DNA of 64,000 nucleotides from Planococcus halocryophilus (GTDB lineage Bacteria; Bacillota; Bacilli; Bacillales_A; Planococcaceae), in NCBI RefSeq assembly GCF_001687585.2, contig NZ_CP016537.2, forward strand, positions 716,001 to 780,000, written 5' to 3'. This document shows, piece after piece, positions 1-64,000 of the stretch. Each line of letters opens with the position of its first letter. Positions within the stretch are counted from its first letter, which is position 1. The position numbers and the translations under genes are program-made. Under the pieces are notes generated by a model. It had not been told where the DNA came from. It did no database searches and saw only the letters and a list, made by a program, of their open reading frames with translations.

Positions 1-344
1 GGATCCTCTGCATCAAACGGACGCTTTCCGCGGACGAAGCTAGCGTAGCGATGCAGGAGCATATCTTTGCCCTTCGCCGTTTGATGCTCCAGATTCGTGA
101 GTGACTGGTTAAAAAGACTTCGGAACGTTTTTATTGGTAGAAAGTAGACAAAGATAACTCACTTTAATATAAGCAAGAAGATTCCAAGCGGGCTGGCCAC
201 GAAGACTCCTGTGGGACAGCGAAAGCTGAAGACCCCGCAGGAACTCCAGTGACGAGGAGGCTGAAGCTGAGCCCACGGAAAGCGAAGTGGCTAGCCCGCT
301 TGGAGGTTATACACAGATATTCACTTTAATGAGACTTTGTCTAC
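1..344. repeat. Complex intergenic repeat, copy A (cut by window start)
   Basis: This non-coding stretch is a diverged copy, in opposite orientation, of 21126-21602. Two blocks are shared: roughly 35-115 (containing GCTAGCGTAGCGATGCAGG) and 170-310 (containing CGAAGACTCCTGTGGGA and GAGGCTGAAGCTGAGCCCA). The second block is bounded by 10-bp perfect inverted ends, GTAGACAAAG at 144-153 and CTTTGTCTAC at 335-344. Inside it is a 17-nt near-perfect inverted repeat near 184 and 287 (CCAAGCGGGCTGGCCAC against GTGGCTAGCCCGCTTGG). It encodes no transposase, so it is either a miniature non-autonomous element or a structured intergenic repeat. The inner block resembles GC-rich repeats I recall from other Bacillales. 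Confidence 0.75.
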
Positions 345-384
345 AGAAAAGCCATCTTTGAAAAAATCAAAGATGGCTTTTCTG
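344..384 (-). terminator. Hairpin terminator after the FadR-type regulator gene
   Basis: Perfect 18-nt arms (CAGAAAAGCCATCTTTGA and its complement) are separated by five A residues. T-rich arm ends on both strands allow bidirectional use. It abuts the CTTTGTCTAC end of the repeat. Confidence 0.8.
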
Positions 385-404
385 TATTTAAAGAGATTTA
401 AAAT

Positions 405-1100
405 TTAAGAAGAGCTGTGCAATTCAGAGCGAATACGCGAAATATGCTGGCTCATGAGTTTCTTGGCCAAGTCACTATTTTGAGATGCGATGGCATCGTA
501 TATTTCTTCGTGTTCGTAAAGTGTATCTTGATGACGATTGAAATCGGTAAAGCGGTGTTTGCGTGTTTCACGGATATTTTCTTCCATCCGCATGGCTAAT
601 GTTGCCATTAAATCAATCAATAATTGGTTTTTCGTAGCATAGGCAACTTGTAAGTGGAAGTCTAAGTCTGCTTGAACTCCTTTTTCAGGATCATTTTTTG
701 CATCAGCCATTTGGATGAGGACGTTTTTGATAGCTTCTAGGTTTTCAGGAGTGGCTCGTTGCGCTGCTAGAAAAGCGGCTTCGACTTCAAAAGCACGTCG
801 CAACTCAAGCATTTCGTCAATCAAAATCGCTTTTGCTTTGTCGATATGCGTTCGAAGTTCATTGCCAAGAAGGTCGCGCTTTGATGCAGCACGAAAGCTT
901 CCGCCGCCTTGCCGTATTTCAATGAATTCTTTACTTTCCAAGTTTTTTAAAGCTTCCCTGATGGAGTTTCGACTGACACCAAGCAAACTCGCGAGGTCTC
1001 GTTCGGAAGGGAGCCGGTCACCTGGCTGCAGATTTTTTTCCAGGCAGAGAAGATTAATTTGTTCCACTATCAGTTCATAAGTTTTTTTCTTTGGATTCAA
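405..1100 (-). CDS. FadR-subfamily GntR transcriptional regulator
   Basis: A 231-residue regulator read leftward, divergent from the oxidase/transporter operon at 1254. The N-terminal winged helix carries the GntR signature (PGDRLPSERDLASLLGVSR, then IREAL). The C-terminal helical FCD domain has the Asp and His residues expected of its metal/ligand pocket (DLDFH in the middle, HEEIYDAI and SQHI near the end). The frame is open upstream to 1163, but TTG at 1098-1100 is preferred because AGGGAG lies about 10 nt before it and the family begins just ahead of the helix. By analogy with LldR/GlcC it probably represses the neighbouring genes until lactate, glycolate or a related acid binds. The ligand is inferred from context only. 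Confidence 0.85.
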   Translation of the reverse strand: MNPKKKTYELIVEQINLLCLEKNLQPGDRLPSERDLASLLGVSRNSIREALKNLESKEFIEIRQGGGSFRAASKRDLLGNELRTHIDKAKAILIDEMLELRRAFEVEAAFLAAQRATPENLEAIKNVLIQMADAKNDPEKGVQADLDFHLQVAYATKNQLLIDLMATLAMRMEENIRETRKHRFTDFNRHQDTLYEHEEIYDAIASQNSDLAKKLMSQHISRIRSELHSSS

Positions 1101-1179
1101 AATAAAAGCTCTCCCTGCTTGTTTTTTAAAGTTTAACTTTATTATACAGAATAAAACCTGCAATAGCTTAAAGAAAACG

Positions 1180-1230
1180 TTGTACTTTTCAGATTATTAT
1201 GTATAATTGGGTTAATTGGTTGGACCAATT
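1180..1230 (+). promoter_or_regulatory. SigA promoter with FadR-type operator
   Basis: TTGTAC at 1180-1185 and TATAAT at 1202-1207 are 16 nt apart. Just downstream, 1214-1230 is the palindrome AATTGGT-TGG-ACCAATT, containing an exact match to the FadR-subfamily consensus TNGTNNNACNA. It covers the expected start of transcription of the oxidase operon, so the neighbouring regulator should repress from here. Confidence 0.8.
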
Positions 1231-1253
1231 TTTAAAAAAGGGAGCGAACATCT

Positions 1254-2654
1254 ATGACAATTGCAAATCAAGAGACCATCCTCGATCACTTAAAAGAACA
1301 TTTAAAAGCTGAGCAAATTAGCATGAACGAAACCATTAAAGAACTTCATGGTCAAGATGAGTCTTATCATAAAATGAAATTACCCGATATGGTGGTTTTT
1401 CCAGAAACAACAGAACAAGTTTCTGAAATCATGAAAATATCCACACAATATCAAATTCCAGTAGTGCCATTTGGTCTCGGTTCAAGTTTAGAAGGACATG
1501 TGATTCCGGAAAATGGCGGAATAACCATTGATTTTTCATTGATGAACCGAGTATTAGAAGTGTCTGAAGAAGACTTTTTGGTGACCGTACAACCAGGAGT
1601 TACACGTTCACAGCTCAATAAGGAATTGAAGAAATACGGCTTATTTTTCACAGTAGACCCTGGAGCAGATGCAACACTCGGTGGCATGGCTGCGACAAAT
1701 GCCAGTGGCACAACTTCTGTGAAATACGGGGTCATGCGCGATCAAGTGCGTGATTTGGAAGTGGTCATGGCGGATGGAACCGTTATTCATACCGGCAACA
1801 AAGCCGCCAAATCTTCATCGGGTCTGCACTTAAATGGTTTGTTTGTCGGTTCTGAAGGAACGCTCGGCTGCTTTACCGAAATGACGCTTCGCGTTTACGG
1901 CATTCCTGAATTTGTGACTGCGGCTCGTGCATCGTTCCCAACAGTAAAAGACGCTGTTGAAGCCGTTGTATCGATCTTGCAGGCTGGTATTCCAATTGCG
2001 CGCGTTGAACTTGTTGATAAGCAATCAATGCAGCAAGTCAATCAATACAATGATACCGCTTACGCAGAGAAACCTACGCTGTTTTTAGAGTTTCATGGTA
2101 ATGAAGCAGGGTTAAAGCAAGATGTTGAATTCATGCAAGAAATTGTTCAAGGGCATGCCTGCGAAGAAGTCGCATTTGAAACAGATACGGCCGCACGAAA
2201 TCTTCTATGGGAAGCACGACATACATTGGCTTATGCCTATATCCATGGCTATCCCGGTAAAAAGATGATGGTCACAGATGTCTGCCTTCCCATTTCCGAA
2301 CTAGCAGGAGCCGTTGGACATGCACGTACAAACTTGATAGAAATGGGATTGCCTGGTGGAATTGTTGGGCATGTCGGTGACGGCAATTTTCATGCACTGA
2401 TCATGATGGATATGAGTAATCCAGAAGAAGTAGCAAGAGCACAAGAATTTAATGAACGAATTGTTGTCTACGCACTAGAAAGAGGCGGCACTTCTACTGG
2501 TGAACATGGTGTAGGCATCGGCAAACAAAAATACCAGCAACAAGAACATGGACATGCGTTAGATGTGATGGAGAAAATAAAAGCAGCGCTGGATCCAAGC
2601 AATTTATTGAATCCTGGTAAGAACATTAAATCAGTAAAAAAGGGAGTCGAGTAA
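1254..2654 (+). CDS. glcD: FAD-linked 2-hydroxy-acid oxidase (GlcD / D-lactate dehydrogenase type)
   Basis: A 466-residue flavoprotein of the FAD_binding_4 plus FAD-oxidase_C family, which oxidises glycolate or D-lactate to the keto acid and passes electrons to the membrane chain or a partner. FAD-binding sequence runs from about residue 40 to 180 (VPFGLGSSLEGH, PGADATLGGMAATNASG). The C-terminal half has GHVGDGNFH and ends with GEHGVGIGKQKY, both typical. GGGAGCG precedes the ATG. No GlcE or GlcF subunit genes adjoin it, so it may act alone, like single-subunit D-lactate dehydrogenases. Its stop is directly followed by the transporter ATG, so the two are one transcript. Glycolate versus D-lactate cannot be decided from sequence. 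Confidence 0.88.
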   Translation: MTIANQETILDHLKEHLKAEQISMNETIKELHGQDESYHKMKLPDMVVFPETTEQVSEIMKISTQYQIPVVPFGLGSSLEGHVIPENGGITIDFSLMNRVLEVSEEDFLVTVQPGVTRSQLNKELKKYGLFFTVDPGADATLGGMAATNASGTTSVKYGVMRDQVRDLEVVMADGTVIHTGNKAAKSSSGLHLNGLFVGSEGTLGCFTEMTLRVYGIPEFVTAARASFPTVKDAVEAVVSILQAGIPIARVELVDKQSMQQVNQYNDTAYAEKPTLFLEFHGNEAGLKQDVEFMQEIVQGHACEEVAFETDTAARNLLWEARHTLAYAYIHGYPGKKMMVTDVCLPISELAGAVGHARTNLIEMGLPGGIVGHVGDGNFHALIMMDMSNPEEVARAQEFNERIVVYALERGGTSTGEHGVGIGKQKYQQQEHGHALDVMEKIKAALDPSNLLNPGKNIKSVKKGVE

Positions 2655-3638
2655 ATGAAAGTTCTCAATGGATTGAGTAACATCGCGGGAAAATATTTTG
2701 CGGTTTGGGTAATTTTGATTGCGCTCGTTGCTTTTTTGTTCCCGCCCGCGTTTGTCGGGTTAGGTAGCTATATTACGATTCTCCTGGGTGTCGTGATGTT
2801 TGGCATGGGATTAACATTAAAGCCTGTAGATTTCAAGATTATTGCGAAAAGCCCACGCCCGGTTTTCGTTGGCGTGGCTGCACAATTTTTTGTTATGCCG
2901 TTTGCTGCATTTGGTATCGCTTATTTATTAAACTTGCCCCCTGAATTAGCAGCTGGACTTGTTCTATTAGGTTGTGTACCAGGAGGAACAGCATCAAATG
3001 TTATGGTGTATTTGGCAAAAGGAAATTTGGCGTTGTCTGTTGCCATGACTGCGTTGTCGACATTAATGGCACCGATTATGACGCCTTTATTGTTACTGCT
3101 TTTAGCGGGACAATGGCTTCCCGTAAATCCAATGTCAATGTTTGTTTCCATCATTCAAGTCATCATTGTGCCAATTGCACTTGGTCTAGTGGTTCAAAAG
3201 CTAATGCCAAAAGTGGTCGAAAAAACGATTTCAGTTATTCCACTTATTTCAGTTGCCGCAATCTTGATAATTGTGTCAGCTGTCACAGCAGCTAATGCAG
3301 AAAACGTCATCAGTTCAGGATTCGTTGTTTTCTTAGCGGTCTTTTTACACAATAGCTTTGGCTTAGTGCTTGGTTATTTAACGGCAATGGCGATGGGTCT
3401 CGACGAAGTGGATCGTCGTGCCATTTCACTCGAAGTCGGCATGCAAAACTCCGGTTTAGGAGTCGCACTGGCAACGGCTTACTTTGGCCCGCTCGCCGCC
3501 TTACCTAGCGTCTGGGGAGCGATTTGGCACAATATTTCTGGACCTATTCTCGCCACAATCTGGTCAAAGAAACCGTCCACTACTGAAAAATCTACCAAAG
3601 TGAATCGAGCGTCTGGAGTACAGCCTGGTAAAGCATAG
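2655..3638 (+). CDS. BASS-family sodium-dependent organic acid transporter
   Basis: A 327-residue membrane protein with about nine or ten hydrophobic helices, of the bile acid:sodium symporter superfamily. The conserved crossover segment GCVPGGTASNVMVYLAKGN and the later EVGMQNSGLGVALA are characteristic. The ATG follows the oxidase stop with no gap, which implies translational coupling. The family carries bile acids, pyruvate, pantothenate and, in plants (BASS6), glycolate. Pairing with a glycolate/lactate oxidase under the same operator makes uptake of that 2-hydroxy acid the likely role. The charged tail after the last helix is about 20 residues. A terminator follows. Confidence 0.85.
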   Translation: MKVLNGLSNIAGKYFAVWVILIALVAFLFPPAFVGLGSYITILLGVVMFGMGLTLKPVDFKIIAKSPRPVFVGVAAQFFVMPFAAFGIAYLLNLPPELAAGLVLLGCVPGGTASNVMVYLAKGNLALSVAMTALSTLMAPIMTPLLLLLLAGQWLPVNPMSMFVSIIQVIIVPIALGLVVQKLMPKVVEKTISVIPLISVAAILIIVSAVTAANAENVISSGFVVFLAVFLHNSFGLVLGYLTAMAMGLDEVDRRAISLEVGMQNSGLGVALATAYFGPLAALPSVWGAIWHNISGPILATIWSKKPSTTEKSTKVNRASGVQPGKA

Positions 3639-3673
3639 GCTAGAACGAATAAATAAGAATAGTGTTAGACATA

Positions 3674-3702
3674 AAAAGCCGTCCAGTGTGTGGACGGCTT
3701 TT
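3674..3702 (+). terminator. Rho-independent terminator of the oxidase-transporter operon
   Basis: Arms AAAAGCCGTCCA and TGGACGGCTTTT enclose the loop GTGTG. Confidence 0.9.
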
Positions 3703-3832
3703 AAATATAGTAGGCCTAGCTTTTAAAATGTGAAATGGCTCCATTGAAAGAACTGGGAGTTATAGAATGTCTGATAGGTAAAATGACTTCCGATTCAAGA
3801 GAATTATCCGTAGCCATGAGTCATTAGAATGA

Positions 3833-3884
3833 TTGCACTTTACGAAAAGATAGATTAAACTGTTAAGGAATGAATGTTCATTCC
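3833..3884 (+). promoter_or_regulatory. Promoter and operator of the TetR repressor gene
   Basis: TTGCAC (3833-3838), a 17-nt spacer and TAAACT (3856-3861) form a plausible SigA promoter. The palindrome GGAATGAATGTTCATTCC (3867-3884) sits just downstream and recurs before the P450 gene at 4513-4530. It closely resembles the operator recalled for Bm3R1 of Bacillus megaterium, so autoregulation is expected. Confidence 0.8.
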
Positions 3885-3908
3885 GTAACAGAAGGAGGGG
3901 TTTTTCAG

Positions 3909-4484
3909 ATGTCGACATCCACTAACAAACGTGATGATATTATTCATAGTGCGTTAACTTTATTTGCAGAACGTGGCTTTGACGCTACGACGATACCGAT
4001 GATTGCCACTGATGCCAAAGTAGGCGCGGGTACAATCTATCGTTATTTTGATAACAAAGAGGTGCTGGTGAATACCTTGTTCCAACATTACGTGACATTG
4101 TTTAGCGATACACTGGAGAAAAATTACCCTGAGGAAGACAGCATTTATCAGAAATTCCATCATTTATTTCAGGGAATGGTTCGCTTTACAAACGAACACG
4201 ATCATGCCTTGTATTTTATCAAAACACATGCTTCTGCGTACTTTCTTACTGCAGATAGTCGGGAACAGTTTAGCCATTTGCTGATGATTCTTCAGAATTT
4301 CTTTGACGAAGGAAAAAAGAAAAAGCAGATTAGAAAGCTTCCTTCTCAAGCACTTATTGCCATTATGTTTGGCGGCTTTCTACAGCTTTATCAGCTGATT
4401 AGAGCAGGTGAGATTGAGGCATCTGAGGACTTGTTGGTAGGAGTCGAAGAAAGCTTTTGGGATGCTGTGCGTCATCATCAATGA
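3909..4484 (+). CDS. TetR-family repressor of the P450 gene (FatR/Bm3R1-like)
   Basis: A 191-residue TetR repressor. The N-terminal helix-turn-helix is clear (HSALTLFAERGFDATTIPMI, AGTIYRYFDNKEVL), followed by an all-helical ligand domain of normal length. The ATG at 3909 is chosen over an upstream ATG at 3870 because AAGGAGG lies about 10 nt before it and the upstream ATG falls inside the operator. Gene order matches FatR with CYP102A3 in Bacillus subtilis and Bm3R1 with BM3, where fatty acids release the repressor and induce the P450. Identical half-sites before both genes support this, so fatty-acid sensing is a well-grounded inference. Confidence 0.9.
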   Translation: MSTSTNKRDDIIHSALTLFAERGFDATTIPMIATDAKVGAGTIYRYFDNKEVLVNTLFQHYVTLFSDTLEKNYPEEDSIYQKFHHLFQGMVRFTNEHDHALYFIKTHASAYFLTADSREQFSHLLMILQNFFDEGKKKKQIRKLPSQALIAIMFGGFLQLYQLIRAGEIEASEDLLVGVEESFWDAVRHHQ

Positions 4485-4512
4485 TGACGCTCAGTTTTTT
4501 TCTCTTTCATTA

Positions 4513-4530
4513 GGAATGAATATTCATTCC
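4513..4530 (+). promoter_or_regulatory. Operator before the P450 gene
   Basis: The perfect 18-bp palindrome GGAATGAATATTCATTCC has the same 8-nt half-sites as 3867-3884. It lies 31 nt before the P450 ATG and is the expected site of the neighbouring TetR repressor. Confidence 0.85.
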
Positions 4531-4561
4531 TATTTTAAAATTATAAAAGAGGTGTTTATTA

Positions 4562-7500
4562 ATGATTGAAATGAAAAACCTTCCACAACCAAAAACGTAC
4601 GGACCACTCGGGAATTTGCCGCTCATCGATAAAGAAAAGCCTGTGCAATCGTTTATGAAGCAGGCTAGAGAACTAGGACCCATCTATCAATTTCACTTTC
4701 CTGGACGTGCCAGCACATTTGTATCAAGTGCCCGGTTAGCTGCCGAAATTTGTGACGAGATACGTTTTGACAAAAAAATCGGACCCTCTCTTCAGAAAGT
4801 ACGGCCATTTGGCGGTGACGGTTTGTTCACAAGTGGCACAGAAGAACCGAATTGGAAAAAAGCCCATAATATCTTGCTACCAAGTTTCAGCCAGCAGGCG
4901 ATGAAGGGATACCATGAAAAAATGATTGACCTTAGTTCGCAGCTAGTTCAAAAATGGGCACGGCTGAATCCAAATGAAGAAATTGACGTACCGGATGATA
5001 TGACGCGTCTTACATTGGATACGATTGGACTGTGCGGGTTCGACTACCGCTTCAACAGCTTTTATCGTGAAGATTCTCATCCATTTATCGAAAAAATGGT
5101 CAGAGCATTGGATGAATCGATGAGCCAAACGCAACGTTTAGGCATCCAGGACAAGTTGATGATTCGCTCGAAACAACAATTTAAAGAAGATATTGATTAT
5201 ATGTTCAACTTGGTCGATCAACTGATTGTAGAACGTAAACAAACAGGAGACCAAGGAGAAGATGATTTGCTGGCACATATGTTGAAAGGGAAAGACCCTG
5301 AGACCGGAGAGTCTTTGGATGATGAGAACATCCGGTTCCAAATCATTACCTTCCTGATTGCCGGTCACGAAACAACAAGCGGCCTACTTTCTTTTGCTAT
5401 CTATTATTTGCTGAAAAACCCTGAAAAATTGCAAAAAGCTTATCAAGAAGTAGATAACGTGCTTGGTGACGATACGCCTTCTTTTAAACAAGTAAAGCAG
5501 TTAAAATACGTGCGAATGATTCTGAACGAAGCTTTGCGGTTATGGCCGACTGCACCGGCATTTTCAGTATATGCCAAAGAAGATACGACGCTTGCGGGCG
5601 AGTACAAAGTTGAAAAAGGAGATTCATTCACTTTGTTGATCCCTGAATTGCATCGAGACCCTTCTGTTTGGGGAGAGGATGCAGAAGCTTTTATACCAGA
5701 GCGGTTTGAAGACATTTCGAGCATCCCACATCACGCTTATAAACCTTTCGGTAATGGTCAGCGGGCGTGTATTGGCCAACAGTTTGCGCTTCATGAAGCG
5801 ACGCTAGTCCTTGGTATGGTGCTGCAACATTTTGAGCTGGAAGATTATATGGATTATGAACTAAATGTAAAAGAAACCTTAACGTTCAAGCCTGATGGGT
5901 TAAAAATGAAAGTGAAATCTAGAAGAAAAGTGCAGATGTTCCAAGCACCAGCTGTTGCAGATAAAGCAGAATCGATTGCGCAGTCGAAGCCGGACGCTGC
6001 AATCGAATCACATGGTACACCTTTGCTCGTGCTGTACGGATCTAATCTGGGAACAGCAGAAGGCGTAGCTCGCGAGCTTGCAGAAACTGCACGCTACCAA
6101 GGGTTTGAAGTGGAGGCTGCTCCATTGGATGACTATGCAGGAGATCTGCCGACTGCAGGAGCTGTGCTGATTATCTCTGCATCGTATAACGGAAATCCAC
6201 CGGATAATGCGATTCGCTTTATGGATTGGCTGACAACTGCTGACAAAGCGGATTTGACGGGTGTCACGTACGCGGTCTTTGGGTGCGGAGATCATAATTG
6301 GGCTACCACTTATCAACGTGTCCCGAGCATAATGGATGAACAGATGGCAGCCATTGGTGCTTCAAGACTCCTTGCTCGTGGGGAAGGCGATGCGAGTGAA
6401 GACTTCGATGGCGACCTCGAAAAATGGCAAGAGCGTTTATGGCCGACTCTGGCAGATCACTTTGACCTTGATCTTGAGAAGCGCGAGCATTCTTCCAGTC
6501 AAGTGTCTATGGAATTCGTCAGTGGCATCAGCTATACGCCAATTGCCCGTACGTATGATGCGTTCACAGCAGTAGTGGCTGAAAACATCGAACTATTAAA
6601 GGCGGCTGACCGCAGTACCCGCCATATTGAAGTCCAGTTGCCTTCAGGTGCTAGCTACCAGGAGGGAGATCATCTTGGGGTGTTGCCTGAAAATTCTCCA
6701 ACATTGGTAAATCGCGTGTTGAATCGCTTTGCTATAAAAGGTGACGAGTACGTGGTTCTGGGTGAAAGTTCAGGAAGAGCGAGTCATTTGCCAACCAACC
6801 AGCCTGTTCAGCTCAAGCAATTAGTAGCAACTTATGTGGAAATACAGGAACCAGCCACTCGCGCTCAAATTCGTGAGCTCGCCAGCAGCAATCCTTGCCC
6901 ACCGCATAAAATGGAGCTGGAACAACTCCTAGAAGATGAGATCTATAAACGGGAAGTGTTAGGCAAACGCCAGACAATGCTTGAACTATTGGAATACTAT
7001 CCTTCCTGTGAGCTGGAATTTGAGAGCTTTATTTCATTGTTACCGGCGTTGAAAGCCCGTTATTATTCGATTTCCAGCTCACCGCGTGTAGCGAAACAAC
7101 AGGCAAGCATTACCGTCAGCTTAGTACGTGGAGAAGCTTGGAGCGGCAAAGGCGAGTATGCCGGTGTCACTTCCAACTACCTATCATCACGTCAGCCAGG
7201 TGACAAAATCGCCTGCTTTATCCGAACGCCGCAAACAGATTTCCAACTGCCTGAAAATCCTGAAACACCAGTGATTTTTGTCGGACCTGGCACAGGGATT
7301 GCGCCTTTCAGGGGCTTTATCCAGGCACGCCGTGTACTGCAGGTCGAAGGGAAAACATTGGGGAAAGCCCATTTGTACTTTGGTTGCCGTCATCCGGAGC
7401 AGGACTTTTTATATGAAGAAGAACTAAAAGAAGCAGAGCAACTTGGTTTGATTGAACTTTACAGCGCTTTTTCAAGACAGCATGACGAAAAAATCTACGT

Positions 7501-7726
7501 CCAGCATTTAATGAAGAATAATGCACAAGCCATTCTGTCGCTATTAGAACAGGGCGGTCACCTGTATATTTGTGGAGACGGCAGCAAAATGGCTCCTGAA
7601 GTGACGGATACACTGACTCAGTGTTATCAGGAACTTCACCAAGTCAGCAATCAGGAAGCTATTGCTTGGCTGCAGGGGCTTGAGCAATCTGGACGCTTTG
7701 CGAAGGATGTCTGGGCTGCGACTTAA
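4562..7726 (+). CDS. Self-sufficient cytochrome P450-NADPH reductase fusion (CYP102A, BM3-like fatty acid hydroxylase)
   Basis: A 1054-residue fusion, close to the 1049 of P450 BM3. Residues 1-455 are the haem domain: oxygen-activation motif AGHETT, ERR-type [10 protein letters not shown], and haem ligand Cys403 in [18 protein letters not shown] short linker leads to an FMN flavodoxin domain from about 485 ([13 protein letters not shown]). The FAD/NADPH domain has RYYSISSSP near 832 and [11 protein letters not shown] near 907, ending in DVWAAT with the stacking Trp. The expected reaction is NADPH-driven subterminal hydroxylation of long-chain fatty acids in the cytosol. The BM3 Arg47 position is kept (PGRASTF) but Tyr51 is Phe. 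The residue three after the Phe87 equivalent is Gly rather than Trp (GLFTSGT). An operator and AGAGGTG precede the ATG. Confidence 0.96.
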
Positions 7727-7815
7727 AAATAAACAGTAAGGATTTAGTTGTTTACGGTGAAACGTCCTATTTACATGGAAGCGATGCTTCACTACCTAAA
7801 CGGCCAATACACATA

Positions 7816-7862
7816 CAAATGCCACCTTCAATGAAATCAACTGATTTCGAAGGTGGCATTTG
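7816..7862. terminator. Bidirectional terminator between P450 and SDR genes
   Basis: Arms CAAATGCCACCTTC and GAAGGTGGCATTTG enclose a second inverted repeat (GAAATCA-AC-TGATTTC), giving one long hairpin with a small bulge. It lies between two convergent genes. Confidence 0.85.
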
Positions 7863-7866
7863 TTGT

Positions 7867-8613
7867 TTATTTTGTATTTGTGAATCCGCCATCGATGCGA
7901 ACCGTTTCGCCGTTAATGTAATCTGCTTTTGTCAGTAAAAACGTAACAAGTTCTGCTACATCTTCTGGTTGTCCCAAGCGTTTCTGTGGAATCCCAGCTT
8001 CAGCACTTTCTTTCATATCTGGATTGTCTTCGAAGAACTTTTTAACCATTGGCGTTTGAATCGGACCAGGTGCAACGGCATTGACACGAAGCCCGTCTTT
8101 AGCGTACTCTGCCACAAGACTTTTCGTCATACCAACAATACCGTGTTTCGTAGCCCCATATGTCACAACAGAAGCTTGCCCAATGACGCCTGCGCTCGAA
8201 GCTGTATTTACAATGGAGCCTCCACCGTTTTTTAACATCGCTTCTCCCACATAACGCAAACCGTATAAAGCACCAAGTAAGTTAATACCGACAATTTGAT
8301 CAATTTCTTGAATATCTGTTTCAAGGAATTTTTTGCCGCTACCGGAAATGCCGGCGTTGTTGAAGAAATAATCGATTGAGCCAAAATGCTCAAGTGTTTT
8401 GTCTACATAGTTTTTTACGTCTTCTACTTTTGAGACGTCCGCTTTAATGAAAATCGCATCGACGCCTTTTTCTTTTAGTTTTTTGACCGTTTCGTTACCG
8501 CTTTCTTCACTAATGTCGACAACGGAAACGTTGACGCCTTCCTCTGCTAAATAAAAAGCTGTAGTTTGGCCAAGTCCACTGCCGGCTCCTGTAATGATTG
8601 CTGTTTTAATCAC
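7867..8613 (-). CDS. Short-chain dehydrogenase/reductase
   Basis: A 248-residue classical SDR. It has the nucleotide-binding TGAGSGLG at residues 8-15, the NNAGISG strand motif, the catalytic Ser in NTASSAG, and YGATK with the catalytic Tyr and Lys near 153-157. The start is GTG at 8613, preceded by GAGGAGG at 7 nt; a nearby ATG is out of frame and closes after two codons (ATGAAGTGA). It reads toward the P450 gene and shares its terminator, so it is not in that operon. The closest general description is a 3-oxoacyl-ACP reductase or glucose-dehydrogenase-like oxidoreductase; the substrate is unknown. Confidence 0.88.
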   Translation of the reverse strand: MIKTAIITGAGSGLGQTTAFYLAEEGVNVSVVDISEESGNETVKKLKEKGVDAIFIKADVSKVEDVKNYVDKTLEHFGSIDYFFNNAGISGSGKKFLETDIQEIDQIVGINLLGALYGLRYVGEAMLKNGGGSIVNTASSAGVIGQASVVTYGATKHGIVGMTKSLVAEYAKDGLRVNAVAPGPIQTPMVKKFFEDNPDMKESAEAGIPQKRLGQPEDVAELVTFLLTKADYINGETVRIDGGFTNTK

Positions 8614-8847
8614 TTCATTTTCCTCCTCTGATTGGTGTTCTCAATTTTAAAAGGTCTTAGTTAGTCGATTCCCTAAATTGTGAAAAGCTAATCAAGGAAT
8701 TGCTGCAACTTCCACATACCGGATCTGTGTCGAAGGGCTGTTTAAATGGCTTGGAATAGCTTACAATTTAAAAAATAGCGTCTGTGAGAAAACAAGGATG
8801 GTCAGTAGAGTAAGCAAGTTATCTATCGTGACGTGAGGAGGGAAACT

Positions 8848-9627
8848 ATGAACATTGGAATCATTGGTACAGGCAATATCGCAGCGTACTTACTGGAACA
8901 AATAAACCTTAATCACATGGTCAACGGAAAAGTCATCGCCGTTTTTGGACGCAACCAAAAAGCGGGACCTCGTTTGAGCGAGCAGTTTGATGTTGGATTT
9001 TATACAGACATTCAAGATTTTTTGGAAATGCCACTAGACATTGTGGTAGAGGCATCTACTGTGGAAGCAGCAGGTCTGTATGTGAAAGATGTGGTTAGCT
9101 ATAAAAAAGATCTCGTAGTCAGCAGCATTGGTGTGTTCAAGAATCTCGATTTTTTGGAACAAATCAAATCCTTGGCGGAATCTTTGGGCACACACATTTT
9201 CTTGCCGTCTGGTGCGATTGGAGGGCTGGATGTATTGCAGTCCGCGAATGCGGTTGGTGGCTTAAAAAAAGTCCGGATCACGACACGGAAATCACCGGCA
9301 TCGCTTGGTATCGAATCGGAAGAAGAAAAAGTGATTTTTGAGGGCTCTGCCTATGAAGCGGTCGAGAAGTTTCCGAAGAACGTTAATGTGGCGATGACAT
9401 TGGCACTGGCAGGAATCGGTGTGGAACAAACGGAAGTGCGTATCATTGCCGATCCCGCCATCCGCCAAAATTCACATACCGTCGAAGTAGTAGGAGATTT
9501 CGGACAGATGGAGCTGAAAGTTGAAAACAACCCGATGCCAAACAACCCGAAAACGAGCTTGCTTGCGGCATTGAGTATTTTGAATGTACTGCAAAATAAA
9601 GACGGTGCGCTGCGGATTGGCAACTAA
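8848..9627 (+). CDS. NadX-like L-aspartate dehydrogenase family protein
   Basis: A 259-residue protein with an N-terminal Rossmann motif (IGIIGTGNIAAYL) and the aspartate dehydrogenase fold signature: VVEASTVEAA, FLPSGAIGGLDVL and, near the C-terminus, DPAIRQNSHTVEV with the conserved catalytic His. The family oxidises L-aspartate to iminoaspartate for NAD synthesis, or acts as an amino-acid dehydrogenase with NAD(P). The start at 8848 is chosen because GAGGAGGG lies 7 nt before it; an upstream in-frame GTG overlaps that site. No nadA, nadB or nadC gene adjoins it, so a catabolic role or a different amino acid is possible. A very strong hairpin follows. Confidence 0.8.
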   Translation: MNIGIIGTGNIAAYLLEQINLNHMVNGKVIAVFGRNQKAGPRLSEQFDVGFYTDIQDFLEMPLDIVVEASTVEAAGLYVKDVVSYKKDLVVSSIGVFKNLDFLEQIKSLAESLGTHIFLPSGAIGGLDVLQSANAVGGLKKVRITTRKSPASLGIESEEEKVIFEGSAYEAVEKFPKNVNVAMTLALAGIGVEQTEVRIIADPAIRQNSHTVEVVGDFGQMELKVENNPMPNNPKTSLLAALSILNVLQNKDGALRIGN

Positions 9628-9640
9628 ATTGAAGCGAGTG

Positions 9641-9687
9641 ACATAACAGAACCCGTCAGCTAAACTAGCTGACGGGTTCTGTTATGT
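9641..9687. terminator. Perfect 22-nt-arm hairpin downstream of the NadX-like gene
   Basis: Both arms are exact over 22 nt (beginning ACATAACAGAACCCGTCAGC) with the 3-nt loop AAC. There is no proper T run on the plus strand, so it may work as a bidirectional terminator or an RNA-processing and stability element. The stop codon of the decayed gene on the minus strand lies inside it. Confidence 0.7.
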
Positions 9688-9929
9688 CGAGGTCGCAAGT
9701 AGTTGCTCTATATCTTCGATAAAACGGATTACACGTTCATCTATTTGTTTCGTTAATTCTTGAGTGTGATCAAAATCAGGATGTTCTTCTAGCGTGAATT
9801 CTATAATTGAACGAACCCCATCTGTCCTTGATACAGGCCACTCGATATATAATGTGCTGGATATTTATTTTTAAAATAACTGCGCAGCTGCGTCAAAAAA
9901 TTCAGTATTCCTTGATAGGCTTGTCTTAG
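9682..9929 (-). pseudogene. Decayed gene remnant, DUF7000-like
   Basis: Two out-of-register minus-strand pieces read as convincing protein. The first begins near 9929 (LRQAYQGILNFLTQLRSYF, then SSGLYQGQM) and soon meets a stop. The second, in another frame, contains EWPVSRTDGVRSIIEFTL and TKQIDERVIRFIEDIEQLL, ending at TAA 9684-9682. Together they resemble the start-middle and end of a DUF7000-type protein of about 160 residues as I recall it, with the centre deleted and the true start missing. An upstream stop closes the first piece three codons before it. The function of the intact family is not known to me. Confidence 0.6.
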
Positions 9930-9960
9930 TTACCTCTTTTCTAAGAGATTGGGTGTAGGT

Positions 9961-11034
9961 TCAATCACGTAAAGTTAATGCCAAGTGCATAACGACAGCA
10001 TCCTGAAAGTCAGACGGATTCAATCCTGTCACGTCGTGGATTTTCTTCAAGCGGTAGCTTAAAGTATGGCGGTGAATGTTCAAGCAAGATGCAGTTTCAG
10101 CACTGTTTTTATTGCAGGTAAAGTACATCGTCAATGTTTGGCATAAGGAATCATTGAGTCCGGCTAATATTCTGCTGGTAAACTTGTTGAGTTCGGCTGG
10201 TGGATTGCGTTTTAGTAGCGCCATCAATTCTACATCTTTAAAGTAAATCAAAGACTGATCGAGTTTACCGAAATCCAAGGCGTTTCTAGCGGCTAGGTAT
10301 GAGTTGCGGACGTCAAAAATACTGTCGACAGCGATACCTACGCCAATTCGCATAGAACCAGTTTGTTGCAGCACATGGAGTAAGCTAGACAATTTTCGTT
10401 CGAGTTTTGCAGGCTCATCACTTTCTACCAAAAGAAAAATTTCATTGAGTTGCGAATGGCCCGTGACGACGATTTGGTCGTTAAAGTGGCTTTCGAGCTG
10501 TTCAATAATTCTGCGTGAAGACGACGATTTTTTCAATTCAATTAGTAGCGTGACAAATGACGTTGTACTGCCGAGTCCCATTTGCGAAATTCGTTCATGG
10601 ACAGCTGCAGATAAAGGGTTGCCACTTGTCAGTTCATCGAAAATCAATTCATTGCGCTTACGGTTCCATTCAATGTGAGAAGTAACGAGGGATTGATGGA
10701 CCATCATTTCTGTTGTCAATTGAACTAGCGTTGAAATTTCTTTTAGCTCTTCGGGATTACCGGTGATGCCGATGACACCAACTAGTTTTTCTTGGAAAAA
10801 GATCGGCATATTGACACCCGCTTTAACCCCATGCCACGCCGCTAAATCTTCTTCTGTTACCCATAAAGTTTCACCGCTACTCGCCACTTGTGCCGCAGCT
10901 TCATGAATTTTTTCAATCCGCTCTGCTTCACCTGACGCCAAAATCATGCCGTTGGTATCCATAACGTTCAAATTACGATTTAAGCGAATCATGGTTTGCG
11001 CTACAATTTCTTCTGCTAACTGCTTTGTAATCAT
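9961..11034 (-). CDS. cdaR: CdaR-type sugar diacid / glycerate regulator
   Basis: A 357-residue regulator with an N-terminal diacid-recognition domain (about residues 1-135), a GGDEF-like central CdaR region and a C-terminal PucR-type helix-turn-helix near 300-350 (NIHRHTLSYRLKKIHDVTG). GAGGAGC precedes the ATG by 7 nt. It is divergent from the glycerate kinase and permease genes, which matches E. coli CdaR activating glycerate/glucarate genes and Bacillus homologues beside glycerate kinase. It is therefore the likely activator of 11167-13660, responding to glycerate or a sugar diacid. The ligand is an inference. Confidence 0.88.
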   Translation of the reverse strand: MITKQLAEEIVAQTMIRLNRNLNVMDTNGMILASGEAERIEKIHEAAAQVASSGETLWVTEEDLAAWHGVKAGVNMPIFFQEKLVGVIGITGNPEELKEISTLVQLTTEMMVHQSLVTSHIEWNRKRNELIFDELTSGNPLSAAVHERISQMGLGSTTSFVTLLIELKKSSSSRRIIEQLESHFNDQIVVTGHSQLNEIFLLVESDEPAKLERKLSSLLHVLQQTGSMRIGVGIAVDSIFDVRNSYLAARNALDFGKLDQSLIYFKDVELMALLKRNPPAELNKFTSRILAGLNDSLCQTLTMYFTCNKNSAETASCLNIHRHTLSYRLKKIHDVTGLNPSDFQDAVVMHLALTLRD

Positions 11035-11118
11035 AAATGCTCCTCTTTGTATATAAATTCTAAATATTTAGTGAAAAATCTATACCGTTAGTATAATGTA
11101 TATCCATTTCTTTTTCAT

Positions 11119-11142
11119 TATAATTTCATGTAAGCGCTTTAT
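11119..11142 (+). promoter_or_regulatory. Probable -10 element and cre-like site before glycerate kinase
   Basis: TATAAT at 11119-11124 is followed at 11128-11142 by ATGTAAGCGCTTTAT, which fits the CcpA cre core (AAGCGCTT) but deviates at the 3' end. Its position over the likely start of transcription would give catabolite repression. No good -35 is seen, consistent with an activator-dependent promoter. Confidence 0.5.
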
Positions 11143-11166
11143 TAATGTGGCGAGGAGGTTTAGCGA

Positions 11167-12309
11167 TTGAAAATCATAGCAGCACCTGATTCATTTAAAG
11201 GCAGTTTGTCAGCGATGAAAGCTGCACAGGCAATGGCTGAAGGGATTCAACAATTGGACCGTGAAGTGGAAATGGTTTTGTTGCCTGCGGCAGATGGCGG
11301 CGAAGGAACCATGATTGCGATGGTCGAAGCGACCGGGGGTGAATTAGTACCCCATGAAGTCGAAGATCCGCTTGGCAGAAAGGTTATCGCCAGCTACGGC
11401 ATCCTGGGCGATGGTAAAACCTGCGTTATTGAAATTGCGGAAGCGTCGGGTTTAACACTACTGAAAGAGCATGAACAAGATCCGCTGAGCGCATCGTCAT
11501 TCGGTACTGGGGAATTAATCAGCCGAGCATTAGATGCTGGTTTTCGAACGTTTATCATTGGACTTGGCGGTAGTGCCACCAATGACGGCGGTGCCGGTAT
11601 GCTTGAGGCTCTTGGCATGAACTTCTTGGACCAGGCAGGACAACGTTTGCCACGCGGCGGTGGAGCACTTGGCCGACTTGCTGAACTGGATGTCTCAGGC
11701 TTTGATCATCGCATTTCAGAAAGTACATTTTTAATCGCTTGCGATGTGGAAAATACCTTGCTGGGCGAACAAGGCGCTTCGGCGGTATTTGGTCCTCAAA
11801 AAGGAGCCTCTCTTGAAATGGTTCAGCAGCTGGATGTCAATTTGAAAAATTTTGCAGATGTGGTTGAGCGGTTAACTGGCATTGCGCTTCATCATAAAAA
11901 TGGAGCCGGTGCTGCAGGAGGTGCGGGTGGAGCGATGCAAGCCTTTTTCGCAGGTGACATGCAACGCGGTGTTGATGTTGTACTAGAAGCAATTGCTTTT
12001 AGGTATCAAATAGACACAGTTGATCTAATTATCACCGGTGAAGGAAAAAGTGATCACCAAACCTTGTCTGGTAAAACGCCTTTCGGCATTGCTGAAGTTG
12101 GGAAAGAGGCGGGCAAACCGGTCATCTTGATTTCGGGGATGGTCGAGCCGGCAAGTCTGAACTTGCTCGTGCCTTACTTTACGGAAATCCATTCAATTGT
12201 CGGTGAGCAAGTATCAAAAGACAGAGCCATTGCTGATGCTTACAATCAGTTGAAAATAAAAACACAAACAGTCGTCAAAGCTTATCTAGAAAAACAAAAG
12301 GGGTGCTAG
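11167..12309 (+). CDS. glxK: Glycerate kinase (GarK/GlxK family)
   Basis: A 380-residue glycerate 2-kinase that phosphorylates D-glycerate with ATP to feed lower glycolysis. Family marks are the N-terminal APDSFKGSLSA, the glycine-rich GLGGSATNDGGAGMLEALG near residue 140, the later GAAGGAGGAMQAF, and ITGEGKSDHQT. Length is normal. The start is TTG at 11167, preceded by GAGGAGG at 9 nt; no ATG is better placed. The permease gene begins one nucleotide after the stop. With CdaR opposite and GntP behind, this is a glycerate (or gluconate/glucarate-derived) uptake and use operon. Confidence 0.92.
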   Translation: MKIIAAPDSFKGSLSAMKAAQAMAEGIQQLDREVEMVLLPAADGGEGTMIAMVEATGGELVPHEVEDPLGRKVIASYGILGDGKTCVIEIAEASGLTLLKEHEQDPLSASSFGTGELISRALDAGFRTFIIGLGGSATNDGGAGMLEALGMNFLDQAGQRLPRGGGALGRLAELDVSGFDHRISESTFLIACDVENTLLGEQGASAVFGPQKGASLEMVQQLDVNLKNFADVVERLTGIALHHKNGAGAAGGAGGAMQAFFAGDMQRGVDVVLEAIAFRYQIDTVDLIITGEGKSDHQTLSGKTPFGIAEVGKEAGKPVILISGMVEPASLNLLVPYFTEIHSIVGEQVSKDRAIADAYNQLKIKTQTVVKAYLEKQKGC

Positions 12310-12310
12310 G

Positions 12311-13660
12311 ATGTTATTTTTCATTATTGCTTTAAGTGTAGTCTTGGTCGTGTTGTTAACGGCCGTATTCAAAGTTCATCCATTCTTGTCGTTGTTATTC
12401 GGTGCCTTCTTTATGGGAATCGCATCCGGAATGCCGCTAGCTGACGTTGTACTAAGCATCAATGAAGGCTTTGGAGGATTGATGACCAATATCGGGATTG
12501 TCATTGTCTCCGGTACAATTATTGGTGTGATTTTAGAAAAGTCCGGTGCTGCTTATCGGATGGCAGAAGTAGTTCTACGCTTGATTGGTGAGAAACGACC
12601 GCAACTGGCAATGACGATTATCGGCTTCATCGTTTCGATTCCGGTATTTTGTGATTCCGGGTTTGTTATTTTATCAAGTTTACGAAAAGCTTTAGCAAAA
12701 CGAGCGAAAGTTTCTATGGCATCGATGTCAGTAGCACTTGCGACTGGTCTATATGCAACGCATACATTAGTGCCACCAACACCAGGCCCAATCGCAGCGG
12801 CAGGTAACATCGGCGCTGAAAATTACCTAGGAACAATTATTTTGATCGGTTTGATCGTTGCGATTCCTGCAGCAATTGTCGGTTATATTTGGGCCGTAAA
12901 AGTGGCTTCGAAAATCGTTGTTCCTGACGATACTGTAGAAGAAGGCGAATTGACTTACGAAGAAGTTATCAAATCGTTCGGGAAAATGCCATCAACTTTT
13001 AAAGCGTTCTTGCCGATTGTCTTACCACTTTTGTTAATTGGAGCGGGGTCTACTGCCGGCATTCTTGGCGGTGACGGAGGACTCACAAACACGGTGAGAT
13101 TTTTAGGTTCACCAACCGTAGCTTTATTGTTTGGTGTTTTAGCAGCATTCTTATTACTTCCAAAATGGAATGAAGAATCCTTGACTGGCTGGATTGGTGA
13201 AGGAATAGTAAGTGCGGCACCAATTTTATTAATCACAGGTGCAGGTGGCGCATTTGGACGCGTAATTACTAATTCAGGAGTAGCTGATTTGATAGCTGGC
13301 ATGGATATGACAGCATTAGCAGGAGGATCGATGTTCCTGCTAATACCGTTCGCCATCGCAGCGGCATTAAAAACCGCTCAAGGTTCTTCAACAGCAGCAC
13401 TCGTTATTACATCAACACTCATGGCTCCACTTTTACCGACACTTGGCATTGAAGGCGCTGTCCCATTGGCGCTTGTCGTCATGGCAATCGGTGCTGGTGC
13501 GATGACAGTGAGTCATGTCAACGATAGCTTTTTCTGGGTCATTACCCAATTCAGCGGAATGAAAGTCACGGACGCATACAAAGCGCAAACAATGGCAACG
13601 TTGTTGCAAGGGGTGACGACAATTGTTTTCACGATGGTTTTGTGGACAATTCTTGTTTGA
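12311..13660 (+). CDS. GntP-family gluconate/glycerate:H+ symporter
   Basis: A 449-residue polytopic membrane protein with about 12 or more hydrophobic helices. GntP features include SVALATGLYATHTLVPPTPG, ILEKSGAAYRMAE and LKTAQGSSTAALVITSTL. The gene overlaps the kinase ribosome-binding context (kinase TAG, one base, then ATG), so expression is coupled. The family imports gluconate, but linkage to glycerate kinase makes D-glycerate the likelier substrate. A strong terminator follows at 13690. Confidence 0.9.
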   Translation: MLFFIIALSVVLVVLLTAVFKVHPFLSLLFGAFFMGIASGMPLADVVLSINEGFGGLMTNIGIVIVSGTIIGVILEKSGAAYRMAEVVLRLIGEKRPQLAMTIIGFIVSIPVFCDSGFVILSSLRKALAKRAKVSMASMSVALATGLYATHTLVPPTPGPIAAAGNIGAENYLGTIILIGLIVAIPAAIVGYIWAVKVASKIVVPDDTVEEGELTYEEVIKSFGKMPSTFKAFLPIVLPLLLIGAGSTAGILGGDGGLTNTVRFLGSPTVALLFGVLAAFLLLPKWNEESLTGWIGEGIVSAAPILLITGAGGAFGRVITNSGVADLIAGMDMTALAGGSMFLLIPFAIAAALKTAQGSSTAALVITSTLMAPLLPTLGIEGAVPLALVVMAIGAGAMTVSHVNDSFFWVITQFSGMKVTDAYKAQTMATLLQGVTTIVFTMVLWTILV

Positions 13661-13689
13661 TTAAAACTTGAAACGTATAGAGAAATACA

Positions 13690-13731
13690 AACATCGCTTT
13701 CTGGATTTAGATTCCAGAGAGCGGTGTTTTT
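13690..13731 (+). terminator. Terminator of the glycerate operon (twin of 15463-15506)
   Basis: AACATCGCTTTCTGGA pairs with TCCAGAGAGCGGTGTT and is followed by a T run. Its sequence is nearly the same, in the same orientation, as the hairpin at 15463-15506. Confidence 0.9.
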
Positions 13732-13875
13732 GTTTCGGATGAAATTTTGGAAAAAAGTAAAATTTTAGTTAATATGCGATTAGAGATATGATACTATTGA
13801 ATCATTAGTTGGGTCTTATTGGATATTTAAAAGAATTTGTAACTAACCTATCAAACTAACTTAAGGGGATACTTC

Positions 13876-14241
13876 ATGACAAAATTAACCGAGAACTTAA
13901 AGTCACTGCGCTTACAAAATAAGTTGTCTCATCAGCTCGTTGCAGAGCATTTGAAAATTACCAAAGCGGTGTATGGAAAATTTGAACTCGGCACTACAGA
14001 ACCATCATTAAAATTGCTAGTGAAGTTGGCCGATTTGTATAGCATATCTTTAGATGAGTTGGTAGGTAGAGAATTTGCAGCAGATGGTCAATTAATTAAT
14101 CAATTACTCATGAAGAAAGAATTGAAAAAAGAAATGACAAAAGAAATCAATAGCTTGGTGAAACAGTTAGGAAATCAATTCATTCAAAGTAAAGAAGCTG
14201 ACATTGTTAAAAGAGTAAAGCAGAAATTTAATTTGAATTGA
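13876..14241 (+). CDS. XRE-family helix-turn-helix regulator
   Basis: A 121-residue protein. An N-terminal HTH_3 domain occupies residues 5-62 (LRLQNKLSHQLVAEHLKI, KFELGTTEPSLKLLVKLAD), followed by a charged helical tail that may mediate oligomerisation or partner contact. AAGGGGA lies about 7 nt before the ATG. It stands alone upstream of two irregular small ORFs and a nuclease gene, in a stretch bracketed by duplicated terminators. Phage-repressor-like regulators often accompany accessory or toxin-antitoxin genes, but its target is unknown. Confidence 0.8.
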   Translation: MTKLTENLKSLRLQNKLSHQLVAEHLKITKAVYGKFELGTTEPSLKLLVKLADLYSISLDELVGREFAADGQLINQLLMKKELKKEMTKEINSLVKQLGNQFIQSKEADIVKRVKQKFNLN

Positions 14242-14283
14242 TAATTTGAATTACATTAATAAATATTATGGGAGATAAGGTAG

Positions 14284-14415
14284 ATTATCAGTATATCAAA
14301 GGTTCTTGAAAAGAAGGCTGCAGTAAATGCAGCACAGGCAGAAGCTATTAAAAAAGGTCTTACTGGAGAACTAGCAGTTATTAAGGTACTAGAGTCGACA
14401 TTGCCTGAAAGGTGA
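14284..14415 (+). pseudogene. Short ORF lacking a normal start codon
   Basis: The frame 14284-14415 reads as a plausible 43-residue, alanine- and lysine-rich helical peptide (VLEKKAAVNAAQAEAIKKG, then LTGELAVIKVLE). A TAG closes the frame immediately upstream. There is no ATG, GTG or TTG at the 5' end: the GGGAGATAAGG ribosome-binding-like site is followed by ATT ATC. Either an original start was mutated, leaving a dead gene, or translation uses a rare ATT start. No family was recognised. Confidence 0.35.
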
Positions 14416-14562
14416 ATAGTAATTTGGGATTAGAACGCTTAAAAATTAAATGGAGTAACTAGTTTGGGTGGAGAAATAACTTAGGATACTTAATTTTTTG
14501 TTGAAATCTTGATTGATCCTCGTAAAGTTTAATGTGAAAAAAGAAAACAAGGAGAATTAGCT

Positions 14563-14751
14563 ATATTTACGATATTTATAAAGAAGTGTGCCGTATGCAA
14601 ACAGAAGGCAAATGAACCTCGAAAATATTACGATGATCAGCATAAAACAGTTTTTGTCTGTGTTAAATGTGTAATCTATGCAGAAAGAAGAGCTTTTCTA
14701 AAAAGAAAGGTCAGAAAATACTTATATTTAGTAGTTATGCCAACAAAATAA
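14563..14751 (+). pseudogene. Small zinc-ribbon-like ORF lacking a normal start codon
   Basis: The frame encodes about 62 residues with two CxxC knuckles (KKCAVCKQK and VFVCVKCVI) and a basic tail, like small DUF2197/YlaI-type zinc-ribbon proteins. AAGGAG at 14549-14554 is followed eight nucleotides later by ATA (14563) rather than ATG, and TAA closes the frame upstream. It may be a recent pseudogene or use a rare start. It lies 32 nt before the membrane nuclease gene. Confidence 0.4.
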
Positions 14752-14783
14752 GGTAGAATTTCACTTTGAAAAGGACGGTTACC

Positions 14784-15338
14784 ATGGCAAGAAAGAAAAA
14801 GAAGGAAAGTTTATCAGAGCTGATAATGGGTGTTTTGATTTTTAGCAGTGCAGTTACATATATTTATACACAATCACTTCCAGCCACTATAAGCGTTTTT
14901 GTGACTGGTTTTATTGTTATGGTAGTACTCATAAAAATAAGCCAACGAAAAAAGCAAAAGAAATTAAACGCATCAGGAATTTTACAAGTAGATGCAATGT
15001 CTGGAGCGGAATTTGAAGAATTTTTGCGTTTGCGCTATCAGTCGGAAGGCTATGCTGTTAGAAAAACACCTTACGCAGGTGACTACGGGGCAGATCTTAT
15101 TTTAGAAAAAGGTCCTCAAAAAATCGCGGTGCAAGCAAAAAGGTACAAAAGCAATGTGGGAATCAAAGCAGTACAAGAAATTTCTGCTGCAAAACTGCAT
15201 TATGGCGCAAACGAAGCATGGGTTGTCACCAATAGCTTTTTCACGAAGGCTGCTTCAGAATTAGCAACTAGTAATCAAGTGAAATTGGTAAACAGAGATC
15301 AACTAATGGAGATTTTATTGGCAAATAAGGCAGTGTGA
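14784..15338 (+). CDS. Membrane-anchored Mrr-like restriction endonuclease-fold protein
   Basis: A 184-residue protein with a basic N-terminus, two hydrophobic helices (about residues 15-55), then an Mrr_cat nuclease fold. The catalytic pattern is visible: YAGDYGADLIL (Asp), then IAVQAKRYK (QxK), and WVVTNSFFTKAASELA. Start ATG 14784 has AAAGGACGG about 8 nt before it; an upstream in-frame TTG at 14766 overlaps that site. Related proteins cleave DNA, sometimes modified DNA, and many Bacillales carry such two-helix forms of unproven function. It lies between XRE and helicase genes, so a defence role is possible but not shown. Confidence 0.8.
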   Translation: MARKKKKESLSELIMGVLIFSSAVTYIYTQSLPATISVFVTGFIVMVVLIKISQRKKQKKLNASGILQVDAMSGAEFEEFLRLRYQSEGYAVRKTPYAGDYGADLILEKGPQKIAVQAKRYKSNVGIKAVQEISAAKLHYGANEAWVVTNSFFTKAASELATSNQVKLVNRDQLMEILLANKAV

Positions 15339-15462
15339 AACAGCAACTTTCCATTTAAAATGATATTAAGGCTCCATATGAAGAAAGTAAAAGCTGAACA
15401 ATAAGAATGGACTTATTAATAGTATTTTAAATTGAAGATGATTTATCTATCGTACAATATGC

Positions 15463-15506
15463 AAAACACCGCTTCCTGGCAGCATCTCCAGAAAGCGGTG
15501 TTTTTG
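15463..15506. terminator. Bidirectional terminator, twin of 13690-13731
   Basis: AAACACCGCTTCCTGG pairs with CCAGAAAGCGGTGTTT, followed by a T run. It serves the nuclease gene and the convergent membrane gene. Similarity to 13690-13731 covers stem and flank. Confidence 0.9.
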
Positions 15507-15521
15507 TGTAGAGAATTTTTT

Positions 15522-16154
15522 TTATTCGACTTCAGCAGGTACAGGAGATGATGAACGTAGTTTTCGACTTCCTACAACGATCAAGGAACAAAGGAGAATC
15601 AGAACAGTAATGACCAGCGAACTGATAAGCACCTGACCATAGCCGCCAAGACGTGGATCTAAAAATGGATATGGGTACCAATCCACCAGCGGACCGCGAA
15701 CTAGTGTGTAAATTAAGTAAGTAAGTGGATAGAGAATCCATAGCCATACGCGGCGGAAAGAGATCTGATTCAGTGAAGGAGCCGCTAACCAATCAAACAA
15801 TGCATACAAGGGAAGCAATATATGCAACACAAAGTTTACCCAAGGAATGGTCGTTTGGAGTTCCGCTTCCATACCTCGCAGGAAAAGAAAATAAACGATT
15901 CCTGTTGTCATGATATAAGTTGTCACGGCTCCTCGAACTAATTGGAATTGTCGAGAGTAAAATTGTTTAGTTGAGAACATAGCTCCGGTGAGTAACATGG
16001 CTACAATTAAAATATTGCTTTGAATTGTAAAATAGCTGAAAAAATTGCTGAGTATCATATCGTTATAACGCAAACCATGTGTCATTTGAACAATAATCGC
16101 GATCAAGCCCAGAATGCCCAATATGAAACGACTTCCTCGAAATAGGTTTTTCAT
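15522..16154 (-). CDS. Pr6Pr-type six-helix membrane protein
   Basis: A 210-residue integral membrane protein with six predicted helices, resembling the Pr6Pr family (FAR-17a/AIG1-like). Typical pieces are FFSYFTIQSNILIVA, the helix-end LHILLPLYALFDWL, and YPLTYLIYTLVRGPLV with WYPYPFLD. AAGGAG lies 8 nt before ATG 16154; the TTG codon directly upstream is in frame but less likely. The family has no settled bacterial function. It ends with a charged, proline-containing tail. It is convergent with the nuclease gene and may originally have faced the glycerate operon. Confidence 0.75.
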   Translation of the reverse strand: MKNLFRGSRFILGILGLIAIIVQMTHGLRYNDMILSNFFSYFTIQSNILIVAMLLTGAMFSTKQFYSRQFQLVRGAVTTYIMTTGIVYFLFLRGMEAELQTTIPWVNFVLHILLPLYALFDWLAAPSLNQISFRRVWLWILYPLTYLIYTLVRGPLVDWYPYPFLDPRLGGYGQVLISSLVITVLILLCSLIVVGSRKLRSSSPVPAEVE

Positions 16155-16224
16155 CAATTCAGCTCCTTAAAATATCCGTTTTATAAAGTATATGGAGCTG
16201 AGAAGTTGAACGCAATGTTTTTAA

Positions 16225-16446
16225 AATGATTTAAAACTTACGAGTAAACAAAAAAATAAGAAAAAAGAAAATATCTCAAAAACGAAAAAAAAGTTCTATC
16301 ATCAAATTCTTACTGGGAATATGGATGAGATTTTAACCAGTTTATATAAGCTGGAAAATGAAAGTGTTGGATTGAAACAGGGAGGATCACTAGAGCATAA
16401 ATTTGAAATTGTAATTACCTACCTAAAACAAAAGTCTTTCCTGTAA
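16225..16446 (+). pseudogene. Possible startless gene fragment
   Basis: About 73 codons are open from 16225 to TAA 16444-16446. The later part looks protein-like (MDEILTSLYKLENESVGLK and LEHKFEIVITYLKQK), while the earlier part is lysine-rich and follows an A-rich tract. An internal ATG at 16321 has no convincing ribosome-binding site. No family was recognised. The rest of 16155-16559 shows nothing else coding. Confidence 0.25.
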
Positions 16447-16559
16447 ATTTCACAACTTTAAAACCGCATATCTTCAAATAGATGATATGATTAGATGAAA
16501 ACAGATCAGGCGAAAAGCGTCGGTTTGAAATTTTTTAGCTTTAAAGAACAGGTGATTAC

Positions 16560-19500
16560 ATGAGTAAACTACATTCAGCGACATATAAAACATCGGTACG
16601 ATTAACCAAGACGGCAATGGAAAAAATGGGCGTGTTCGGCATCAGCGAACGCTCATTTTTTGTTGCGGACAAAGCGTTTAAGGTGTTTATCGAACGTTAT
16701 CCTTCGAATGCGGATGGCGAGCTTTCGGTTGCGCTGATTTTGGATAGGTCGGAAAATGTACGGTTGATTGGCAAAGAAGAAGAAGCATCGTTTGTGTTGC
16801 ACGGGGTTTTTACTAATCATCATTTGTTGATCACAAATGTAACGCAGCGAAAAGCCTATCAAGCGCTCGGCACAAACTGGCAGCGCGAAGAATATATGCT
16901 GTTTGATCGATCGCGTGAGGCGGCATCGATACCACTGATTAATATGATTAACCGAATGACGCCTGCTAAAGAAAGTTCCGATTACGTGAAAAAGCGGATT
17001 GGCAGTTGGGAAGGCTATTTGAAAATTCAAGAACGCGGTATGGATATTCCAGACATCAAAACCGCTTATTCGAGTTTGTCATTTAGTCACGATTTCAGTC
17101 GCATCACATTAAAAGGCTGCCAGCTAAAAGATACAGAATGGAAATCGTTAAAAAACTTAACGGTGCGATTGACTGGAGTTTCTGGAGACGTCGGCACTGT
17201 TATAAAAGCGGCAAACCGGACTGTTGAAATAGAACTCCAAAACTATATGGTCAAGCAGCTTCGTGAAAACGGCTTGTCACTCGATAAAAAAGAAGTGGTC
17301 TTTAGTAATTTTGCAGCTTTAAGCCAAATAAGACGGCTTCGTCAAGGGTTTGCCAACTTGGAAAAAGGGCTTGCTGTAAACCCGAATCTGGACCGTCTTT
17401 TATTTGAAGAAAAACCTCCCGTTAAGTCGCTTCAGCCTTTAGAAAAATTATCTTTTCATAACCGACTAAACGAGTTTCAGCAAAAAGCGGTGTCAGGTGC
17501 GATAGCAGCAGAGGATTTATATGTGATACAAGGACCACCAGGTACAGGAAAAACCACAGTTATTTCGGAAATCTGTCTGCAAAACGCCAAAAAAGGATTG
17601 CGAACACTGGTTGCTTCACAGTCAAATTTGGCCGTCGATAATGCACTTGGACGTTTATTGGCGAATAAAGACATTCGGATTTTGCGTGTGGGTCGTACCG
17701 AAAGTATCGAAGAAGAAGGCAAGAAATTTATCGAAGAAAACGTCGGCCAATATTGGAAAGACCATACCTTAAAAGAAGTATCGGCACAATACGAAATGCG
17801 CGAAAAACGCGAACCCGAATTAAAAAAAGAACTAACACATAATGAACAAGCTACAGAAAAACTTCAGCCGGTATACGAAAGTTTGGTAATTGCAGTAGAA
17901 GAGAAAAAAAGAGCAGTAGAAACACAACAAGTGATTCAAAAACAGCTCGAACAAGAACGAGCAAAACAATCTGCATTCGTGCGTGAGCACGATAAAGCGG
18001 AACAAGAAAAACAAGCAACAGAAAAAGAAATCGAAACACTTGAAAATGCACTTCAACAAGATGCTGCCTTTATTGAAGAAGCAAGAGGCACCGAGTGGCT
18101 CGTGCAAGAACAGAAAATTCAAGGTGCGATTCAACAACTTCAACGTGCGCTTGGACGAGAACGGTTAGAGCAAGATTTAGAAGTGAAAAGACAAGAACTA
18201 GAAGCCATCACAGAAAAACGTGATCAAATGGCGGATATTTTGGAGCAGAAGAAAATAGCGGTTGCCAATATGGACAGTATCAAAAAAATCGATGGCTTGT
18301 TTGACTTAATAAAAGAAGAGCGCGTTGAAGAAACGGCATCAATTACGTATTTGATCAACCGACTAGAAGCCAATCGTGAAAACATGACAGACTGGACCAA
18401 GCTCAACGAATACAATGAGCGTGTTTCTACGGCAATTACGTATATTGAAAAACTGCTAACTTCTGTTGATATTTCGGTTGCCAATTTAAAAGAACAAGCC
18501 TTGTTAAAAGCAGAAGCGTATAGCTCTGCAGAAATTGACGAGTATTTAGAGAAGTTGAGAGTGATATTAAAAGGTGAACAGCGCAGCAATCCAATCGTTT
18601 TGCAAAAAGGGCTCATTGGTTTATATAGAAGACAAAATGATTTGTGGAGAAGAGGCGCGAAGTTTAAAGCGGTCGATGTGTATGTTGCAGAGTCGAAACG
18701 CGCTTTTAGCGACTTAAAGAAAACTTTGTGTGAGGAACTTGTTAAACAGCAAGAGCAGTACCGGGTATGGGATGCGAAATGGTTAGAAAAACAAGAAAAA
18801 CAACAAGAAGATATGGCACCACTCGAACTGCGATACCAGCAATTGCCAAATGCGGCTGACCTACCGGCTGACGTTAACGGTGCGATTCGCGAGTCTAAAG
18901 GGCAACTTGAAAAGCTTCAAAAAGACAAAATTTTGTTTGATCAAACCAAGCAGCGTATAGAAGATCAGCAAGTTGAACACGAACAAAAACGTGCGTTCCT
19001 AAACTCCACTACCAGCCAGTTAGCAAAAGTGAAAAACGAAATCGAACAAGCTGAACTAGCAATAGCGAATTATGAAAAACAACTCTCAGCTTTAGCAGAG
19101 ATTTTAACTTCAAATCCTGAGCATCAATTAGAGGAAACGACGAAACAACTGGCTAGTTTATCGTTTACTAAAGAATCGCTTAAACAAGAAATGAAGAATT
19201 TGCCTTTATTACAATCCATACAGAAAAAATGGTTGGATTTGTTGGCGACTGCGAACGAGCACGATTTGGATGAAATCCGCAAATTGTATATTAAACACGC
19301 CAATGTTATTGGAACAACATGTGTAGCGTCAGCCCGCAAAGATTTTATCGATAACTACCCAGAGTTTGATGTGGTCATTATTGACGAAGTGTCAAAAGCC
19401 ACGCCACCAGAACTACTGTTGCCAATGTTAAAGGGGCAAAAAATTATTTTGGTAGGCGATCATCATCAATTGCCGCCACTACTTGGCAACGACACACTAG

Positions 19501-20330
19501 AAGAAACGCTTCAAGAAATGATAGCTGAAGACAATGGCTTTGAAGAAAAGAAAGAACTCGAAAAGCTATTAGAAGAATCGCTATTTGAGCGCTTGTATAG
19601 AAATTTACCAGCTGCCAATAAAACGATGCTAGCCATTCAATACCGCATGCATGAAGACATTATGGAAACCATTTCGCCGTTTTACCGGTTGGAAAATGAT
19701 CAATTGCAATGTGGCATTGTGGACTCTGATCGTGAGCGAGATCATTTGTTAGAATCTCCTATTGTGAAACGAGACAATCACTTGATGTGGCTTGATTTGC
19801 CAAATGAACCCGCTTATTTTGAAGAACGCATGAGCGGTGGGAAAAGTTTATACAACGCAGCAGAACTTCAAGAAATCCGTACTTTATTGGTCGAGTTAAA
19901 TGATGCGACAGCGGAAGCGAAACGAGCAGGGAGAATTGCTTCAGATGAGCAAAAAAGCATTGGTGTTATTAGCTTTTACGGCGAACAAGTCAAGCGACTT
20001 CAACGCATGCTCGACCAAGAATTGCGTTTGCCGCATTTGACAGTTCGAACAGGAACGGTTGACCGGTTCCAAGGAAGCGAACGCGATATTATCATACTGA
20101 GCATGGTGCGCAATAACCAAAACAAACATGGCGATATCGGTTTTGCGAAAGACTACCGCCGCTTAAACGTAGCATTATCGCGTGCAAAAGAGTTGTTGGT
20201 GCTTGTCGGCAGTTCAGACATGTTCACCAAACAAGCGAAACAGGCAGAAACACGCAAAATGTACAAGCATGTAGTAGAAGTTGTGAAAAAGAAAAACGGC
20301 TTGAAAGCATTAGAAAGCAGTAAGGGGTGA
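16560..20330 (+). CDS. SF1 DNA/RNA helicase with long coiled-coil insertion (COG1112, AAA_11/AAA_12)
   Basis: A 1256-residue superfamily 1 helicase of the UPF1/DNA2-like group. Walker A GPPGTGKT is at residues 325-332, Walker B VVIIDEVSKATP near 938, GDHHQLPP near 965, then RFQGSERDIII near 1167 and NVALSRAKELLVLVGS near 1202. Between Walker A and B lies about 500 residues rich in Glu, Lys and Gln, with predicted long coiled coils (about 410-920), which is much longer than in minimal family members. The N-terminal 290 residues precede the helicase core and match no domain I know. AGGTG precedes the ATG. A small winged-helix gene follows 4 nt after the stop. Such helicases occur in several anti-phage systems, but also as lone housekeeping genes. 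Confidence 0.88.
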   Translation: MSKLHSATYKTSVRLTKTAMEKMGVFGISERSFFVADKAFKVFIERYPSNADGELSVALILDRSENVRLIGKEEEASFVLHGVFTNHHLLITNVTQRKAYQALGTNWQREEYMLFDRSREAASIPLINMINRMTPAKESSDYVKKRIGSWEGYLKIQERGMDIPDIKTAYSSLSFSHDFSRITLKGCQLKDTEWKSLKNLTVRLTGVSGDVGTVIKAANRTVEIELQNYMVKQLRENGLSLDKKEVVFSNFAALSQIRRLRQGFANLEKGLAVNPNLDRLLFEEKPPVKSLQPLEKLSFHNRLNEFQQKAVSGAIAAEDLYVIQGPPGTGKTTVISEICLQNAKKGLRTLVASQSNLAVDNALGRLLANKDIRILRVGRTESIEEEGKKFIEENVGQYWKDHTLKEVSAQYEMREKREPELKKELTHNEQATEKLQPVYESLVIAVEEKKRAVETQQVIQKQLEQERAKQSAFVREHDKAEQEKQATEKEIETLENALQQDAAFIEEARGTEWLVQEQKIQGAIQQLQRALGRERLEQDLEVKRQELEAITEKRDQMADILEQKKIAVANMDSIKKIDGLFDLIKEERVEETASITYLINRLEANRENMTDWTKLNEYNERVSTAITYIEKLLTSVDISVANLKEQALLKAEAYSSAEIDEYLEKLRVILKGEQRSNPIVLQKGLIGLYRRQNDLWRRGAKFKAVDVYVAESKRAFSDLKKTLCEELVKQQEQYRVWDAKWLEKQEKQQEDMAPLELRYQQLPNAADLPADVNGAIRESKGQLEKLQKDKILFDQTKQRIEDQQVEHEQKRAFLNSTTSQLAKVKNEIEQAELAIANYEKQLSALAEILTSNPEHQLEETTKQLASLSFTKESLKQEMKNLPLLQSIQKKWLDLLATANEHDLDEIRKLYIKHANVIGTTCVASARKDFIDNYPEFDVVIIDEVSKATPPELLLPMLKGQKIILVGDHHQLPPLLGNDTLEETLQEMIAEDNGFEEKKELEKLLEESLFERLYRNLPAANKTMLAIQYRMHEDIMETISPFYRLENDQLQCGIVDSDRERDHLLESPIVKRDNHLMWLDLPNEPAYFEERMSGGKSLYNAAELQEIRTLLVELNDATAEAKRAGRIASDEQKSIGVISFYGEQVKRLQRMLDQELRLPHLTVRTGTVDRFQGSERDIIILSMVRNNQNKHGDIGFAKDYRRLNVALSRAKELLVLVGSSDMFTKQAKQAETRKMYKHVVEVVKKKNGLKALESSKG

Positions 20331-20334
20331 CGAT

Positions 20335-21087
20335 GTGGACAATTTACGAACGGAATTACGTGCGACGATAACGAGCAATCCGGATGTCTCCATCGTCAAC
20401 GAACAGCTTTGGAAGCTGCCGATTGTTTTGTATGATGTTGGATTTGATCAGGTCAAACGATTGAAAATGGACATTTTGATGAAGATGCTGCTGCTCACTT
20501 TTCAAGAAGCTGATATTCGACGAGCCGCCAATTTATCAGAAATGCTGTTTGTAGAAGAGTTGTTTATTAGCGACTTGATCTATAAAATGCAGCGCATCGG
20601 TTTAATCGGGTTGGGAAAGATGGGTTATAAGCTGACACCAAAAGGCCATGATTATTTGGAAAAAGGTATTTTTGATGAAGAAATGGAAGGCGGTCAAACG
20701 GTAATTTCATATAGTGCTATTCATAATGAGTATCGTTTGACACTAAAAGATTCTTCGGAAGAAGCAGACGAAGCGCTGGCGCTTTACCGTTATCCCATCA
20801 AAGGCAGTTTGAACAAAGACCGAATCGAACAGCTGTTATTTAAAGAGGGTGTTAATGGTGGGGAAGAAAGCTTCCAAACGATTATTACCGGCATAACGAG
20901 CTGCATAGAGCAAAAGACAAAATACATTTCGTGTGTTGAATTTCAGTTATATGACGACAAGCAAGATATCTTTTTCTCGCGTGTTTGGAATTTAATGACG
21001 AACAGTTGGGACGAAATAGTAGAAAAACAAATCGAAGCGCGCGAAGTTGTGAAATGGCGTAAAGCGATGGAAGAGCAAAGTGTATAA
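20335..21087 (+). CDS. Winged-helix-like partner of the helicase, unknown function
   Basis: A 250-residue protein with GTG start at 20335, using AAGGGG from the end of the helicase gene; four nucleotides separate the genes, implying coupling. Residues 45-110 look like a winged helix (KMDILMKMLLLTFQEADI, then VEELFISDLIYKMQ and YKLTPKGHDYLEKGIF). The C-terminal half is mixed alpha/beta (YISCVEFQLYDD, WNLMTNSWDEIVEKQIEAR) and gave no family match. No nuclease signature is visible. Co-occurrence suggests it loads, regulates or targets the helicase. It ends just before a hairpin and the large repeat element. Confidence 0.7.
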   Translation: MDNLRTELRATITSNPDVSIVNEQLWKLPIVLYDVGFDQVKRLKMDILMKMLLLTFQEADIRRAANLSEMLFVEELFISDLIYKMQRIGLIGLGKMGYKLTPKGHDYLEKGIFDEEMEGGQTVISYSAIHNEYRLTLKDSSEEADEALALYRYPIKGSLNKDRIEQLLFKEGVNGGEESFQTIITGITSCIEQKTKYISCVEFQLYDDKQDIFFSRVWNLMTNSWDEIVEKQIEAREVVKWRKAMEEQSV

Positions 21088-21090
21088 AAA

Positions 21091-21118
21091 GCAGGCGTAA
21101 CTATTCCGTTGCGTCTGC
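21091..21118 (+). terminator. Hairpin after the helicase operon, without T run
   Basis: GCAGGCGTAAC and GTTGCGTCTGC pair around TATTCC. The same hairpin reappears with a proper T run at 21607-21641, on the far side of the repeat element. Confidence 0.6.
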
Positions 21119-21125
21119 CCAGACT

Positions 21126-21602
21126 GTAGACAAAGTATTATTAAACTGAATAGTGATGCATACTCTTCAATCGGGCTGGCCACTTCGCTTTCCGTGGGCT
21201 CAGCTTCAGCCTCCTCGTCACTAACGTTCCTGCGGGTTCTTCAGCTTTCGCTCTCCCACAGGAGTCTTCGTGACCAACCCAATTGAAGTCTTCTTGCTAC
21301 AAACAAAGTAAGATTCTTTAGTACGCTTCATCATAAAAGTAACTTACGAAAAGTTTTTTCCTCTACTCACTCCAGGATTCGGAGCACCAAGTGGCGAAGG
21401 GCAAAGATATGCTCCTGCATCGCTACGCTAGCTTCGTCGCAAAGCCACTGCCCGAAGTCCCTTCGGTCACTGACTTTCCTGCGGAAAAACGAAGTGATGA
21501 GACCCCTCAGGAGCTTGCGACGAGGAGGCTCAGCGATTCGTCCGCTTGGTGCGGAGAATCCTAGAAGCATACAAAAAAATGAGTAAATATTCTTTTGTCT
21601 AC
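21126..21602. repeat. Complex intergenic repeat, copy B
   Basis: This 477-bp non-coding element is bounded by GTAGACAAAG (21126-21135) and CTTTTGTCTAC (21592-21602), a near-perfect inverted pair. It has two GC-rich blocks, 21170-21290 and 21367-21560, whose inverted relatives lie at 170-310 and 1-115. Block one holds TGGGCTCAGCTTCAGCCTCC; block two holds CTCCTGCATCGCTACGCTAG. Neither block has convincing coding character. The element sits between two copies of one hairpin (21091-21118 and 21607-21641). Confidence 0.8.
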
Positions 21603-21606
21603 AAGC

Positions 21607-21641
21607 AAAGCAGACGCAACTATTCCGTTGCGCCTGCTTTT
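21607..21641 (+). terminator. Terminator beyond the repeat element
   Basis: AAAGCAGACGCAAC pairs with GTTGCGCCTGCTTT and a T tail follows. It is probably the original 3' terminator of the helicase operon, now displaced by the repeat. Confidence 0.75.
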
Positions 21642-21910
21642 ATTAATTAGAGTGTAAATTATGAAGCAAAAGCACAGAAGTATCCGCGACAAGCATAGCT
21701 AATTTATGAAGTATCAGTAACAAAAATCTGTTAGTTTTAATAATGAAAATGAATATTCTGAAAAAAACGCCAAACTGTCATTTTCTAGTGTATTAGAGTA
21801 GAATAGAGCTTGTCATAATTTTTACAATAAATTTACGTACGCTATTGGGTTCAAAAGTTTACTTCAATGTCCCAAAGTCCTTGTGAAGACCAACTATGAG
21901 AAGGTGTAAT

Positions 21911-23863
21911 ATGAAAATGATTAAAACTGACAATAAAAAAACCATGAATAAATACGTGCCATTTTTTGTTTTAGCAGTTGTTATGCTGTGGATAAAGACG
22001 TACGTATCTCAAAAAACACAATTTAAATTGGATGTTGACAGTACGCTTCAGGAAATGCTGTTGTTTATCAATCCGCTCGGCTCTGCTTTGTTACTTTTAA
22101 GCTTATCGTTCTTCTTTAAAGGCGCACGAAAATACTGGTCACTCTTGTTTATTTACACGTTAATGTCCGTTATGTTGTATGCGAATGTTGTGTATTACCG
22201 ATTTTTCAGTGACTTTATCACATTGCCAACACTGTTTCAAACACAAAATTTCGGGGATTTAGGCGGCAGTGTAGTGACTTTAATCCAACCGACAGATGTC
22301 TTGTTCTTTGTCGATGTAATTCTTTTAATCGTTCTTGTATTCTCGAAAAAACTTAAAAAAGAATCGAGAAACTTTAAAACAAGAGTTATATTACCGGTTA
22401 TTACTGTTGCATTGGCTATTTCGTTTTTTAACTTAGCATTAGCGGAAAAAGATCGACCGCAGTTATTAACGCGTGGCTTTGATCGAAACTATATTGTGAA
22501 ATATTTGGGCATGTACAATTACGCTCTTTATGACACAGTAGAAACCTTAAAAGCCTCTTCTCAACGAGTATTGGCTGATAGCGATGACAAAACAGAAGTA
22601 TTGAACTATACAAAATCCAATTATGCAAAACCGAATGAGAATTACTTTGGAATTGCAGAAGACATGAACGTTATTTATCTGCATTTAGAGTCATTCCAAA
22701 CATTCCTATTGGATTATGAATTGGATGGACAAGAAGTAACACCGTTTTTAAATGCTTTAACTCAAGACCAAAACACGTTGTACTTCGATAACTTCTTTCA
22801 TCAAACGGCACAAGGAAAAACATCAGATGCCGAATTTATGTTAGAAAATTCGTTATTTGGCTTGCCAAAAGGTTCAGCATTTATTACAAAAGGCAGAAAC
22901 ACGTATCAAGCGGCTCCTGCGATTTTGAAAGACAAAGGCTATACATCTGCTGTGTTCCACGGCAATAACGGAACATTTTGGAACCGTTCTGAAATCTATA
23001 AGTCTTTCGGTTATGATTATTTCTTCGACATTGAGTCTTATCACGACCTGACAGAAGAAGACATGGCAGAGTACGGCGTTATGGATAAGCCTTTCTTTGA
23101 GCAATCAGGTACTTTATTAGAACAATTACCAGAACCGTTTTACACGAAATTGTTGACGGTGTCGCATCACTTCCCTTATCACATGGATGATGAGTTAACG
23201 ACGATTGACAAAGCGACAACGGGTGACCCTAGTGTCGATAACTATTTCCAAACAGCACGTTATGCAGATGAAGCAATCGAGCAGTTTTTTACGCAATTAG
23301 AAGAGTCTGGATTAGCTGACAACACAATGGTCGTTTTATACGGTGATCATTATGGGATTTCCGATAACCACAATCAAGCGATGGAGCAAATTCTTTCAAA
23401 AGAAATCACGCCAGTTGAAAATGCCAATCTTCAACGAGTTCCGTTGTTTATCCATGTACCAGGCATGGAAGGCGGCATCGACCATACTTATGGTGGTCAA
23501 ATCGATTTGCTGCCGACAGTATTGCATTTGCTTGGTGTGGAAACGGAAAATTACGTTCAATTTGGTGCTGACTTATTGTCTGAAGATCACGAGGAATTGG
23601 TGACATTCAGAAACGGTGATTACGTGAGTCCAGACATCTATTCAATTGGTGAGAATTATTACAATCCAAAAACCGGATTGCCAGTTGAAGATGAACAAAT
23701 CGAACAAGCAGAACAGTTGCAAAAACAGTCTAATTTCGAATTAGAGCTGTCAGACCAACTCGTCAATGGTGATTTGCTGAGATTTTATACGCCAATCGGA
23801 TTCACTCCGATTGACCCGTCTGACTATAGTTATCAAAGCAGTTCGTTAGAAGAAACTGAATAA
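21911..23863 (+). CDS. ltaS: Lipoteichoic acid synthase family protein (LtaS type)
   Basis: A 650-residue membrane enzyme that polymerises glycerol phosphate from phosphatidylglycerol onto a lipid anchor outside the cell. Five N-terminal hydrophobic helices (to about residue 190) precede an extracellular sulfatase-fold domain. Key marks are IYLHLESFQ (metal-binding Glu), QTAQGKTSDAEFM with the nucleophilic Thr, FHGNNGTFWNR, and LYGDHYGISDN. ATG 21911 is chosen over 21896 because AAGGTG lies 5-6 nt before it. No adjacent wall-polymer genes are seen. Bacilli often have several paralogues (LtaS, YfnI, YqgS, YvgJ), so the exact one is uncertain. Confidence 0.9.
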   Translation: MKMIKTDNKKTMNKYVPFFVLAVVMLWIKTYVSQKTQFKLDVDSTLQEMLLFINPLGSALLLLSLSFFFKGARKYWSLLFIYTLMSVMLYANVVYYRFFSDFITLPTLFQTQNFGDLGGSVVTLIQPTDVLFFVDVILLIVLVFSKKLKKESRNFKTRVILPVITVALAISFFNLALAEKDRPQLLTRGFDRNYIVKYLGMYNYALYDTVETLKASSQRVLADSDDKTEVLNYTKSNYAKPNENYFGIAEDMNVIYLHLESFQTFLLDYELDGQEVTPFLNALTQDQNTLYFDNFFHQTAQGKTSDAEFMLENSLFGLPKGSAFITKGRNTYQAAPAILKDKGYTSAVFHGNNGTFWNRSEIYKSFGYDYFFDIESYHDLTEEDMAEYGVMDKPFFEQSGTLLEQLPEPFYTKLLTVSHHFPYHMDDELTTIDKATTGDPSVDNYFQTARYADEAIEQFFTQLEESGLADNTMVVLYGDHYGISDNHNQAMEQILSKEITPVENANLQRVPLFIHVPGMEGGIDHTYGGQIDLLPTVLHLLGVETENYVQFGADLLSEDHEELVTFRNGDYVSPDIYSIGENYYNPKTGLPVEDEQIEQAEQLQKQSNFELELSDQLVNGDLLRFYTPIGFTPIDPSDYSYQSSSLEETE

Positions 23864-23874
23864 GATACAAAAGT

Positions 23875-23921
23875 AAAGCATCCTGACAAGCGATTCTATC
23901 GCTTGTCAGGATGCTTTTTTT
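23875..23921. terminator. Terminator after ltaS
   Basis: Perfect 20-nt arms (AAAGCATCCTGACAAGCGAT) close on the loop TCT, with a T run downstream. It is shared with the convergent gene. Confidence 0.92.
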
Positions 23922-23925
23922 GTTA

Positions 23926-24489
23926 TTAAACCCTCATCATTCCTCTAAATCCTCTAGCTCCGTAATATGAATCTGCTCCATTATGGTACAAAAAAACTTG
24001 GCCATAGCGGAAGTCGCAGAACAAAGCACCGCCGCGATCTCGTACTTCTGATGGTGTTAACACCCAACTAGATGTTTTTAAATCAATAGTGCCAAGCTTT
24101 TGCAATGCGCGGTATTGTTCTTCGGTTAAGAGTTCAATGCCCATGTCAGCAGCCATGGTCATCGCGCTACTTTCAGGTTTGTTTTTCTTCCGTGCATCGA
24201 GTGCTTTCTGGTCGTAACAGACGCTTCTCCGTCCACTTGGGCTTTCTGCAGAACAATCAAAAAAAATGTATTCATCGTTCTCTTGATCGTAGCCCACAAC
24301 GTCAGGTTCTCCGCCTGTCCGCTCCATTTCAAAAAGTGACCATAATTTGTACGGATGGGCTTCTAGTTTTTGCTGAATGGGTTCCCACTCGAGTGATTCG
24401 TGGCGTTCTATATTTTGGTCGAATCGATCTTTTAAACTAGCTAACAATTCATCGTATTGCTCTGTAGATAAAGCTTTTTTCTTAGTCAT
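23926..24489 (-). CDS. DUF4256 family protein
   Basis: A 187-residue soluble protein that I recognise as DUF4256. Its marks are GEPDVVGYD, SPSGRRSVCYD, LKTSSWVLTPSEVR, GGALFCDFRYGQVF and the ending YYGARGFRGMMRV. Length is full for the family. GGAGGTAT precedes the ATG. The family function is unknown. It is convergent with ltaS and alone in its transcript, with about 230 nt of AT-rich DNA upstream that shows no clear gene. Confidence 0.85.
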   Translation of the reverse strand: MTKKKALSTEQYDELLASLKDRFDQNIERHESLEWEPIQQKLEAHPYKLWSLFEMERTGGEPDVVGYDQENDEYIFFDCSAESPSGRRSVCYDQKALDARKKNKPESSAMTMAADMGIELLTEEQYRALQKLGTIDLKTSSWVLTPSEVRDRGGALFCDFRYGQVFLYHNGADSYYGARGFRGMMRV

Positions 24490-24722
24490 TTGATATACCT
24501 CCTTTTAGTTTAAGTATGTTCAGAATAATCTTATTTAATTGTGCAACGAAAAAAGAGTTTTAGCAAATAGATTGAAAAAAATATTCTGGCTGATTTAAAA
24601 GTGGCAGTTGAGACTGATGATAAAGAAGCAATTCAAGTAGTCTAATCGGTTTTCTTGCAGGGTGGGGGGAAACGAACAAGTTGTCCAAGCGCAAAGTATA
24701 GCAATTTATTAACGATTTACAG
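24490..24722. other. Gene-free AT-rich spacer upstream of DUF4256 gene
   Basis: No gene, repeat or structured element could be supported. One startless run of about 23 codons ends near 24647 (containing LADLKVAVETDDKEAIQ), which may be random or a trace of decay. Confidence 0.4.
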
Positions 24723-24857
24723 GTGATCAGCATTATTGCTTTTTACCCAACAGTTGAAACCTTAAGTGCACAAAGCGTCTTATTAGTGCTGATTGCAGTA
24801 ACCATTCTTTATAAAAAGAAACAATCTGGTACAAGTAATGTAATAGTAGAAGGTTAA
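24723..24857 (+). CDS. Possible 44-residue membrane peptide or C-terminal remnant
   Basis: GTG at 24723 opens 44 codons with one hydrophobic helix (TLSAQSVLLVLIAVTILY) and a charged tail (KKKQSG). No strong ribosome-binding site is seen, and the frame is open for a few codons upstream, so it may be the last helix of a lost transporter gene rather than an independent peptide. A terminator follows directly, which shows that some transcript ended here. Confidence 0.3.
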   Translation: MISIIAFYPTVETLSAQSVLLVLIAVTILYKKKQSGTSNVIVEG

Positions 24858-24860
24858 ATA

Positions 24861-24892
24861 AAAACGGAATTCCTTTGGGATTCCGTTTTTTT
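24861..24892 (+). terminator. Terminator after the small membrane ORF
   Basis: AAAACGGAATTCC pairs imperfectly with GGGATTCCGTTTT, followed by a T run. Confidence 0.75.
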
Positions 24893-24982
24893 ATATTCTC
24901 TAGCGTTTTTAACTAAAACAAACTATTTGGCAAAATATCAAAAGTTAAAACCTAGAGAGGTTGTCACTGGTAACTCTTAAAA

Positions 24983-25023
24983 CAAAAACCACTGAAGAAA
25001 AAGCTGTTCTTCAGTGGTTTTTG
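24983..25023 (-). terminator. Terminator of the 25028-26586 gene pair
   Basis: Perfect 17-nt arms CAAAAACCACTGAAGAA and TTCTTCAGTGGTTTTTG with a 7-nt loop. T-rich ends suit the leftward genes. Confidence 0.85.
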
Positions 25024-25027
25024 CGCT

Positions 25028-25417
25028 CTATTCTTTTTCGGTTAAGAACGTAATGATCAAGAACAAAAGGAACGCAAGCAATAGCAAACTACCGCCTACG
25101 ATGAAAAAGATGGTAACAAAAGTCTCATGCCAATTGAATGGATTTAAGTTATATATCCACATACCGCTAGTTAACGCCAATGCACCAACCATTGCAAGTA
25201 CACTGTGTATAGCGACTAACTTTTTGAAGCGAATGGTATAGACACGGTAAAATATACCCCAAGCAAAGACCGAGAGCCAGCCGACGAGCAAAATATGTGC
25301 GTGAACTGGACGCAACCCATAATCCATTTCACCGGCCATTTTAGAACCTAGAAACGTTCCAAACAATCCGAAAACTGCTGAAAACTGTATTAAACGAAGA
25401 CTCCACTTTTTTTCCAT
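25028..25417 (-). CDS. Small haem-copper-oxidase subunit I-like membrane protein
   Basis: A 129-residue protein with four hydrophobic helices. RPVHAHILLVGWLSVFAWG recalls the helix of cytochrome oxidase subunit I (cbb3/NorB type) that carries a haem-ligand His, and a second His occurs at AIHSVLAMVGA. Stand-alone four-helix relatives are common in Bacillales and often annotated as cytochrome c oxidase subunit I, but they lack the full oxidase core, so a respiratory function is unproven. GGAGG precedes the ATG. It follows the lipoprotein gene by 20 nt and likely shares its transcript. Confidence 0.7.
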   Translation of the reverse strand: MEKKWSLRLIQFSAVFGLFGTFLGSKMAGEMDYGLRPVHAHILLVGWLSVFAWGIFYRVYTIRFKKLVAIHSVLAMVGALALTSGMWIYNLNPFNWHETFVTIFFIVGGSLLLLAFLLFLIITFLTEKE

Positions 25418-25437
25418 GACAATACCTCCAAGTGAAC

Positions 25438-26586
25438 TTATTTAATGATATCAAATTCAATAATTTGTTCTTCAGCAAGTGTTTCATAACTATTAATGTC
25501 TCTAGATTCACTTAATACAATACGTATTTTTTCTACTTTAGAAGGCTCGGTTTTAATGACAACGCCAACTTCACCATCTTTACTGACGGGACCATAGTAA
25601 TCAGCATCTTGAGCTTCGTCATAATCGATAAAATCTTTCCAATCGTAGGCAATGTCAAATTTCTCTTGTTTACCCTCTGCGAATAAAACCACTTCATTAA
25701 TGCCATTAAAAGCGACATCTTTCTCGATTGTATTCTCTGCATTAAATTTAATATAAAAGTAATTGAATTCATCATCTACCGGTTCGTCCGTATACATATT
25801 GTTAATATCGAATTGTTGATCTTCTGATACATTCATAGCCTTTTTAAAAGATAATTCTTCCAAGGTTATATTTATGGGGGTTGCCTCGTATATTTTATTC
25901 TCAGCGACCACTGAAAGGGTTTCGAAAGTTTGTTCAGGCTGTTCTCCTGAAGTTTCGTTGCTCGTCACATCGGCATCTTCTTCACCAAACATATCTTCTA
26001 ATTGTGAGATGTTTGCGAAAAGTGCTTCTTCTAAGTTTTCATCGTCAATAATTTTGAATTTGTCATTTTCATCTTTTTCTAAGTTGAATTCAACTGTTCG
26101 GGTAACGAGTGCAGCATCTTCAGCTGTAATATACTTGATCATAATTTTTTTAGCCATTTCTTCAAATGCTTTTTCAGTTTCAGGAGTATCCTCTTCAAAC
26201 GCATTCGCAAATGCTAAGGGCATAATTTCAGCCATCGTGCTCGTCATAACGAGACCCATATCAAGTGAAGTGATCTCCGCTTTTACAACAGCTTTATCTT
26301 CATCAACCGATACTTCTTCAGGCTTTTCAAATTCATATTCTTTCGAAATGCTTTCAATCATCTTTATAGCAAGTTCTTCATCTTCCTTGTCTATGTCCTC
26401 TTGGACAGTACTGAGGCTATCGGTACCACCTTGAACAAATGTACCTGCTTTTTCAAAATTATTTTTTTGAATTGCGGATAAAAATTCATCAACTGTAGAA
26501 CTTGGGTTTTCTGCTCCACAGGCAGATAAAAAGGATAAGATTATTGCACTAAACAATAAAAGGGTTAAAATTCTTTTCTTTGTCAT
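25438..26586 (-). CDS. Secreted lipoprotein, DUF4878/DUF5105-like
   Basis: A 382-residue lipoprotein with a basic N-terminus, hydrophobic helix and lipobox ending at Cys23 (SFLSACGAEN). Residues 30-195 resemble the NTF2-like lipoprotein domain of the DUF4878/DUF5105 kind (VDEFLSAIQKNNFEKAGTF). A Ser/Thr/Glu-rich link near 205-220 leads to a beta-rich C-terminal part (230-382) that is like DUF4352-type domains. The mature protein is strongly acidic. Function is unknown; stress-responsive or adhesion roles have been proposed for relatives. GAGAGG precedes the ATG. Confidence 0.7.
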   Translation of the reverse strand: MTKKRILTLLLFSAIILSFLSACGAENPSSTVDEFLSAIQKNNFEKAGTFVQGGTDSLSTVQEDIDKEDEELAIKMIESISKEYEFEKPEEVSVDEDKAVVKAEITSLDMGLVMTSTMAEIMPLAFANAFEEDTPETEKAFEEMAKKIMIKYITAEDAALVTRTVEFNLEKDENDKFKIIDDENLEEALFANISQLEDMFGEEDADVTSNETSGEQPEQTFETLSVVAENKIYEATPINITLEELSFKKAMNVSEDQQFDINNMYTDEPVDDEFNYFYIKFNAENTIEKDVAFNGINEVVLFAEGKQEKFDIAYDWKDFIDYDEAQDADYYGPVSKDGEVGVVIKTEPSKVEKIRIVLSESRDINSYETLAEEQIIEFDIIK

Positions 26587-26730
26587 ACGTATTACATCCT
26601 CTCTTCTTACCTAATTTCAAATACAGTAAATGTTATCATTTATTGGTTTATATTGTAAGAGTCAAGAAAAAGAAAGTTATTTAGTGTTATTTTCTTTAGA
26701 CAAAAAATTGATTTTATTAAAGAGAAGAAA

Positions 26731-26771
26731 AAAGACTTTCCCAAGCCCAGTTGGACAATGGAAAAGTCTTT
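26731..26771 (-). terminator. Terminator of the GntR/ABC operon
   Basis: AAAGACTTTCC pairs with GGAAAAGTCTTT (one bulge), with an 18-nt loop and T-rich end on the minus strand. Confidence 0.75.
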
Positions 26772-26777
26772 AACGAT

Positions 26778-27488
26778 TTACAATTTTATCGTGATTCTTC
26801 TAGTTAAAATTCTTATAAATAGGAGCAACAGAGATATCAATATCAATGATCCGCTCACAGATAGAATAATACTAGCACCGACAGAGTTATAGGGGATCCA
26901 AGGTACGACAGAATTGTTTACCCAAAAAAAGCTATTGAGACTTAGCGCAGCGATCGCAATCGCGATAAAACCAAATCCAATGACCCAGCCAAAGCGATAA
27001 TAGCCAAGCCCAATTAACCAGCCAATCAAATAATAAGTAGTGACATTCAAGAAAAACGTAAATGTGGCTAACAACCATCCAGATGATAAATCGAATACTG
27101 TATCTGTATTCGTATTGATAGGTAATGCCGCAAAACTAGAGATCAAGTATTCAATGCCAGTAATCGCAATAGGAATAAGAGTGACCACTAATGCTAAAGC
27201 AAAAACTGAAATGACTGTCCCAATATAAAGGTCTTTACGAGTAATGCCTTGTTGAACAAATTGTCCCATAAATCCATAGGCTAAAATAATCCCGCAGACT
27301 AACAGGAAAATAGCGACAGAATAACTCGAGAAGACGAAAAACTCTTGAATGCGTGCATCGTTTATTGCCACAATTACCAACCCAATAATATGAGCAATAG
27401 TGACAAAAGAGAAAAACCACAAGCTCCATTTTAACTGTTCTGTAAAGAGGTCAACTGCGACTTTGGGATAAAGTTTAACTGGCTTCAT
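26778..27488 (-). CDS. ABC transporter permease, six-helix
   Basis: A 236-residue membrane protein with six hydrophobic segments and a short basic tail (RILTRRITIKL). It starts two bases after the ATPase gene stop, with GAGGAGG before its ATG, so it is the membrane half of that ABC system. No substrate can be named. The arrangement GntR-ATPase-permease matches YtrA-type operons that respond to cell-wall antibiotics, and relatives act in peptide-antibiotic resistance, which is an inference here. Confidence 0.8.
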   Translation of the reverse strand: MKPVKLYPKVAVDLFTEQLKWSLWFFSFVTIAHIIGLVIVAINDARIQEFFVFSSYSVAIFLLVCGIILAYGFMGQFVQQGITRKDLYIGTVISVFALALVVTLIPIAITGIEYLISSFAALPINTNTDTVFDLSSGWLLATFTFFLNVTTYYLIGWLIGLGYYRFGWVIGFGFIAIAIAALSLNSFFWVNNSVVPWIPYNSVGASIILSVSGSLILISLLLLFIRILTRRITIKL

Positions 27489-27489
27489 G

Positions 27490-28362
27490 TTAATGTGCCT
27501 CCTCTGTTAAATGAATAAACAGGTCTTGCAAAGATAGGGGGCCAACTGCTAAACCTTGGTCTTGTGCTGAAAGCCGATCTTCTTCGCTTAATGCGCCGTA
27601 AGTCATTACCGATTTAGTATCGCCAAGTTTTTGCTCGTTCAAGATTTTCCTGCCAGACACAAAAGCATCGACCCGGTCTACAGCTCCTGTAATCGAAACG
27701 CCTTGAGTAGAAATAGTTTCATAATCATTATCCAGCAGCAAACGACCTTCATGAATAATGACGACATGGTCAAAAAGATAATCCATTTCTGAAACGAGAT
27801 GAGTTGAAAGAATAAAGGTTCGAGGATACTCTGCTTGATCTGCTAAAAGTTCTTCGTAAAAAATTACGCGTGTCGGGGCATCCATTCCAAGATAAACTTC
27901 ATCGAAGATAGTAAGTGGTGTACGGCTTGCGAGACCAATCACCACGTTTAATGCTGCCTGCATACCTTTAGACAATTTGTTAATCGGCTTATCTAATGGT
28001 AGCTTAAAGCGCTTTAGCAAACGATGTGCATAGTCTTTATCAAAGTTCGGTCTATAGCGTTCCGAAAACTTCAGTATTAATGGAATATTCTCATATTCTT
28101 CTTCATAATTTTTGGTGTAAATAAACGAAACTTGTTGCATTTTATCAGCGTTTTCAAAGACAGGTTCTCCATCAATTTCTACTTGTCCTGTAGTCGGTTC
28201 TCGAAATGCGGCTAGCAAGGAAAGAAGGACAGTTTTACCAGCACCATTACGTCCAATAAGACCATAAATCTTACCCGGTTCAAATGTTAGGGAAATATCT
28301 TTTAACGCTTCTGATTTTCGGAATTTCAATGTAACATTGCTCAATTTACCTTCGGTAGCCAT
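27490..28362 (-). CDS. ABC transporter ATPase
   Basis: A 290-residue nucleotide-binding subunit. Walker A is GLIGRNGAGKTVLL near residue 35. The signature motif is divergent (LSKGMQAAL instead of LSGGQ). Walker B is LTIFDEVYLGMD, followed by the His switch in LSTHLV. The C-terminal third is an accessory region. The ATG at 28362 overlaps the last base of the regulator stop (TGATG), so the two are coupled; the TTG one codon upstream is unlikely. Export of an antimicrobial or membrane homeostasis is plausible. Confidence 0.85.
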   Translation of the reverse strand: MATEGKLSNVTLKFRKSEALKDISLTFEPGKIYGLIGRNGAGKTVLLSLLAAFREPTTGQVEIDGEPVFENADKMQQVSFIYTKNYEEEYENIPLILKFSERYRPNFDKDYAHRLLKRFKLPLDKPINKLSKGMQAALNVVIGLASRTPLTIFDEVYLGMDAPTRVIFYEELLADQAEYPRTFILSTHLVSEMDYLFDHVVIIHEGRLLLDNDYETISTQGVSITGAVDRVDAFVSGRKILNEQKLGDTKSVMTYGALSEEDRLSAQDQGLAVGPLSLQDLFIHLTEEAH

Positions 28363-28745
28363 CAAACTTCACGTCCTTTCGTGTTTTTGATCAGTCTGAT
28401 GATTTCAACTTGCGTAATGCCAAGCTTATTTGCTTCTTGAACAAGACCTTGGACGTAATTAGCGACAAATGCCTCTTTTCGTTGTCCCATCAAGGTTTGT
28501 TTAGCGCCTTCTGCGACAAACATGCCAATTCCTCTTTTCTTATATAAAATACCTTCTTCTACCAACTGGTTGATCCCTTTAGAAACGGTAGCATGATTAA
28601 TTTTATAAAAGCTGACAAGTTGATTGGTTGACGGTGCTTGATCGCCTTCTTTTAGTTGATCATTCACGATTTGGTCTTCGATTAATTCACGAACTTGCAA
28701 AAAAATCGGCTTATTCGAATCAAACACATTACTCACTAAAAACAC
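28362..28745 (-). CDS. GntR regulator, YtrA subfamily
   Basis: A 127-residue protein with a winged helix in residues 10-75 (IFLQVRELIEDQIVN, STNQLVSFYKINHATVSKG) and only a short C-terminal helix region, which is the size of the YtrA subfamily. These repress their own ABC operon. It is first in the operon 28745-26778, and the inverted repeat at 28769-28792 just upstream is its likely operator. GGAGGTG lies about 6 nt before the ATG. Confidence 0.88.
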   Translation of the reverse strand: MFLVSNVFDSNKPIFLQVRELIEDQIVNDQLKEGDQAPSTNQLVSFYKINHATVSKGINQLVEEGILYKKRGIGMFVAEGAKQTLMGQRKEAFVANYVQGLVQEANKLGITQVEIIRLIKNTKGREV

Positions 28746-28768
28746 CTCCTTAACTAATAGAGTAGTAA

Positions 28769-28792
28769 GGTTATATACTTATATGTATAACC
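28769..28792 (-). promoter_or_regulatory. Likely YtrA-type operator
   Basis: GGTTATA and TATAACC arms are 10 nt apart, 24 nt upstream of the GntR start codon. Position and symmetry fit autorepression. Confidence 0.55.
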
Positions 28793-28871
28793 ATATTACT
28801 TTATAAAGATTCAGTCAAATTATTATCGTAATTTTCTGAAATTTATTTTTGTGAAAATGACAACAAAAAAA

Positions 28872-28903
28872 TTCCCCATCTACTTACTACTTGAGATGGG
28901 GAA
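28872..28903 (-). terminator. Terminator of the MFS exporter gene
   Basis: TTCCCCATCT pairs with AGATGGGGAA around a 12-nt loop; a T run follows on the minus strand. Confidence 0.85.
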
Positions 28904-28941
28904 AAAGAATAGATTACTAGGAGAAGTTCAATAGAAATACG

Positions 28942-30435
28942 TTACTCAATCTTATCTGCAAGTTTTTCTTTGCTCATCAAAAATGCTGACAAAAGTGCAA
29001 GAAAAGCAGGAACGATAGCCCAAAAGAAAGTACTTGATATAGAAGAAGATAAAGCAGCTATTAATTGATCTGTAATTTCGGAAGGGATGTTCGCACGTGC
29101 TTCAGGAGAAAGTAGTGCACGAGAATCACCTGAAAACTTGGCTGCCTCTGCACCGAAACTTTCCGTTAAGTTTCGCGTGAACAATTGGCTTTGGATAATC
29201 CCAAAAACCGTAATACCAATGGTCATACCGAATGTTCGCAAAAAGCTGACCGTGGACGTTGCCGCACCACGCTTCCGAATCGAAAATGGATGGATTGCGG
29301 CTGAAGGAATCACCGAGAACGATGCGCCAATGCCAAGTCCAACGAGAATCATAAATAGCACAACCATAAATCTAGAAGTATCAATAGATAATGTTGCAAG
29401 CAAAATCATTCCGACTGTCAATAAAGCAAGTGTAGGAATCAAGAACGAGCGATAGTTAAACTTAGTCATCAAAGCCCCGCCGATAGAAGCACTAACAACT
29501 GACCCGACCATCATAGGAAGTAGAACAAATCCTGCATTCGTCGCGTCGCCACCTTGAACGCCTTGAATATAGAAAGGAATGTAAACAGAAGCGGTAATGA
29601 AAGCGGCCCCGCTAAATATAGAGATAAGTCCGCTTGTTGCAAACAAGCGCTCTTTAAACATACTAAAGTCGATAACAGGTTCTGCCGCGCGACGCTCAGC
29701 TATGATAAAGATAGTTGTTAACACTGCAAAGCTAGCGAATAAGCCGAAGCTTTGAGGAGACACCCAAGCGAATTCTTTGCCACCGAGTTCAACTGCGAAC
29801 ATTAAGGAGACAACAGCACCCACTAAAGTAAAAGCGCCAAGCCAGTCGATTTTTTGCTTAGCATGTTCGAGAGACTCTTTATAGAAAAATGCGACCATGA
29901 TAAAAGCGATTAAACCAAGGGGAATGTTGATATAAAAAACCCAAGTCCAATTGATGTATTCTGTAATATAAGCGCCAAGTAATGGTCCGAAGACACTGGA
30001 AATGCCAAATACAGCACCGAACATGCCACTCATTTTGCCGCGATGTTTTAAAGGAACAACATCAAACATAATCGTGAATGCAATTGGCATTAACGCGCCG
30101 CCACCAATTCCTTGAATCGCGCGGTAAATGATCAATTCATTGATGGTGTCGGCAGTACCACATAGAACCGATCCAATCATAAAGACGACCAAACCAAAAA
30201 TGAAAAATCGTTTACGTCCGTACATATCCGACAGTTTACCGAAAATTGGCATCCCTGCCATTTGCGCTACTAAATAAGCTGAGGTAACCCAAACAAATTT
30301 ATCCACTCCGCCAAGTTCTCCTACAATTGATGGAAGAGCTGTAGTGACAATTGTGTTATCCATCGCTGCTACTAAAATGGCTAGCAGCAATCCGCCGATG
30401 ACCACTTTAATATTACTTTGCTTTTTGTTATACAT
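28942..30435 (-). CDS. MFS multidrug exporter, DHA2 family (14 helices)
   Basis: A 497-residue transporter of the EmrB/QacA type. Motif A GKLSDMYGRKRFF, motif C-like FGPLLGAYITEYINWTW, and the DHA2 segment ALPSIVGELGG are visible, with length for 14 helices. Proton-driven export of drugs or cations is expected. It is monocistronic, with no adjacent TetR/MarR gene, although a palindrome about 255 nt upstream (30690-30701) might bind such a regulator. GAGGG lies 8 nt before the ATG. Confidence 0.88.
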   Translation of the reverse strand: MYNKKQSNIKVVIGGLLLAILVAAMDNTIVTTALPSIVGELGGVDKFVWVTSAYLVAQMAGMPIFGKLSDMYGRKRFFIFGLVVFMIGSVLCGTADTINELIIYRAIQGIGGGALMPIAFTIMFDVVPLKHRGKMSGMFGAVFGISSVFGPLLGAYITEYINWTWVFYINIPLGLIAFIMVAFFYKESLEHAKQKIDWLGAFTLVGAVVSLMFAVELGGKEFAWVSPQSFGLFASFAVLTTIFIIAERRAAEPVIDFSMFKERLFATSGLISIFSGAAFITASVYIPFYIQGVQGGDATNAGFVLLPMMVGSVVSASIGGALMTKFNYRSFLIPTLALLTVGMILLATLSIDTSRFMVVLFMILVGLGIGASFSVIPSAAIHPFSIRKRGAATSTVSFLRTFGMTIGITVFGIIQSQLFTRNLTESFGAEAAKFSGDSRALLSPEARANIPSEITDQLIAALSSSISSTFFWAIVPAFLALLSAFLMSKEKLADKIE

Positions 30436-31069
30436 CCTATTTTCCCTCGATTCTTATTAACTGATGAAAAACTATACATAGCATAATCCTCTTCTTACTA
30501 AAAACACAAATTCAAACAGCAATAGCTTAAGAAACATGATTAGGTTACGCTTCGATGGGTAAACAACAAGTAAATCTTTGGAAGCAGAGTGATAAGAATT
30601 ACGAGAAAAGGGACAGCAGGAAGAATACAGGACCAGCAGTCAGCACCTACTAAAGAATAATGATCAATCCGATTTTATAACAAACTATTCGAACTAGTTC
30701 GTTATTTTCATTTACAAATATTGTTTTCTGTATTACAGTGACAATAAGAAACGCATCAGAACATGAAGGCGTTTGTTTTCTATGATTAACTTTGAACCTT
30801 ACCTCTCAATGCTGCCTAGTCTGCCAAAACTTCTTTTCTGAAGCTTTGTTCGTAGATAAAAGCCAGTTCATCCAGACAAGCAGTTTCGCTGTTGTCTTTT
30901 TGGGCTGGCTTTTTTGTATGGTAGTTATACGGAAAGTGGATGTGGAAAATGCCAAGGGCAATGAAAGACATCAAAATACACAAACCATCCACCAAATCCA
31001 GGTGGACATAGGGAGGACGTTTAAGGCGGATAGTTCACACAGCAATCATAAAAAAAGGGGCGATCGATC
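30436..31069. other. Divergent intergenic region with two structural signals
   Basis: No gene could be supported. CGAACTAGTTCG at 30690-30701 is a perfect 12-bp palindrome and a possible operator. A long hairpin at 30858-30913 ends in T residues about 155 nt before the acyl-CoA dehydrogenase ATG. The last 150 nt contain a startless open frame without family resemblance. Confidence 0.5.
30858..30915 (+). terminator. Extended hairpin with T run upstream of acyl-CoA dehydrogenase
   Basis: AAAAGCCAG pairs with CTGGCTTTT, and inside it AGACAAgCAG pairs with CTGTTGTCT around TTTCG. A T run follows. It is either the terminator of an unseen rightward transcript or an attenuator in the leader of the downstream gene. 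Confidence 0.6.
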
Positions 31070-32278
31070 ATGGACTTTTCATTTACACAAGAACAGGAAA
31101 TGCTACGAAATACAACACGCGGATTTGTGGATAAAGAAATTATGCCGTTTATCGAAGAATGGGACCGTACAGGTAAATCAGATCCTGCCATTTACGGTAA
31201 ACTCGCAGACCTTGGATTGATGGGCGTTTGCATTCCAGAAGCTTACGGCGGCAGTGGCATGGATTATAATTCGCTCGCAATTGTTTGCGAAGAACTTGAA
31301 CGTGGGGACACGGCATTTCGCACCGCCGTTTCAGTTCATACGGGGTTGAATAGCTTGACCATTCTTCAATGGGGAACAGAAGAACAAAAGCAGCGATATT
31401 TAATCCCGCAAGCGAAAGGCGAGAAAGTCGGAGCTTTTGGATTGACGGAACCAAGTGCTGGGTCAGATGTGGCAGCGATGAAATCGACCGCTGTAATGCA
31501 AGGCGATCATTATTTGCTAAACGGACAGAAAACTTGGATTTCGTTATGCGATGTAGCAGATCATTTTATCGTATTTGCTTATACAGGTAACCAGACAGAA
31601 AAACATAGTGCCATTTCTGCATTTATTGTCGAACGCACATGGCCAGGATTTTCTTCTAAAGCGATTAAAGGCAAACACGGAATTCGCGCAGGTAATACCG
31701 GGGAACTGTTTTTCGAAGATGTCAAAGTACCAAAAGAGAATTTGCTAGGGAAAGAAGGAGAAGGATTTAAAATCGCGATGTCAGCGCTCGATAATGGACG
31801 ATTCACCGTTGCTGCAGGAGCGGTGGGACAAATCATGGCATGCTTAGAAGCGAGTGTGAGTTATTGCCGACAACGTCAAACATTCGGCAAAGAAATCGGA
31901 CGTCATCAGCTTGTTCAACAAATGATTGCGAACATGGAAGCTGGATTTCAAATGAGCCGTCTGCTCGTTTATCGTGCGGGTGAGCTGAAAAATCAAGGGA
32001 AACGCAATACACGCGAAACCTCATTGGCGAAGTGGCAAGCATGTGACTTTGCCTATAAAGCAGCAGATGATGCTTTTCAAATTCACGGCGCTTATGGTTA
32101 TTCCGATGAATATCCAGTGAGTCGCTATTTACGTAACTCGAAAGCACCAGTTATTTATGAAGGAACACGTGAAATCCATACCATTATGCAAGCAGAATAT
32201 GCTTTAGGTTATAAAGAAGATAAAACCCTATCACACACATTGCCAGCTTGGGAACAGCAAAACAGTGCCAGTGAATAA
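31070..32278 (+). CDS. Acyl-CoA dehydrogenase
   Basis: A 402-residue flavoenzyme that introduces the alpha,beta double bond into acyl-CoA and passes electrons to ETF. All three acyl-CoA dehydrogenase domains are present: GLTEPSAGSD for FAD, the helix with GRFTVAAGAVGQ, and the catalytic base Glu364 in VIYEGTREIH. An Arg in FRTAVSVHTGL matches the place of the carboxylate-binding Arg of glutaryl-CoA dehydrogenase, so a dicarboxylyl-CoA substrate is possible, though not proven. AAGGGGCG precedes the ATG. No other beta-oxidation gene is adjacent. Confidence 0.9.
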   Translation: MDFSFTQEQEMLRNTTRGFVDKEIMPFIEEWDRTGKSDPAIYGKLADLGLMGVCIPEAYGGSGMDYNSLAIVCEELERGDTAFRTAVSVHTGLNSLTILQWGTEEQKQRYLIPQAKGEKVGAFGLTEPSAGSDVAAMKSTAVMQGDHYLLNGQKTWISLCDVADHFIVFAYTGNQTEKHSAISAFIVERTWPGFSSKAIKGKHGIRAGNTGELFFEDVKVPKENLLGKEGEGFKIAMSALDNGRFTVAAGAVGQIMACLEASVSYCRQRQTFGKEIGRHQLVQQMIANMEAGFQMSRLLVYRAGELKNQGKRNTRETSLAKWQACDFAYKAADDAFQIHGAYGYSDEYPVSRYLRNSKAPVIYEGTREIHTIMQAEYALGYKEDKTLSHTLPAWEQQNSASE

Positions 32279-32492
32279 TGTAAGTGGAAATAGGATTGAC
32301 TGAATTTTCTACTTATACAGATTACCTAAAGGCGACAATCGGTTATACTGTAAGGGAGAAATCTTTGCGTCTTGCATATTCAACAGGAAGCAGTATGAAC
32401 GGTTTGCAGGCTTAATCTTTACAGGTAAAGGGTAATCTTTCAATAAGAAAGACTGCTTGGTAGTCCCAAAAAACCACAAAAAGAGGAGAATA

Positions 32493-33212
32493 ATGATGGA
32501 AATTTTAAAGCGATTTAAAGATATTATGACGAGCAATATTCATGCACTTTTAGACAAGGCGGAAGATCCGGAGAAAATGATTGATCAGTATTTGCGTGAC
32601 TTGAATAGCGACTTGGGTAAAGTGAAATCAGAAACAGCTGCGATTATGGCAGCTGAAAAACGAGAACGCCGTGAACTTGGTGAAGTTGAAAAAGAAATCG
32701 ATGATATGCAGCGCTATGCCGTAAAAGCATTAGAGGCAGGCAATGAAGACGATGCCCGTAAATTTTTGCAGCGTAAAGCAGAGCTTTCGGAAAAACTAAC
32801 AGACAAAAAGACTGCTGTCGAACTAGCAGCTGCTAACACTCAGCAAATGCGCCAAATGCATGACAAGTTGGAAGCGGATATCGGCGAACTTGAATCTCGT
32901 CGCTCAGAACTAAAAGGCAAAGCGGCTGTAGCGAAAACACAAAAACGCATGAACGATTTTGCATCGTCAGCCGATGGAGCAGGCGAACGAATTTCTGCTT
33001 TTGATAAAATGGAACAAAAAATCAACCAGGAGCTTGATAAAGCAAATGCTATGTCCGAATTAAATAAAAGATCGGGAACTGATATTAAAGATTTAGCATC
33101 AAAATACGACAACGACTCATCTGTTGATAACGAGTTGGAATCGCTAAAAGCAGGCATCAATGTAGATGATGAATTAGCAGCATTAAAAACTCAATTAGGC
33201 AAAGACAAATGA
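32493..33212 (+). CDS. pspA: PspA/IM30 (YdjF) membrane-stress protein
   Basis: A 239-residue, almost fully helical protein of the PspA/IM30/Vipp1 family (ESCRT-III-like). The N-terminal amphipathic helix LKRFKDIMTSNIHALLDKA and the following YLRDLNSDLGKVKSETAA are typical. It assembles on the inner membrane face to limit leakage under envelope stress. AGAGGAG precedes two adjacent ATGs (32493 and 32496), either of which could serve. It heads a four-gene set in the order of Bacillus subtilis ydjF-ydjG-ydjH-ydjI. In that species SigW drives it; I could not find a clear SigW promoter here. Confidence 0.92.
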   Translation: MMEILKRFKDIMTSNIHALLDKAEDPEKMIDQYLRDLNSDLGKVKSETAAIMAAEKRERRELGEVEKEIDDMQRYAVKALEAGNEDDARKFLQRKAELSEKLTDKKTAVELAAANTQQMRQMHDKLEADIGELESRRSELKGKAAVAKTQKRMNDFASSADGAGERISAFDKMEQKINQELDKANAMSELNKRSGTDIKDLASKYDNDSSVDNELESLKAGINVDDELAALKTQLGKDK

Positions 33213-33259
33213 TGATTGTTAGACAATATGTTCTTGTGAGCTAAAGGGGGGCGGATAGA

Positions 33260-34288
33260 GTGGTCATTCAATATAAATGTCCAAACTGTGGCTCGGATAT
33301 GGCATACGACAGTGAATCAGGCCATCTTTCCTGTCCGAACTGTGGCAGACAAGATGACATCGAAACATTTCCGGAAATGAATATTATTCGGAAGTTCGAT
33401 CCAGATGAAGCGAAAGAATACCATTGTGAAAACTGCGGAGCGGTTATTTTAACAGAAGCAGAAACCACCGCAACCCATTGTAGTTTTTGTGGTGCACCGG
33501 TGTTATTAGCGGATCGGCTGACGGGTGACTTGGCTCCTGCTAAAGTGATTCCTTTTACCATTAGTAAGGAAGAAGCTGTCGCTGCTTTTAAAAAATGGAC
33601 AAAAAACGGTAGATTAACGCCGAGAGGATTTACAAGTGGAGATCGCATTAAAAAAATGACAGGCATGTATGTGCCATTTTGGTTATATGATATTGAAGGA
33701 AAAGCTGACGTAGCTGCACTCGCAACGAGAGTTCGTAGCTATACGACAGGCGACACGATTTACACAGAGACCGATTTTTATGATGTTCGCCGGGAACTAG
33801 ATCTCAGCTATTTAAAAGTACCAGCAGATGCATCAGAGAAAATGGACGATGAGTTGATGGATAAACTGGAACCTTATAACTACGGAGAGCTGAAAGATTT
33901 TAAAATGCCTTATTTAGCAGGCTATCTTGCGGAAAAATACGATTATGATGATGAAGCATTGTTCTCGCGAATCGAATCGAAAATCGTTCCGTATATCGAT
34001 TCGTATATAGGCAGCACCATTTCAGGATACTCAACCGTTAGCTATACTCAGAAGCAAATTCACACCAACAAAAAAAACGTCTACTATACGCTGCTTCCCG
34101 TATGGATGGTTTATTACGACTTTGATAACAAAGAACATACTTTTGCGATGAACGGTCAAACCGGTAAAGTGGTCGGCAAGCCACCGATTAGTGCATTCAA
34201 AGTCATAGCCTGGTTCACGGCAATCGCAGCTTCCACATTTGCTATCGTAAAAGCAATTTCGTTTGCTGTGGGAGGTGTTTTTTGGTGA
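33260..34288 (+). CDS. ydjG: YdjG-like zinc-ribbon membrane protein
   Basis: A 342-residue protein beginning with two zinc ribbons (YKCPNCGSDM with LSCPNCGRQD, then YHCENCGAV with HCSFCGAPV). A long soluble part with repeated Tyr/Asp-rich strands follows, and a C-terminal hydrophobic segment or pair (AWFTAIAASTFAIVKAISFA). The start is GTG 33260 after AAAGGGGGG. It corresponds to YdjG, reported to act with YdjH in bringing PspA to the membrane. Its stop overlaps the next start (GTGA). Confidence 0.85.
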   Translation: MVIQYKCPNCGSDMAYDSESGHLSCPNCGRQDDIETFPEMNIIRKFDPDEAKEYHCENCGAVILTEAETTATHCSFCGAPVLLADRLTGDLAPAKVIPFTISKEEAVAAFKKWTKNGRLTPRGFTSGDRIKKMTGMYVPFWLYDIEGKADVAALATRVRSYTTGDTIYTETDFYDVRRELDLSYLKVPADASEKMDDELMDKLEPYNYGELKDFKMPYLAGYLAEKYDYDDEALFSRIESKIVPYIDSYIGSTISGYSTVSYTQKQIHTNKKNVYYTLLPVWMVYYDFDNKEHTFAMNGQTGKVVGKPPISAFKVIAWFTAIAASTFAIVKAISFAVGGVFW

Positions 34289-35064
34289 GCACTTTTAAAG
34301 TAAAGACATTACTAGCGATGTGTTTAATGCTACTATTTACTGGCATAGGTGGCATTACTGTATTTGCTGCGACGGATCAGCACATTTACGATGAGGCCAA
34401 CTTGTTAAGTGAGTCGGAGATTGCTGAATTGGAAGCTGTCGCTACAGAATACAGTCAGAAACAAAACGCAGACTTTTTATTTTTAACTACTACAGATGAA
34501 CAGTCACCAGATATTGTTACGTACATGGGGGATTTTTTTGACGAGTGGGCAGTTCAAAACAATCAAGAAAATGCGGTTCTGCTAACGATGAATATCGCTA
34601 CACGTGATGTGTACTTAGCTGGTTTTGGAACGGCTGAAACAACACTGGATAACGAACGCGTCGATTTGGTGCTAGATCGAATTATTACTGAAATGCAAAA
34701 TGGCGACTATGCGGATGCTTTTCAGGAGACGGTGATTACTTCGAGTCGGTATATGGAGTTCCGTCCAGGGGTCAACCCGGAAAACATCTTCTTTAAAAAC
34801 TGGTTTCAACTAGGCATTGCGTTACTACTAGGTGGAATGGTTGTTAGCTTTATGCTCTACAACTCAGGTGGACGTGTCACGACAACGGCTAGCACGTATG
34901 TTGACAGCGATCATACAAGAGTTACTGGGACGAGAGACCAATTTCGCAACAAAACCGTATCGCGTCGGAAAGTTCCGAAGAGCAATAGTGGAGGCGGTGG
35001 ATTTGGCGGAGGTGGCAGCACTGGTGGCGGACGTTCATTTAGTGGCGGAGGCCGGAATTTTTAA
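34285..35064 (+). CDS. ydjH: YdjH-like TPM-domain membrane protein
   Basis: A 259-residue protein with a signal peptide (cleavage probably after VFAA near residue 29), an extracellular TPM domain (about 35-160: IYDEANLLSESEIAELEAVA, DVYLAGFGTAET), a transmembrane helix near 172-192, and a basic then Gly/Ser-rich tail (SGGGGFGGGGST). Such glycine-rich ends typify YgcG/TPM proteins. The start is GTG 34285, four-base overlap with ydjG, with GGAGGTG 7 nt upstream. It acts with YdjG in the PspA system. Confidence 0.87.
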   Translation: MSTFKVKTLLAMCLMLLFTGIGGITVFAATDQHIYDEANLLSESEIAELEAVATEYSQKQNADFLFLTTTDEQSPDIVTYMGDFFDEWAVQNNQENAVLLTMNIATRDVYLAGFGTAETTLDNERVDLVLDRIITEMQNGDYADAFQETVITSSRYMEFRPGVNPENIFFKNWFQLGIALLLGGMVVSFMLYNSGGRVTTTASTYVDSDHTRVTGTRDQFRNKTVSRRKVPKSNSGGGGFGGGGSTGGGRSFSGGGRNF

Positions 35065-35097
35065 GAATGGATTGAACCAAAGGAAGGAATGAACAGA

Positions 35098-36093
35098 ATG
35101 GGTTTTTTCGGCAATCAATTTTCAGATGTAGTGGAGTGGGAAGAATTTAGAGAAGATATGATCTTTTGGAAATGGAACAATAATGAAGTGAAAAAAGGCA
35201 GTAAGCTCATTATTCGTCCTGGCCAAGACGCTATCTTTATGAATAACGGCAAAATCGAAGGGATTTTTGAAGACGAAGGCGAGTACGATATCGAATCAGA
35301 AATCGTGCCATTCTTATCGACTTTAAAAGGCTTCCGTTTTGGTTTTAATAGTGGTATGCGTGTTGAGGTACTGTTTGTAAATACAAAAGAATTTACTGTC
35401 AGATGGGGGACGCAAAACCCAATCAATATCCCATCACCACAGCTTCCAGGCGGCATGCCAATTCGTGCGAATGGTACATTCCAGTTTAAAGTAAGCGATT
35501 ATATTGGCTTGATCGATAAAATTGCGGGAGTCCGAAGCAGTTATTTAGTGGAGGATGTAAAGATCCGGATCACGGCGATTCTGGATCAACTCTTAATGCG
35601 GTGGATTAGTAAAGAAGGGAAAGATATGTTCAACTTGCAGGCCAATGCGCATGAAATTGGACAAGGCATTCAAGACGACTTAAATATGCAGTTAATGGAT
35701 GACGGCATGAAAGTGACGCGTTTCCAAGTGATGAGCTTTAACTATCCGAAGGAAATTCAAGATATGATCAATAAAAGTGCGTCGCATGGCATGGTCGGCG
35801 ACGTCTCGAAATACCAACAAATTTCTGTGGCAGACGCCATGGGCAAATCAACTGGGTCGAATACCGCCTCAGATATGGCCGGCATGATGATGGGCATGAA
35901 CATTGCGAAAGAAATGATGGACGACCAAAAAGAGGCAGGTACCAACAAACAGCAAAGTACTGCTTCAACGAGAAATGATTCAAGCAGTCAAACAACAAGT
36001 GGTGAAAAAACGGTGCCGAAATTCTGTCCAAACTGCGGACAAAAAAATGAAGGTGCAAATTTCTGTCCAAACTGTGGGCAAAAATTAGCTTAA
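35098..36093 (+). CDS. ydjI: YdjI-like SPFH-domain protein with C-terminal zinc ribbons
   Basis: A 331-residue SPFH/virion-core-like protein. The N-terminal beta-rich SPFH part (about 20-230) includes RPGQDAIFMNNGKIEG and a helical end, then a Ser/Thr/Gln linker, then two CxxC knuckles (KFCPNCGQK and NFCPNCGQK) that form a zinc ribbon. ATG 35098 fits AGGAAGGA (9 nt) better than ATG 35089, which is nearly inside that site. In B. subtilis YdjI joins PspA in a membrane-associated complex. It is last in the operon; a terminator follows. Confidence 0.87.
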   Translation: MGFFGNQFSDVVEWEEFREDMIFWKWNNNEVKKGSKLIIRPGQDAIFMNNGKIEGIFEDEGEYDIESEIVPFLSTLKGFRFGFNSGMRVEVLFVNTKEFTVRWGTQNPINIPSPQLPGGMPIRANGTFQFKVSDYIGLIDKIAGVRSSYLVEDVKIRITAILDQLLMRWISKEGKDMFNLQANAHEIGQGIQDDLNMQLMDDGMKVTRFQVMSFNYPKEIQDMINKSASHGMVGDVSKYQQISVADAMGKSTGSNTASDMAGMMMGMNIAKEMMDDQKEAGTNKQQSTASTRNDSSSQTTSGEKTVPKFCPNCGQKNEGANFCPNCGQKLA

Positions 36094-36108
36094 CTAGAGT
36101 AAAAGTTC

Positions 36109-36150
36109 AAAACTCGCACAGATAGAATTTTATCTGTGCGGGTTTTTTTG
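36109..36150 (+). terminator. Terminator of the pspA-ydjGHI operon
   Basis: AAAACTCGCACAGATA pairs with TATCTGTGCGGGTTTT (one G-T pair), followed by T residues. Confidence 0.9.
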
Positions 36151-36360
36151 CATGAAAATAGCGGATTTATGTGATTATTTAAAAAACTACCGATTTTTTA
36201 CTAATAGTATAATTAAGTTTTCATCAAAATGTAAACCTGTCATTTGAATAAATAAGATAAGTTTATAAAAAATGGAGAAAATATATAGTAGAATGGCTAA
36301 AGTGAAAAGTTTCAGGTTGTATAGAAGTTGTAAGTGTTAAGCAGAACGGAGAGACATTAA

Positions 36361-37965
36361 ATGAAATCACCGCGTTTTAAACTGAGCTCAATTATTATTT
36401 TCTTTATTTGTCTTGTGGTATTAATTTCTTTAACTATTACTATTCTTCTAATTACGAATTCCACAAGTGAAAGTATAGAAAACCAACTAGAGCAAAAAGC
36501 GGATAACACTTCGCAAATAGTTGCAGAATCGCAAATAGTGAAAAGTGGATTGTTAATGCCTGAAACAGCACCGAAAATCCAAGACTATACACAGAGTATA
36601 CAAGAAGCTACAGATGTATTATTTGTCGTCGTTATAGATATGAATGGCTTGCGAAGATCACACCCAGATCCAGAAAATATCGGAAAAGCATTTATGGGTG
36701 GCGATGAAAAACGAGCATTCCAAGGTGAAAACTATATATCACGCTCAGAAGGGACGCTTGGAAAATCGTTGCGTTCTTTTACGACCATAGTTGACGATGA
36801 AGGCAACATATTGGGAGCGGTGGCTGTAGGAATTTCACTTGAAGAAGTCCAATCAGCAATTCGACGTAGCCAAATCAAGATTTTGACCGGCTCGATTATT
36901 GGTTTATTAATTGGTGTAGTCGGTGCATTTTGGTTAGCTTGGTATATTAAGCGAAGTTTATTTGGCTTAGAGCCATATGCTATTGCACGTATTCACGAAG
37001 AGCGAAACCAAATGTTACAATCGGTTTATGAAGGGGTTATTGCAATTGATTTGGAATCTAAGATTGTTATGGTAAACGCATCAGCAAGAAGGATTTTTCA
37101 AAAAGCAGGATTGACGGAACAAGAACCTCTTGGCATGAGCATTGATGAATTTCTACCGGGAGCAATGCTTGAACAAATGTTGGTAAAAATAGAGCCGGAG
37201 TTGGATGAAGAGCAAAACTTCAATGGTGTTTCTGTCATTTCAAATCGAGTGCCTCTTATCGTTAATGGAAAAGTGATTGGTGCCATTGCTACATTCCGAG
37301 ATAAAACAGAAGTCAATTTACTGGCAGAACAACTGACTGGGATTCGATTATATGCAGATACATTGCGCGCACAATCTCACGAATTTATGAACCAATTGCA
37401 TGTGTTACTTGGTATGATCAAGCTAGAGGAATATGAACAAGTTCAGCAATTCATAGCCAAGCTAACAGACTATCAAGCAAAAGAAGTGGGTGCAGTGACC
37501 CAACACATAAAAGACCCTGTGCTTTCTGGTTTTATCATTGGGAAAATCAGTTACGCAAGAGAAAAGCATGTCGAACTGCTGATTGAATGTGAAACAGAAA
37601 TTCCTAAGTCAAAGAATCCTGATGTGACACATGAACTCATTACGATAGTAGGAAATGTTATTGACAATGCCATCGACAGCGTGAAAACAGAAGAGAGCCG
37701 AGTTGTGGATATGTCTCTTTCATATATCGATGAATTATTGGAAGTGATCATAGCGGATTCTGGACCGGGGATCCCTTATACGATGCAAGAGACCATTTTC
37801 TCAAAAGGTGTATCCTCAAAAAATGGAAAGAATAGAGGGTTTGGATTGTATTTAGCTAAACGTAGTGTTGAAAAGTTAAACGGTTCTATTGATCTCTTAT
37901 CTGATAAAAATCAAACAAGGTTTACCGTAATTGTGCCATTTGGAGCTGGAGGTGAAATCGAGTGA
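36361..37965 (+). CDS. CitA/DcuS/MalK-family sensor histidine kinase
   Basis: A 534-residue membrane kinase. Transmembrane helices near 10-32 and 175-197 flank an extracellular PASC sensor domain, which in this family binds citrate, malate or other C4/C6 acids. An intracellular PAS domain (about 215-320) precedes a HisKA-like SPOB segment with phosphoacceptor His340 in AQSHEFMNQLHVLLG. The ATPase has GNVIDNAIDSV (N box), IADSGPGIP and KGVSSKNGKNRGFGLYLAKR. Its stop overlaps the regulator start (GTGA). A 2-hydroxycarboxylate transporter gene follows the pair, so malate or citrate is the likely signal. Confidence 0.92.
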   Translation: MKSPRFKLSSIIIFFICLVVLISLTITILLITNSTSESIENQLEQKADNTSQIVAESQIVKSGLLMPETAPKIQDYTQSIQEATDVLFVVVIDMNGLRRSHPDPENIGKAFMGGDEKRAFQGENYISRSEGTLGKSLRSFTTIVDDEGNILGAVAVGISLEEVQSAIRRSQIKILTGSIIGLLIGVVGAFWLAWYIKRSLFGLEPYAIARIHEERNQMLQSVYEGVIAIDLESKIVMVNASARRIFQKAGLTEQEPLGMSIDEFLPGAMLEQMLVKIEPELDEEQNFNGVSVISNRVPLIVNGKVIGAIATFRDKTEVNLLAEQLTGIRLYADTLRAQSHEFMNQLHVLLGMIKLEEYEQVQQFIAKLTDYQAKEVGAVTQHIKDPVLSGFIIGKISYAREKHVELLIECETEIPKSKNPDVTHELITIVGNVIDNAIDSVKTEESRVVDMSLSYIDELLEVIIADSGPGIPYTMQETIFSKGVSSKNGKNRGFGLYLAKRSVEKLNGSIDLLSDKNQTRFTVIVPFGAGGEIE

Positions 37966-38669
37966 TTCAAGTCCTGATTATAGAAGACGATCCTATGGTA
38001 GCAGAGCTAAATCGTCAATATGTCAACAAAGTTGATGGATTTACAGTAATTGGTCATGCGTCTAATCCAGCTATAGCGCTGGAACTACTCACTCAAACAA
38101 AAGTCGATTTATTATTGCTTGATATTCACATGCCTGTTATGGGTGGATTGGATTTTTTGAGAAGGCTTCGTGAGGAAAAAGAGGACGTCGACGTTATTTT
38201 AATCACAGCCGCTTCCGAAATGAATCAAATTCAACAAGCATTAAGACTTGGTGCCATTGACTACTTAATCAAGCCTTTTGAATTTAGTCGTTTTCAAGAG
38301 TCGCTTATGCAATACAAAACGGATTATTATAATCTGGATCATAAAAACAAAGTAAGTCAGCAAGAACTGGATTGCATGCTAAGGAAAAAGAACAAGCCTG
38401 TTCAACGTAAGAGCATTATACCTAAAGGACTGACAAAAGCGACTCTAAAGCGAATTATCGACTTGATGGGAAAAGATGATTCACCTATTTTTTCCACAGA
38501 AGATATCGCCGAAATCAGCAGTATTTCCCGCGTATCCGTTAGAAAGTACTTGAAATTCCTCACAGAAATCGGTTATTTAGAAGAACACCTTGTGTATGGA
38601 ATCGGTCGACCTATTTATCAATACAAAGTAATCAAATCCAATCAATACCTTATTGCCCCTTATTTGTGA
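37962..38669 (+). CDS. CitB/DcuR/MalR-family response regulator
   Basis: A 235-residue regulator. The receiver domain has IIEDDPMVAELNRQYV and the phosphoacceptor Asp near residue 54 in LLLLDIHMPVMGG, with the conserved KPF near 105. The C-terminal DNA-binding region (about 155-220) contains ISRVSVRKYLKFLTEIGYL, a helix-turn-helix as in MalR/CitT-type regulators. GTG start overlaps the kinase stop by four bases. It likely activates the transporter gene 38848, before which TAGTTAA-type boxes are repeated. Confidence 0.92.
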   Translation: MIQVLIIEDDPMVAELNRQYVNKVDGFTVIGHASNPAIALELLTQTKVDLLLLDIHMPVMGGLDFLRRLREEKEDVDVILITAASEMNQIQQALRLGAIDYLIKPFEFSRFQESLMQYKTDYYNLDHKNKVSQQELDCMLRKKNKPVQRKSIIPKGLTKATLKRIIDLMGKDDSPIFSTEDIAEISSISRVSVRKYLKFLTEIGYLEEHLVYGIGRPIYQYKVIKSNQYLIAPYL

Positions 38670-38697
38670 AAGCAGCCATCGTGGCTGCTTTTTTTAA
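38669..38697 (+). terminator. Terminator of the two-component operon
   Basis: AAAGCAGCCA pairs with TGGCTGCTTT around TCG, followed by a T run; it begins at the last base of the stop codon. Confidence 0.88.
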
Positions 38698-38742
38698 TTA
38701 CAATAAGTCCAATACTTTCATAAGGTATTTGTTTTCAGACTA

Positions 38743-38808
38743 TTTAACTAACATGGAGTAAGTAGTTAATTGAAAGCGCTTTCTGATAAAAGATGCCAGT
38801 TAGTTAAA
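38743..38808 (+). promoter_or_regulatory. cre site and repeated boxes before the 2HCT transporter gene
   Basis: TTGAAAGCGCTTTCT at 38770-38784 is an essentially perfect CcpA cre site. Around it, TTTAACTAAC (38743), AGTTAAT (38764) and TAGTTAAA (38801) are copies, in both orientations, of one motif and are candidate sites for the upstream response regulator. Catabolite repression plus acid induction is the expected logic. Confidence 0.7.
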
Positions 38809-38847
38809 CAACTTATAGGCTAAGAAAATAGGACGGAGTTGACAGGA

Positions 38848-40158
38848 ATGGAAGAAAAAAAACGAAACACATCGCCAAGTTTGCCGGTAAGAAAGAATTT
38901 AGGATCCTTTTCAATTTTTAATATCCCAATTTTGTGGTTTGCTATTTTTGCGGCGATTGCTCTTTACGCCATGTATACAGATAATTTGCCAGCAGGCATG
39001 ATTGGTGCATTATTAATTATTATGGTTCTGGGTGAATTACTTGGATGGATTGGAGATCACACACCAATTGTTCGAACATTTTTAGGTGGTGGTGCCATCG
39101 TCGCAATTTTTGGATCTGCTTACATGGTTTACAGTGGGTTAATGCCTGAAACAACTTCAACACTAATTACCGAATTTATGAAAGACGGAGATTTCTTAAA
39201 CTTTTATATTGCGGCATTAATTACCGGCAGTATTCTAGGGATGGAGTCAAAGGTATTGGTAAAAGCAGGAGTTCGTTATGCTTTGCCATTGCTTGCAGCT
39301 GTTGCGGGTGCTGTCGCACTGGCGGCAATCGTTGGACTGTTACTTGGATTTAGTATTCAAGATGCCGTGTTAGTTATTGCGATGCCGATTATGGGCGGAG
39401 GTATGGGTGCAGGTGCTGTGCCAATGTCTCAAGTGTATTCGGAAATGCTAGGTAACGAGCCTGGATATTACTTATCTATTTTAGTACCAGCTTTAGCATT
39501 GGGAAATGTATTTGCTATTATTTTAGCGAGTGTCTTAAACATTATAGGTAAAAAATATCCGACGTTGACGGGAAATGGTCAATTAATCAAAGGTTTTCAT
39601 TACGAGAAAAAAGAGTCGCCAGAATACAGTTTAGCTAAAATGGGTATGGGGGTTTTAGCAGCAGTATCGTTTTATATATTAGGGAATTTACTGGGTGATG
39701 TGATTCCGTTGCATCCTTATGCAATCATGATTATCTTAGTTGCAGGATTAAAAGTAGCAAATGTGATGCCCGAAATTATTGTAGAAGGTGCAAGCCAGTG
39801 GTATGAATTCGTCGCAAGAAACTGGACCAATGCATTACTAATTGGTATTGGTGTCGCTTATACAGATTTAGCGGCAGTTTTAGATGCCTTAAGCATTCAA
39901 TATGTTTTAATCGTCCTTGCTGTAGTTATAGGCGCAGTAATCGGCTCGGGAATCGTTGGGAAATTCATGGGCTTCTATCCAATTGAAGCTGCTATTACAG
40001 CTGGTCTTTGCATGGCGAATATGGGTGGGACAGGAGACGTTGCTGTATTGTCGGCAGCTCGCAGAATGGAATTAATGCCGTTCGCGCAAATCTCTTCTCG
40101 TCTCGGTGGTGCGCTGATTCTTCTACTCGCTAGTATATTCATTCCATTTTTCGTCTAA
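38848..40158 (+). CDS. cimH: 2-hydroxycarboxylate transporter (CimH/CitS/MalP family)
   Basis: A 436-residue secondary transporter with about 11 helices. Both family reentrant-loop signatures are visible: MGGGMGAGAVPMSQVYSEML in the first half and NMGGTGDVAVLSAARRMEL in the second. The family imports malate, citrate or citramalate with Na+ or H+, or exchanges them for lactate. ATG 38848 is chosen; an in-frame TTG at 38839 sits in the ribosome-binding region. CitA/CitB-type regulators lie directly upstream and a cre site precedes it. Which acid is carried cannot be read off. Confidence 0.92.
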   Translation: MEEKKRNTSPSLPVRKNLGSFSIFNIPILWFAIFAAIALYAMYTDNLPAGMIGALLIIMVLGELLGWIGDHTPIVRTFLGGGAIVAIFGSAYMVYSGLMPETTSTLITEFMKDGDFLNFYIAALITGSILGMESKVLVKAGVRYALPLLAAVAGAVALAAIVGLLLGFSIQDAVLVIAMPIMGGGMGAGAVPMSQVYSEMLGNEPGYYLSILVPALALGNVFAIILASVLNIIGKKYPTLTGNGQLIKGFHYEKKESPEYSLAKMGMGVLAAVSFYILGNLLGDVIPLHPYAIMIILVAGLKVANVMPEIIVEGASQWYEFVARNWTNALLIGIGVAYTDLAAVLDALSIQYVLIVLAVVIGAVIGSGIVGKFMGFYPIEAAITAGLCMANMGGTGDVAVLSAARRMELMPFAQISSRLGGALILLLASIFIPFFV

Positions 40159-40169
40159 CAAGCAGAAAA

Positions 40170-40246
40170 ACTCCATTCACAGCGAGTGTGAATGGAGTGA
40201 GACTATAGACAAGCTCGAAGTATTCGAGTGGTCTATAGTCTTTTTT
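40170..40246 (+). terminator. Tandem hairpins after the transporter gene
   Basis: First, ACTCCATTCACA pairs with TGTGAATGGAGT (40170-40198). Second, GACTATAGAC pairs with GTCTATAGTC, with CTCGAA-GTA-TTCGAG inside it, and is followed by TTTTTT. Confidence 0.85.
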
Positions 40247-40279
40247 CTTTTACCTAAACTAGGGATAACTATATAATTT

Positions 40280-41458
40280 TCAAATTGTGACTAGTTTTTT
40301 CAAACGTATATAATACATCCAGAGTTTGACTAACAAGGATCCATAAACAAAAATACATAGGGCAAATGCAAAAGTCCCCCACGATAACCACTGAGAAAAC
40401 CCTGTTTGTCTACTCAAACTGTTAAATAGAAAGTAAGTATACAAAAGTGTAAAAGGTAAAAAGAAGGCAGTATACGTAAGGACCATCTTTTTCGTCTGTT
40501 TGATTCGAGTCGAATCATCGCTATAAAATTGTGGTCGCTCTTGATTTTCTTTGTATTCTTGACTCCAAATGGTCCACTTTTCTAAATTAGAAATGGAGTT
40601 AAAGCAATTAGACCAGCCGGCTTCTTGATGAATAGAAAAATAACTTGCAGGGGGTTGACGTTGGTAATCGACTTTATAAGCCATGCGACGCGGATCGCCT
40701 GTTGTAAAGTGAAAAATCATGCCGATTTGATTGACGCGATACAAATTGAATCCACGTTGTTCCATCGACTCTAGCCAATTTTCCAGTTTGTCAGGAGAAT
40801 ACATCCAAGCGAATCGAATTTTGCTTACCCTGTGTCCTGAACGTTTCAGTTCTCTTTCTTGCTGTTTGTCGATTCTCTTACCCCTTGGAAGAGTCTCTAG
40901 GATTAGTGGATCTCTAAGGTTTTTATTCGATTTTGCAATTTTGATAATCGAATAAATGCCCAGCCCAACTAAACCAATGACTAATGCAAAAAATAAATAC
41001 GTCAAAATCCAATAAGGGCTTTCTTCTACAACAATAGCTTCATCCGTAAATATGTACGAAAAAGCTAAAGAAATAGGGGCAATTAATATAGAAAGTAAAT
41101 AAAATAAAAGTCCAAAAAACACATATGTAATTGTTTGGTTGTGCTTAATAATACCGTCTCTAGTTGGAGAATTTTTAATTGTCTCTTCAGGTTGCCTATT
41201 CGTTGAAATTTGCCATTTTCCAGCTAGCCCAGCCATTTCCCAACCATCGTTTTGTAACGTTGAGGCAAGCGTAGGGGATTTAAATTTGTCATAGGCAATA
41301 CGGAAAACTCGTGATTCAGTAGCACCTTCATTAAAATAAAAGCAGTGCGTCCATCGATTCAATTTTTCGAAGACATGGCCATTATTCGCCATTTGTGACA
41401 ACCAAGCTTCGGTTTTTTTAACATCATAGCTCCAGAAAGGTCTATACATTTTCTTCAT
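40280..41458 (-). CDS. DUF2812 membrane protein with duplicated domain
   Basis: A 392-residue protein carrying two DUF2812 units, one at about 5-85 (FWSYDVKKTEAWLSQMANNG, VFRIAYDKF) and one at about 210-300 (FAWMYSPDKLENWLESMEQRG, MAYKVDYQ). Each is followed by a pair of transmembrane helices (about 115-180 and 325-385). The family sits beside PadR regulators in many Bacillota, as here, where the genes overlap by ATGA. Function is unknown; a role in membrane or antibiotic stress is often guessed from the PadR link. Confidence 0.85.
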   Translation of the reverse strand: MKKMYRPFWSYDVKKTEAWLSQMANNGHVFEKLNRWTHCFYFNEGATESRVFRIAYDKFKSPTLASTLQNDGWEMAGLAGKWQISTNRQPEETIKNSPTRDGIIKHNQTITYVFFGLLFYLLSILIAPISLAFSYIFTDEAIVVEESPYWILTYLFFALVIGLVGLGIYSIIKIAKSNKNLRDPLILETLPRGKRIDKQQERELKRSGHRVSKIRFAWMYSPDKLENWLESMEQRGFNLYRVNQIGMIFHFTTGDPRRMAYKVDYQRQPPASYFSIHQEAGWSNCFNSISNLEKWTIWSQEYKENQERPQFYSDDSTRIKQTKKMVLTYTAFFLPFTLLYTYFLFNSLSRQTGFSQWLSWGTFAFALCIFVYGSLLVKLWMYYIRLKKLVTI

Positions 41459-41784
41459 TGGAAATCCTCCTCAAAAGTCAGTGCATTTTGATGTAACTCT
41501 TTTAGTCTTTGTATTTCTTGAGTCATTAATTGTTTGCCAGTGAAGGTGATTTCATAAACCGTTTTTCGTTGTTCGTCTGCGAACACTACGATGACACCAT
41601 CTTTTTGCATTTTTGTTAAGGTGCCATATACAGTGCCTGATCCAAGGATAAGTCTTCCCGCTGTAAGATCTTCTACATGTTTAATAATGCCATAACCATG
41701 GCGAGGCGTTGTTAAAGACAACAAGATATAAAAAGCAGTTTCCGTCATGGGCACATACTTTTTTAACATTTTTTGAGTATCCAT
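41455..41784 (-). CDS. PadR-family regulator
   Basis: A 109-residue PadR protein: winged helix with FYILLSLTTPRHGYGIIKHV, GSGTVYGTLTKMQKDGVI and a C-terminal dimerisation helix. It is first of two overlapping genes and would repress the operon via the inverted repeat at 41804-41838. GAGGGA precedes the ATG by 8 nt. Confidence 0.9.
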   Translation of the reverse strand: MDTQKMLKKYVPMTETAFYILLSLTTPRHGYGIIKHVEDLTAGRLILGSGTVYGTLTKMQKDGVIVVFADEQRKTVYEITFTGKQLMTQEIQRLKELHQNALTFEEDFQ

Positions 41785-41803
41785 TTATTGTCCCTCTTTT
41801 CTA

Positions 41804-41838
41804 TATGTCACACCTTGACTATATCACGACGTGACATA
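41804..41838 (-). promoter_or_regulatory. PadR operator and promoter
   Basis: TATGTCAC (41804-41811) and GTGACATA (41831-41838) are a perfect inverted pair. Between them, read leftward, lies a TATAGT -10-like hexamer, so binding would block the promoter of the PadR/DUF2812 genes. Confidence 0.65.
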
Positions 41839-41976
41839 AAATACTTAACTTTTTTTTAAAAAAACTTAAAAATCGAACGACTAATACTTTTTTTGAAGAT
41901 AGATAAAGTACGTTAAAATAAAAGGCATTTCTAAAAAGTATTAGTTCGCAGTGAATCTCTATATTAATAAAATTTT

Positions 41977-42030
41977 AATGTCAAAATATTCAGATTAATA
42001 TTTTGACATTCGACTAAAAGAGAGTATGAT
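41977..42030 (+). promoter_or_regulatory. Promoter with long palindromic operator before the 32-residue peptide gene
   Basis: AATGTCAAAATATT and AATATTTTGACATT are perfect 14-nt arms, 6 nt apart (41977-42010). The right arm contains the -35 TTGACA (42003-42008); TATGAT (42025-42030) is a -10 at 16-nt spacing. A dimeric repressor bound here would cover the -35. Confidence 0.75.
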
Positions 42031-42055
42031 GAAGATAAAAGAAGGAGGAATTTCT

Positions 42056-42154
42056 ATGGAAACCACCTTTGGTTTTGTGCCTATGCTCGTCATCTCGGCC
42101 ATCATAATCGTACTCATCATGTCCTATTTCTTCTTCCACCACTGGGCAAAATGA
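42056..42154 (+). CDS. 32-residue single-helix membrane peptide
   Basis: ATG 42056 is preceded by GAAGGAGGA at about 6 nt, a very strong ribosome-binding site. The product is a short N-terminus, one hydrophobic helix (VPMLVISAIIIVLIMSYFFF) and the ending HHWAK. A good promoter with an operator lies upstream, and two terminators follow, so this is a dedicated small transcription unit despite its size. It matches no named family I know. Possible roles include a membrane-stress peptide or a small regulator of a membrane partner; a type I-like toxin is less likely because no antisense RNA signals are clear. Confidence 0.7.
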   Translation: METTFGFVPMLVISAIIIVLIMSYFFFHHWAK

Positions 42155-42160
42155 GTGCTG

Positions 42161-42198
42161 AACAACAAAACTGCATGCTGACATGCAGTTTTGTTGTT
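42161..42198 (+). terminator. Terminator after the 32-residue peptide gene
   Basis: Perfect 17-nt arms AACAACAAAACTGCATG and CATGCAGTTTTGTTGTT with a 4-nt loop. Confidence 0.85.
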
Positions 42199-42223
42199 TG
42201 TAGGTATAATTTTTAGGAACCAT

Positions 42224-42264
42224 AAAGAGAGATGTGCTGAAATCGAGCATTCTCTCTTTTTTTT
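42224..42264 (+). terminator. Second terminator hairpin
   Basis: AAAGAGAGATGTGCT pairs with AGCATTCTCTCTTT (small bulge), followed by eight or more T residues. Confidence 0.8.
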
Positions 42265-42775
42265 GGATTGCGGTTTTTTACAAATAAGATTGACAACCTC
42301 AACTGTTGAATTGCCTTTGAAATAACTGTTATTAGGCAGCAATGCGTGTTATCAAAAAGAATTTTAAAAAAATTAAGGAAGGAAATCAATCGGTGTTTTT
42401 ATATTATTCAAAATAATAAATCATTATTTTTAACGTACTCTAGCTACTGGGGAGAGTGCTTTTTCATTAAGACAATCTTTTTCAAACAATAGAATCATGA
42501 AGTTTTTTGAGATACAAAAAAGTTAGATTGCGAGCTAATAGTGTTAATATCGTCTTGCAACATTTGTAATAATAGGAAGTTGTGCGTATAGTGGGACAAG
42601 TGCTAATTATTAGAATGGTAAAAAAAGGGTATTTTAGTTGTTTTTATTGTTTGAAACTCCACTAAAGACCTATTAAATTTAAAGAAGAACTTGTTATGGT
42701 AGAAAAATGAATAGGTACAAGGAAGTGCTCTTCTATCCATGCAAAAAGCTGAATAGCAGAGAGGTGTGAGGAATT
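42265..42775. other. Gene-free leader region of the opuA operon
   Basis: No gene or clear RNA element is seen in about 510 AT-rich bases. The inverted pair CAAC/GTTG near 42295 and several TATAAT-like strings are too weak to call. Osmoregulated promoters of opuA probably lie in the last 150 bases, but I could not fix one. Confidence 0.4.
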
Positions 42776-43975
42776 ATGTCAGTTATCAAAGTAGAAGAAT
42801 TATCGAAAGTATTCGGTAAAAATACCAAACAAGCATTGAAGATGCTTGAAGAAGGAAAGACAAAAGAAGAAATTTTAAAACTGACAAATAGTACAGTAGG
42901 CGTCAATCGTGCTTCTTTTTCAGTAGAAGCCGGTGAAATATTTGTCATCATGGGTCTTTCGGGTAGCGGAAAATCGACATTAGTTCGCTTATTGAATCGT
43001 TTGATCGACCCAACAGAAGGCAAGGTTTACATTGACGGCGAAAACTTGGCAGCGATGAATAAGAAAGACTTGCGTCGAGTGCGTCGTACAAAAATGAGTA
43101 TGGTGTTCCAAAATTTTGCGCTGTTTCCGTACCTTTCAGTTTTGGACAATGCTGCATATGGCTTGGAAATCCAAGGGATTGATAAAGTCGAGAGAAACGA
43201 AAAGGCGAAGAAATCTTTGGAAATGGTTGGTCTTGATGGCTATCTCGAGCAATTACCAGCCCAACTTTCTGGTGGTATGCAACAGCGTGTTGGATTAGCA
43301 AGAGCGTTGGCAAACGACCCAGAAGTGATGCTGATGGATGAAGCCTTCTCGGCGCTTGATCCACTGATACGCAAAGAAATGCAGGATGAATTATTGGATT
43401 TACAGGAAACGATGAAGAAAACCATCATTTTCATTACCCACGATTTGGATGAGGCATTGCGCATCGGCGACAAGATAGCATTGATGAAAGACGGCTCTAT
43501 TGTTCAGGTTGGCACGCCAGAAGAAATATTAGTCAACCCGGCAAATGATTATGTTAAAAAGTTCGTCCAAGATGTTGATCGTTCAAAAGTCTTAACTGCA
43601 TTCAATATCATGAAGCGACCTGAAACCATTAACATTGATAAACATGGTCCGCGTGTCGCGTTGGAAAGAATGAAAGAAGAAGGCATTTCAAGTATCTATG
43701 TCACAGACAGCAAACGAAATTTAAAAGGGTACGTCACAGCAGATGATGCTTCTCTTGCTTTAAAGGGGGATCTAAAAAGTCTAGTGAGTATTTTGAAGAC
43801 CGATGCTCCGACTGTTACGAAAGAAACCTTGATGAAGGCGATATTTGAAATCAGCCATAATTCGCCTGTTCCGATTCCTGTAGTAGAAGGTGGAAAGTTA
43901 CTTGGCATCATCGTCCGCGGTGCAGTTATTTCAGCGCTTGCTGGTCAAAGTGAGGTGAATCGCAACAATGCTTAA
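42776..43975 (+). CDS. opuAA: Glycine betaine ABC importer ATPase (OpuAA)
   Basis: A 399-residue ATPase of the OpuA/ProV type. The N-terminal extension with KMLEEGKTKEEIL is typical. Walker A is GLSGSGKST near residue 60, signature LSGGMQQR, Walker B VMLMDEAFSALDP and the switch FITHDLDEAL. Two C-terminal CBS domains (about 280-390) sense ionic strength in OpuA. AGAGGTG precedes the ATG. The stop overlaps the permease gene by eight bases. It imports glycine betaine or proline betaine as osmoprotectant. Confidence 0.95.
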   Translation: MSVIKVEELSKVFGKNTKQALKMLEEGKTKEEILKLTNSTVGVNRASFSVEAGEIFVIMGLSGSGKSTLVRLLNRLIDPTEGKVYIDGENLAAMNKKDLRRVRRTKMSMVFQNFALFPYLSVLDNAAYGLEIQGIDKVERNEKAKKSLEMVGLDGYLEQLPAQLSGGMQQRVGLARALANDPEVMLMDEAFSALDPLIRKEMQDELLDLQETMKKTIIFITHDLDEALRIGDKIALMKDGSIVQVGTPEEILVNPANDYVKKFVQDVDRSKVLTAFNIMKRPETINIDKHGPRVALERMKEEGISSIYVTDSKRNLKGYVTADDASLALKGDLKSLVSILKTDAPTVTKETLMKAIFEISHNSPVPIPVVEGGKLLGIIVRGAVISALAGQSEVNRNNA

Positions 43976-44822
43976 TTTTATGGAAAACATCCCAGAAATT
44001 CCGTTAGCTCCATATGTTTCGAAATTCACAAGTTGGATTTCGGATACATTCGCTTTCTTGTTTGACCCTCTCAAAAATGAGTTTGGGGATGGCTTGGAAG
44101 ACTTTGCGGATATGTTGGCGGCGGTTCCGCCGGTGATTGTTATTTTAATTGTTGCTTTAATCGCATTCTTCATTAGCGGGAAGCGGATTGGCTTGGCCTC
44201 ATTTTCACTAGTTGGGTTATTGCTTGTTTGGAACCAAGGGTTATGGGAAGAATTGATGCTATCGTTTACATTGGTTCTAGTCGCTAGTATATTATCGATT
44301 GTCATAGGCGTGCCAATTGGTATTTTGATGTCGAAAAGCAAAGCTGCCGAAAGCATCATTACGCCAATTCTTGACTTTATGCAAACCATGCCGGCTTTTG
44401 TGTACTTGATTCCGGCAGTCGCTTTTTTCAGTATCGGAATGGTTCCTGGTATTTTTGCATCATTGATTTTTGCCACACCTCCGACCGTTCGTTTTACGAA
44501 CCTCGGGATTCGACAAGTTTCAAAAGAATTGGTGGAAGCTTCCGAAGCTTTTGGAAGCACCGGCGCACAAAAACTCTTTAAAGTGGAACTGCCAATGGCA
44601 AAACCCACAATCATGGCTGGCATTAACCAAACTGTGATGCTGTCACTATCGATGGTCGTCATTGCCTCGATGATTGGTGCACCTGGCCTTGGCCGTGAAG
44701 TACTTTCTGCCTTACAGCGTGCAGATGTAGGAACCGGATTTGTAGCGGGCTTGGGAATTGTCATTTTAGCCATTATCATTGACCGCTTTACGCAAAGTTT
44801 TACCGGTAAAAAAAGAGTGTAA
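43968..44822 (+). CDS. opuAB: Glycine betaine ABC importer permease (OpuAB)
   Basis: A 284-residue permease with an N-terminal amphipathic stretch and about seven to eight helices. The cytoplasmic EAA loop is visible (EASEAFGSTGAQKLFKVELP), as is the core SMVVIASMIGAPGLGREVL. It overlaps opuAA and precedes opuAC by 67 nt. Confidence 0.94.
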   Translation: MLNFMENIPEIPLAPYVSKFTSWISDTFAFLFDPLKNEFGDGLEDFADMLAAVPPVIVILIVALIAFFISGKRIGLASFSLVGLLLVWNQGLWEELMLSFTLVLVASILSIVIGVPIGILMSKSKAAESIITPILDFMQTMPAFVYLIPAVAFFSIGMVPGIFASLIFATPPTVRFTNLGIRQVSKELVEASEAFGSTGAQKLFKVELPMAKPTIMAGINQTVMLSLSMVVIASMIGAPGLGREVLSALQRADVGTGFVAGLGIVILAIIIDRFTQSFTGKKRV

Positions 44823-44889
44823 CAAGATCACTGAACCTCGTGGAAAACGAACACCCAATAAACTTAAAGAAAAAGGAGATTGATTAGTA

Positions 44890-45822
44890 ATGGTAAACTC
44901 GAAGTGGAAAAAATTAGGTCTTATGTTTGTGGTAATGCCAACACTAGCTTTAGCAGCATGTGGTGATGAAGACGAAAATGCAGAGACAGGAACTGATGAA
45001 GGTTCTGATTCTGAAGAAGTGAACTATGGTGAAGAAATGGGCTACAAAATTACTGGTATTGAACCAGGTTCAGGTGTAGTTGCTTCAACTGAAGCTTCAA
45101 CTGAAGAGTACGAAAACCTTGAAGGTTGGGAAGTTGTTACGTCGTCAAGTGGCGCAATGGCTACAGCTTTAGGCGAAGCGATTGATAACGAAGAACCGAT
45201 TATTGTTACAGGCTGGAGCCCACACTGGAAGTTCCAAAAGTACGATTTGAAATACTTGGAAGATCCACAAGGCATCTTCGGAGATGCTGAAACAATCAAA
45301 ACAATGGCTCGTAAAGGATTAGAAGAAGAAAATCCAGAAGCTTATAAAATTCTCGATCAGTTCGAGTGGACACCTGCTGACATCGAAAGCATCATGTTGA
45401 AAGTTTCAGACGGTGCAGACATTGAAGAAGCGGCAGCATCATGGATAGAAGAAAATGCTGATAAAGTTGCTGAATGGACGGACGGTACAGAACAAGTAGA
45501 TGGTACAGAAGTTGAATTGGCTTATGTGGAATGGGATACAGAAGTCGCTTCAACAAACGTTGTCGGCAAAGTATTAGAAGACCAAGGATTTGATGTAACT
45601 TTGACGCCGCTTGATAACGCAGTTATGTGGCAAGCTGTTTCTGAAGGTCAAGCGGATGGCATGGTAGCTGCATGGCTTCCTGGAACACATGCAACTCAGC
45701 TTGAAACTTATGGCGATGATGTAGTGGACTTAGGGGTCAACCTAGAAGGCGCTAAAATCGGTCTTGTGGTTCCGGCTTACATGGACATAGATTCTATTGA
45801 AGATTTAACACCAGCGGAATAA
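44890..45822 (+). CDS. opuAC: Glycine betaine-binding lipoprotein (OpuAC)
   Basis: A 310-residue lipoprotein with lipobox ending at Cys24 (LALAACGDE), then an acidic linker, then the betaine-binding fold. Trp residues that could build the cation-pi cage occur in TGWSPHWKFQKY, LAYVEWDTE and AVMWQAVSEGQ. It is the substrate receptor of the OpuA system, held on the outer membrane face. AAAGGAGA precedes the ATG by about 9 nt. A terminator at 45911 ends the operon and is shared with the convergent YjiH gene. Confidence 0.94.
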   Translation: MVNSKWKKLGLMFVVMPTLALAACGDEDENAETGTDEGSDSEEVNYGEEMGYKITGIEPGSGVVASTEASTEEYENLEGWEVVTSSSGAMATALGEAIDNEEPIIVTGWSPHWKFQKYDLKYLEDPQGIFGDAETIKTMARKGLEEENPEAYKILDQFEWTPADIESIMLKVSDGADIEEAAASWIEENADKVAEWTDGTEQVDGTEVELAYVEWDTEVASTNVVGKVLEDQGFDVTLTPLDNAVMWQAVSEGQADGMVAAWLPGTHATQLETYGDDVVDLGVNLEGAKIGLVVPAYMDIDSIEDLTPAE

Positions 45823-45910
45823 TTTTCGGGAAAATCACACTCAAAGTGTACAGCAGTTACTAGATGTGTGCAGTTGGGGTGTGATTGCTGCCGAAGAAAA
45901 TGTAAAAACA

Positions 45911-45950
45911 AAAGAAGCCTTTCCAAGAGTATTCTTGGAAAGGCTTCTTT
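45911..45950. terminator. Bidirectional terminator between opuAC and the YjiH-type gene
   Basis: Perfect 18-nt arms AAAGAAGCCTTTCCAAGA and TCTTGGAAAGGCTTCTTT with loop GTAT; both ends are T-rich on their strands. Confidence 0.9.
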
Positions 45951-45955
45951 ATTTG

Positions 45956-47320
45956 TTATACAAATAGGTGCGCGAACAATACAAGAATTGGTAACGTTAT
46001 GATTGTACGTAATACAAAGATCACTGCCAGTTCCCAGAACTTAACAGGAATATTCGAGCGTAAAATCAAAATACCAATCTCAGACATATAAATAATTTGT
46101 GTTAACGAAACGCCTGCAAGAACAAAGCGTGTCAATTCGCTTTCAATGCCACCACCAAGTACGGCTGGCAAGAACATATCTGCAAATCCAACCAGGAACG
46201 TAGGAGCTGCTTCAGCTGCTTCAGGCAATCCAAACATTGTCAGTACTGGAATTAATGGATAAGAAATAATTTTGAAAAGTGGTGTGTATTCTGCCACGAT
46301 CAAAGCGATTGTACCAAGAGCAAAAACAAGTGGAATCAGTGCTAACCAAATATCAAGCACCGTTTCGATTCCCATTTTAGCAAGTTTTTTCGGGCTTGCC
46401 GCGCTACTTGCTTTGCGACGAGCTTCATCAAATCCCCATTGAAATAGGGATGCGCCTTCAGGAATGGTATCGTCAACTTGTTTGCCAACTGGCGCATAGT
46501 AGTCATCTTTTTTGCGAGACAATGGCGGAATGCGTGGCATAATAATTGCTGCTACTAAGCAAGCAACCGATACAGCCAAATAGAATGGGAAGAACAAATG
46601 ACCAATGCCGACAACATTTGCGACAACTAAACTAAAAGCAACAGAGGCAATCGAAAACGTTGTTGCGATAACAGAAGCTTCACGCCCTGAGTAGTTTCCT
46701 TCATCGTATTGCTTCATTGTTACTAAAACACCAACGGGTGCTGCGCCCATCCATGATGCCATCGCATCGATCGAAGAACGGCCAGGTAAAGTGAAGACAG
46801 GACGCATGAATTTGTTGAGTAAGGTACCGACAAACTCCATTAAGCCGAATTCAACAAGTAATGGTAACAAAATTCCGGCGAACAAGAACCAAGTTAATAG
46901 GACAGGAGCCAAATCGTAAAGCACCACACCCCCTGTATTGCGTGAAGCAATCGCTTCAGGACCAACTTCATAAAAAGCCATGATACCAAATACAAAAGCA
47001 AGAATCCGAACGATTAAACCGAAAGGTCCATTAATAAATGTAGCGCGTAAAAACGTTGAGTTCTGGACGAAAGCTGGCTTTAAAGCTGTTGCTGTGATGC
47101 TTGCAACAGCAGAGAAGCCAAGCAGGATAATGATGAATGCAGGAATCACATCGCCGAACGTTGTTAATAGGAAAGAGGCCAAAATGCCGACACCAATTGT
47201 TATCTGTCCGTTATAAGGGATCGGACACAAGAACAGCAATGCTCCAATAATGGAAGGTATTAAGAACTTCCACGTATCAATCGATTCAATCGTCTTTTTT
47301 TCGCTTTGTAACAAAGTCAT
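45956..47320 (-). CDS. YjiH-family membrane protein (nucleoside-recognition/Gate domain)
   Basis: A 454-residue polytopic protein with about ten to eleven helices and a Gate (nucleoside recognition) domain. YjiH-like features are PGRSSIDAMASWMGAAPVG, TTFSIASVAFSLVVANVVG and GFADMFLPAVLGGGIES. Function is unproven; some relatives lie beside histidine or amino-acid catabolic genes and are assumed to be transporters. Its ATG overlaps the stop of the TyrR-like regulator (ATGA), so both are made together and it is probably that regulator's target. Confidence 0.8.
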   Translation of the reverse strand: MTLLQSEKKTIESIDTWKFLIPSIIGALLFLCPIPYNGQITIGVGILASFLLTTFGDVIPAFIIILLGFSAVASITATALKPAFVQNSTFLRATFINGPFGLIVRILAFVFGIMAFYEVGPEAIASRNTGGVVLYDLAPVLLTWFLFAGILLPLLVEFGLMEFVGTLLNKFMRPVFTLPGRSSIDAMASWMGAAPVGVLVTMKQYDEGNYSGREASVIATTFSIASVAFSLVVANVVGIGHLFFPFYLAVSVACLVAAIIMPRIPPLSRKKDDYYAPVGKQVDDTIPEGASLFQWGFDEARRKASSAASPKKLAKMGIETVLDIWLALIPLVFALGTIALIVAEYTPLFKIISYPLIPVLTMFGLPEAAEAAPTFLVGFADMFLPAVLGGGIESELTRFVLAGVSLTQIIYMSEIGILILRSNIPVKFWELAVIFVLRTIITLPILVLFAHLFV

Positions 47321-48648
47321 ATAATTTCCCCCCCGATAGATGTGTTTGTATATTTTTTTAGTTTGCGAACGACAGATGGTTGGCTAATCCCTAGAATATT
47401 CGCCATTTCAGTTGTTGTCCGGTAACGCTTTTGTGCGTTTAGTATTACTTTCTTTTCGACCGACTCCAAAATATGAGGAAGTGTTTGACCGTGAAGTTCA
47501 AAGCCAATACGTTCATCTGCATCAGGTTGGTAGGTAATGGGAAGGTCATCGAGCGTGATGAGTTCTGATTCACTTTCGATAAAGCTACGTTCTACGACAT
47601 TGCGTAACTCCCGGAAATTCCCTTTCCATGGCAACTGCAATAAATGAAAATACAAATCATCAGAAATTGATTTTTGTTGGTGGTACTTTTGATTTAGTTC
47701 TTCTACTACACGACTAATGGTCTGATCTAAATCATCGGGTCGTTCTCTTAATGGAAACAATTCAATTGAAGCTAAGTGTAGTAAATAAAACAAGTCTTCG
47801 CGAAACTTTCCAGCAGTAACAGCTTGTTCAATTGAAGTAGTACTAATAGCGATTACACGCGCAGTGTGTGGTTGTTGCAAAATTTTAAATAATGCTGCTT
47901 GTGATGCAGGTGATAGCTGTTCAATTTCATTAAGTACCAGCGTTCCACCGGCAGCTAAGTTCATATAACCTTCATCACTTAACCCCGTAAAGCTAATTTC
48001 AAATACCGATTCAGGAATCGCACTGCAATTGACTTCGATAAAAGCCGATTTTTGTCGGCTGCTCTGCGAGTGGATAAATTTAGCCAGTGATGTTTTTCCA
48101 GTACCAGGTTCTCCGCAAATTACCACAGGAACTTCGAGCTGCGCCATTTTGATGGCTGTTTGAAGTGCGCGGCTTGATGAAGGACTTTCCATAACGCACC
48201 CTTCAACGTGAAGTTGCTGGTTACGGAGGTGAGCAAGCTCTCCTTTAACTTTAGACATTTCCGATTCAAGATTTACAAGATATTCTTTCATGACCATCAA
48301 TTGGGACATGTCATAAGAATAACTGACGACAAAATCCACTTCACCGCTATCATTGAAAAGAGGAATACCGGTAATCAGTGCTTTTTTTCCAGAAGGCGTA
48401 TTTTGTCTGATAACCACTTTTTTCTTTTGTTTTAATACGAGAGGTGTGATGGCAGGAGAAAAAACCCCTGCTGCTTCTAAGTCGTAAACAGATTTTCCAA
48501 GCAAGTCTTCGGCCGCTACACCATAAGCGTCGCCACTGCGCGGGGAAGCTTTAATGATGCGGCCTTCTCGTGTAGTCACGATAATGTCTTCATCATACGT
48601 TTCGATAATTTCTTCGTTAGTATTGGGAAGTAGAAATAAAGTATTCAT
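47317..48648 (-). CDS. TyrR/RocR-like regulator with PAS and AAA+ domains, GAFTGA loop degenerate
   Basis: A 443-residue protein: PAS domain (about 15-125), AAA+ domain (about 150-375; Walker A GEPGTGKTSL, Walker B GGTLVLNEIEQL, arginine-finger region FREDLFY, WKGNFRELRNVVERS) and a C-terminal TyrR-type helix-turn-helix (MANILGISQPSVVRKLKKY). The sigma-54 contact loop is shortened: GAFTGA is replaced by ISFTGLSDEG. It therefore probably works with the housekeeping sigma factor, like TyrR, or as a repressor. The PAS domain likely binds an amino acid or similar ligand carried by the coupled YjiH protein. AAAGGAGG precedes the ATG. Confidence 0.88.
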   Translation of the reverse strand: MNTLFLLPNTNEEIIETYDEDIIVTTREGRIIKASPRSGDAYGVAAEDLLGKSVYDLEAAGVFSPAITPLVLKQKKKVVIRQNTPSGKKALITGIPLFNDSGEVDFVVSYSYDMSQLMVMKEYLVNLESEMSKVKGELAHLRNQQLHVEGCVMESPSSSRALQTAIKMAQLEVPVVICGEPGTGKTSLAKFIHSQSSRQKSAFIEVNCSAIPESVFEISFTGLSDEGYMNLAAGGTLVLNEIEQLSPASQAALFKILQQPHTARVIAISTTSIEQAVTAGKFREDLFYLLHLASIELFPLRERPDDLDQTISRVVEELNQKYHQQKSISDDLYFHLLQLPWKGNFRELRNVVERSFIESESELITLDDLPITYQPDADERIGFELHGQTLPHILESVEKKVILNAQKRYRTTTEMANILGISQPSVVRKLKKYTNTSIGGEII

Positions 48649-48662
48649 AACTGACCTCCTTT

Positions 48663-48695
48663 ATTCATTCTTGTATAGACTATACATGATTGAAT
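48663..48695 (-). promoter_or_regulatory. Large dyad, probable operator of the TyrR-like regulator
   Basis: TGTATAG-A-CTATACA (48672-48686) is perfect and extends outward to ATTCA...TGAAT, giving 16-nt arms with two mismatches. It lies 15 nt before the regulator start codon and suits autoregulation. No -24/-12 promoter is visible. Confidence 0.65.
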
Positions 48696-48852
48696 AATCA
48701 AATTACAAGAAAAATATTAATTATTTTTAAATAACTTTAATTAATAGGTGATTTTTAGGTGGGGGATTAGTGTTAAAGTAATTAATGGAAAAAGGTGAGA
48801 ATGGAATTCTTATAAGATAAATAGTATTTTTATAAATTCCCTGAGCTTAGAA

Positions 48853-49100
48853 TATAATCAAAAGAAAAGTTTAAGGTTTTTAATTTGAAATATAACAGAG
48901 GTGCACAATAATTAAGAGGAGATTTTGGAAGTTTTTGATTAGGGATAGGTAGTGGTTGAGCAAAAGCGGCAGCCACGAATAAGAGAGGTTTAGCTATTCT
49001 TAATTTATTATTTGCCTAGAATGATTTTTTTATGCCTATAGGGTATTTATAAAAAGCGCTGCTTCACTTACAGTTAGTAATAAGAAGAATTTGAAAAGGA
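48853..49100 (+). ncRNA. Possible structured leader RNA of the AbiF-like gene
   Basis: TATAAT at 48853-48858 could start transcription near 48865, giving about 240 nt before the Abi start. Two adjacent hairpins can form: GTGGTTG (48952-48958) with CAGCCAC (48970-48976, one G-U pair), then GAATA (48977-48981) with TATTC (48995-48999). I recall that some Abi_2/AbiF genes are preceded by a conserved non-coding RNA class; I could not confirm that this is one. No protein is encoded in 48696-49100. Confidence 0.35.
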
Positions 49101-49108
49101 TGAGAAAT

Positions 49109-50059
49109 GTGAAGGATTTTGCTACTCACGAGGAGCAGCTAGAAATACTCGAGAAGCGTGGTTTACAAGTAATTGATAAAGCCGCTGCGAAACGAATTTT
49201 GTCGCGCGAAAATTATTATGCGTTAATCGATGGCTATAAAGAACCTTTTCTTGAGCACGATATAAAGCTCAATCCCTATGGTTTAGAACGTTATCAAGAA
49301 GAGACTGAGTTTAGCCACATTTATGCGTTGCATCGTTTTGATCGGGATTTACGGATGTTGTTGCTAAATGAATTGTTAAAGTTCGAAAAAAATATAAAGT
49401 CGAAATTAGCTTATCGCTTTTCTGAAAAATTCAAAGAAGCAGGAAGCTTTTTAGAGCCGGGTAATTACAGTGAAGATAGCCAACATCATCATGAACGAGA
49501 TCGCATCATTTCAACACTCGATAACTTAATCAAAAGTCATAAAAAACGTGACAAAGTGAGGTATCCAGCTATTCGAGAGTTTTACGATAAACATAAAGAT
49601 GTACCTCTTTGGGTCTTGGTCAACTTTTTATCACTTGGTCAAATTACTCACTTTTATACGGTTATTGACGAAGAGTTACGTGACAAAATTGCCCGTGATT
49701 TTGCTGAGGAATACAGCGAGCAATACGATTTGGTAAGCTTGAAGGCGGGGGAGTTAGATGCTATTTTGCGCATCGTTTTCCCATATCGCAATAAATCAGC
49801 ACATGAGGAAATCCTATACCGTTACCACTTAACACATCCAGTAGAATTAGATGAACTAGAGAAAAGATTGGAAATGGATGAAGGAAGCTTGAGTGGTGCC
49901 ACAGTTTTTTCTTTACTTTCTCTAGTAAAACTTACATCTACAAAAGCTGATTACGACCAGTTTTCGTTAAAACTAACTCAATTAATCAATGAACTTAAGG
50001 CTTCCGTTCAGACACAGGCATTTACAAAAATTATGAACGATGCGGGTTTTAATGGATGA
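49109..50059 (+). CDS. Abi_2 (AbiF/AbiD-like) HEPN abortive-infection protein
   Basis: A 316-residue Abi_2 protein. The N-terminus DFATHEEQLEILEKRGLQV is characteristic, followed by FDRDLRMLLLNELLKFEKNI and, near residue 235, PYRNKSAHEE, an R-x4-H HEPN ribonuclease motif. GTG 49109 is chosen because AAAGGA lies 8 nt before it and the family begins just ahead of this point; ATG 49100 falls inside that site. AbiF-type proteins block phage growth, probably by RNA cleavage. No separate antitoxin gene is present, so any control would come from the leader or from the protein itself. Confidence 0.88.
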   Translation: MKDFATHEEQLEILEKRGLQVIDKAAAKRILSRENYYALIDGYKEPFLEHDIKLNPYGLERYQEETEFSHIYALHRFDRDLRMLLLNELLKFEKNIKSKLAYRFSEKFKEAGSFLEPGNYSEDSQHHHERDRIISTLDNLIKSHKKRDKVRYPAIREFYDKHKDVPLWVLVNFLSLGQITHFYTVIDEELRDKIARDFAEEYSEQYDLVSLKAGELDAILRIVFPYRNKSAHEEILYRYHLTHPVELDELEKRLEMDEGSLSGATVFSLLSLVKLTSTKADYDQFSLKLTQLINELKASVQTQAFTKIMNDAGFNG

Positions 50060-50092
50060 CGATAAATTCGGCTAACCAGGAAGGTGACAATA

Positions 50093-50632
50093 ATGAACTA
50101 TGTGGCATTGTTGCGAGGCATTAATGTAGGCGGGAAAAACAAAGTAGAAATGAAAAAACTAATACAAGCATTTGAAGAAGTGGGCATGACACAAGTCACT
50201 ACGTATATCAATTCTGGAAATGTCGTTTTTTCCTCGACAAATAATTCTAAAGAAACTATAGCAACCATTTTAGAAAAAGCGATTTACAGTCATTTCGATT
50301 TGCAGATTCATGTATTGGTTTATGGATCAGCGGAATTTCTAAAGATTGCACAATCAGTTCCGGAAAATTGGTCAAACGATCAAGACATGAAAAGTGATGT
50401 ATTGTTTTTATGGCAAGATGTTGACGATCAAACCATTTTAAATCAATTAACCATCAAACCTGATATTGATCGTGTCATATACGTGCCTGGTGCAATTCTT
50501 TGGTCGGTTAATAAAGACCTAGTTACAAGAAGTGGACTGGGGAAAATCGTTGGAACGGCTCTTTATAGACGTGTAACGGTTCGTAATGTAAATACAGTTA
50601 GGCAAATATCAGTGTTACTAGAGAGTATATAA
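50093..50632 (+). CDS. DUF1697 family protein
   Basis: A 179-residue protein with the full DUF1697 pattern: YVALLRGINVGGKNKVEM, TYINSGNVVFSS, the middle VPENW, and LTTRSG-like LVTRSGLGKIVGT near the C-terminus. ATG 50093 has GGAAGGTG 6 nt upstream; the GTG at 50084 lies within that site. Function unknown; the family is widespread in soil bacteria. It follows the Abi gene by 33 nt and may be cotranscribed. Confidence 0.9.
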   Translation: MNYVALLRGINVGGKNKVEMKKLIQAFEEVGMTQVTTYINSGNVVFSSTNNSKETIATILEKAIYSHFDLQIHVLVYGSAEFLKIAQSVPENWSNDQDMKSDVLFLWQDVDDQTILNQLTIKPDIDRVIYVPGAILWSVNKDLVTRSGLGKIVGTALYRRVTVRNVNTVRQISVLLESI

Positions 50633-50669
50633 AAATCCCGACCTCTTTTCAAAAGAGGTCGGGATTTTT
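50631..50669. terminator. Bidirectional terminator between DUF1697 and mug
   Basis: AAAAATCCCGACCTCTTTT pairs with AAAAGAGGTCGGGATTTTT; the hairpin overlaps both flanking stop codons. Confidence 0.9.
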
Positions 50670-51174
50670 AACGATAATTATTCAAACCACGATAGATCTC
50701 AACAATATCATGTAATTTCATACGCACTAAACCACTCGATGATGGGGCCACATATTCAACGACCCCTGGAATGACAGGTTCTGGCTGAACACCCCATAAA
50801 ACGATTTTTCGTTTGCTAAATTGCTGATAAACGCCTTTGCCGACAAAACAAACTGCTTGTGGCTGTAGCCTTCTAATTTTCTCCTCTAATAATTTGGCAC
50901 CTTCCGCATATTCTTTTTTTGAAATTTCAGCGGCTTCTTTGGTAGGGCGATCGACGATATTTGTTAAGCCGAATCCGAGAGCGAGCAATTCACTATTTTC
51001 TTCTGGTAAATATGTCCGCGGAGTCAAGCCAGCTTTGTAGAGGATTTTCCAGAATCGATTATTCGGATTGGCATAATGATAGCCGGTTTCAGACGATCGG
51101 ATGCTCGGATTAAAGCCAACAAATAAAATCTTCAAATCTTGCTGCAAATAATCAGGAATCCGTTCTAATTGCAA
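50668..51174 (-). CDS. mug: Mismatch-specific uracil/thymine DNA glycosylase (MUG)
   Basis: A 168-residue family-2 uracil-DNA glycosylase. The first motif is LFVGFNPSIRSSETGYHY (GxNPS with catalytic Asn), then NNRFWKIL, and the second motif PSSSGLVRM near residue 145. It removes uracil or thymine opposite guanine and etheno-cytosine in base excision repair. Length matches the family. No clear ribosome-binding site stronger than AAAGGTGG is needed; that site precedes the ATG. It is followed on the same strand, upstream, by the TM2 gene. Confidence 0.9.
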   Translation of the reverse strand: MQLERIPDYLQQDLKILFVGFNPSIRSSETGYHYANPNNRFWKILYKAGLTPRTYLPEENSELLALGFGLTNIVDRPTKEAAEISKKEYAEGAKLLEEKIRRLQPQAVCFVGKGVYQQFSKRKIVLWGVQPEPVIPGVVEYVAPSSSGLVRMKLHDIVEIYRGLNNYR

Positions 51175-51189
51175 AGCAGTCTACCACCT

Positions 51190-51396
51190 TTAATGTTTAC
51201 TGTATTTTTCCTGAAAATCTTTATCTGATTGTAAAAGATAAAGAATTCCTTCAATGACACCAATCACAGCTGGAATGCCTGTCCAAAAGAACAACAGATA
51301 AAGAACACCCATGCCTGGACGCCCTAGATAGAATTTGTGAGCCCCAAAGTCGCCAAGAAAGATAGCGAGTAATGCGGCGGCCAATTTGTTTTTCAT
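51190..51396 (-). CDS. TM2-domain membrane protein
   Basis: A 68-residue protein with two helices joined by the TM2 turn (FLGDFGAHKFYLGRPGMGVL). It ends with a charged tail (SDKDFQEKYSKH). GGAAAGGATG precedes the ATG. The family is widespread with no settled bacterial function. It is the first gene of the pair with mug (15 nt apart). Confidence 0.9.
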   Translation of the reverse strand: MKNKLAAALLAIFLGDFGAHKFYLGRPGMGVLYLLFFWTGIPAVIGVIEGILYLLQSDKDFQEKYSKH

Positions 51397-51923
51397 GATT
51401 AATCATCCTTTCCATATACCTTACTATTCCCGAATTATAGGAAGTTAAAAGTGTTGTAAGTGATATCGGTTTAATGTTTTCCTTTAAGTAGATTTTTTGA
51501 TGCATAACAAGTTAAAAAACGTTATTCAAATATGACAAAAAATTAACAAATAGATATTATTTTTAGTGTATTAGTCACGATTAGGTTATACCTGTAATTG
51601 AAAGCGGTATCATTTGAAAATAAAATAAAAAGATATGAAAATTGTGTTTTTTTATTGTCACAGCGGTTATATAGGAAGATACCCAAAAGGAAGAGGGTGA
51701 ACGATCCAGTTTGAATCCATAAATTTTTTGGTTGAACATCTTGGTAATTTTTTGCGAATTCTGCTACACTATCAACTTGAAATTAATTTTCTAAAAAAAT
51801 GTTGCTGGACGTTGGAAATAGATAGAGATAAAATAGGCGCTCGGACATCTTCAGACGAAATCAGGGGGTTATGGCCAGTTGATGGATAAGAAGAATGGCC
51901 AAGGTCTTTGTGAGGGATCAGTT
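51397..51923. other. Regulatory region upstream of the alpha-glucosidase gene
   Basis: No gene is supported in 527 bases. It contains a cre site (51598-51613) and, nearer the gene, TTGGTA and TACACT about 18 nt apart around 51741-51771 as a weak promoter candidate. The 5' part serves the divergent TM2 gene. Confidence 0.5.
51598..51613 (+). promoter_or_regulatory. CcpA cre site before the alpha-glucosidase gene
   Basis: TTGAAAGCGGTATCAT fits the cre consensus TGNAANCGNNNNCA at every fixed position, implying glucose repression. Confidence 0.65.
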
Positions 51924-53537
51924 ATGGATAGAAAATGGTGGAAAGAAGCAGTTGCATATCAAGTATACCCGAGAAGTTTTAAGGATTCGAATAGTGATGG
52001 TGTCGGAGATATCAACGGTGTGACGAGCAAGTTGGATTATTTAAAGGATCTTGGGATTGATGTAATTTGGATTTGTCCAATGTACAAGTCACCAAATGAC
52101 GACAACGGCTATGACATTAGCGATTATCAGGAAATTATGGATGAGTTTGGGACAATGGCGGATTTTGATCGCCTTTTAGAAGAAGTACACGCGCGCGGGA
52201 TGAAGTTGATTATCGATTTGGTTATCAATCATACAAGTGATGAACACCCGTGGTTTATGGAGTCACGCGCTTCAAAAGATAACGACAAGCGCGACTGGTA
52301 TATTTGGAGCGATGAGCCGACCAACTGGGAAAGTATTTTTGGGGGACCTGCTTGGGAATACGATCAAGAAACAAAACAATATTATTTGCATTTATTTTCT
52401 AAAAAGCAGCCGGACTTAAACTGGGGAAATCCAGAAGTGCGACAAGCATTATACGATATGGTCAATTGGTGGCTAGACAAAGGAATCGACGGCTTCCGTG
52501 TGGATGCCATCAGTCACATTAAAAAAGAGTTGAGCGATGTGGAAGACCCTGAACAGAATTTGTATGTGCCAGCTTGGGAGAAAATGATGAATGTTAAAGG
52601 GATTCAGCCATTACTTGCGGAACTGCGTGATGAAACATTTGCGAAACACGATATCATGACAGTAGGCGAGGCAAATGGTGTTCAAGCTGACGACATTAAT
52701 GAGTGGATTTCAGAGGATGATGGGAAATTTAATATGGTGTTTCAGTTTGAAAGTATGAGCTTATGGGACACTGATTCAACAACAGGAATCGATGTGCCGA
52801 AACTAAAAGAAGTACTGACCAAATGGCAAAAAGCTGTAGAAGGACATGGCTGGAATGCACTTTTTATCGAAAATCACGACAAACCGCGCATTGTCTCTAC
52901 ATGGGGGAATGACCGGGAATTCTGGCGTGAAAGTGCCACAGCAATCGCTTGCATGTATTTCTTTATGCAAGGAACGCCATTTATCTATCAGGGCCAAGAA
53001 ATCGGTATGACTAATGCACCGTTTGATGAACTAGAGCATTACAATGATATCCAAACCCATAGCCTTTACCATTTCAATCGTTCAGAAGGTATGGAACACG
53101 ACGATGTAATGACGATCATCAAAGCACAAAGTCGCGATCATTCACGCACCCCAATGCAATGGGATGCCAGCCCGAACGCCGGATTTTCGGATGCCGAGCC
53201 TTGGTTGCGTGTCAATCCAAATTACGAAGAAATCAATGTTGCAGCGCAGCTTCGCGATCCGCATTCGATTCTCTGGTTTTACCGGAAGATGATTTGGTTG
53301 CGTAAACAACAAGATGTTCTAGTCTATGGCAACTACGAGTTACAGGACGTAGGTCACGAGTCGATTTATGCTTATACGCGCACGAATGAAGATAAAACCG
53401 TATTGGTCATCACCAATTTGACGGAGTACGCTTGTTACTGGGATGAACCGGAATCGGCACGCTGCTTGTTGAGCAACTATCAGCAGCTCGATCCGAAACA
53501 ATTGATGCCTTATGAAGCACGCGTTTACGAATTGTGA
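51924..53537 (+). CDS. GH13 alpha-glucosidase / oligo-1,6-glucosidase
   Basis: A 537-residue cytosolic enzyme of GH13 subfamily 31. It begins with the family start RKWWKEAVAYQVYPRSF. Conserved regions are DLVINHTSDEH, GFRVDAISH (nucleophile Asp), VGEANG (acid/base Glu) and IENHDKPR (transition-state Asp). It releases glucose from isomaltose, maltose or similar short saccharides. ATG 51924 is used because GAGGGA lies 6 nt before it; in-frame TTG/ATG at 51879/51882 would add 14-15 atypical residues. No sugar transporter adjoins. A cre site and a terminator frame the gene. Confidence 0.93.
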   Translation: MDRKWWKEAVAYQVYPRSFKDSNSDGVGDINGVTSKLDYLKDLGIDVIWICPMYKSPNDDNGYDISDYQEIMDEFGTMADFDRLLEEVHARGMKLIIDLVINHTSDEHPWFMESRASKDNDKRDWYIWSDEPTNWESIFGGPAWEYDQETKQYYLHLFSKKQPDLNWGNPEVRQALYDMVNWWLDKGIDGFRVDAISHIKKELSDVEDPEQNLYVPAWEKMMNVKGIQPLLAELRDETFAKHDIMTVGEANGVQADDINEWISEDDGKFNMVFQFESMSLWDTDSTTGIDVPKLKEVLTKWQKAVEGHGWNALFIENHDKPRIVSTWGNDREFWRESATAIACMYFFMQGTPFIYQGQEIGMTNAPFDELEHYNDIQTHSLYHFNRSEGMEHDDVMTIIKAQSRDHSRTPMQWDASPNAGFSDAEPWLRVNPNYEEINVAAQLRDPHSILWFYRKMIWLRKQQDVLVYGNYELQDVGHESIYAYTRTNEDKTVLVITNLTEYACYWDEPESARCLLSNYQQLDPKQLMPYEARVYEL

Positions 53538-53540
53538 AAT

Positions 53541-53579
53541 AAAAATCTCCTTGCGCTCTTGAGCGCGAGGAGATTTTTT
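53541..53579 (+). terminator. Terminator of the alpha-glucosidase gene
   Basis: AAAATCTCCT..GCGCTC pairs with GAGCGC..AGGAGATTTT around TT, followed by T residues. Confidence 0.9.
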
Positions 53580-53599
53580 GTGTTATTGGGCTAAATTTT

Positions 53600-53722
53600 G
53601 TAATGTGCAAACAAACACCTGTAATGTGCAAACAAACTCTCGGATTGTGCAAATAAAACCTGGCATCTCGCAAACAAACGTCCCGATACCGCAAACAAAA
53701 CCGATCGTCATGCAAACAAACT
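53600..53722. repeat. Six-copy array of GCAAACAAA at an exact 21-bp period
   Basis: The 9-mer GCAAACAAA (once GCAAATAAA) begins at 53607, 53628, 53649, 53670, 53691 and 53712, always 21 bp apart, with 12 variable bases between. The first three copies are preceded by TGT or TGTG. The array lies between the alpha-glucosidase terminator and the small-RNA terminator. It does not look like a translated gene. Confidence 0.85.
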
Positions 53723-53796
53723 CAAAATCCTCTTGTAAGTCCTTATGTAATCAAAAAATATGCCAAGTAAAGACGTAATCCATACATCAAAACAAC

Positions 53797-53919
53797 AGAA
53801 AAAACCCATCATGCCCGAGGGCATGATGGGTTTCGATAGTTTGCGGCGTTCCAAGCCACGCTCCACAACGTGTTCCTAAAAGGAGTGCTTGTCCGTCTTA
53901 CGCAAACGAGCTCATCGCG
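53797..53919 (-). ncRNA. Unassigned small structured RNA with own promoter and terminator
   Basis: Read leftward, a SigA promoter (53926-53954) should start an RNA near 53919. It can fold with GTTTGCG (53907-53901) pairing CGCAAAC (53845-53839), extended by CGAT/ATCG outside. An inner stem CAAGC/GCTTG encloses TCC-TTTTA-GGA and CACG/CGTG hairpins; CTCC and GGAG could form an alternative or pseudoknot. It ends in a perfect GC-rich terminator (53801-53834; AAACCCATCATGCCC arms) with TTTTTT. No ORF with a ribosome-binding site is inside. It resembles none of 6S, SRP, tmRNA, RNase P or the riboswitches I know. It could be a trans-acting sRNA. Confidence 0.6.
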
Positions 53920-53925
53920 TAGTTA

Positions 53926-53954
53926 ACAATAGAGCATTTGCCGCGATAAGTCAA
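53926..53954 (-). promoter_or_regulatory. SigA promoter of the small RNA
   Basis: On the minus strand, TTGACT (53954-53949), an exact 17-nt spacer and TATTGT (53931-53926). Confidence 0.65.
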
Positions 53955-54129
53955 CTTGTGAAATTCTAGACCTTACTAAGCGCTAATTACAGCTCAGGAG
54001 CAAAGGATAGAAAAATGAGAGAATCACATGAATAAAACTCATTTTATTTAAAAAAAGCTAATAATTCTTATTTTAATCGACTAAAACCGAACTATATTAT
54101 ACTTTTTATTATAAATGTTCGTAATTTTG

Positions 54130-54158
54130 TTGACCACCATTCTCCTCTTTGTTATAGT
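54130..54158 (+). promoter_or_regulatory. SigA promoter of the riboswitch-controlled gene
   Basis: TTGACC (54130-54135), a 17-nt spacer and TATAGT (54153-54158); the RNA would begin about 15-20 nt before the aptamer. Confidence 0.75.
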
Positions 54159-54181
54159 TGCCAAGTGATAAATATTATATC

Positions 54182-54251
54182 GCTCGTATATATTCGGTAA
54201 TATGGTCCGAATGTTTCTACCAGGTTCCCTTTAAAGAACCGGACTACGAGC
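54182..54251 (+). promoter_or_regulatory. Guanine-class purine riboswitch aptamer
   Basis: P1 is GCTCGTA (54182-54188) with TACGAGC (54245-54251). P2 is ATTCGG with CCGAAT and loop TAATATGGT, J2/3 is GTTTCTACC, and P3 is GGTTC with GAACC. These match the purine aptamer core throughout. The specificity base before the P1 3' strand is C (54244, in GGACTACG), which reads guanine/hypoxanthine; adenine aptamers have U there. With the terminator at 54313 it should switch the gene off when guanine is plentiful. Confidence 0.93.
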
Positions 54252-54312
54252 TAGAGTTTTGATTGCTTGGCGTGTGTGAACTCTCCTACTCAATTTTTGC
54301 TTTGGCTCCAAA

Positions 54313-54349
54313 GGTCCGAACGGTAGAAACCGGTTCAGGATCTTTTTTT
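54313..54349 (+). terminator. Regulatory terminator of the guanine riboswitch
   Basis: GGTCCGAACGGT pairs with ACCGGTTCAGGATC (small bulges), loop AGAA, then seven T residues, 44 nt before the ATG. Confidence 0.85.
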
Positions 54350-54392
54350 AATCCAATTACCGAATAGAGCATACACCTAGGAGGAAATTCAC

Positions 54393-55292
54393 ATGACAAA
54401 AATGAAGACAGTAAGTAGCAAACAACTGCTAGTATTCATCATGGCTATGATTTTATTGGTCGTATTGGCAGGATGCAGTTCAGCAGCCGAGTCGAACGAA
54501 ACAGGAAAAGAAACAGACGAAACAAAGCGCCCGATTCTAATCCAAGGACCAATGCCGATCGAAGCTGAAAAGTTCGCGGAGCGTTTGGAAAATGTTGAAA
54601 TAGAAGAATCAGGATCTACATATGAATTTTATATCGGTACTGTCAATGACTACCCGGTTATTGTTTCAAAAACAGGTAAAGGTATGGAAAATACGGCAGC
54701 TGCGACAGCGATCGCAATAGAAAAATACAATCCGGCTGCGATCATCAACCAAGGTACATCAGGTGGACATGATCCAGAGTTGAATGTTTTTGATATCGTC
54801 ATTGGTGAACGCACAGTCAATATCGGTTCGATGAAAACAGGAGATCGTGCAAAAGGTGAAGGCATTGAAGCAACAGAATGGAAGCCAATGGACGTAATGG
54901 CTTCAGAAGGAAGTGCTGGAGAAGATCCAAATGCTGAAAAAGCGCGTTATTATGATGCCGATCCAGAACTTTTAGCTGCAGCAATTAATGTCAAAGACAG
55001 CTATACACAAGGTAAAGTAGTTGAAGGCACAATCGGTTCAGCAGACGTTTGGAATAACGAAGTTGACCGCATCAATTGGTTCCATGAAAACTTCGGTACA
55101 TCAGTCGAAGAAATGGAATCAGCGTCATCTGCGATGATTTCAAAAGCATATGATGTACCGTTTTTAGCAATTCGTATTTTATCAAACAATAAAACAAACG
55201 ACGGTGCGTATAATCCAGACACAGCCGCTGCGAATCAAGAATATGTATATGAAGTAGTTAAAGAGTATATTGCTTTTTTGGAAAGTAACTAA
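54393..55292 (+). CDS. Surface nucleosidase-like lipoprotein (MTAN/PNP fold) under guanine riboswitch
   Basis: A 299-residue lipoprotein; lipobox ends at Cys28 (VLAGCSS) and a charged linker follows. From about residue 48 it has the nucleoside phosphorylase/MTAN fold: ILIQGPMPIEAEKF, VIVSKTGKGMENTAAAT, INQGTSGGHD, then VEEMESASSA near 240 and LAIRILSNNKTND near 260. In cytosolic MTAN enzymes the last motif has the catalytic Asp (R-x-x-SD); here it is SNN. Riboswitch control and surface location suggest it releases purine bases from outside nucleosides for uptake, or binds them. AGGAGG precedes the ATG. Confidence 0.85.
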   Translation: MTKMKTVSSKQLLVFIMAMILLVVLAGCSSAAESNETGKETDETKRPILIQGPMPIEAEKFAERLENVEIEESGSTYEFYIGTVNDYPVIVSKTGKGMENTAAATAIAIEKYNPAAIINQGTSGGHDPELNVFDIVIGERTVNIGSMKTGDRAKGEGIEATEWKPMDVMASEGSAGEDPNAEKARYYDADPELLAAAINVKDSYTQGKVVEGTIGSADVWNNEVDRINWFHENFGTSVEEMESASSAMISKAYDVPFLAIRILSNNKTNDGAYNPDTAAANQEYVYEVVKEYIAFLESN

Positions 55293-55308
55293 GAAAAGCA
55301 TCAAAATG

Positions 55309-55350
55309 AAAAAGCATTCTCAATCCATAACAGGAGTGAGAATGCTTTTT
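55309..55350. terminator. Bidirectional terminator between the two lipoprotein genes
   Basis: Perfect 13-nt arms AAAAAGCATTCTC and GAGAATGCTTTTT with a 16-nt loop. Confidence 0.88.
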
Positions 55351-55351
55351 C

Positions 55352-55837
55352 TTATTTCACAATATGATCTGTTGTTACTTTATACATATTGCCTGATCTT
55401 GGTGTTAACCAAGCAGCCAGCTCGTAGGTTCCGGGTTCAAGATCAAGCGGGGGGATTTCTAAGTCGTAACTTAGTTTATCTCCGTCATCAACCCTTTCTT
55501 CACCCAACGCTTGTGCATACGTACTGACAGAAGAGAAAAGAAAAGCAACTTCGCCGCTGTCATTTGTTAATGAAAAGTCGAAGCGTTGGCTGCTCGTAAA
55601 TTCGAAAGTTTGTACTTCGCCAGTGTTATTTACTAAACTATAGCGATAAGTGTTGTCATTGATTTGTTCGATCGCTGGTTTCATCTCTGCAACTTCCTCG
55701 CCATTTGTCTCGGTTTCTTCAGTCATGGGTTCTCCGGAATCGCTATCGTTTTCGTCACTTTTTTCGGTTCCACAAGCGGCTAAAAATAAGACCGAAAATA
55801 ATACCAGAAAAGCTCTGAACCAGGTAAATTTTTTCAT
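55352..55837 (-). CDS. Lipoprotein with BsuPI-type domain
   Basis: A 161-residue lipoprotein; lipobox ends at Cys22 (LFLAACGTE), followed by an acidic, disordered linker to about residue 55. The rest resembles the BsuPI proteinase-inhibitor domain (YSLVNNTGEVQTFEFTSSQR, FDFSLTND, ending in PPLDLEPGTYELAAWLTP). Such domains are common on Bacillus surface proteins. A protease-inhibitor function is not established for lipoprotein forms. AGGAGG precedes the ATG. Confidence 0.78.
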   Translation of the reverse strand: MKKFTWFRAFLVLFSVLFLAACGTEKSDENDSDSGEPMTEETETNGEEVAEMKPAIEQINDNTYRYSLVNNTGEVQTFEFTSSQRFDFSLTNDSGEVAFLFSSVSTYAQALGEERVDDGDKLSYDLEIPPLDLEPGTYELAAWLTPRSGNMYKVTTDHIVK

Positions 55838-56036
55838 AATGATTCCTCCTAATAGGTTAGAAACTAGAAACTTACTTTCACATAAGAACGTTAAAGTGAC
55901 TGAAAAGTTACAGTCGTTTGCAAGATTCGGCTGAATATTTTACCGACAACCTACACATTGTGGGTCCCGCACTGTAGAATAGGGTTTATGAGATTTCGCA
56001 TTATTCTATCAGTTGGATGAAAGGGGAACGAAATAC

Positions 56037-57251
56037 ATGAAAACAGACTTCCATTTTTCGAAAGAAATTGAAAGGGCATTTAAAAACGATCCTCCTGGCC
56101 AGTGGATGTCACCTTTACCAGCGGGGTGCTTACGTCTCAGTTCAGGTTATCCCGCACCATCACTTGTTCCTTCTGATGAAATTAAACTAGCGGTAGCTCG
56201 TTTACTAGATGAGGAAAGGGATTTACCGCTTCATTACATAGGCAGTCCAAGAGTTCCACAATTAAAAAGATTTCTTCAAGATCGAATGGCACATCGAGAT
56301 GTGGAAGTGACAAGTAATGGATTGCTTGTCACTTCGGGTGCTTGTCAGGCTATTGATCTGATTGCGCGTATTCTTTTAGATGACGAAGCAGTTGTAGCTG
56401 TCGAATCACCGACTTATATGGAAGCGTTAGAAATTTTCCGAAACTATACGGAACATTACATCACCATTCCCGTTGATGAAAATGGACTGCAAACTGAGGT
56501 GCTAGCTGAGATGTTAGCTGTTCGTAAAGAACAAGGGTTACCGACTCCACGATTGCTTTATACCATTCCAACTTATCAAAACCCGACTGGTACAACTTTG
56601 TCACTTGAGCGGAGACAACACGTAATGGACCTTGCTGAGCAATATGATTTTCTTATTTTAGAAGATGACGCATACGGAGAGCTCGGCTTTGAAGAAAGAC
56701 CTCGTCTACTAAAAGCAATGGATAACCAAAACCGTGTGATTTATGTGGGATCATTATCGAAAGTTGTAGCACCAGGCATGCGTATTGGCTGGGTAGTGGC
56801 AGATAAACGATTAATTGACCCATTAAGTTGGTTTAAAAAGGATTTGGACCATCCGTTTGATCAGGCAACAATGGCATCATTCCTTGAAGAGATTGATTTT
56901 GACGAGCACTTAAATCACTTAACGACTACCTACGAGTCCAAATGTGCAATGATGTTGTCGGCTTTAGAAGAATTTTTGCCACCCACAGTTTCGTGGTTTG
57001 TGCCAAAAGGCGGATACTTTATATGGATCAAAATTCCAGATGTTGATACTTCGCAAATGCTGCAGGAGGCATTTGATGCAGGAGTAGCCTTCGTACCAGG
57101 AAAATATTTTTTCTTAGATCAGCAAGAAGGACTTGAATATTTAAGATTGTCATTTAGCTATGCGAGTGAAGAAGAAATTGTTAAGGGCGTGGAATTGCTA
57201 GGACAAGTAGTGGGAATGCATGTAGTACCTGCAACTGAAAATATAGAGTAA
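56037..57251 (+). CDS. PLP-dependent aminotransferase (fold type I, MocR-like domain without HTH)
   Basis: A 404-residue aminotransferase of the 2-aminoadipate/LysN and MocR-AAT subgroup. Visible are YIGSPRVPQLKRFL, LVTSGACQAIDLI, IPTYQNPTGTTLSLERR, ILEDDAYGEL and the PLP lysine in VGSLSKVVAPGMRIGW. The N-terminal GntR DNA-binding domain of MocR proteins is absent, so it is an enzyme, not a regulator. ATG 56037 is preceded by AAAGGGG; TTG 56013 is in frame but upstream of that site. Substrates could be aromatic, branched-chain or aminoadipate; not determinable. Confidence 0.88.
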   Translation: MKTDFHFSKEIERAFKNDPPGQWMSPLPAGCLRLSSGYPAPSLVPSDEIKLAVARLLDEERDLPLHYIGSPRVPQLKRFLQDRMAHRDVEVTSNGLLVTSGACQAIDLIARILLDDEAVVAVESPTYMEALEIFRNYTEHYITIPVDENGLQTEVLAEMLAVRKEQGLPTPRLLYTIPTYQNPTGTTLSLERRQHVMDLAEQYDFLILEDDAYGELGFEERPRLLKAMDNQNRVIYVGSLSKVVAPGMRIGWVVADKRLIDPLSWFKKDLDHPFDQATMASFLEEIDFDEHLNHLTTTYESKCAMMLSALEEFLPPTVSWFVPKGGYFIWIKIPDVDTSQMLQEAFDAGVAFVPGKYFFLDQQEGLEYLRLSFSYASEEEIVKGVELLGQVVGMHVVPATENIE

Positions 57252-57284
57252 TTCTCTATACATATTGTCGATAAGGTTAAAATA

Positions 57285-57320
57285 AGCGTGCTCATCACTA
57301 GTTTGATGATGCACGTTTTT
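57285..57320 (+). terminator. Terminator of the aminotransferase gene
   Basis: CGTGC..CATCA pairs with TGATG..GCACG around CTAGTT, followed by TTTTT. Confidence 0.8.
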
Positions 57321-57501
57321 GTTTTTTTAATATAAGAATTAGCTACAATAAGAATTGACTATGTTTTCAGAATAATGTAAAGTTAATACTACTATTTGTG
57401 AAAATCCGGAGATTTCGAATGTACGCTCAAGTGCTAGAAGTTTCCAAGATAGGAGGAACTGCTATAGGAGCAACAAATCGATTATAGGAGGAGGAGCGAA
57501 C

Positions 57502-59058
57502 ATGAATATAACAGCGGCATTGAGACAAAATGCTAAACGTTTTCCAGATAAGGTGGCTATTGTTTGTGAGGGGAGAACTTATTCGTATCAGGAACTAAAC
57601 GAAGAAGTAAACCGAATGGCAAATGGACTCCTTGAGACAGGTTTACAAAAAGGTGATAAAGTTTCTCTATTTATGAAAAACTCGGACTATAACGTACTGG
57701 CTTTTTTTGCGGTGTTAAAGGCTGGCGGTGTTGCCGTGCCTGTTAATTATCGGCTGAGTGCCGATGAAAGCGGCTATATTTTCGGGCAATCTGAAAGTCG
57801 ATTTATATTTTGTGATGTAGAATTTGAAGGTGTTATTGCAGAAGGGAAAAGACAAGCAACTTCACTTCAGCAAGTGATTGTTCATCCTGCGCCTGAAAAT
57901 AACGATTACCTTAGTTGGGATAGTGTATTAAGTGAAAATGCATTAAATCCCTCGGTCGAAATATTGAATACCGATGACGCGGAAATTCTTTATACATCTG
58001 GCACAACGGGCAAACCAAAAGGTGCATTGTTTGATCATCAGCGTTTGGTAAATGTCAGTGCGTCGTTTGTTTTTGGTGTCGGAATTGATGCTGAGGATCG
58101 TATTTTGCACGCAGTGCCACTGTTTCACTCGGTTCAATTAAACCTTTTTTTAGTGACTGGTATATTGCTTGGAACATCCAATATCATCTTGTCTGAATTT
58201 GATCCTGAACATGTAGTCAGATCCATTGAGGAATTCGAAGTGTCTGTTTTCTTTGGATTGCCGAATATGTATGAAGCTTTACTACAAGTCCCAAATGCAG
58301 AATCGGCCAACTTGTCTTCTGTTACTAAATGTATGTATGGTGCAGATCCAATTGACCCTGACCTTGTTAAAAAAGCAATGGACTTTTTCGGTCACCAGCA
58401 ATTTTATAATCTTTGCTTGCTGACTGAAGGCGGACCAGGGGGAGTCTTTTTATTACCAGAACAGCATGAGGCTAAAGTAGGCTCAGGCGGAAAGCCGATG
58501 TATTTCATGGAAGTGCGGGTAGTAGATGATGAATTTAAAGATGTTCAACCCGGTCTAATTGGCGAGTTTATTGTGAAAGGGAATACAGTGATGAAGGAAT
58601 ATTACAACAAACCGAAAGAAACGGCAGAATCTTTCCGAGACGGTTGGCTACTGACTGGTGATTTAGCGACAATCGACGAGGATGGATTTATCTCGCTTGT
58701 TGATCGTAAAGCAGACCGTATCATTTCAGCTGGGGAAAATATCTTTTCGATTGAAGTCGAACAAGTTACCACAAATCATCCTCAAGTAGCTGAAGCGGCA
58801 ACTGTCGGTTTACCGGAAGAAGAGTGGGGAGAAATTGTGGGGGTCATCATTGTGCCTAAAGAAGGTGAAACGATCGAAGAAGAACAATTAATGGATTATT
58901 ACTTGGAGCACCTTCCAGGATATAAAATTCCAAAAAAATATAAGATAGTTGAGTCATTACCGAGAAATGCTTCAGGAAAAATTATGAAATACAAATTACG
59001 GGAGCTTCATATTAGTGAATTCGAATGGTTCCGAAAAGTTCCAGAGAGCCGATATTAA
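57502..59058 (+). CDS. AMP-forming acyl-CoA synthetase
   Basis: A 518-residue member of the ANL superfamily that activates a carboxylic acid to its CoA ester through the acyl-AMP. Core motifs: ILYTSGTTGKPKGALFDH near 155, LCLLTEGGPGG near 310 (the usual YGxTE is altered), LTGDLATIDEDGFISLVDRK near 390, and the C-terminal lysine in PRNASGKIMKYKLRE. TAGGAGGAGG precedes the ATG. It is close to long- and medium-chain fatty acid ligases but substrate is uncertain. Monocistronic, with its own terminator. Confidence 0.9.
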   Translation: MNITAALRQNAKRFPDKVAIVCEGRTYSYQELNEEVNRMANGLLETGLQKGDKVSLFMKNSDYNVLAFFAVLKAGGVAVPVNYRLSADESGYIFGQSESRFIFCDVEFEGVIAEGKRQATSLQQVIVHPAPENNDYLSWDSVLSENALNPSVEILNTDDAEILYTSGTTGKPKGALFDHQRLVNVSASFVFGVGIDAEDRILHAVPLFHSVQLNLFLVTGILLGTSNIILSEFDPEHVVRSIEEFEVSVFFGLPNMYEALLQVPNAESANLSSVTKCMYGADPIDPDLVKKAMDFFGHQQFYNLCLLTEGGPGGVFLLPEQHEAKVGSGGKPMYFMEVRVVDDEFKDVQPGLIGEFIVKGNTVMKEYYNKPKETAESFRDGWLLTGDLATIDEDGFISLVDRKADRIISAGENIFSIEVEQVTTNHPQVAEAATVGLPEEEWGEIVGVIIVPKEGETIEEEQLMDYYLEHLPGYKIPKKYKIVESLPRNASGKIMKYKLRELHISEFEWFRKVPESRY

Positions 59059-59073
59059 TTTAGAAACTGTATT

Positions 59074-59113
59074 AAAATAGCCCCGCAGCCAATAAGGCCA
59101 CGGGGCTATTTTG
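59074..59113. terminator. Bidirectional terminator between acyl-CoA synthetase and aldolase genes
   Basis: AAAATAGCCCCG..GCC pairs with GGC..CGGGGCTATTTT. Confidence 0.9.
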
Positions 59114-59123
59114 ATGACTTTTT

Positions 59124-60011
59124 TTAAGTAATTGAAGCTTCGTAAATGCCTTTAATGGAGTTTTCTAGCATTGTGTTAAACTCTTCATCTGTTTGATTGG
59201 CGTTGACACCTTCAGATAAAGCACGCGAGAAACTAGCGATAAGCCCATTATTAGCTGCCAATTTTTCATTAGCATCATCACGTTTATAGCCACCAGACAA
59301 GGCGACTACGCGAACAACACGCGGGTGATCGATCATTTCTTTGTAATAATTATTTTCTGTCGGAATGGTGATTTTAATCATCACATTTTGATCTTCATTT
59401 AATGAGTCCAACTGCTTTAGCATTTCTTCTTTAAGAATTTTTTCGGATTGTTCTTTGTCTGTGCTGTTAATGTCCACTTCTGGTTCAAGAATCGGCACTA
59501 AACCAGCGGCAAGAATTTGTTTGCCGACTTCAAATTGCTGCTCAACGACTTTTTTAATCCCTTCAGCATTTGCTTCTTTAATAACAGAACGCATTTTTGT
59601 GCCGAAAATATTACGTTCGTTGGCCCGATTTAACAAGTCGTCTAAGTTTGGCATTGGCTTCATCAGTTGAACGCCGTTTTCTTCATCCGCCAGTCCTTTG
59701 TCGACTTTTAAGAATGGTGCAACTCCTTTTTTCTGCCATAAATAATCAGGTGTATAGTGACCTTCTACTTTCCGGTCCATTGTCTGTTCAAAAAGAATGG
59801 CGCCAATAATTGAATCTGAATTGAAAGAAGGCGCAGTCATAACGCGTGTCCGCATTTCGTGGATCAAGTCATACATTTCCTCTTCAGACGAATACTGATC
59901 TTCTGATACGCCATAAAGCGCTAACGCTTTCGGTGTACTGCCGCCACTTTGGTCAAGTGCAGCGATAAAGCCTTTACCGTTTTTTACAAAATCCATTTGT
60001 TCCTGATTCAT
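59124..60011 (-). CDS. fda: Class I fructose-bisphosphate aldolase
   Basis: A 295-residue Schiff-base aldolase like staphylococcal Fda. Marks are [18 protein letters not shown] at the N-terminus, [18 protein letters not shown], the Schiff-base Lys in VMIKITIPT near 214, and [14 protein letters not shown]. It splits fructose 1,6-bisphosphate in glycolysis or gluconeogenesis without a metal. AAGGGG lies about 8 nt before the ATG. Many Bacillales rely on class II FbaA, so this may be a second aldolase. Confidence 0.94.
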
Positions 60012-60188
60012 TGTCCCAGCCCCTTAAATAAATTTTTGAAAGTCGATCGGTTTATTAAAAAATTTACTGTAAAGAAACTCTTTCACTGAATATTATAACA
60101 ATATCTAGAAGAAACTACAAAAAAAATATTAATTCAACCTTAGTTTAGGTTTTCCCTACCTAAAATCGAGTAAACGTATTTACTTTAA

Positions 60189-61661
60189 TTAAGTCCCACA
60201 GAAAGTTTGATACGGACCACTCATCGGCTCTGGAGGTTCCGTGTAAGCATCTTGTTCAGCTGAATGTGCAAAGGGATTAGCTAACACTGCAAGAAGCTTG
60301 TGCAATGCACTATAATCCCCTTTGAACTCAGCAGCTTCTAATGCTTCTTCTACTCGGTGGTTGCGAGGTATGACTGCTGGGTTGCTGTCTCGCATTAATT
60401 GCTGACTTTGTTCTACTGTTTCTTCTTGTCGTTCGAGACGTGCTTGCCAAGAGCTATGCCAAGCTTTGAACTCGTTTGAGCTAAACAATTCGTTGCCTAC
60501 TAGCTTGTTAAACGTTAATGCACGGAACGTGTTGGTATAGTCAGTACTGTACTTATGCATCAGATTTAGCAATTCTTCTACGAACGCTGAATCTTTTTCT
60601 TCTGTATTAAAAAGACCTAGTTTGCTGCGCATACCAGCAAGCCAGTTGCTCTCAAACAGCGCAATGTATTTACTGAGCTCAGTTTGCGCGATACTAACGG
60701 CCTCTTCGGGTGTATCGTGCAGAAGCGGCAAGAGACTTTCGCCGAAACGGGCCAAATTCCAACCAGCAATCATCGGTTGATTGCCGTATGCGTAACGACC
60801 TTGCGTATCTATCGAACTGAAAACGGTCTTCGGATCAAAACTGTCCATAAATGCGCAAGGGCCATAGTCAATTGTTTCTCCGCTAACTGCCATATTGTCG
60901 GTATTCATCACGCCGTGGATAAAACCAACCAATTGCCATTTAGCAATCAACGCAGCCTGACGCTTAATGACTTCTTGGAACAATGCCAAATAGCGATGTT
61001 CAAGGTCTTGAATATGTGGGAAATGCCGTTCTATTGTGTAATCCGCAAGTGCTTTTAAATCTTCTTTTTTACCAAAACGCGCGGCATATTGAAAAGTACC
61101 GACGCGTATATGGCTGTCGGCAATACGTGTCATAATAGCACCGGGAAGTGGAGTTTCACGACGAACCATTTCACCGGTTTCAACAACAGCTAAACTGCGT
61201 GTCGTTGGAATACCAAGCCCGTGCATCGCTTCGCTGATTAAGTATTCGCGTAGCATCGGTCTTAGCGCCGCACGACCGTCGCCACCTCTTGAATAGGCTG
61301 TTCTACCAGAACCCTTTAACTGAATATCGACATGCTTGCCAGCAGGTGTTAGTTGCTCGCCAATCAATAAAGCGCGACCATCACCAAGCATCGTGAAATT
61401 ACCAAATTGATGTCCGGCATAAGCTTGAGCAAGTGGTGTTCTGCCTTCTGGCATGGCATTTCCTGCAAGAATTGCGATGCCTTCTTCGCTCGTTAATTGA
61501 TCCGGATCTAAACCAAGTTCAGTTGCCAGTGGTTTATTGAAAATAACCAGTTTAGGTTCTGATACAGGGTTAACTGAAAACGTGCTATAAAAAAATTCAG
61601 GTAGGCGGGAATAGCTTTCGTCAAGCTGCCAACCCATATGTGTTTGTTCTTTTTTATTCAT
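60189..61661 (-). CDS. selO: SelO/YdiU protein adenylyltransferase
   Basis: A 490-residue SelO pseudokinase that transfers AMP to Ser, Thr or Tyr of target proteins. Seen are [50 protein letters not shown], and the active-site region [20 protein letters not shown]. The protein ends in FCGT, with Cys at the third-last position where selenocysteine stands in animal SelO, likely a redox switch. ATG 61661 has AAAGGAG about 8 nt upstream; an open frame extends to 61718 but lacks family sequence. Redox-stress metabolism is the expected role. Confidence 0.93.
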
Positions 61662-61801
61662 GAGAAATTCTCCTTTTTTAGTAGGATGTCTATTCATTAT
61701 ACCCTCTTCGTTGAGCAAACATGTCTCAGCTGTTTGAGTGAATTGCGTGTGCTATAATTGAATGAAATGCAATTTGAATATTCAAACAAAAAGGAGGAGA
61801 A

Positions 61802-62416
61802 GTGGTGAGTAACAAAAAAGTTCTTTTTGTATTGTTAGATGAGTATGCAGACTGGGAAGCGGCTTCATTGGCAGCTGCATTGAACCAAGAGCCAGAAGGT
61901 CAAGGGCAGCAATTTGACGTAAAGACGGTATCGTTAACGAAAGATCCCATTAAATCTATTGGTGGTTTCACAGTACTACCGGATTACGAAATAGCGGATG
62001 CTCCAGAAGATTTTGTAGGGTTGATCTTGATTGGCGGAAATTCTTGGAGAAAAGAAGAAAGCAAACAAGTTATGGAATTGGTGACCAAAGCCATTGAGAA
62101 AGAAGTTGTGTTAGGTGCAATTTGTGATGCGACTGTATTTTTAGGTAAACATGGTTTGTTCAATACGATTCCACACACCAGTAATTATTTAGACAGCTTG
62201 AAAAAAGTAGCAGGAGAAAGCTATAGCAACGAAAGTGGCTATTTAGAACAGCAGGCTGTGCGGAGCGGGAAAATAATCACTGCGAATGGCTCTGCGTTTT
62301 TAGAGTTTGGTAAAGAATTGCTTGAGGCATTAAATGCGGCACCCCAAGAAGAAATAGACGAATGGTACACTTTCTTTAAAACAGGCTATTACGAATTTAT
62401 GAAAACGAAACAATAA
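61802..62416 (+). CDS. DJ-1/PfpI family protein (YoaZ-like)
   Basis: A 204-residue protein with the DJ-1/PfpI fold. LFVLLDEYADWEAASLAAAL, SIGGFTVLPDYEI, LILIGGNSW and the nucleophile Cys in VLGAICDATVFLGKHG are clear. It resembles B. subtilis YoaZ; relatives are glyoxalases, chaperones or amidases. AAGGAGGAG precedes two adjacent GTG codons (61802 and 61805); spacing slightly favours the second. It diverges from selO. Confidence 0.88.
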   Translation: MVSNKKVLFVLLDEYADWEAASLAAALNQEPEGQGQQFDVKTVSLTKDPIKSIGGFTVLPDYEIADAPEDFVGLILIGGNSWRKEESKQVMELVTKAIEKEVVLGAICDATVFLGKHGLFNTIPHTSNYLDSLKKVAGESYSNESGYLEQQAVRSGKIITANGSAFLEFGKELLEALNAAPQEEIDEWYTFFKTGYYEFMKTKQ

Positions 62417-62426
62417 GAGACTCAGA

Positions 62427-62474
62427 AAAACCATTAACGAATGTAGACTTTCTCTGCAATCGTTAATGGTTTTT
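62427..62474 (+). terminator. Terminator of the DJ-1/PfpI gene
   Basis: AAAACCATTAACGA pairs with TCGTTAATGGTTTT; the loop is about 19 nt. Confidence 0.8.
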
Positions 62475-62575
62475 AATATTGAGACTTGCCCCCCTCGGCA
62501 AATCTTGAATTTCTCCAAAAGATAAGCATGGCCGTGCCTTCAGATGGGTAAAGAACTAAATAAGGAGGAATCGAT

Positions 62576-63697
62576 ATGACAATTACAACACAATATATAT
62601 TTGAACCATTTACTTTTACTTCAGGATTGACCGTTAAAAATCGTATTTTGATGGCACCGATGACGACCTCATCTTCGGATGCAAATGGAGACGTTACAGA
62701 TGAAGAATTGCTGTACTATAAGCGACGCGCTGAAAGCGGACTTGGAGCAGTTATTACAGCTTGTGCGCATGTTGAGCCGCTTGGTATCGGCTTTCCAGGA
62801 CCTTTTGGTGCGGACAGCGATGAACGAATGGATAGTTTAAGGCGATTGGCCACTACCATTCAAGATGGAGGGGCTAAAGCGATCCTTCAACTTTATCATG
62901 CTGGCCGCATGTCAAATGAAAAACTATTAAAAGGAGAACAGCCAGTTTCAGCAAGTGCTGTTCCAGCATTGCGACCTAATGCGGAAACACCGCGTGAAAT
63001 GAACCATGAGGAAATCGAAGAAATGATTAAAGCGTTTGGAGAAGCAACTAGACGTGCTATCCAGGCAGGCTTTGACGGAGTAGAGATTCACGGAGCTAAT
63101 ACGTATTTGATACAGCAATTTTTCTCTCCACACTCCAACACTCGCACGGATCAATGGGGGGGCGATGTCAATGGGCGAATGGCATTGCCACTCGCTGTAA
63201 TTGAGTCGATTCAAGAAGCGGTAGCAGAGCACGCTGATAAACCGTTTGTTGTAGGTTATCGTATTAGCCCAGAAGAGCGGGAAGAGCCAGGCATCACGAT
63301 GGACGATACATTGAAATTTTTGACTGCCATCGCGGACCAAGGCATCGATTATGTGCATGTTTCAGTAGGACGATTTTTCGGTGGATCTATCCGTGAAGAA
63401 GACACCCGGTCACGTGTAGAAGTGATTCAACAACATATTGGCAATCGCGTGCCAGTAATCGGAGTAGGTGGGTTGCAGACTTTAAGTGACGTGAAAGAAG
63501 CGTTAGAAGTCACGCCGTTAGTATCACTTGGCCACGCGTTAATCATGGACCCAGACTGGCTATCAAAAGTTCAAAAAAGTCGAGATCAAGAAATATACCA
63601 AGCTATTTATTTAAGCAAAAAAGAACAGTTAGATATTCCAGAAAACCTTTGGAATATGGTTACCAATGCACCAGGTTGGTTCCGAGTAGAAGAATAA
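62576..63697 (+). CDS. Old-yellow-enzyme family NADH:flavin oxidoreductase
   Basis: A 373-residue FMN enzyme. It has KNRILMAPMTTSSSDANGD, LQLYHAGRMS, VSASAVPALRPN, the substrate-binding pattern GVEIHGANTYLIQQFFSPH with His and Asn, and TRTDQWGGD. C-terminal FMN-phosphate contact is VIGVGGLQ with LGHALIMDPDW. It probably reduces enoates, nitro compounds or other electrophiles with NAD(P)H. AAGGAGG precedes the ATG by 8 nt. Bacilli have several such reductases, often stress-induced. Confidence 0.92.
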   Translation: MTITTQYIFEPFTFTSGLTVKNRILMAPMTTSSSDANGDVTDEELLYYKRRAESGLGAVITACAHVEPLGIGFPGPFGADSDERMDSLRRLATTIQDGGAKAILQLYHAGRMSNEKLLKGEQPVSASAVPALRPNAETPREMNHEEIEEMIKAFGEATRRAIQAGFDGVEIHGANTYLIQQFFSPHSNTRTDQWGGDVNGRMALPLAVIESIQEAVAEHADKPFVVGYRISPEEREEPGITMDDTLKFLTAIADQGIDYVHVSVGRFFGGSIREEDTRSRVEVIQQHIGNRVPVIGVGGLQTLSDVKEALEVTPLVSLGHALIMDPDWLSKVQKSRDQEIYQAIYLSKKEQLDIPENLWNMVTNAPGWFRVEE

Positions 63698-63702
63698 AAA
63701 CG

Positions 63703-63746
63703 AAAAAACAGCGGTTCTTGAGTTATTTCCAAGAATCGCTGTTTTG
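63703..63746. terminator. Bidirectional terminator before the last gene
   Basis: AAAACAGCGgTTCTTG pairs with CAAGAAtCGCTGTTTT, loop of 9 nt. Confidence 0.88.
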
Positions 63747-63753
63747 ATTTTAA

Positions 63754-64000
63754 TTAATTATCAACACTAAAGGGAAAAGAGGTGCCAGTTACTTGTTCGG
63801 ATACAGTCCAAAGTTTACGAGAAATTTCAGGGTTGCTCGCTTTGCTATGAGGAGTTCCTATTGAAGGGTAGCCTTTTCGTTGAAACTGACCAAGTGGTCC
63901 AATGTATTCGCCCCCTGTTAACCCCGGTTCGGTTGCTGCATAAATACTGGCCAATGCACCCATGTGAGGCGGTTGAAGAAATAAATTAGCGAGATTTTTA
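63754..64000 (-). CDS. Short-chain dehydrogenase, C-terminal part (continues beyond window)
   Basis: The frame is open from the window end to TAA at 63756-63754. It carries the C-terminus of a classical SDR of the retinol-dehydrogenase-like kind: ASIYAATEPGLTGGEYIGP, GYPSIGTPHSKASNPE and KLWTVSEQVTG. An internal ATG at 63963 is not the start, since coding sequence continues upstream (NLANLFLQPPHMGAL). The catalytic part lies outside the window. Confidence 0.85.
   Translation of the reverse strand, partial: KNLANLFLQPPHMGALASIYAATEPGLTGGEYIGPLGQFQRKGYPSIGTPHSKASNPEISRKLWTVSEQVTGTSFPFSVDN

Follow-up and report, generated by a model that had tools for sequence, protein, structure and literature searches.

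RsaE/RoxS and FsrA, two small RNAs of the Bacilli, carry C-rich pairing motifs and are placed in Rfam families separate from that of BsrF. The 6S RNA, a stable structured non-coding RNA acting in trans and in these respects comparable with the RNA considered here, is longer and is built as one long hairpin with an open bubble. The closest described system is BsrF (SR2) of Bacillus subtilis, which, according to PMC3574147, sits between yobO and csaA, is reported to be activated by CodY, and was co-precipitated with Hfq at an RPKM ratio of 7.75, RsaE/RoxS and FsrA being Hfq-bound alongside it. The same paper states that no B. subtilis small RNA with a proven target had been found to be influenced by Hfq.

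The available portions of PMC3574147, PMC2784878 and PMC5848175 name no target of BsrF, and the sole exception is PMC4634765, which equates SR1 with BsrF and gives the target of SR1, AhrC. Because SR1 and BsrF stand as separate RNAs in the list of PMC3574147, AhrC is probably a target of SR1 and not of BsrF. A further paper, PMC6881298, deals with BsRF2, which is unrelated.

Family membership and transcription signals

The window, by which the whole analysed stretch of 64,000 nucleotides from Planococcus halocryophilus is meant, was compared with all families of Rfam 15. The minus-strand segment 53806-53918 matched RF01411 (BsrF) over model positions 1-113 of 113 with 53.2 bits (E 6.5e-7 for the 64-kb window against all Rfam families), which exceeds the gathering score of 50 bits by a margin of only 3.2 bits, and GCGAUGAGCU, UUUGCGUAAGACG and CGCCGCAA are retained in the alignment of the window to this model. 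BsrF and a purine riboswitch were the only Rfam matches within the window, where the 6S RNA gave no match; SSRC34_2, RefA9 and SNOR75 were rejected as identities with scores far under their gathering scores. The preliminary description had presented the locus as an unassigned small RNA fitting no common RNA or riboswitch known, had proposed a covariance-model search of Rfam, and had named a match to a known family as what would speak against its reading. That search, once run, returned BsrF over the full model and above the gathering score, so the unassigned status falls.

With a probability of about 0.93, the window RNA is taken to be the Planococcus orthologue of BsrF, encoded by a free-standing RNA gene. 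It resembles BsrF of B. subtilis in the full-length model match, the 5' GCGAUGAGCU, the UAAG.CG internal loop, the promoter and terminator signals of its own and the single copy, whereas its locus lies elsewhere, not between yobO and csaA. The named family is already known from B. subtilis, and what is new is a wide alignment in which the 5' end is invariant; one RNA held to be unassigned thus receives a name, and an orphan regulatory RNA gains a wide comparative alignment. The parts of the locus are listed below.

53949-53954, minus strand: -35 hexamer TTGACT (promoter scan, letters checked; TTGAC in 52 of 73 homologous loci)
53926-53931, minus strand: -10 hexamer TATTGT, with a 17-nt spacer to the -35 hexamer
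53806-53918, minus strand: BsrF RNA (RF01411), covariance-model match
53910-53918, minus strand: invariant 5'-terminal GCGAUGAGC, identical in 92 of 92 loci
53901-53907, minus strand: 5' strand of the closing stem P1, GUUUGCG (5 of 7 pairs with two-sided changes)
53896-53900, minus strand: internal loop UAAGA opposite a single C (UAAG.CG in 64 of 64 distinct homologues)
53852-53891, minus strand: P2 together with two nested hairpins, UCCU/AGGA and CACG/CGUG (covariation)
53863-53867, minus strand: apical loop UGUGG (UGUG in 63 of 64 distinct homologues)
53839-53845, minus strand: 3' strand of the closing stem P1, CGCAAAC (covariation, letters checked)
53801-53834, minus strand: intrinsic terminator with a 15-bp stem and a 4-nt loop, then a T run

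The order of promoter, fold and terminator on the minus strand, as first described from the letters, was borne out. The TTGACT-17-TATTGT promoter is present, and a lone match of this kind is unremarkable, 6 promoter-like sites being found against 5.0 expected in 2.2 kb. In all 73 loci scanned among the 92 found, the best -35/-10 pair was in the corresponding position, with 17 nt between the hexamers (spacers of 16-18 allowed, ties given to 17, the -10 hexamer being required to have A at position 2 and T at position 6), while the distance from the -10 hexamer to the first G was 7, 6 or 9 nt depending on the clade. The -35 box of the window is better than that of 21 of the 73 relatives, the weaker boxes belonging to loci L032-L050, L052 and L142.

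A terminator was called by a simple script in 61 of 64 distinct homologues. It had been introduced for the window as perfect and GC-rich; the 15-bp stem and T run stand, but "GC-rich" was generous, with 7 of 15 pairs being G-C. The statement that no ORF is present holds for frames of at least 60 aa, none of which overlaps the RNA, but the region is overlapped by three mechanical ORFs that are short, at 26, 39 and 52 aa. Judging from these signals, a transcript of about 120 nt would run leftward from about 53918/53919, driven by a sigma-A promoter of its own, to the T run near 53797, where the intrinsic terminator would end it.

Covarying fold and invariant 5' end

The 123-nt stretch including the terminator folds at -53.4 kcal/mol (z -5.4), and the core without the terminator gave a z of -1.1, with 22 of 200 shuffles equally stable. 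The fold energy is therefore convincing only with the terminator included, and the strong structural evidence is covariation. For its assessment, 73 of the 92 loci were collected, yielding 64 distinct sequences that were aligned to the in-house model R1, and covariation was counted on 61 distinct rows. In these rows 90.6% of the cells were paired and 17 of 21 base pairs were changed on both sides, which supplies the compensatory changes in relatives that had been called for at the outset. The covariation score was 0.392 against 0.174 +/- 0.008 after shuffling (reached by 0 of 500 shuffles) and fell to at most 0.082 when the partner strand was slid by 1-3 columns, the score being favoured by an alignment that was fitted to the structure. 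RNAalifold applied to an independent MAFFT alignment gave broadly the same stems.

The 7-bp closing stem and the nested stems of the preliminary description both appear in the minimum-energy structure. Helices 3-5 show two-sided changes in 12 of 12 modelled pairs. In P1, at least 59 of the 61 rows form four of the pairs, 47 rows form a fifth, and 40 rows each form the top and the outermost pair; in the window all seven are formed. The pseudoknot suggested as possible found no support: the candidate inspected by eye, in which nt 2-5 would pair with the linker that follows P1, mainly fits the clade of the window, varies in register among clades, and cannot show covariation because its 5' side is invariant.

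These observations also bear on the thought that there is no RNA gene at all and that promoter, hairpin and terminator came together by chance in an intergenic region. The chance-level frequency of promoter-like sites and the ordinary energy of the core fold, each taken alone, would agree with it, but the family match, the covariation and the conserved promoter spacing contradict it, and such a coincidence is exceedingly improbable. The picture of a free-standing structured small RNA gene is instead supported by the Rfam match, the covariation, the promoter spacing and the varied neighbours.

The most conserved part of the RNA is found at its start, among other places. GCGAUGAGC opens all 92 loci found, which comprise the 73 collected (64 of 64 distinct sequences), 13 of 13 more that were read, and 6 more among the matches of a tail-less model, and GCGAUGAGCU opens 62 of the 64 distinct sequences. 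Since the search models contain the 5' tail, a model without it (R2) was built. Over 398 genomes, R2 gave 54 places at E <=9e-8, located in exactly those 54 genomes that the class-level search had matched, and all 30 of its matches that were read carry GCGAUGAGC; no strong relative devoid of the 5' nonamer was found by R2 in these 398 genomes. The next matches, after a gap, were 8 places with E from 8e-4 to 0.09. Five weak matches were fetched (19-25 bits) and taken as chance rather than as relatives, and of four weak places inspected none had the nonamer on the match strand and two had it on the opposite strand. In single-sequence folding, the mean probability of being unpaired was 0.21-0.84 for nt 1-9, which indicates that the 5' end is partly open. 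The alignment thus shows which residues evolution keeps, namely the 5' nonamer and two loops, and hence which to mutate.

Distribution and genomic neighbourhood

The genome (one contig, 3.42 Mb) has one copy of bsrF, and the BsrF family was absent from all of 14 control genomes except that of B. subtilis. The Rfam model matched 52 of the 261 genomes of the family, 49 above the gathering score and 3 just below; 46 of them belong to the genus of the window, 4 to g4, 1 to g5 and 1 to g12, and the 46 would represent all members of the window's genus in the 261-genome set. With R1, the same 52 of 261 genomes were recovered at E <=3.1e-13 and the next match stood at 0.04, giving a bimodal distribution. 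The order-level search gave the same set as the family-level search. Across the class, BsrF was matched in 54 of 398 genomes, which represent 17 of 145 genera, and a phylum sample searched with R1 (n=299) gave 5 matches, all within the class, both scans having used stricter filters by which weak matches may be lost. The family and class searches together amount to 92 distinct loci. The sharp division of one family's genera into those with and those without the RNA provides natural controls for the finding of its partners.

In the window, bsrF is flanked upstream by a divergent nucleosidase-like lipoprotein gene and downstream by an alpha-glucosidase-like gene; the latter is convergent and therefore does not have the bsrF RNA as a leader. 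The protein of this glucosidase-like gene shares 99% identity with one from Planococcus halocryophilus, which makes a Planococcus origin of the window very probable. Six of the glucosidase loci searched (n=42) have bsrF near the glucosidase gene (L058-L062 and L081), and these come from P. halocryophilus, Planomicrobium stackebrandtii, P. wigleyi and three further Planococcus. Neighbours within 1.5 kb cluster mostly within clades, the largest cluster holding 16 protein entries from 73 loci, and no neighbour within this distance is common to all clades of the 73 loci. Neighbours mostly differ across clades, which indicates that bsrF is not tied to one of them. Clusters 3, 8 and 38 are among the exceptions to within-clade clustering: cluster 3 links L055 and L057 with loci of the window's genus (different families), and cluster 38 links L043 with L148, loci of clearly different families. 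In cluster 8, L046, from another family, and L023, L025, L026 and L029 of the window's genus have similar downstream proteins, encoded on the same side of bsrF and on the same strand.

A 110-aa downstream neighbour is common to L033, L039 and L040, and in L033 it is CsaA, as at the B. subtilis locus; a csaA-type neighbour occurs within 1.5 kb in these three alone of the 73 loci, identity having been checked for L033. No csaA stands beside the window bsrF, and adjacency to csaA is not required for membership in BsrF. The genome encodes CodY. The best CodY box upstream of the window bsrF has 6 mismatches of 15, with shuffles as good in 97%, by a scan of unshown power, and over the loci scanned, none of which gave a convincing box, the lowest shuffle fraction was 0.07. 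The scan has no shown power because it found no box in the csaA-type relatives L033, L039 and L040 either. It is tempting to suppose that the Planococcus bsrF promoter may no longer need an activator.

Several minor features surround the gene. A purine riboswitch (RF00167) lies at 54164-54266 on the plus strand (82.1 bits) and precedes an ORF at 54393-55292 on the same strand, which has a lipoprotein-like start by eye and matches the 5'-methylthioadenosine/S-adenosylhomocysteine nucleosidase model TIGR01704 with 75.5 against a cut-off of 73.8; the arrangement is apparently that of a purine switch on a putative exported nucleosidase, divergent from bsrF. The lipoprotein had no match in a scan of viral contigs. 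Between the terminators of the glucosidase gene and of bsrF, a degenerate tandem repeat of about 21 nt with the core TGCAAACAAAC extends over 53602-53730; TRF calls it at 53602-53679, and four exact 10-nt cores reach 53721. Of 21 genomes searched, 3 contain the paired TGCAAACAAAC core, all of the window's genus; this genome is one of the three and has it twice.

Proposed action of the RNA

Because promoter, RNA and terminator stand without a linked gene, the bsrF RNA most likely acts in trans. The likeliest mechanism, to which we give an even chance, is that the invariant 5' nonamer, being partly free in the fold, would serve as the contact site that pairs with a target RNA, that Hfq might help this pairing, and that the core and the terminator would keep the RNA stable. 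The co-precipitation of BsrF with Hfq reported in PMC3574147, together with the hfq gene present in this genome, fits a pairing RNA, although the statement of that paper on Hfq and small RNAs with proven targets points the other way. The searches for a target also spoke against pairing. Exact 10-nt complements of the 5' end numbered 45 in 6 genomes, 6 of them being bsrF itself (39 without), against 25 for the reversed-pattern control, and no orthologous pair appeared among the sense ORFs of the 30 of 45 sites fetched (5 bsrF itself, 25 not). When a 7-nt complement was sought ahead of a ribosome-binding site, 4 of 5 genomes contained 7 sites in total, against 1 for the reversed pattern, a count that is not like-for-like since reversal also destroys the ribosome-site part; the 7 sites had no shared target, two of the ORFs being shorter than 10 aa and the others different genes by eye.

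The conserved internal and apical loops exceed the needs of a plain antisense RNA, and the most conserved residues, namely the 5' end, the UAAG/C internal loop and the UGUG loop, are set in a covarying multi-branched fold. This pattern, and the failure of the 10-nt search in 6 genomes and the 7-nt search in 5 to find a conserved target complement, would agree with a structured RNA that binds or titrates a protein or a small molecule and does not pair with mRNA. We regard this as possible and the less favoured reading, as no protein or ligand is suggested for it except Hfq, on the grounds that PMC3574147 places B. subtilis BsrF among the Hfq-bound small RNAs, and as both target searches are narrow and leave pairing possible. 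It is likewise a tentative proposal that the 5' nonamer and the UAAG/C and UGUG loops might together make up a single surface that binds a conserved protein, a ligand or a ribosomal partner; if this were true, BsrF would titrate or sense in trans rather than act as plain antisense. More remote is the idea that the RNA starts with a near-leaderless mini-ORF (AUG at nt 4) capturing initiator tRNA and ribosomes. All sequences have AUG4, and 63 of 64 distinct ones have an in-frame stop at codon 3 or at codon 6, the latter being the UAA at nt 19-21, but the peptide is not conserved (MS 27, MSSFA 24, MSWSM 5 and six rarer forms), the frame is shifted in one sequence (L047), and the 3 nt upstream are too short for any Shine-Dalgarno sequence. 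UAAG is kept also in sequences that have their stop at codon 3, and the agreement in frame may accordingly be a 1-in-3 coincidence; we consider a mini-ORF very improbable.

As a separate observation, AGCTCATCGC, a 10-nt complement of the BsrF 5' end, occurs at G351:C2:556969-556978 (L184, L226; one g34 genome), directly ahead of a ribosome-binding site and of an ORF spanning 500 aa or more, in one genome of those searched.
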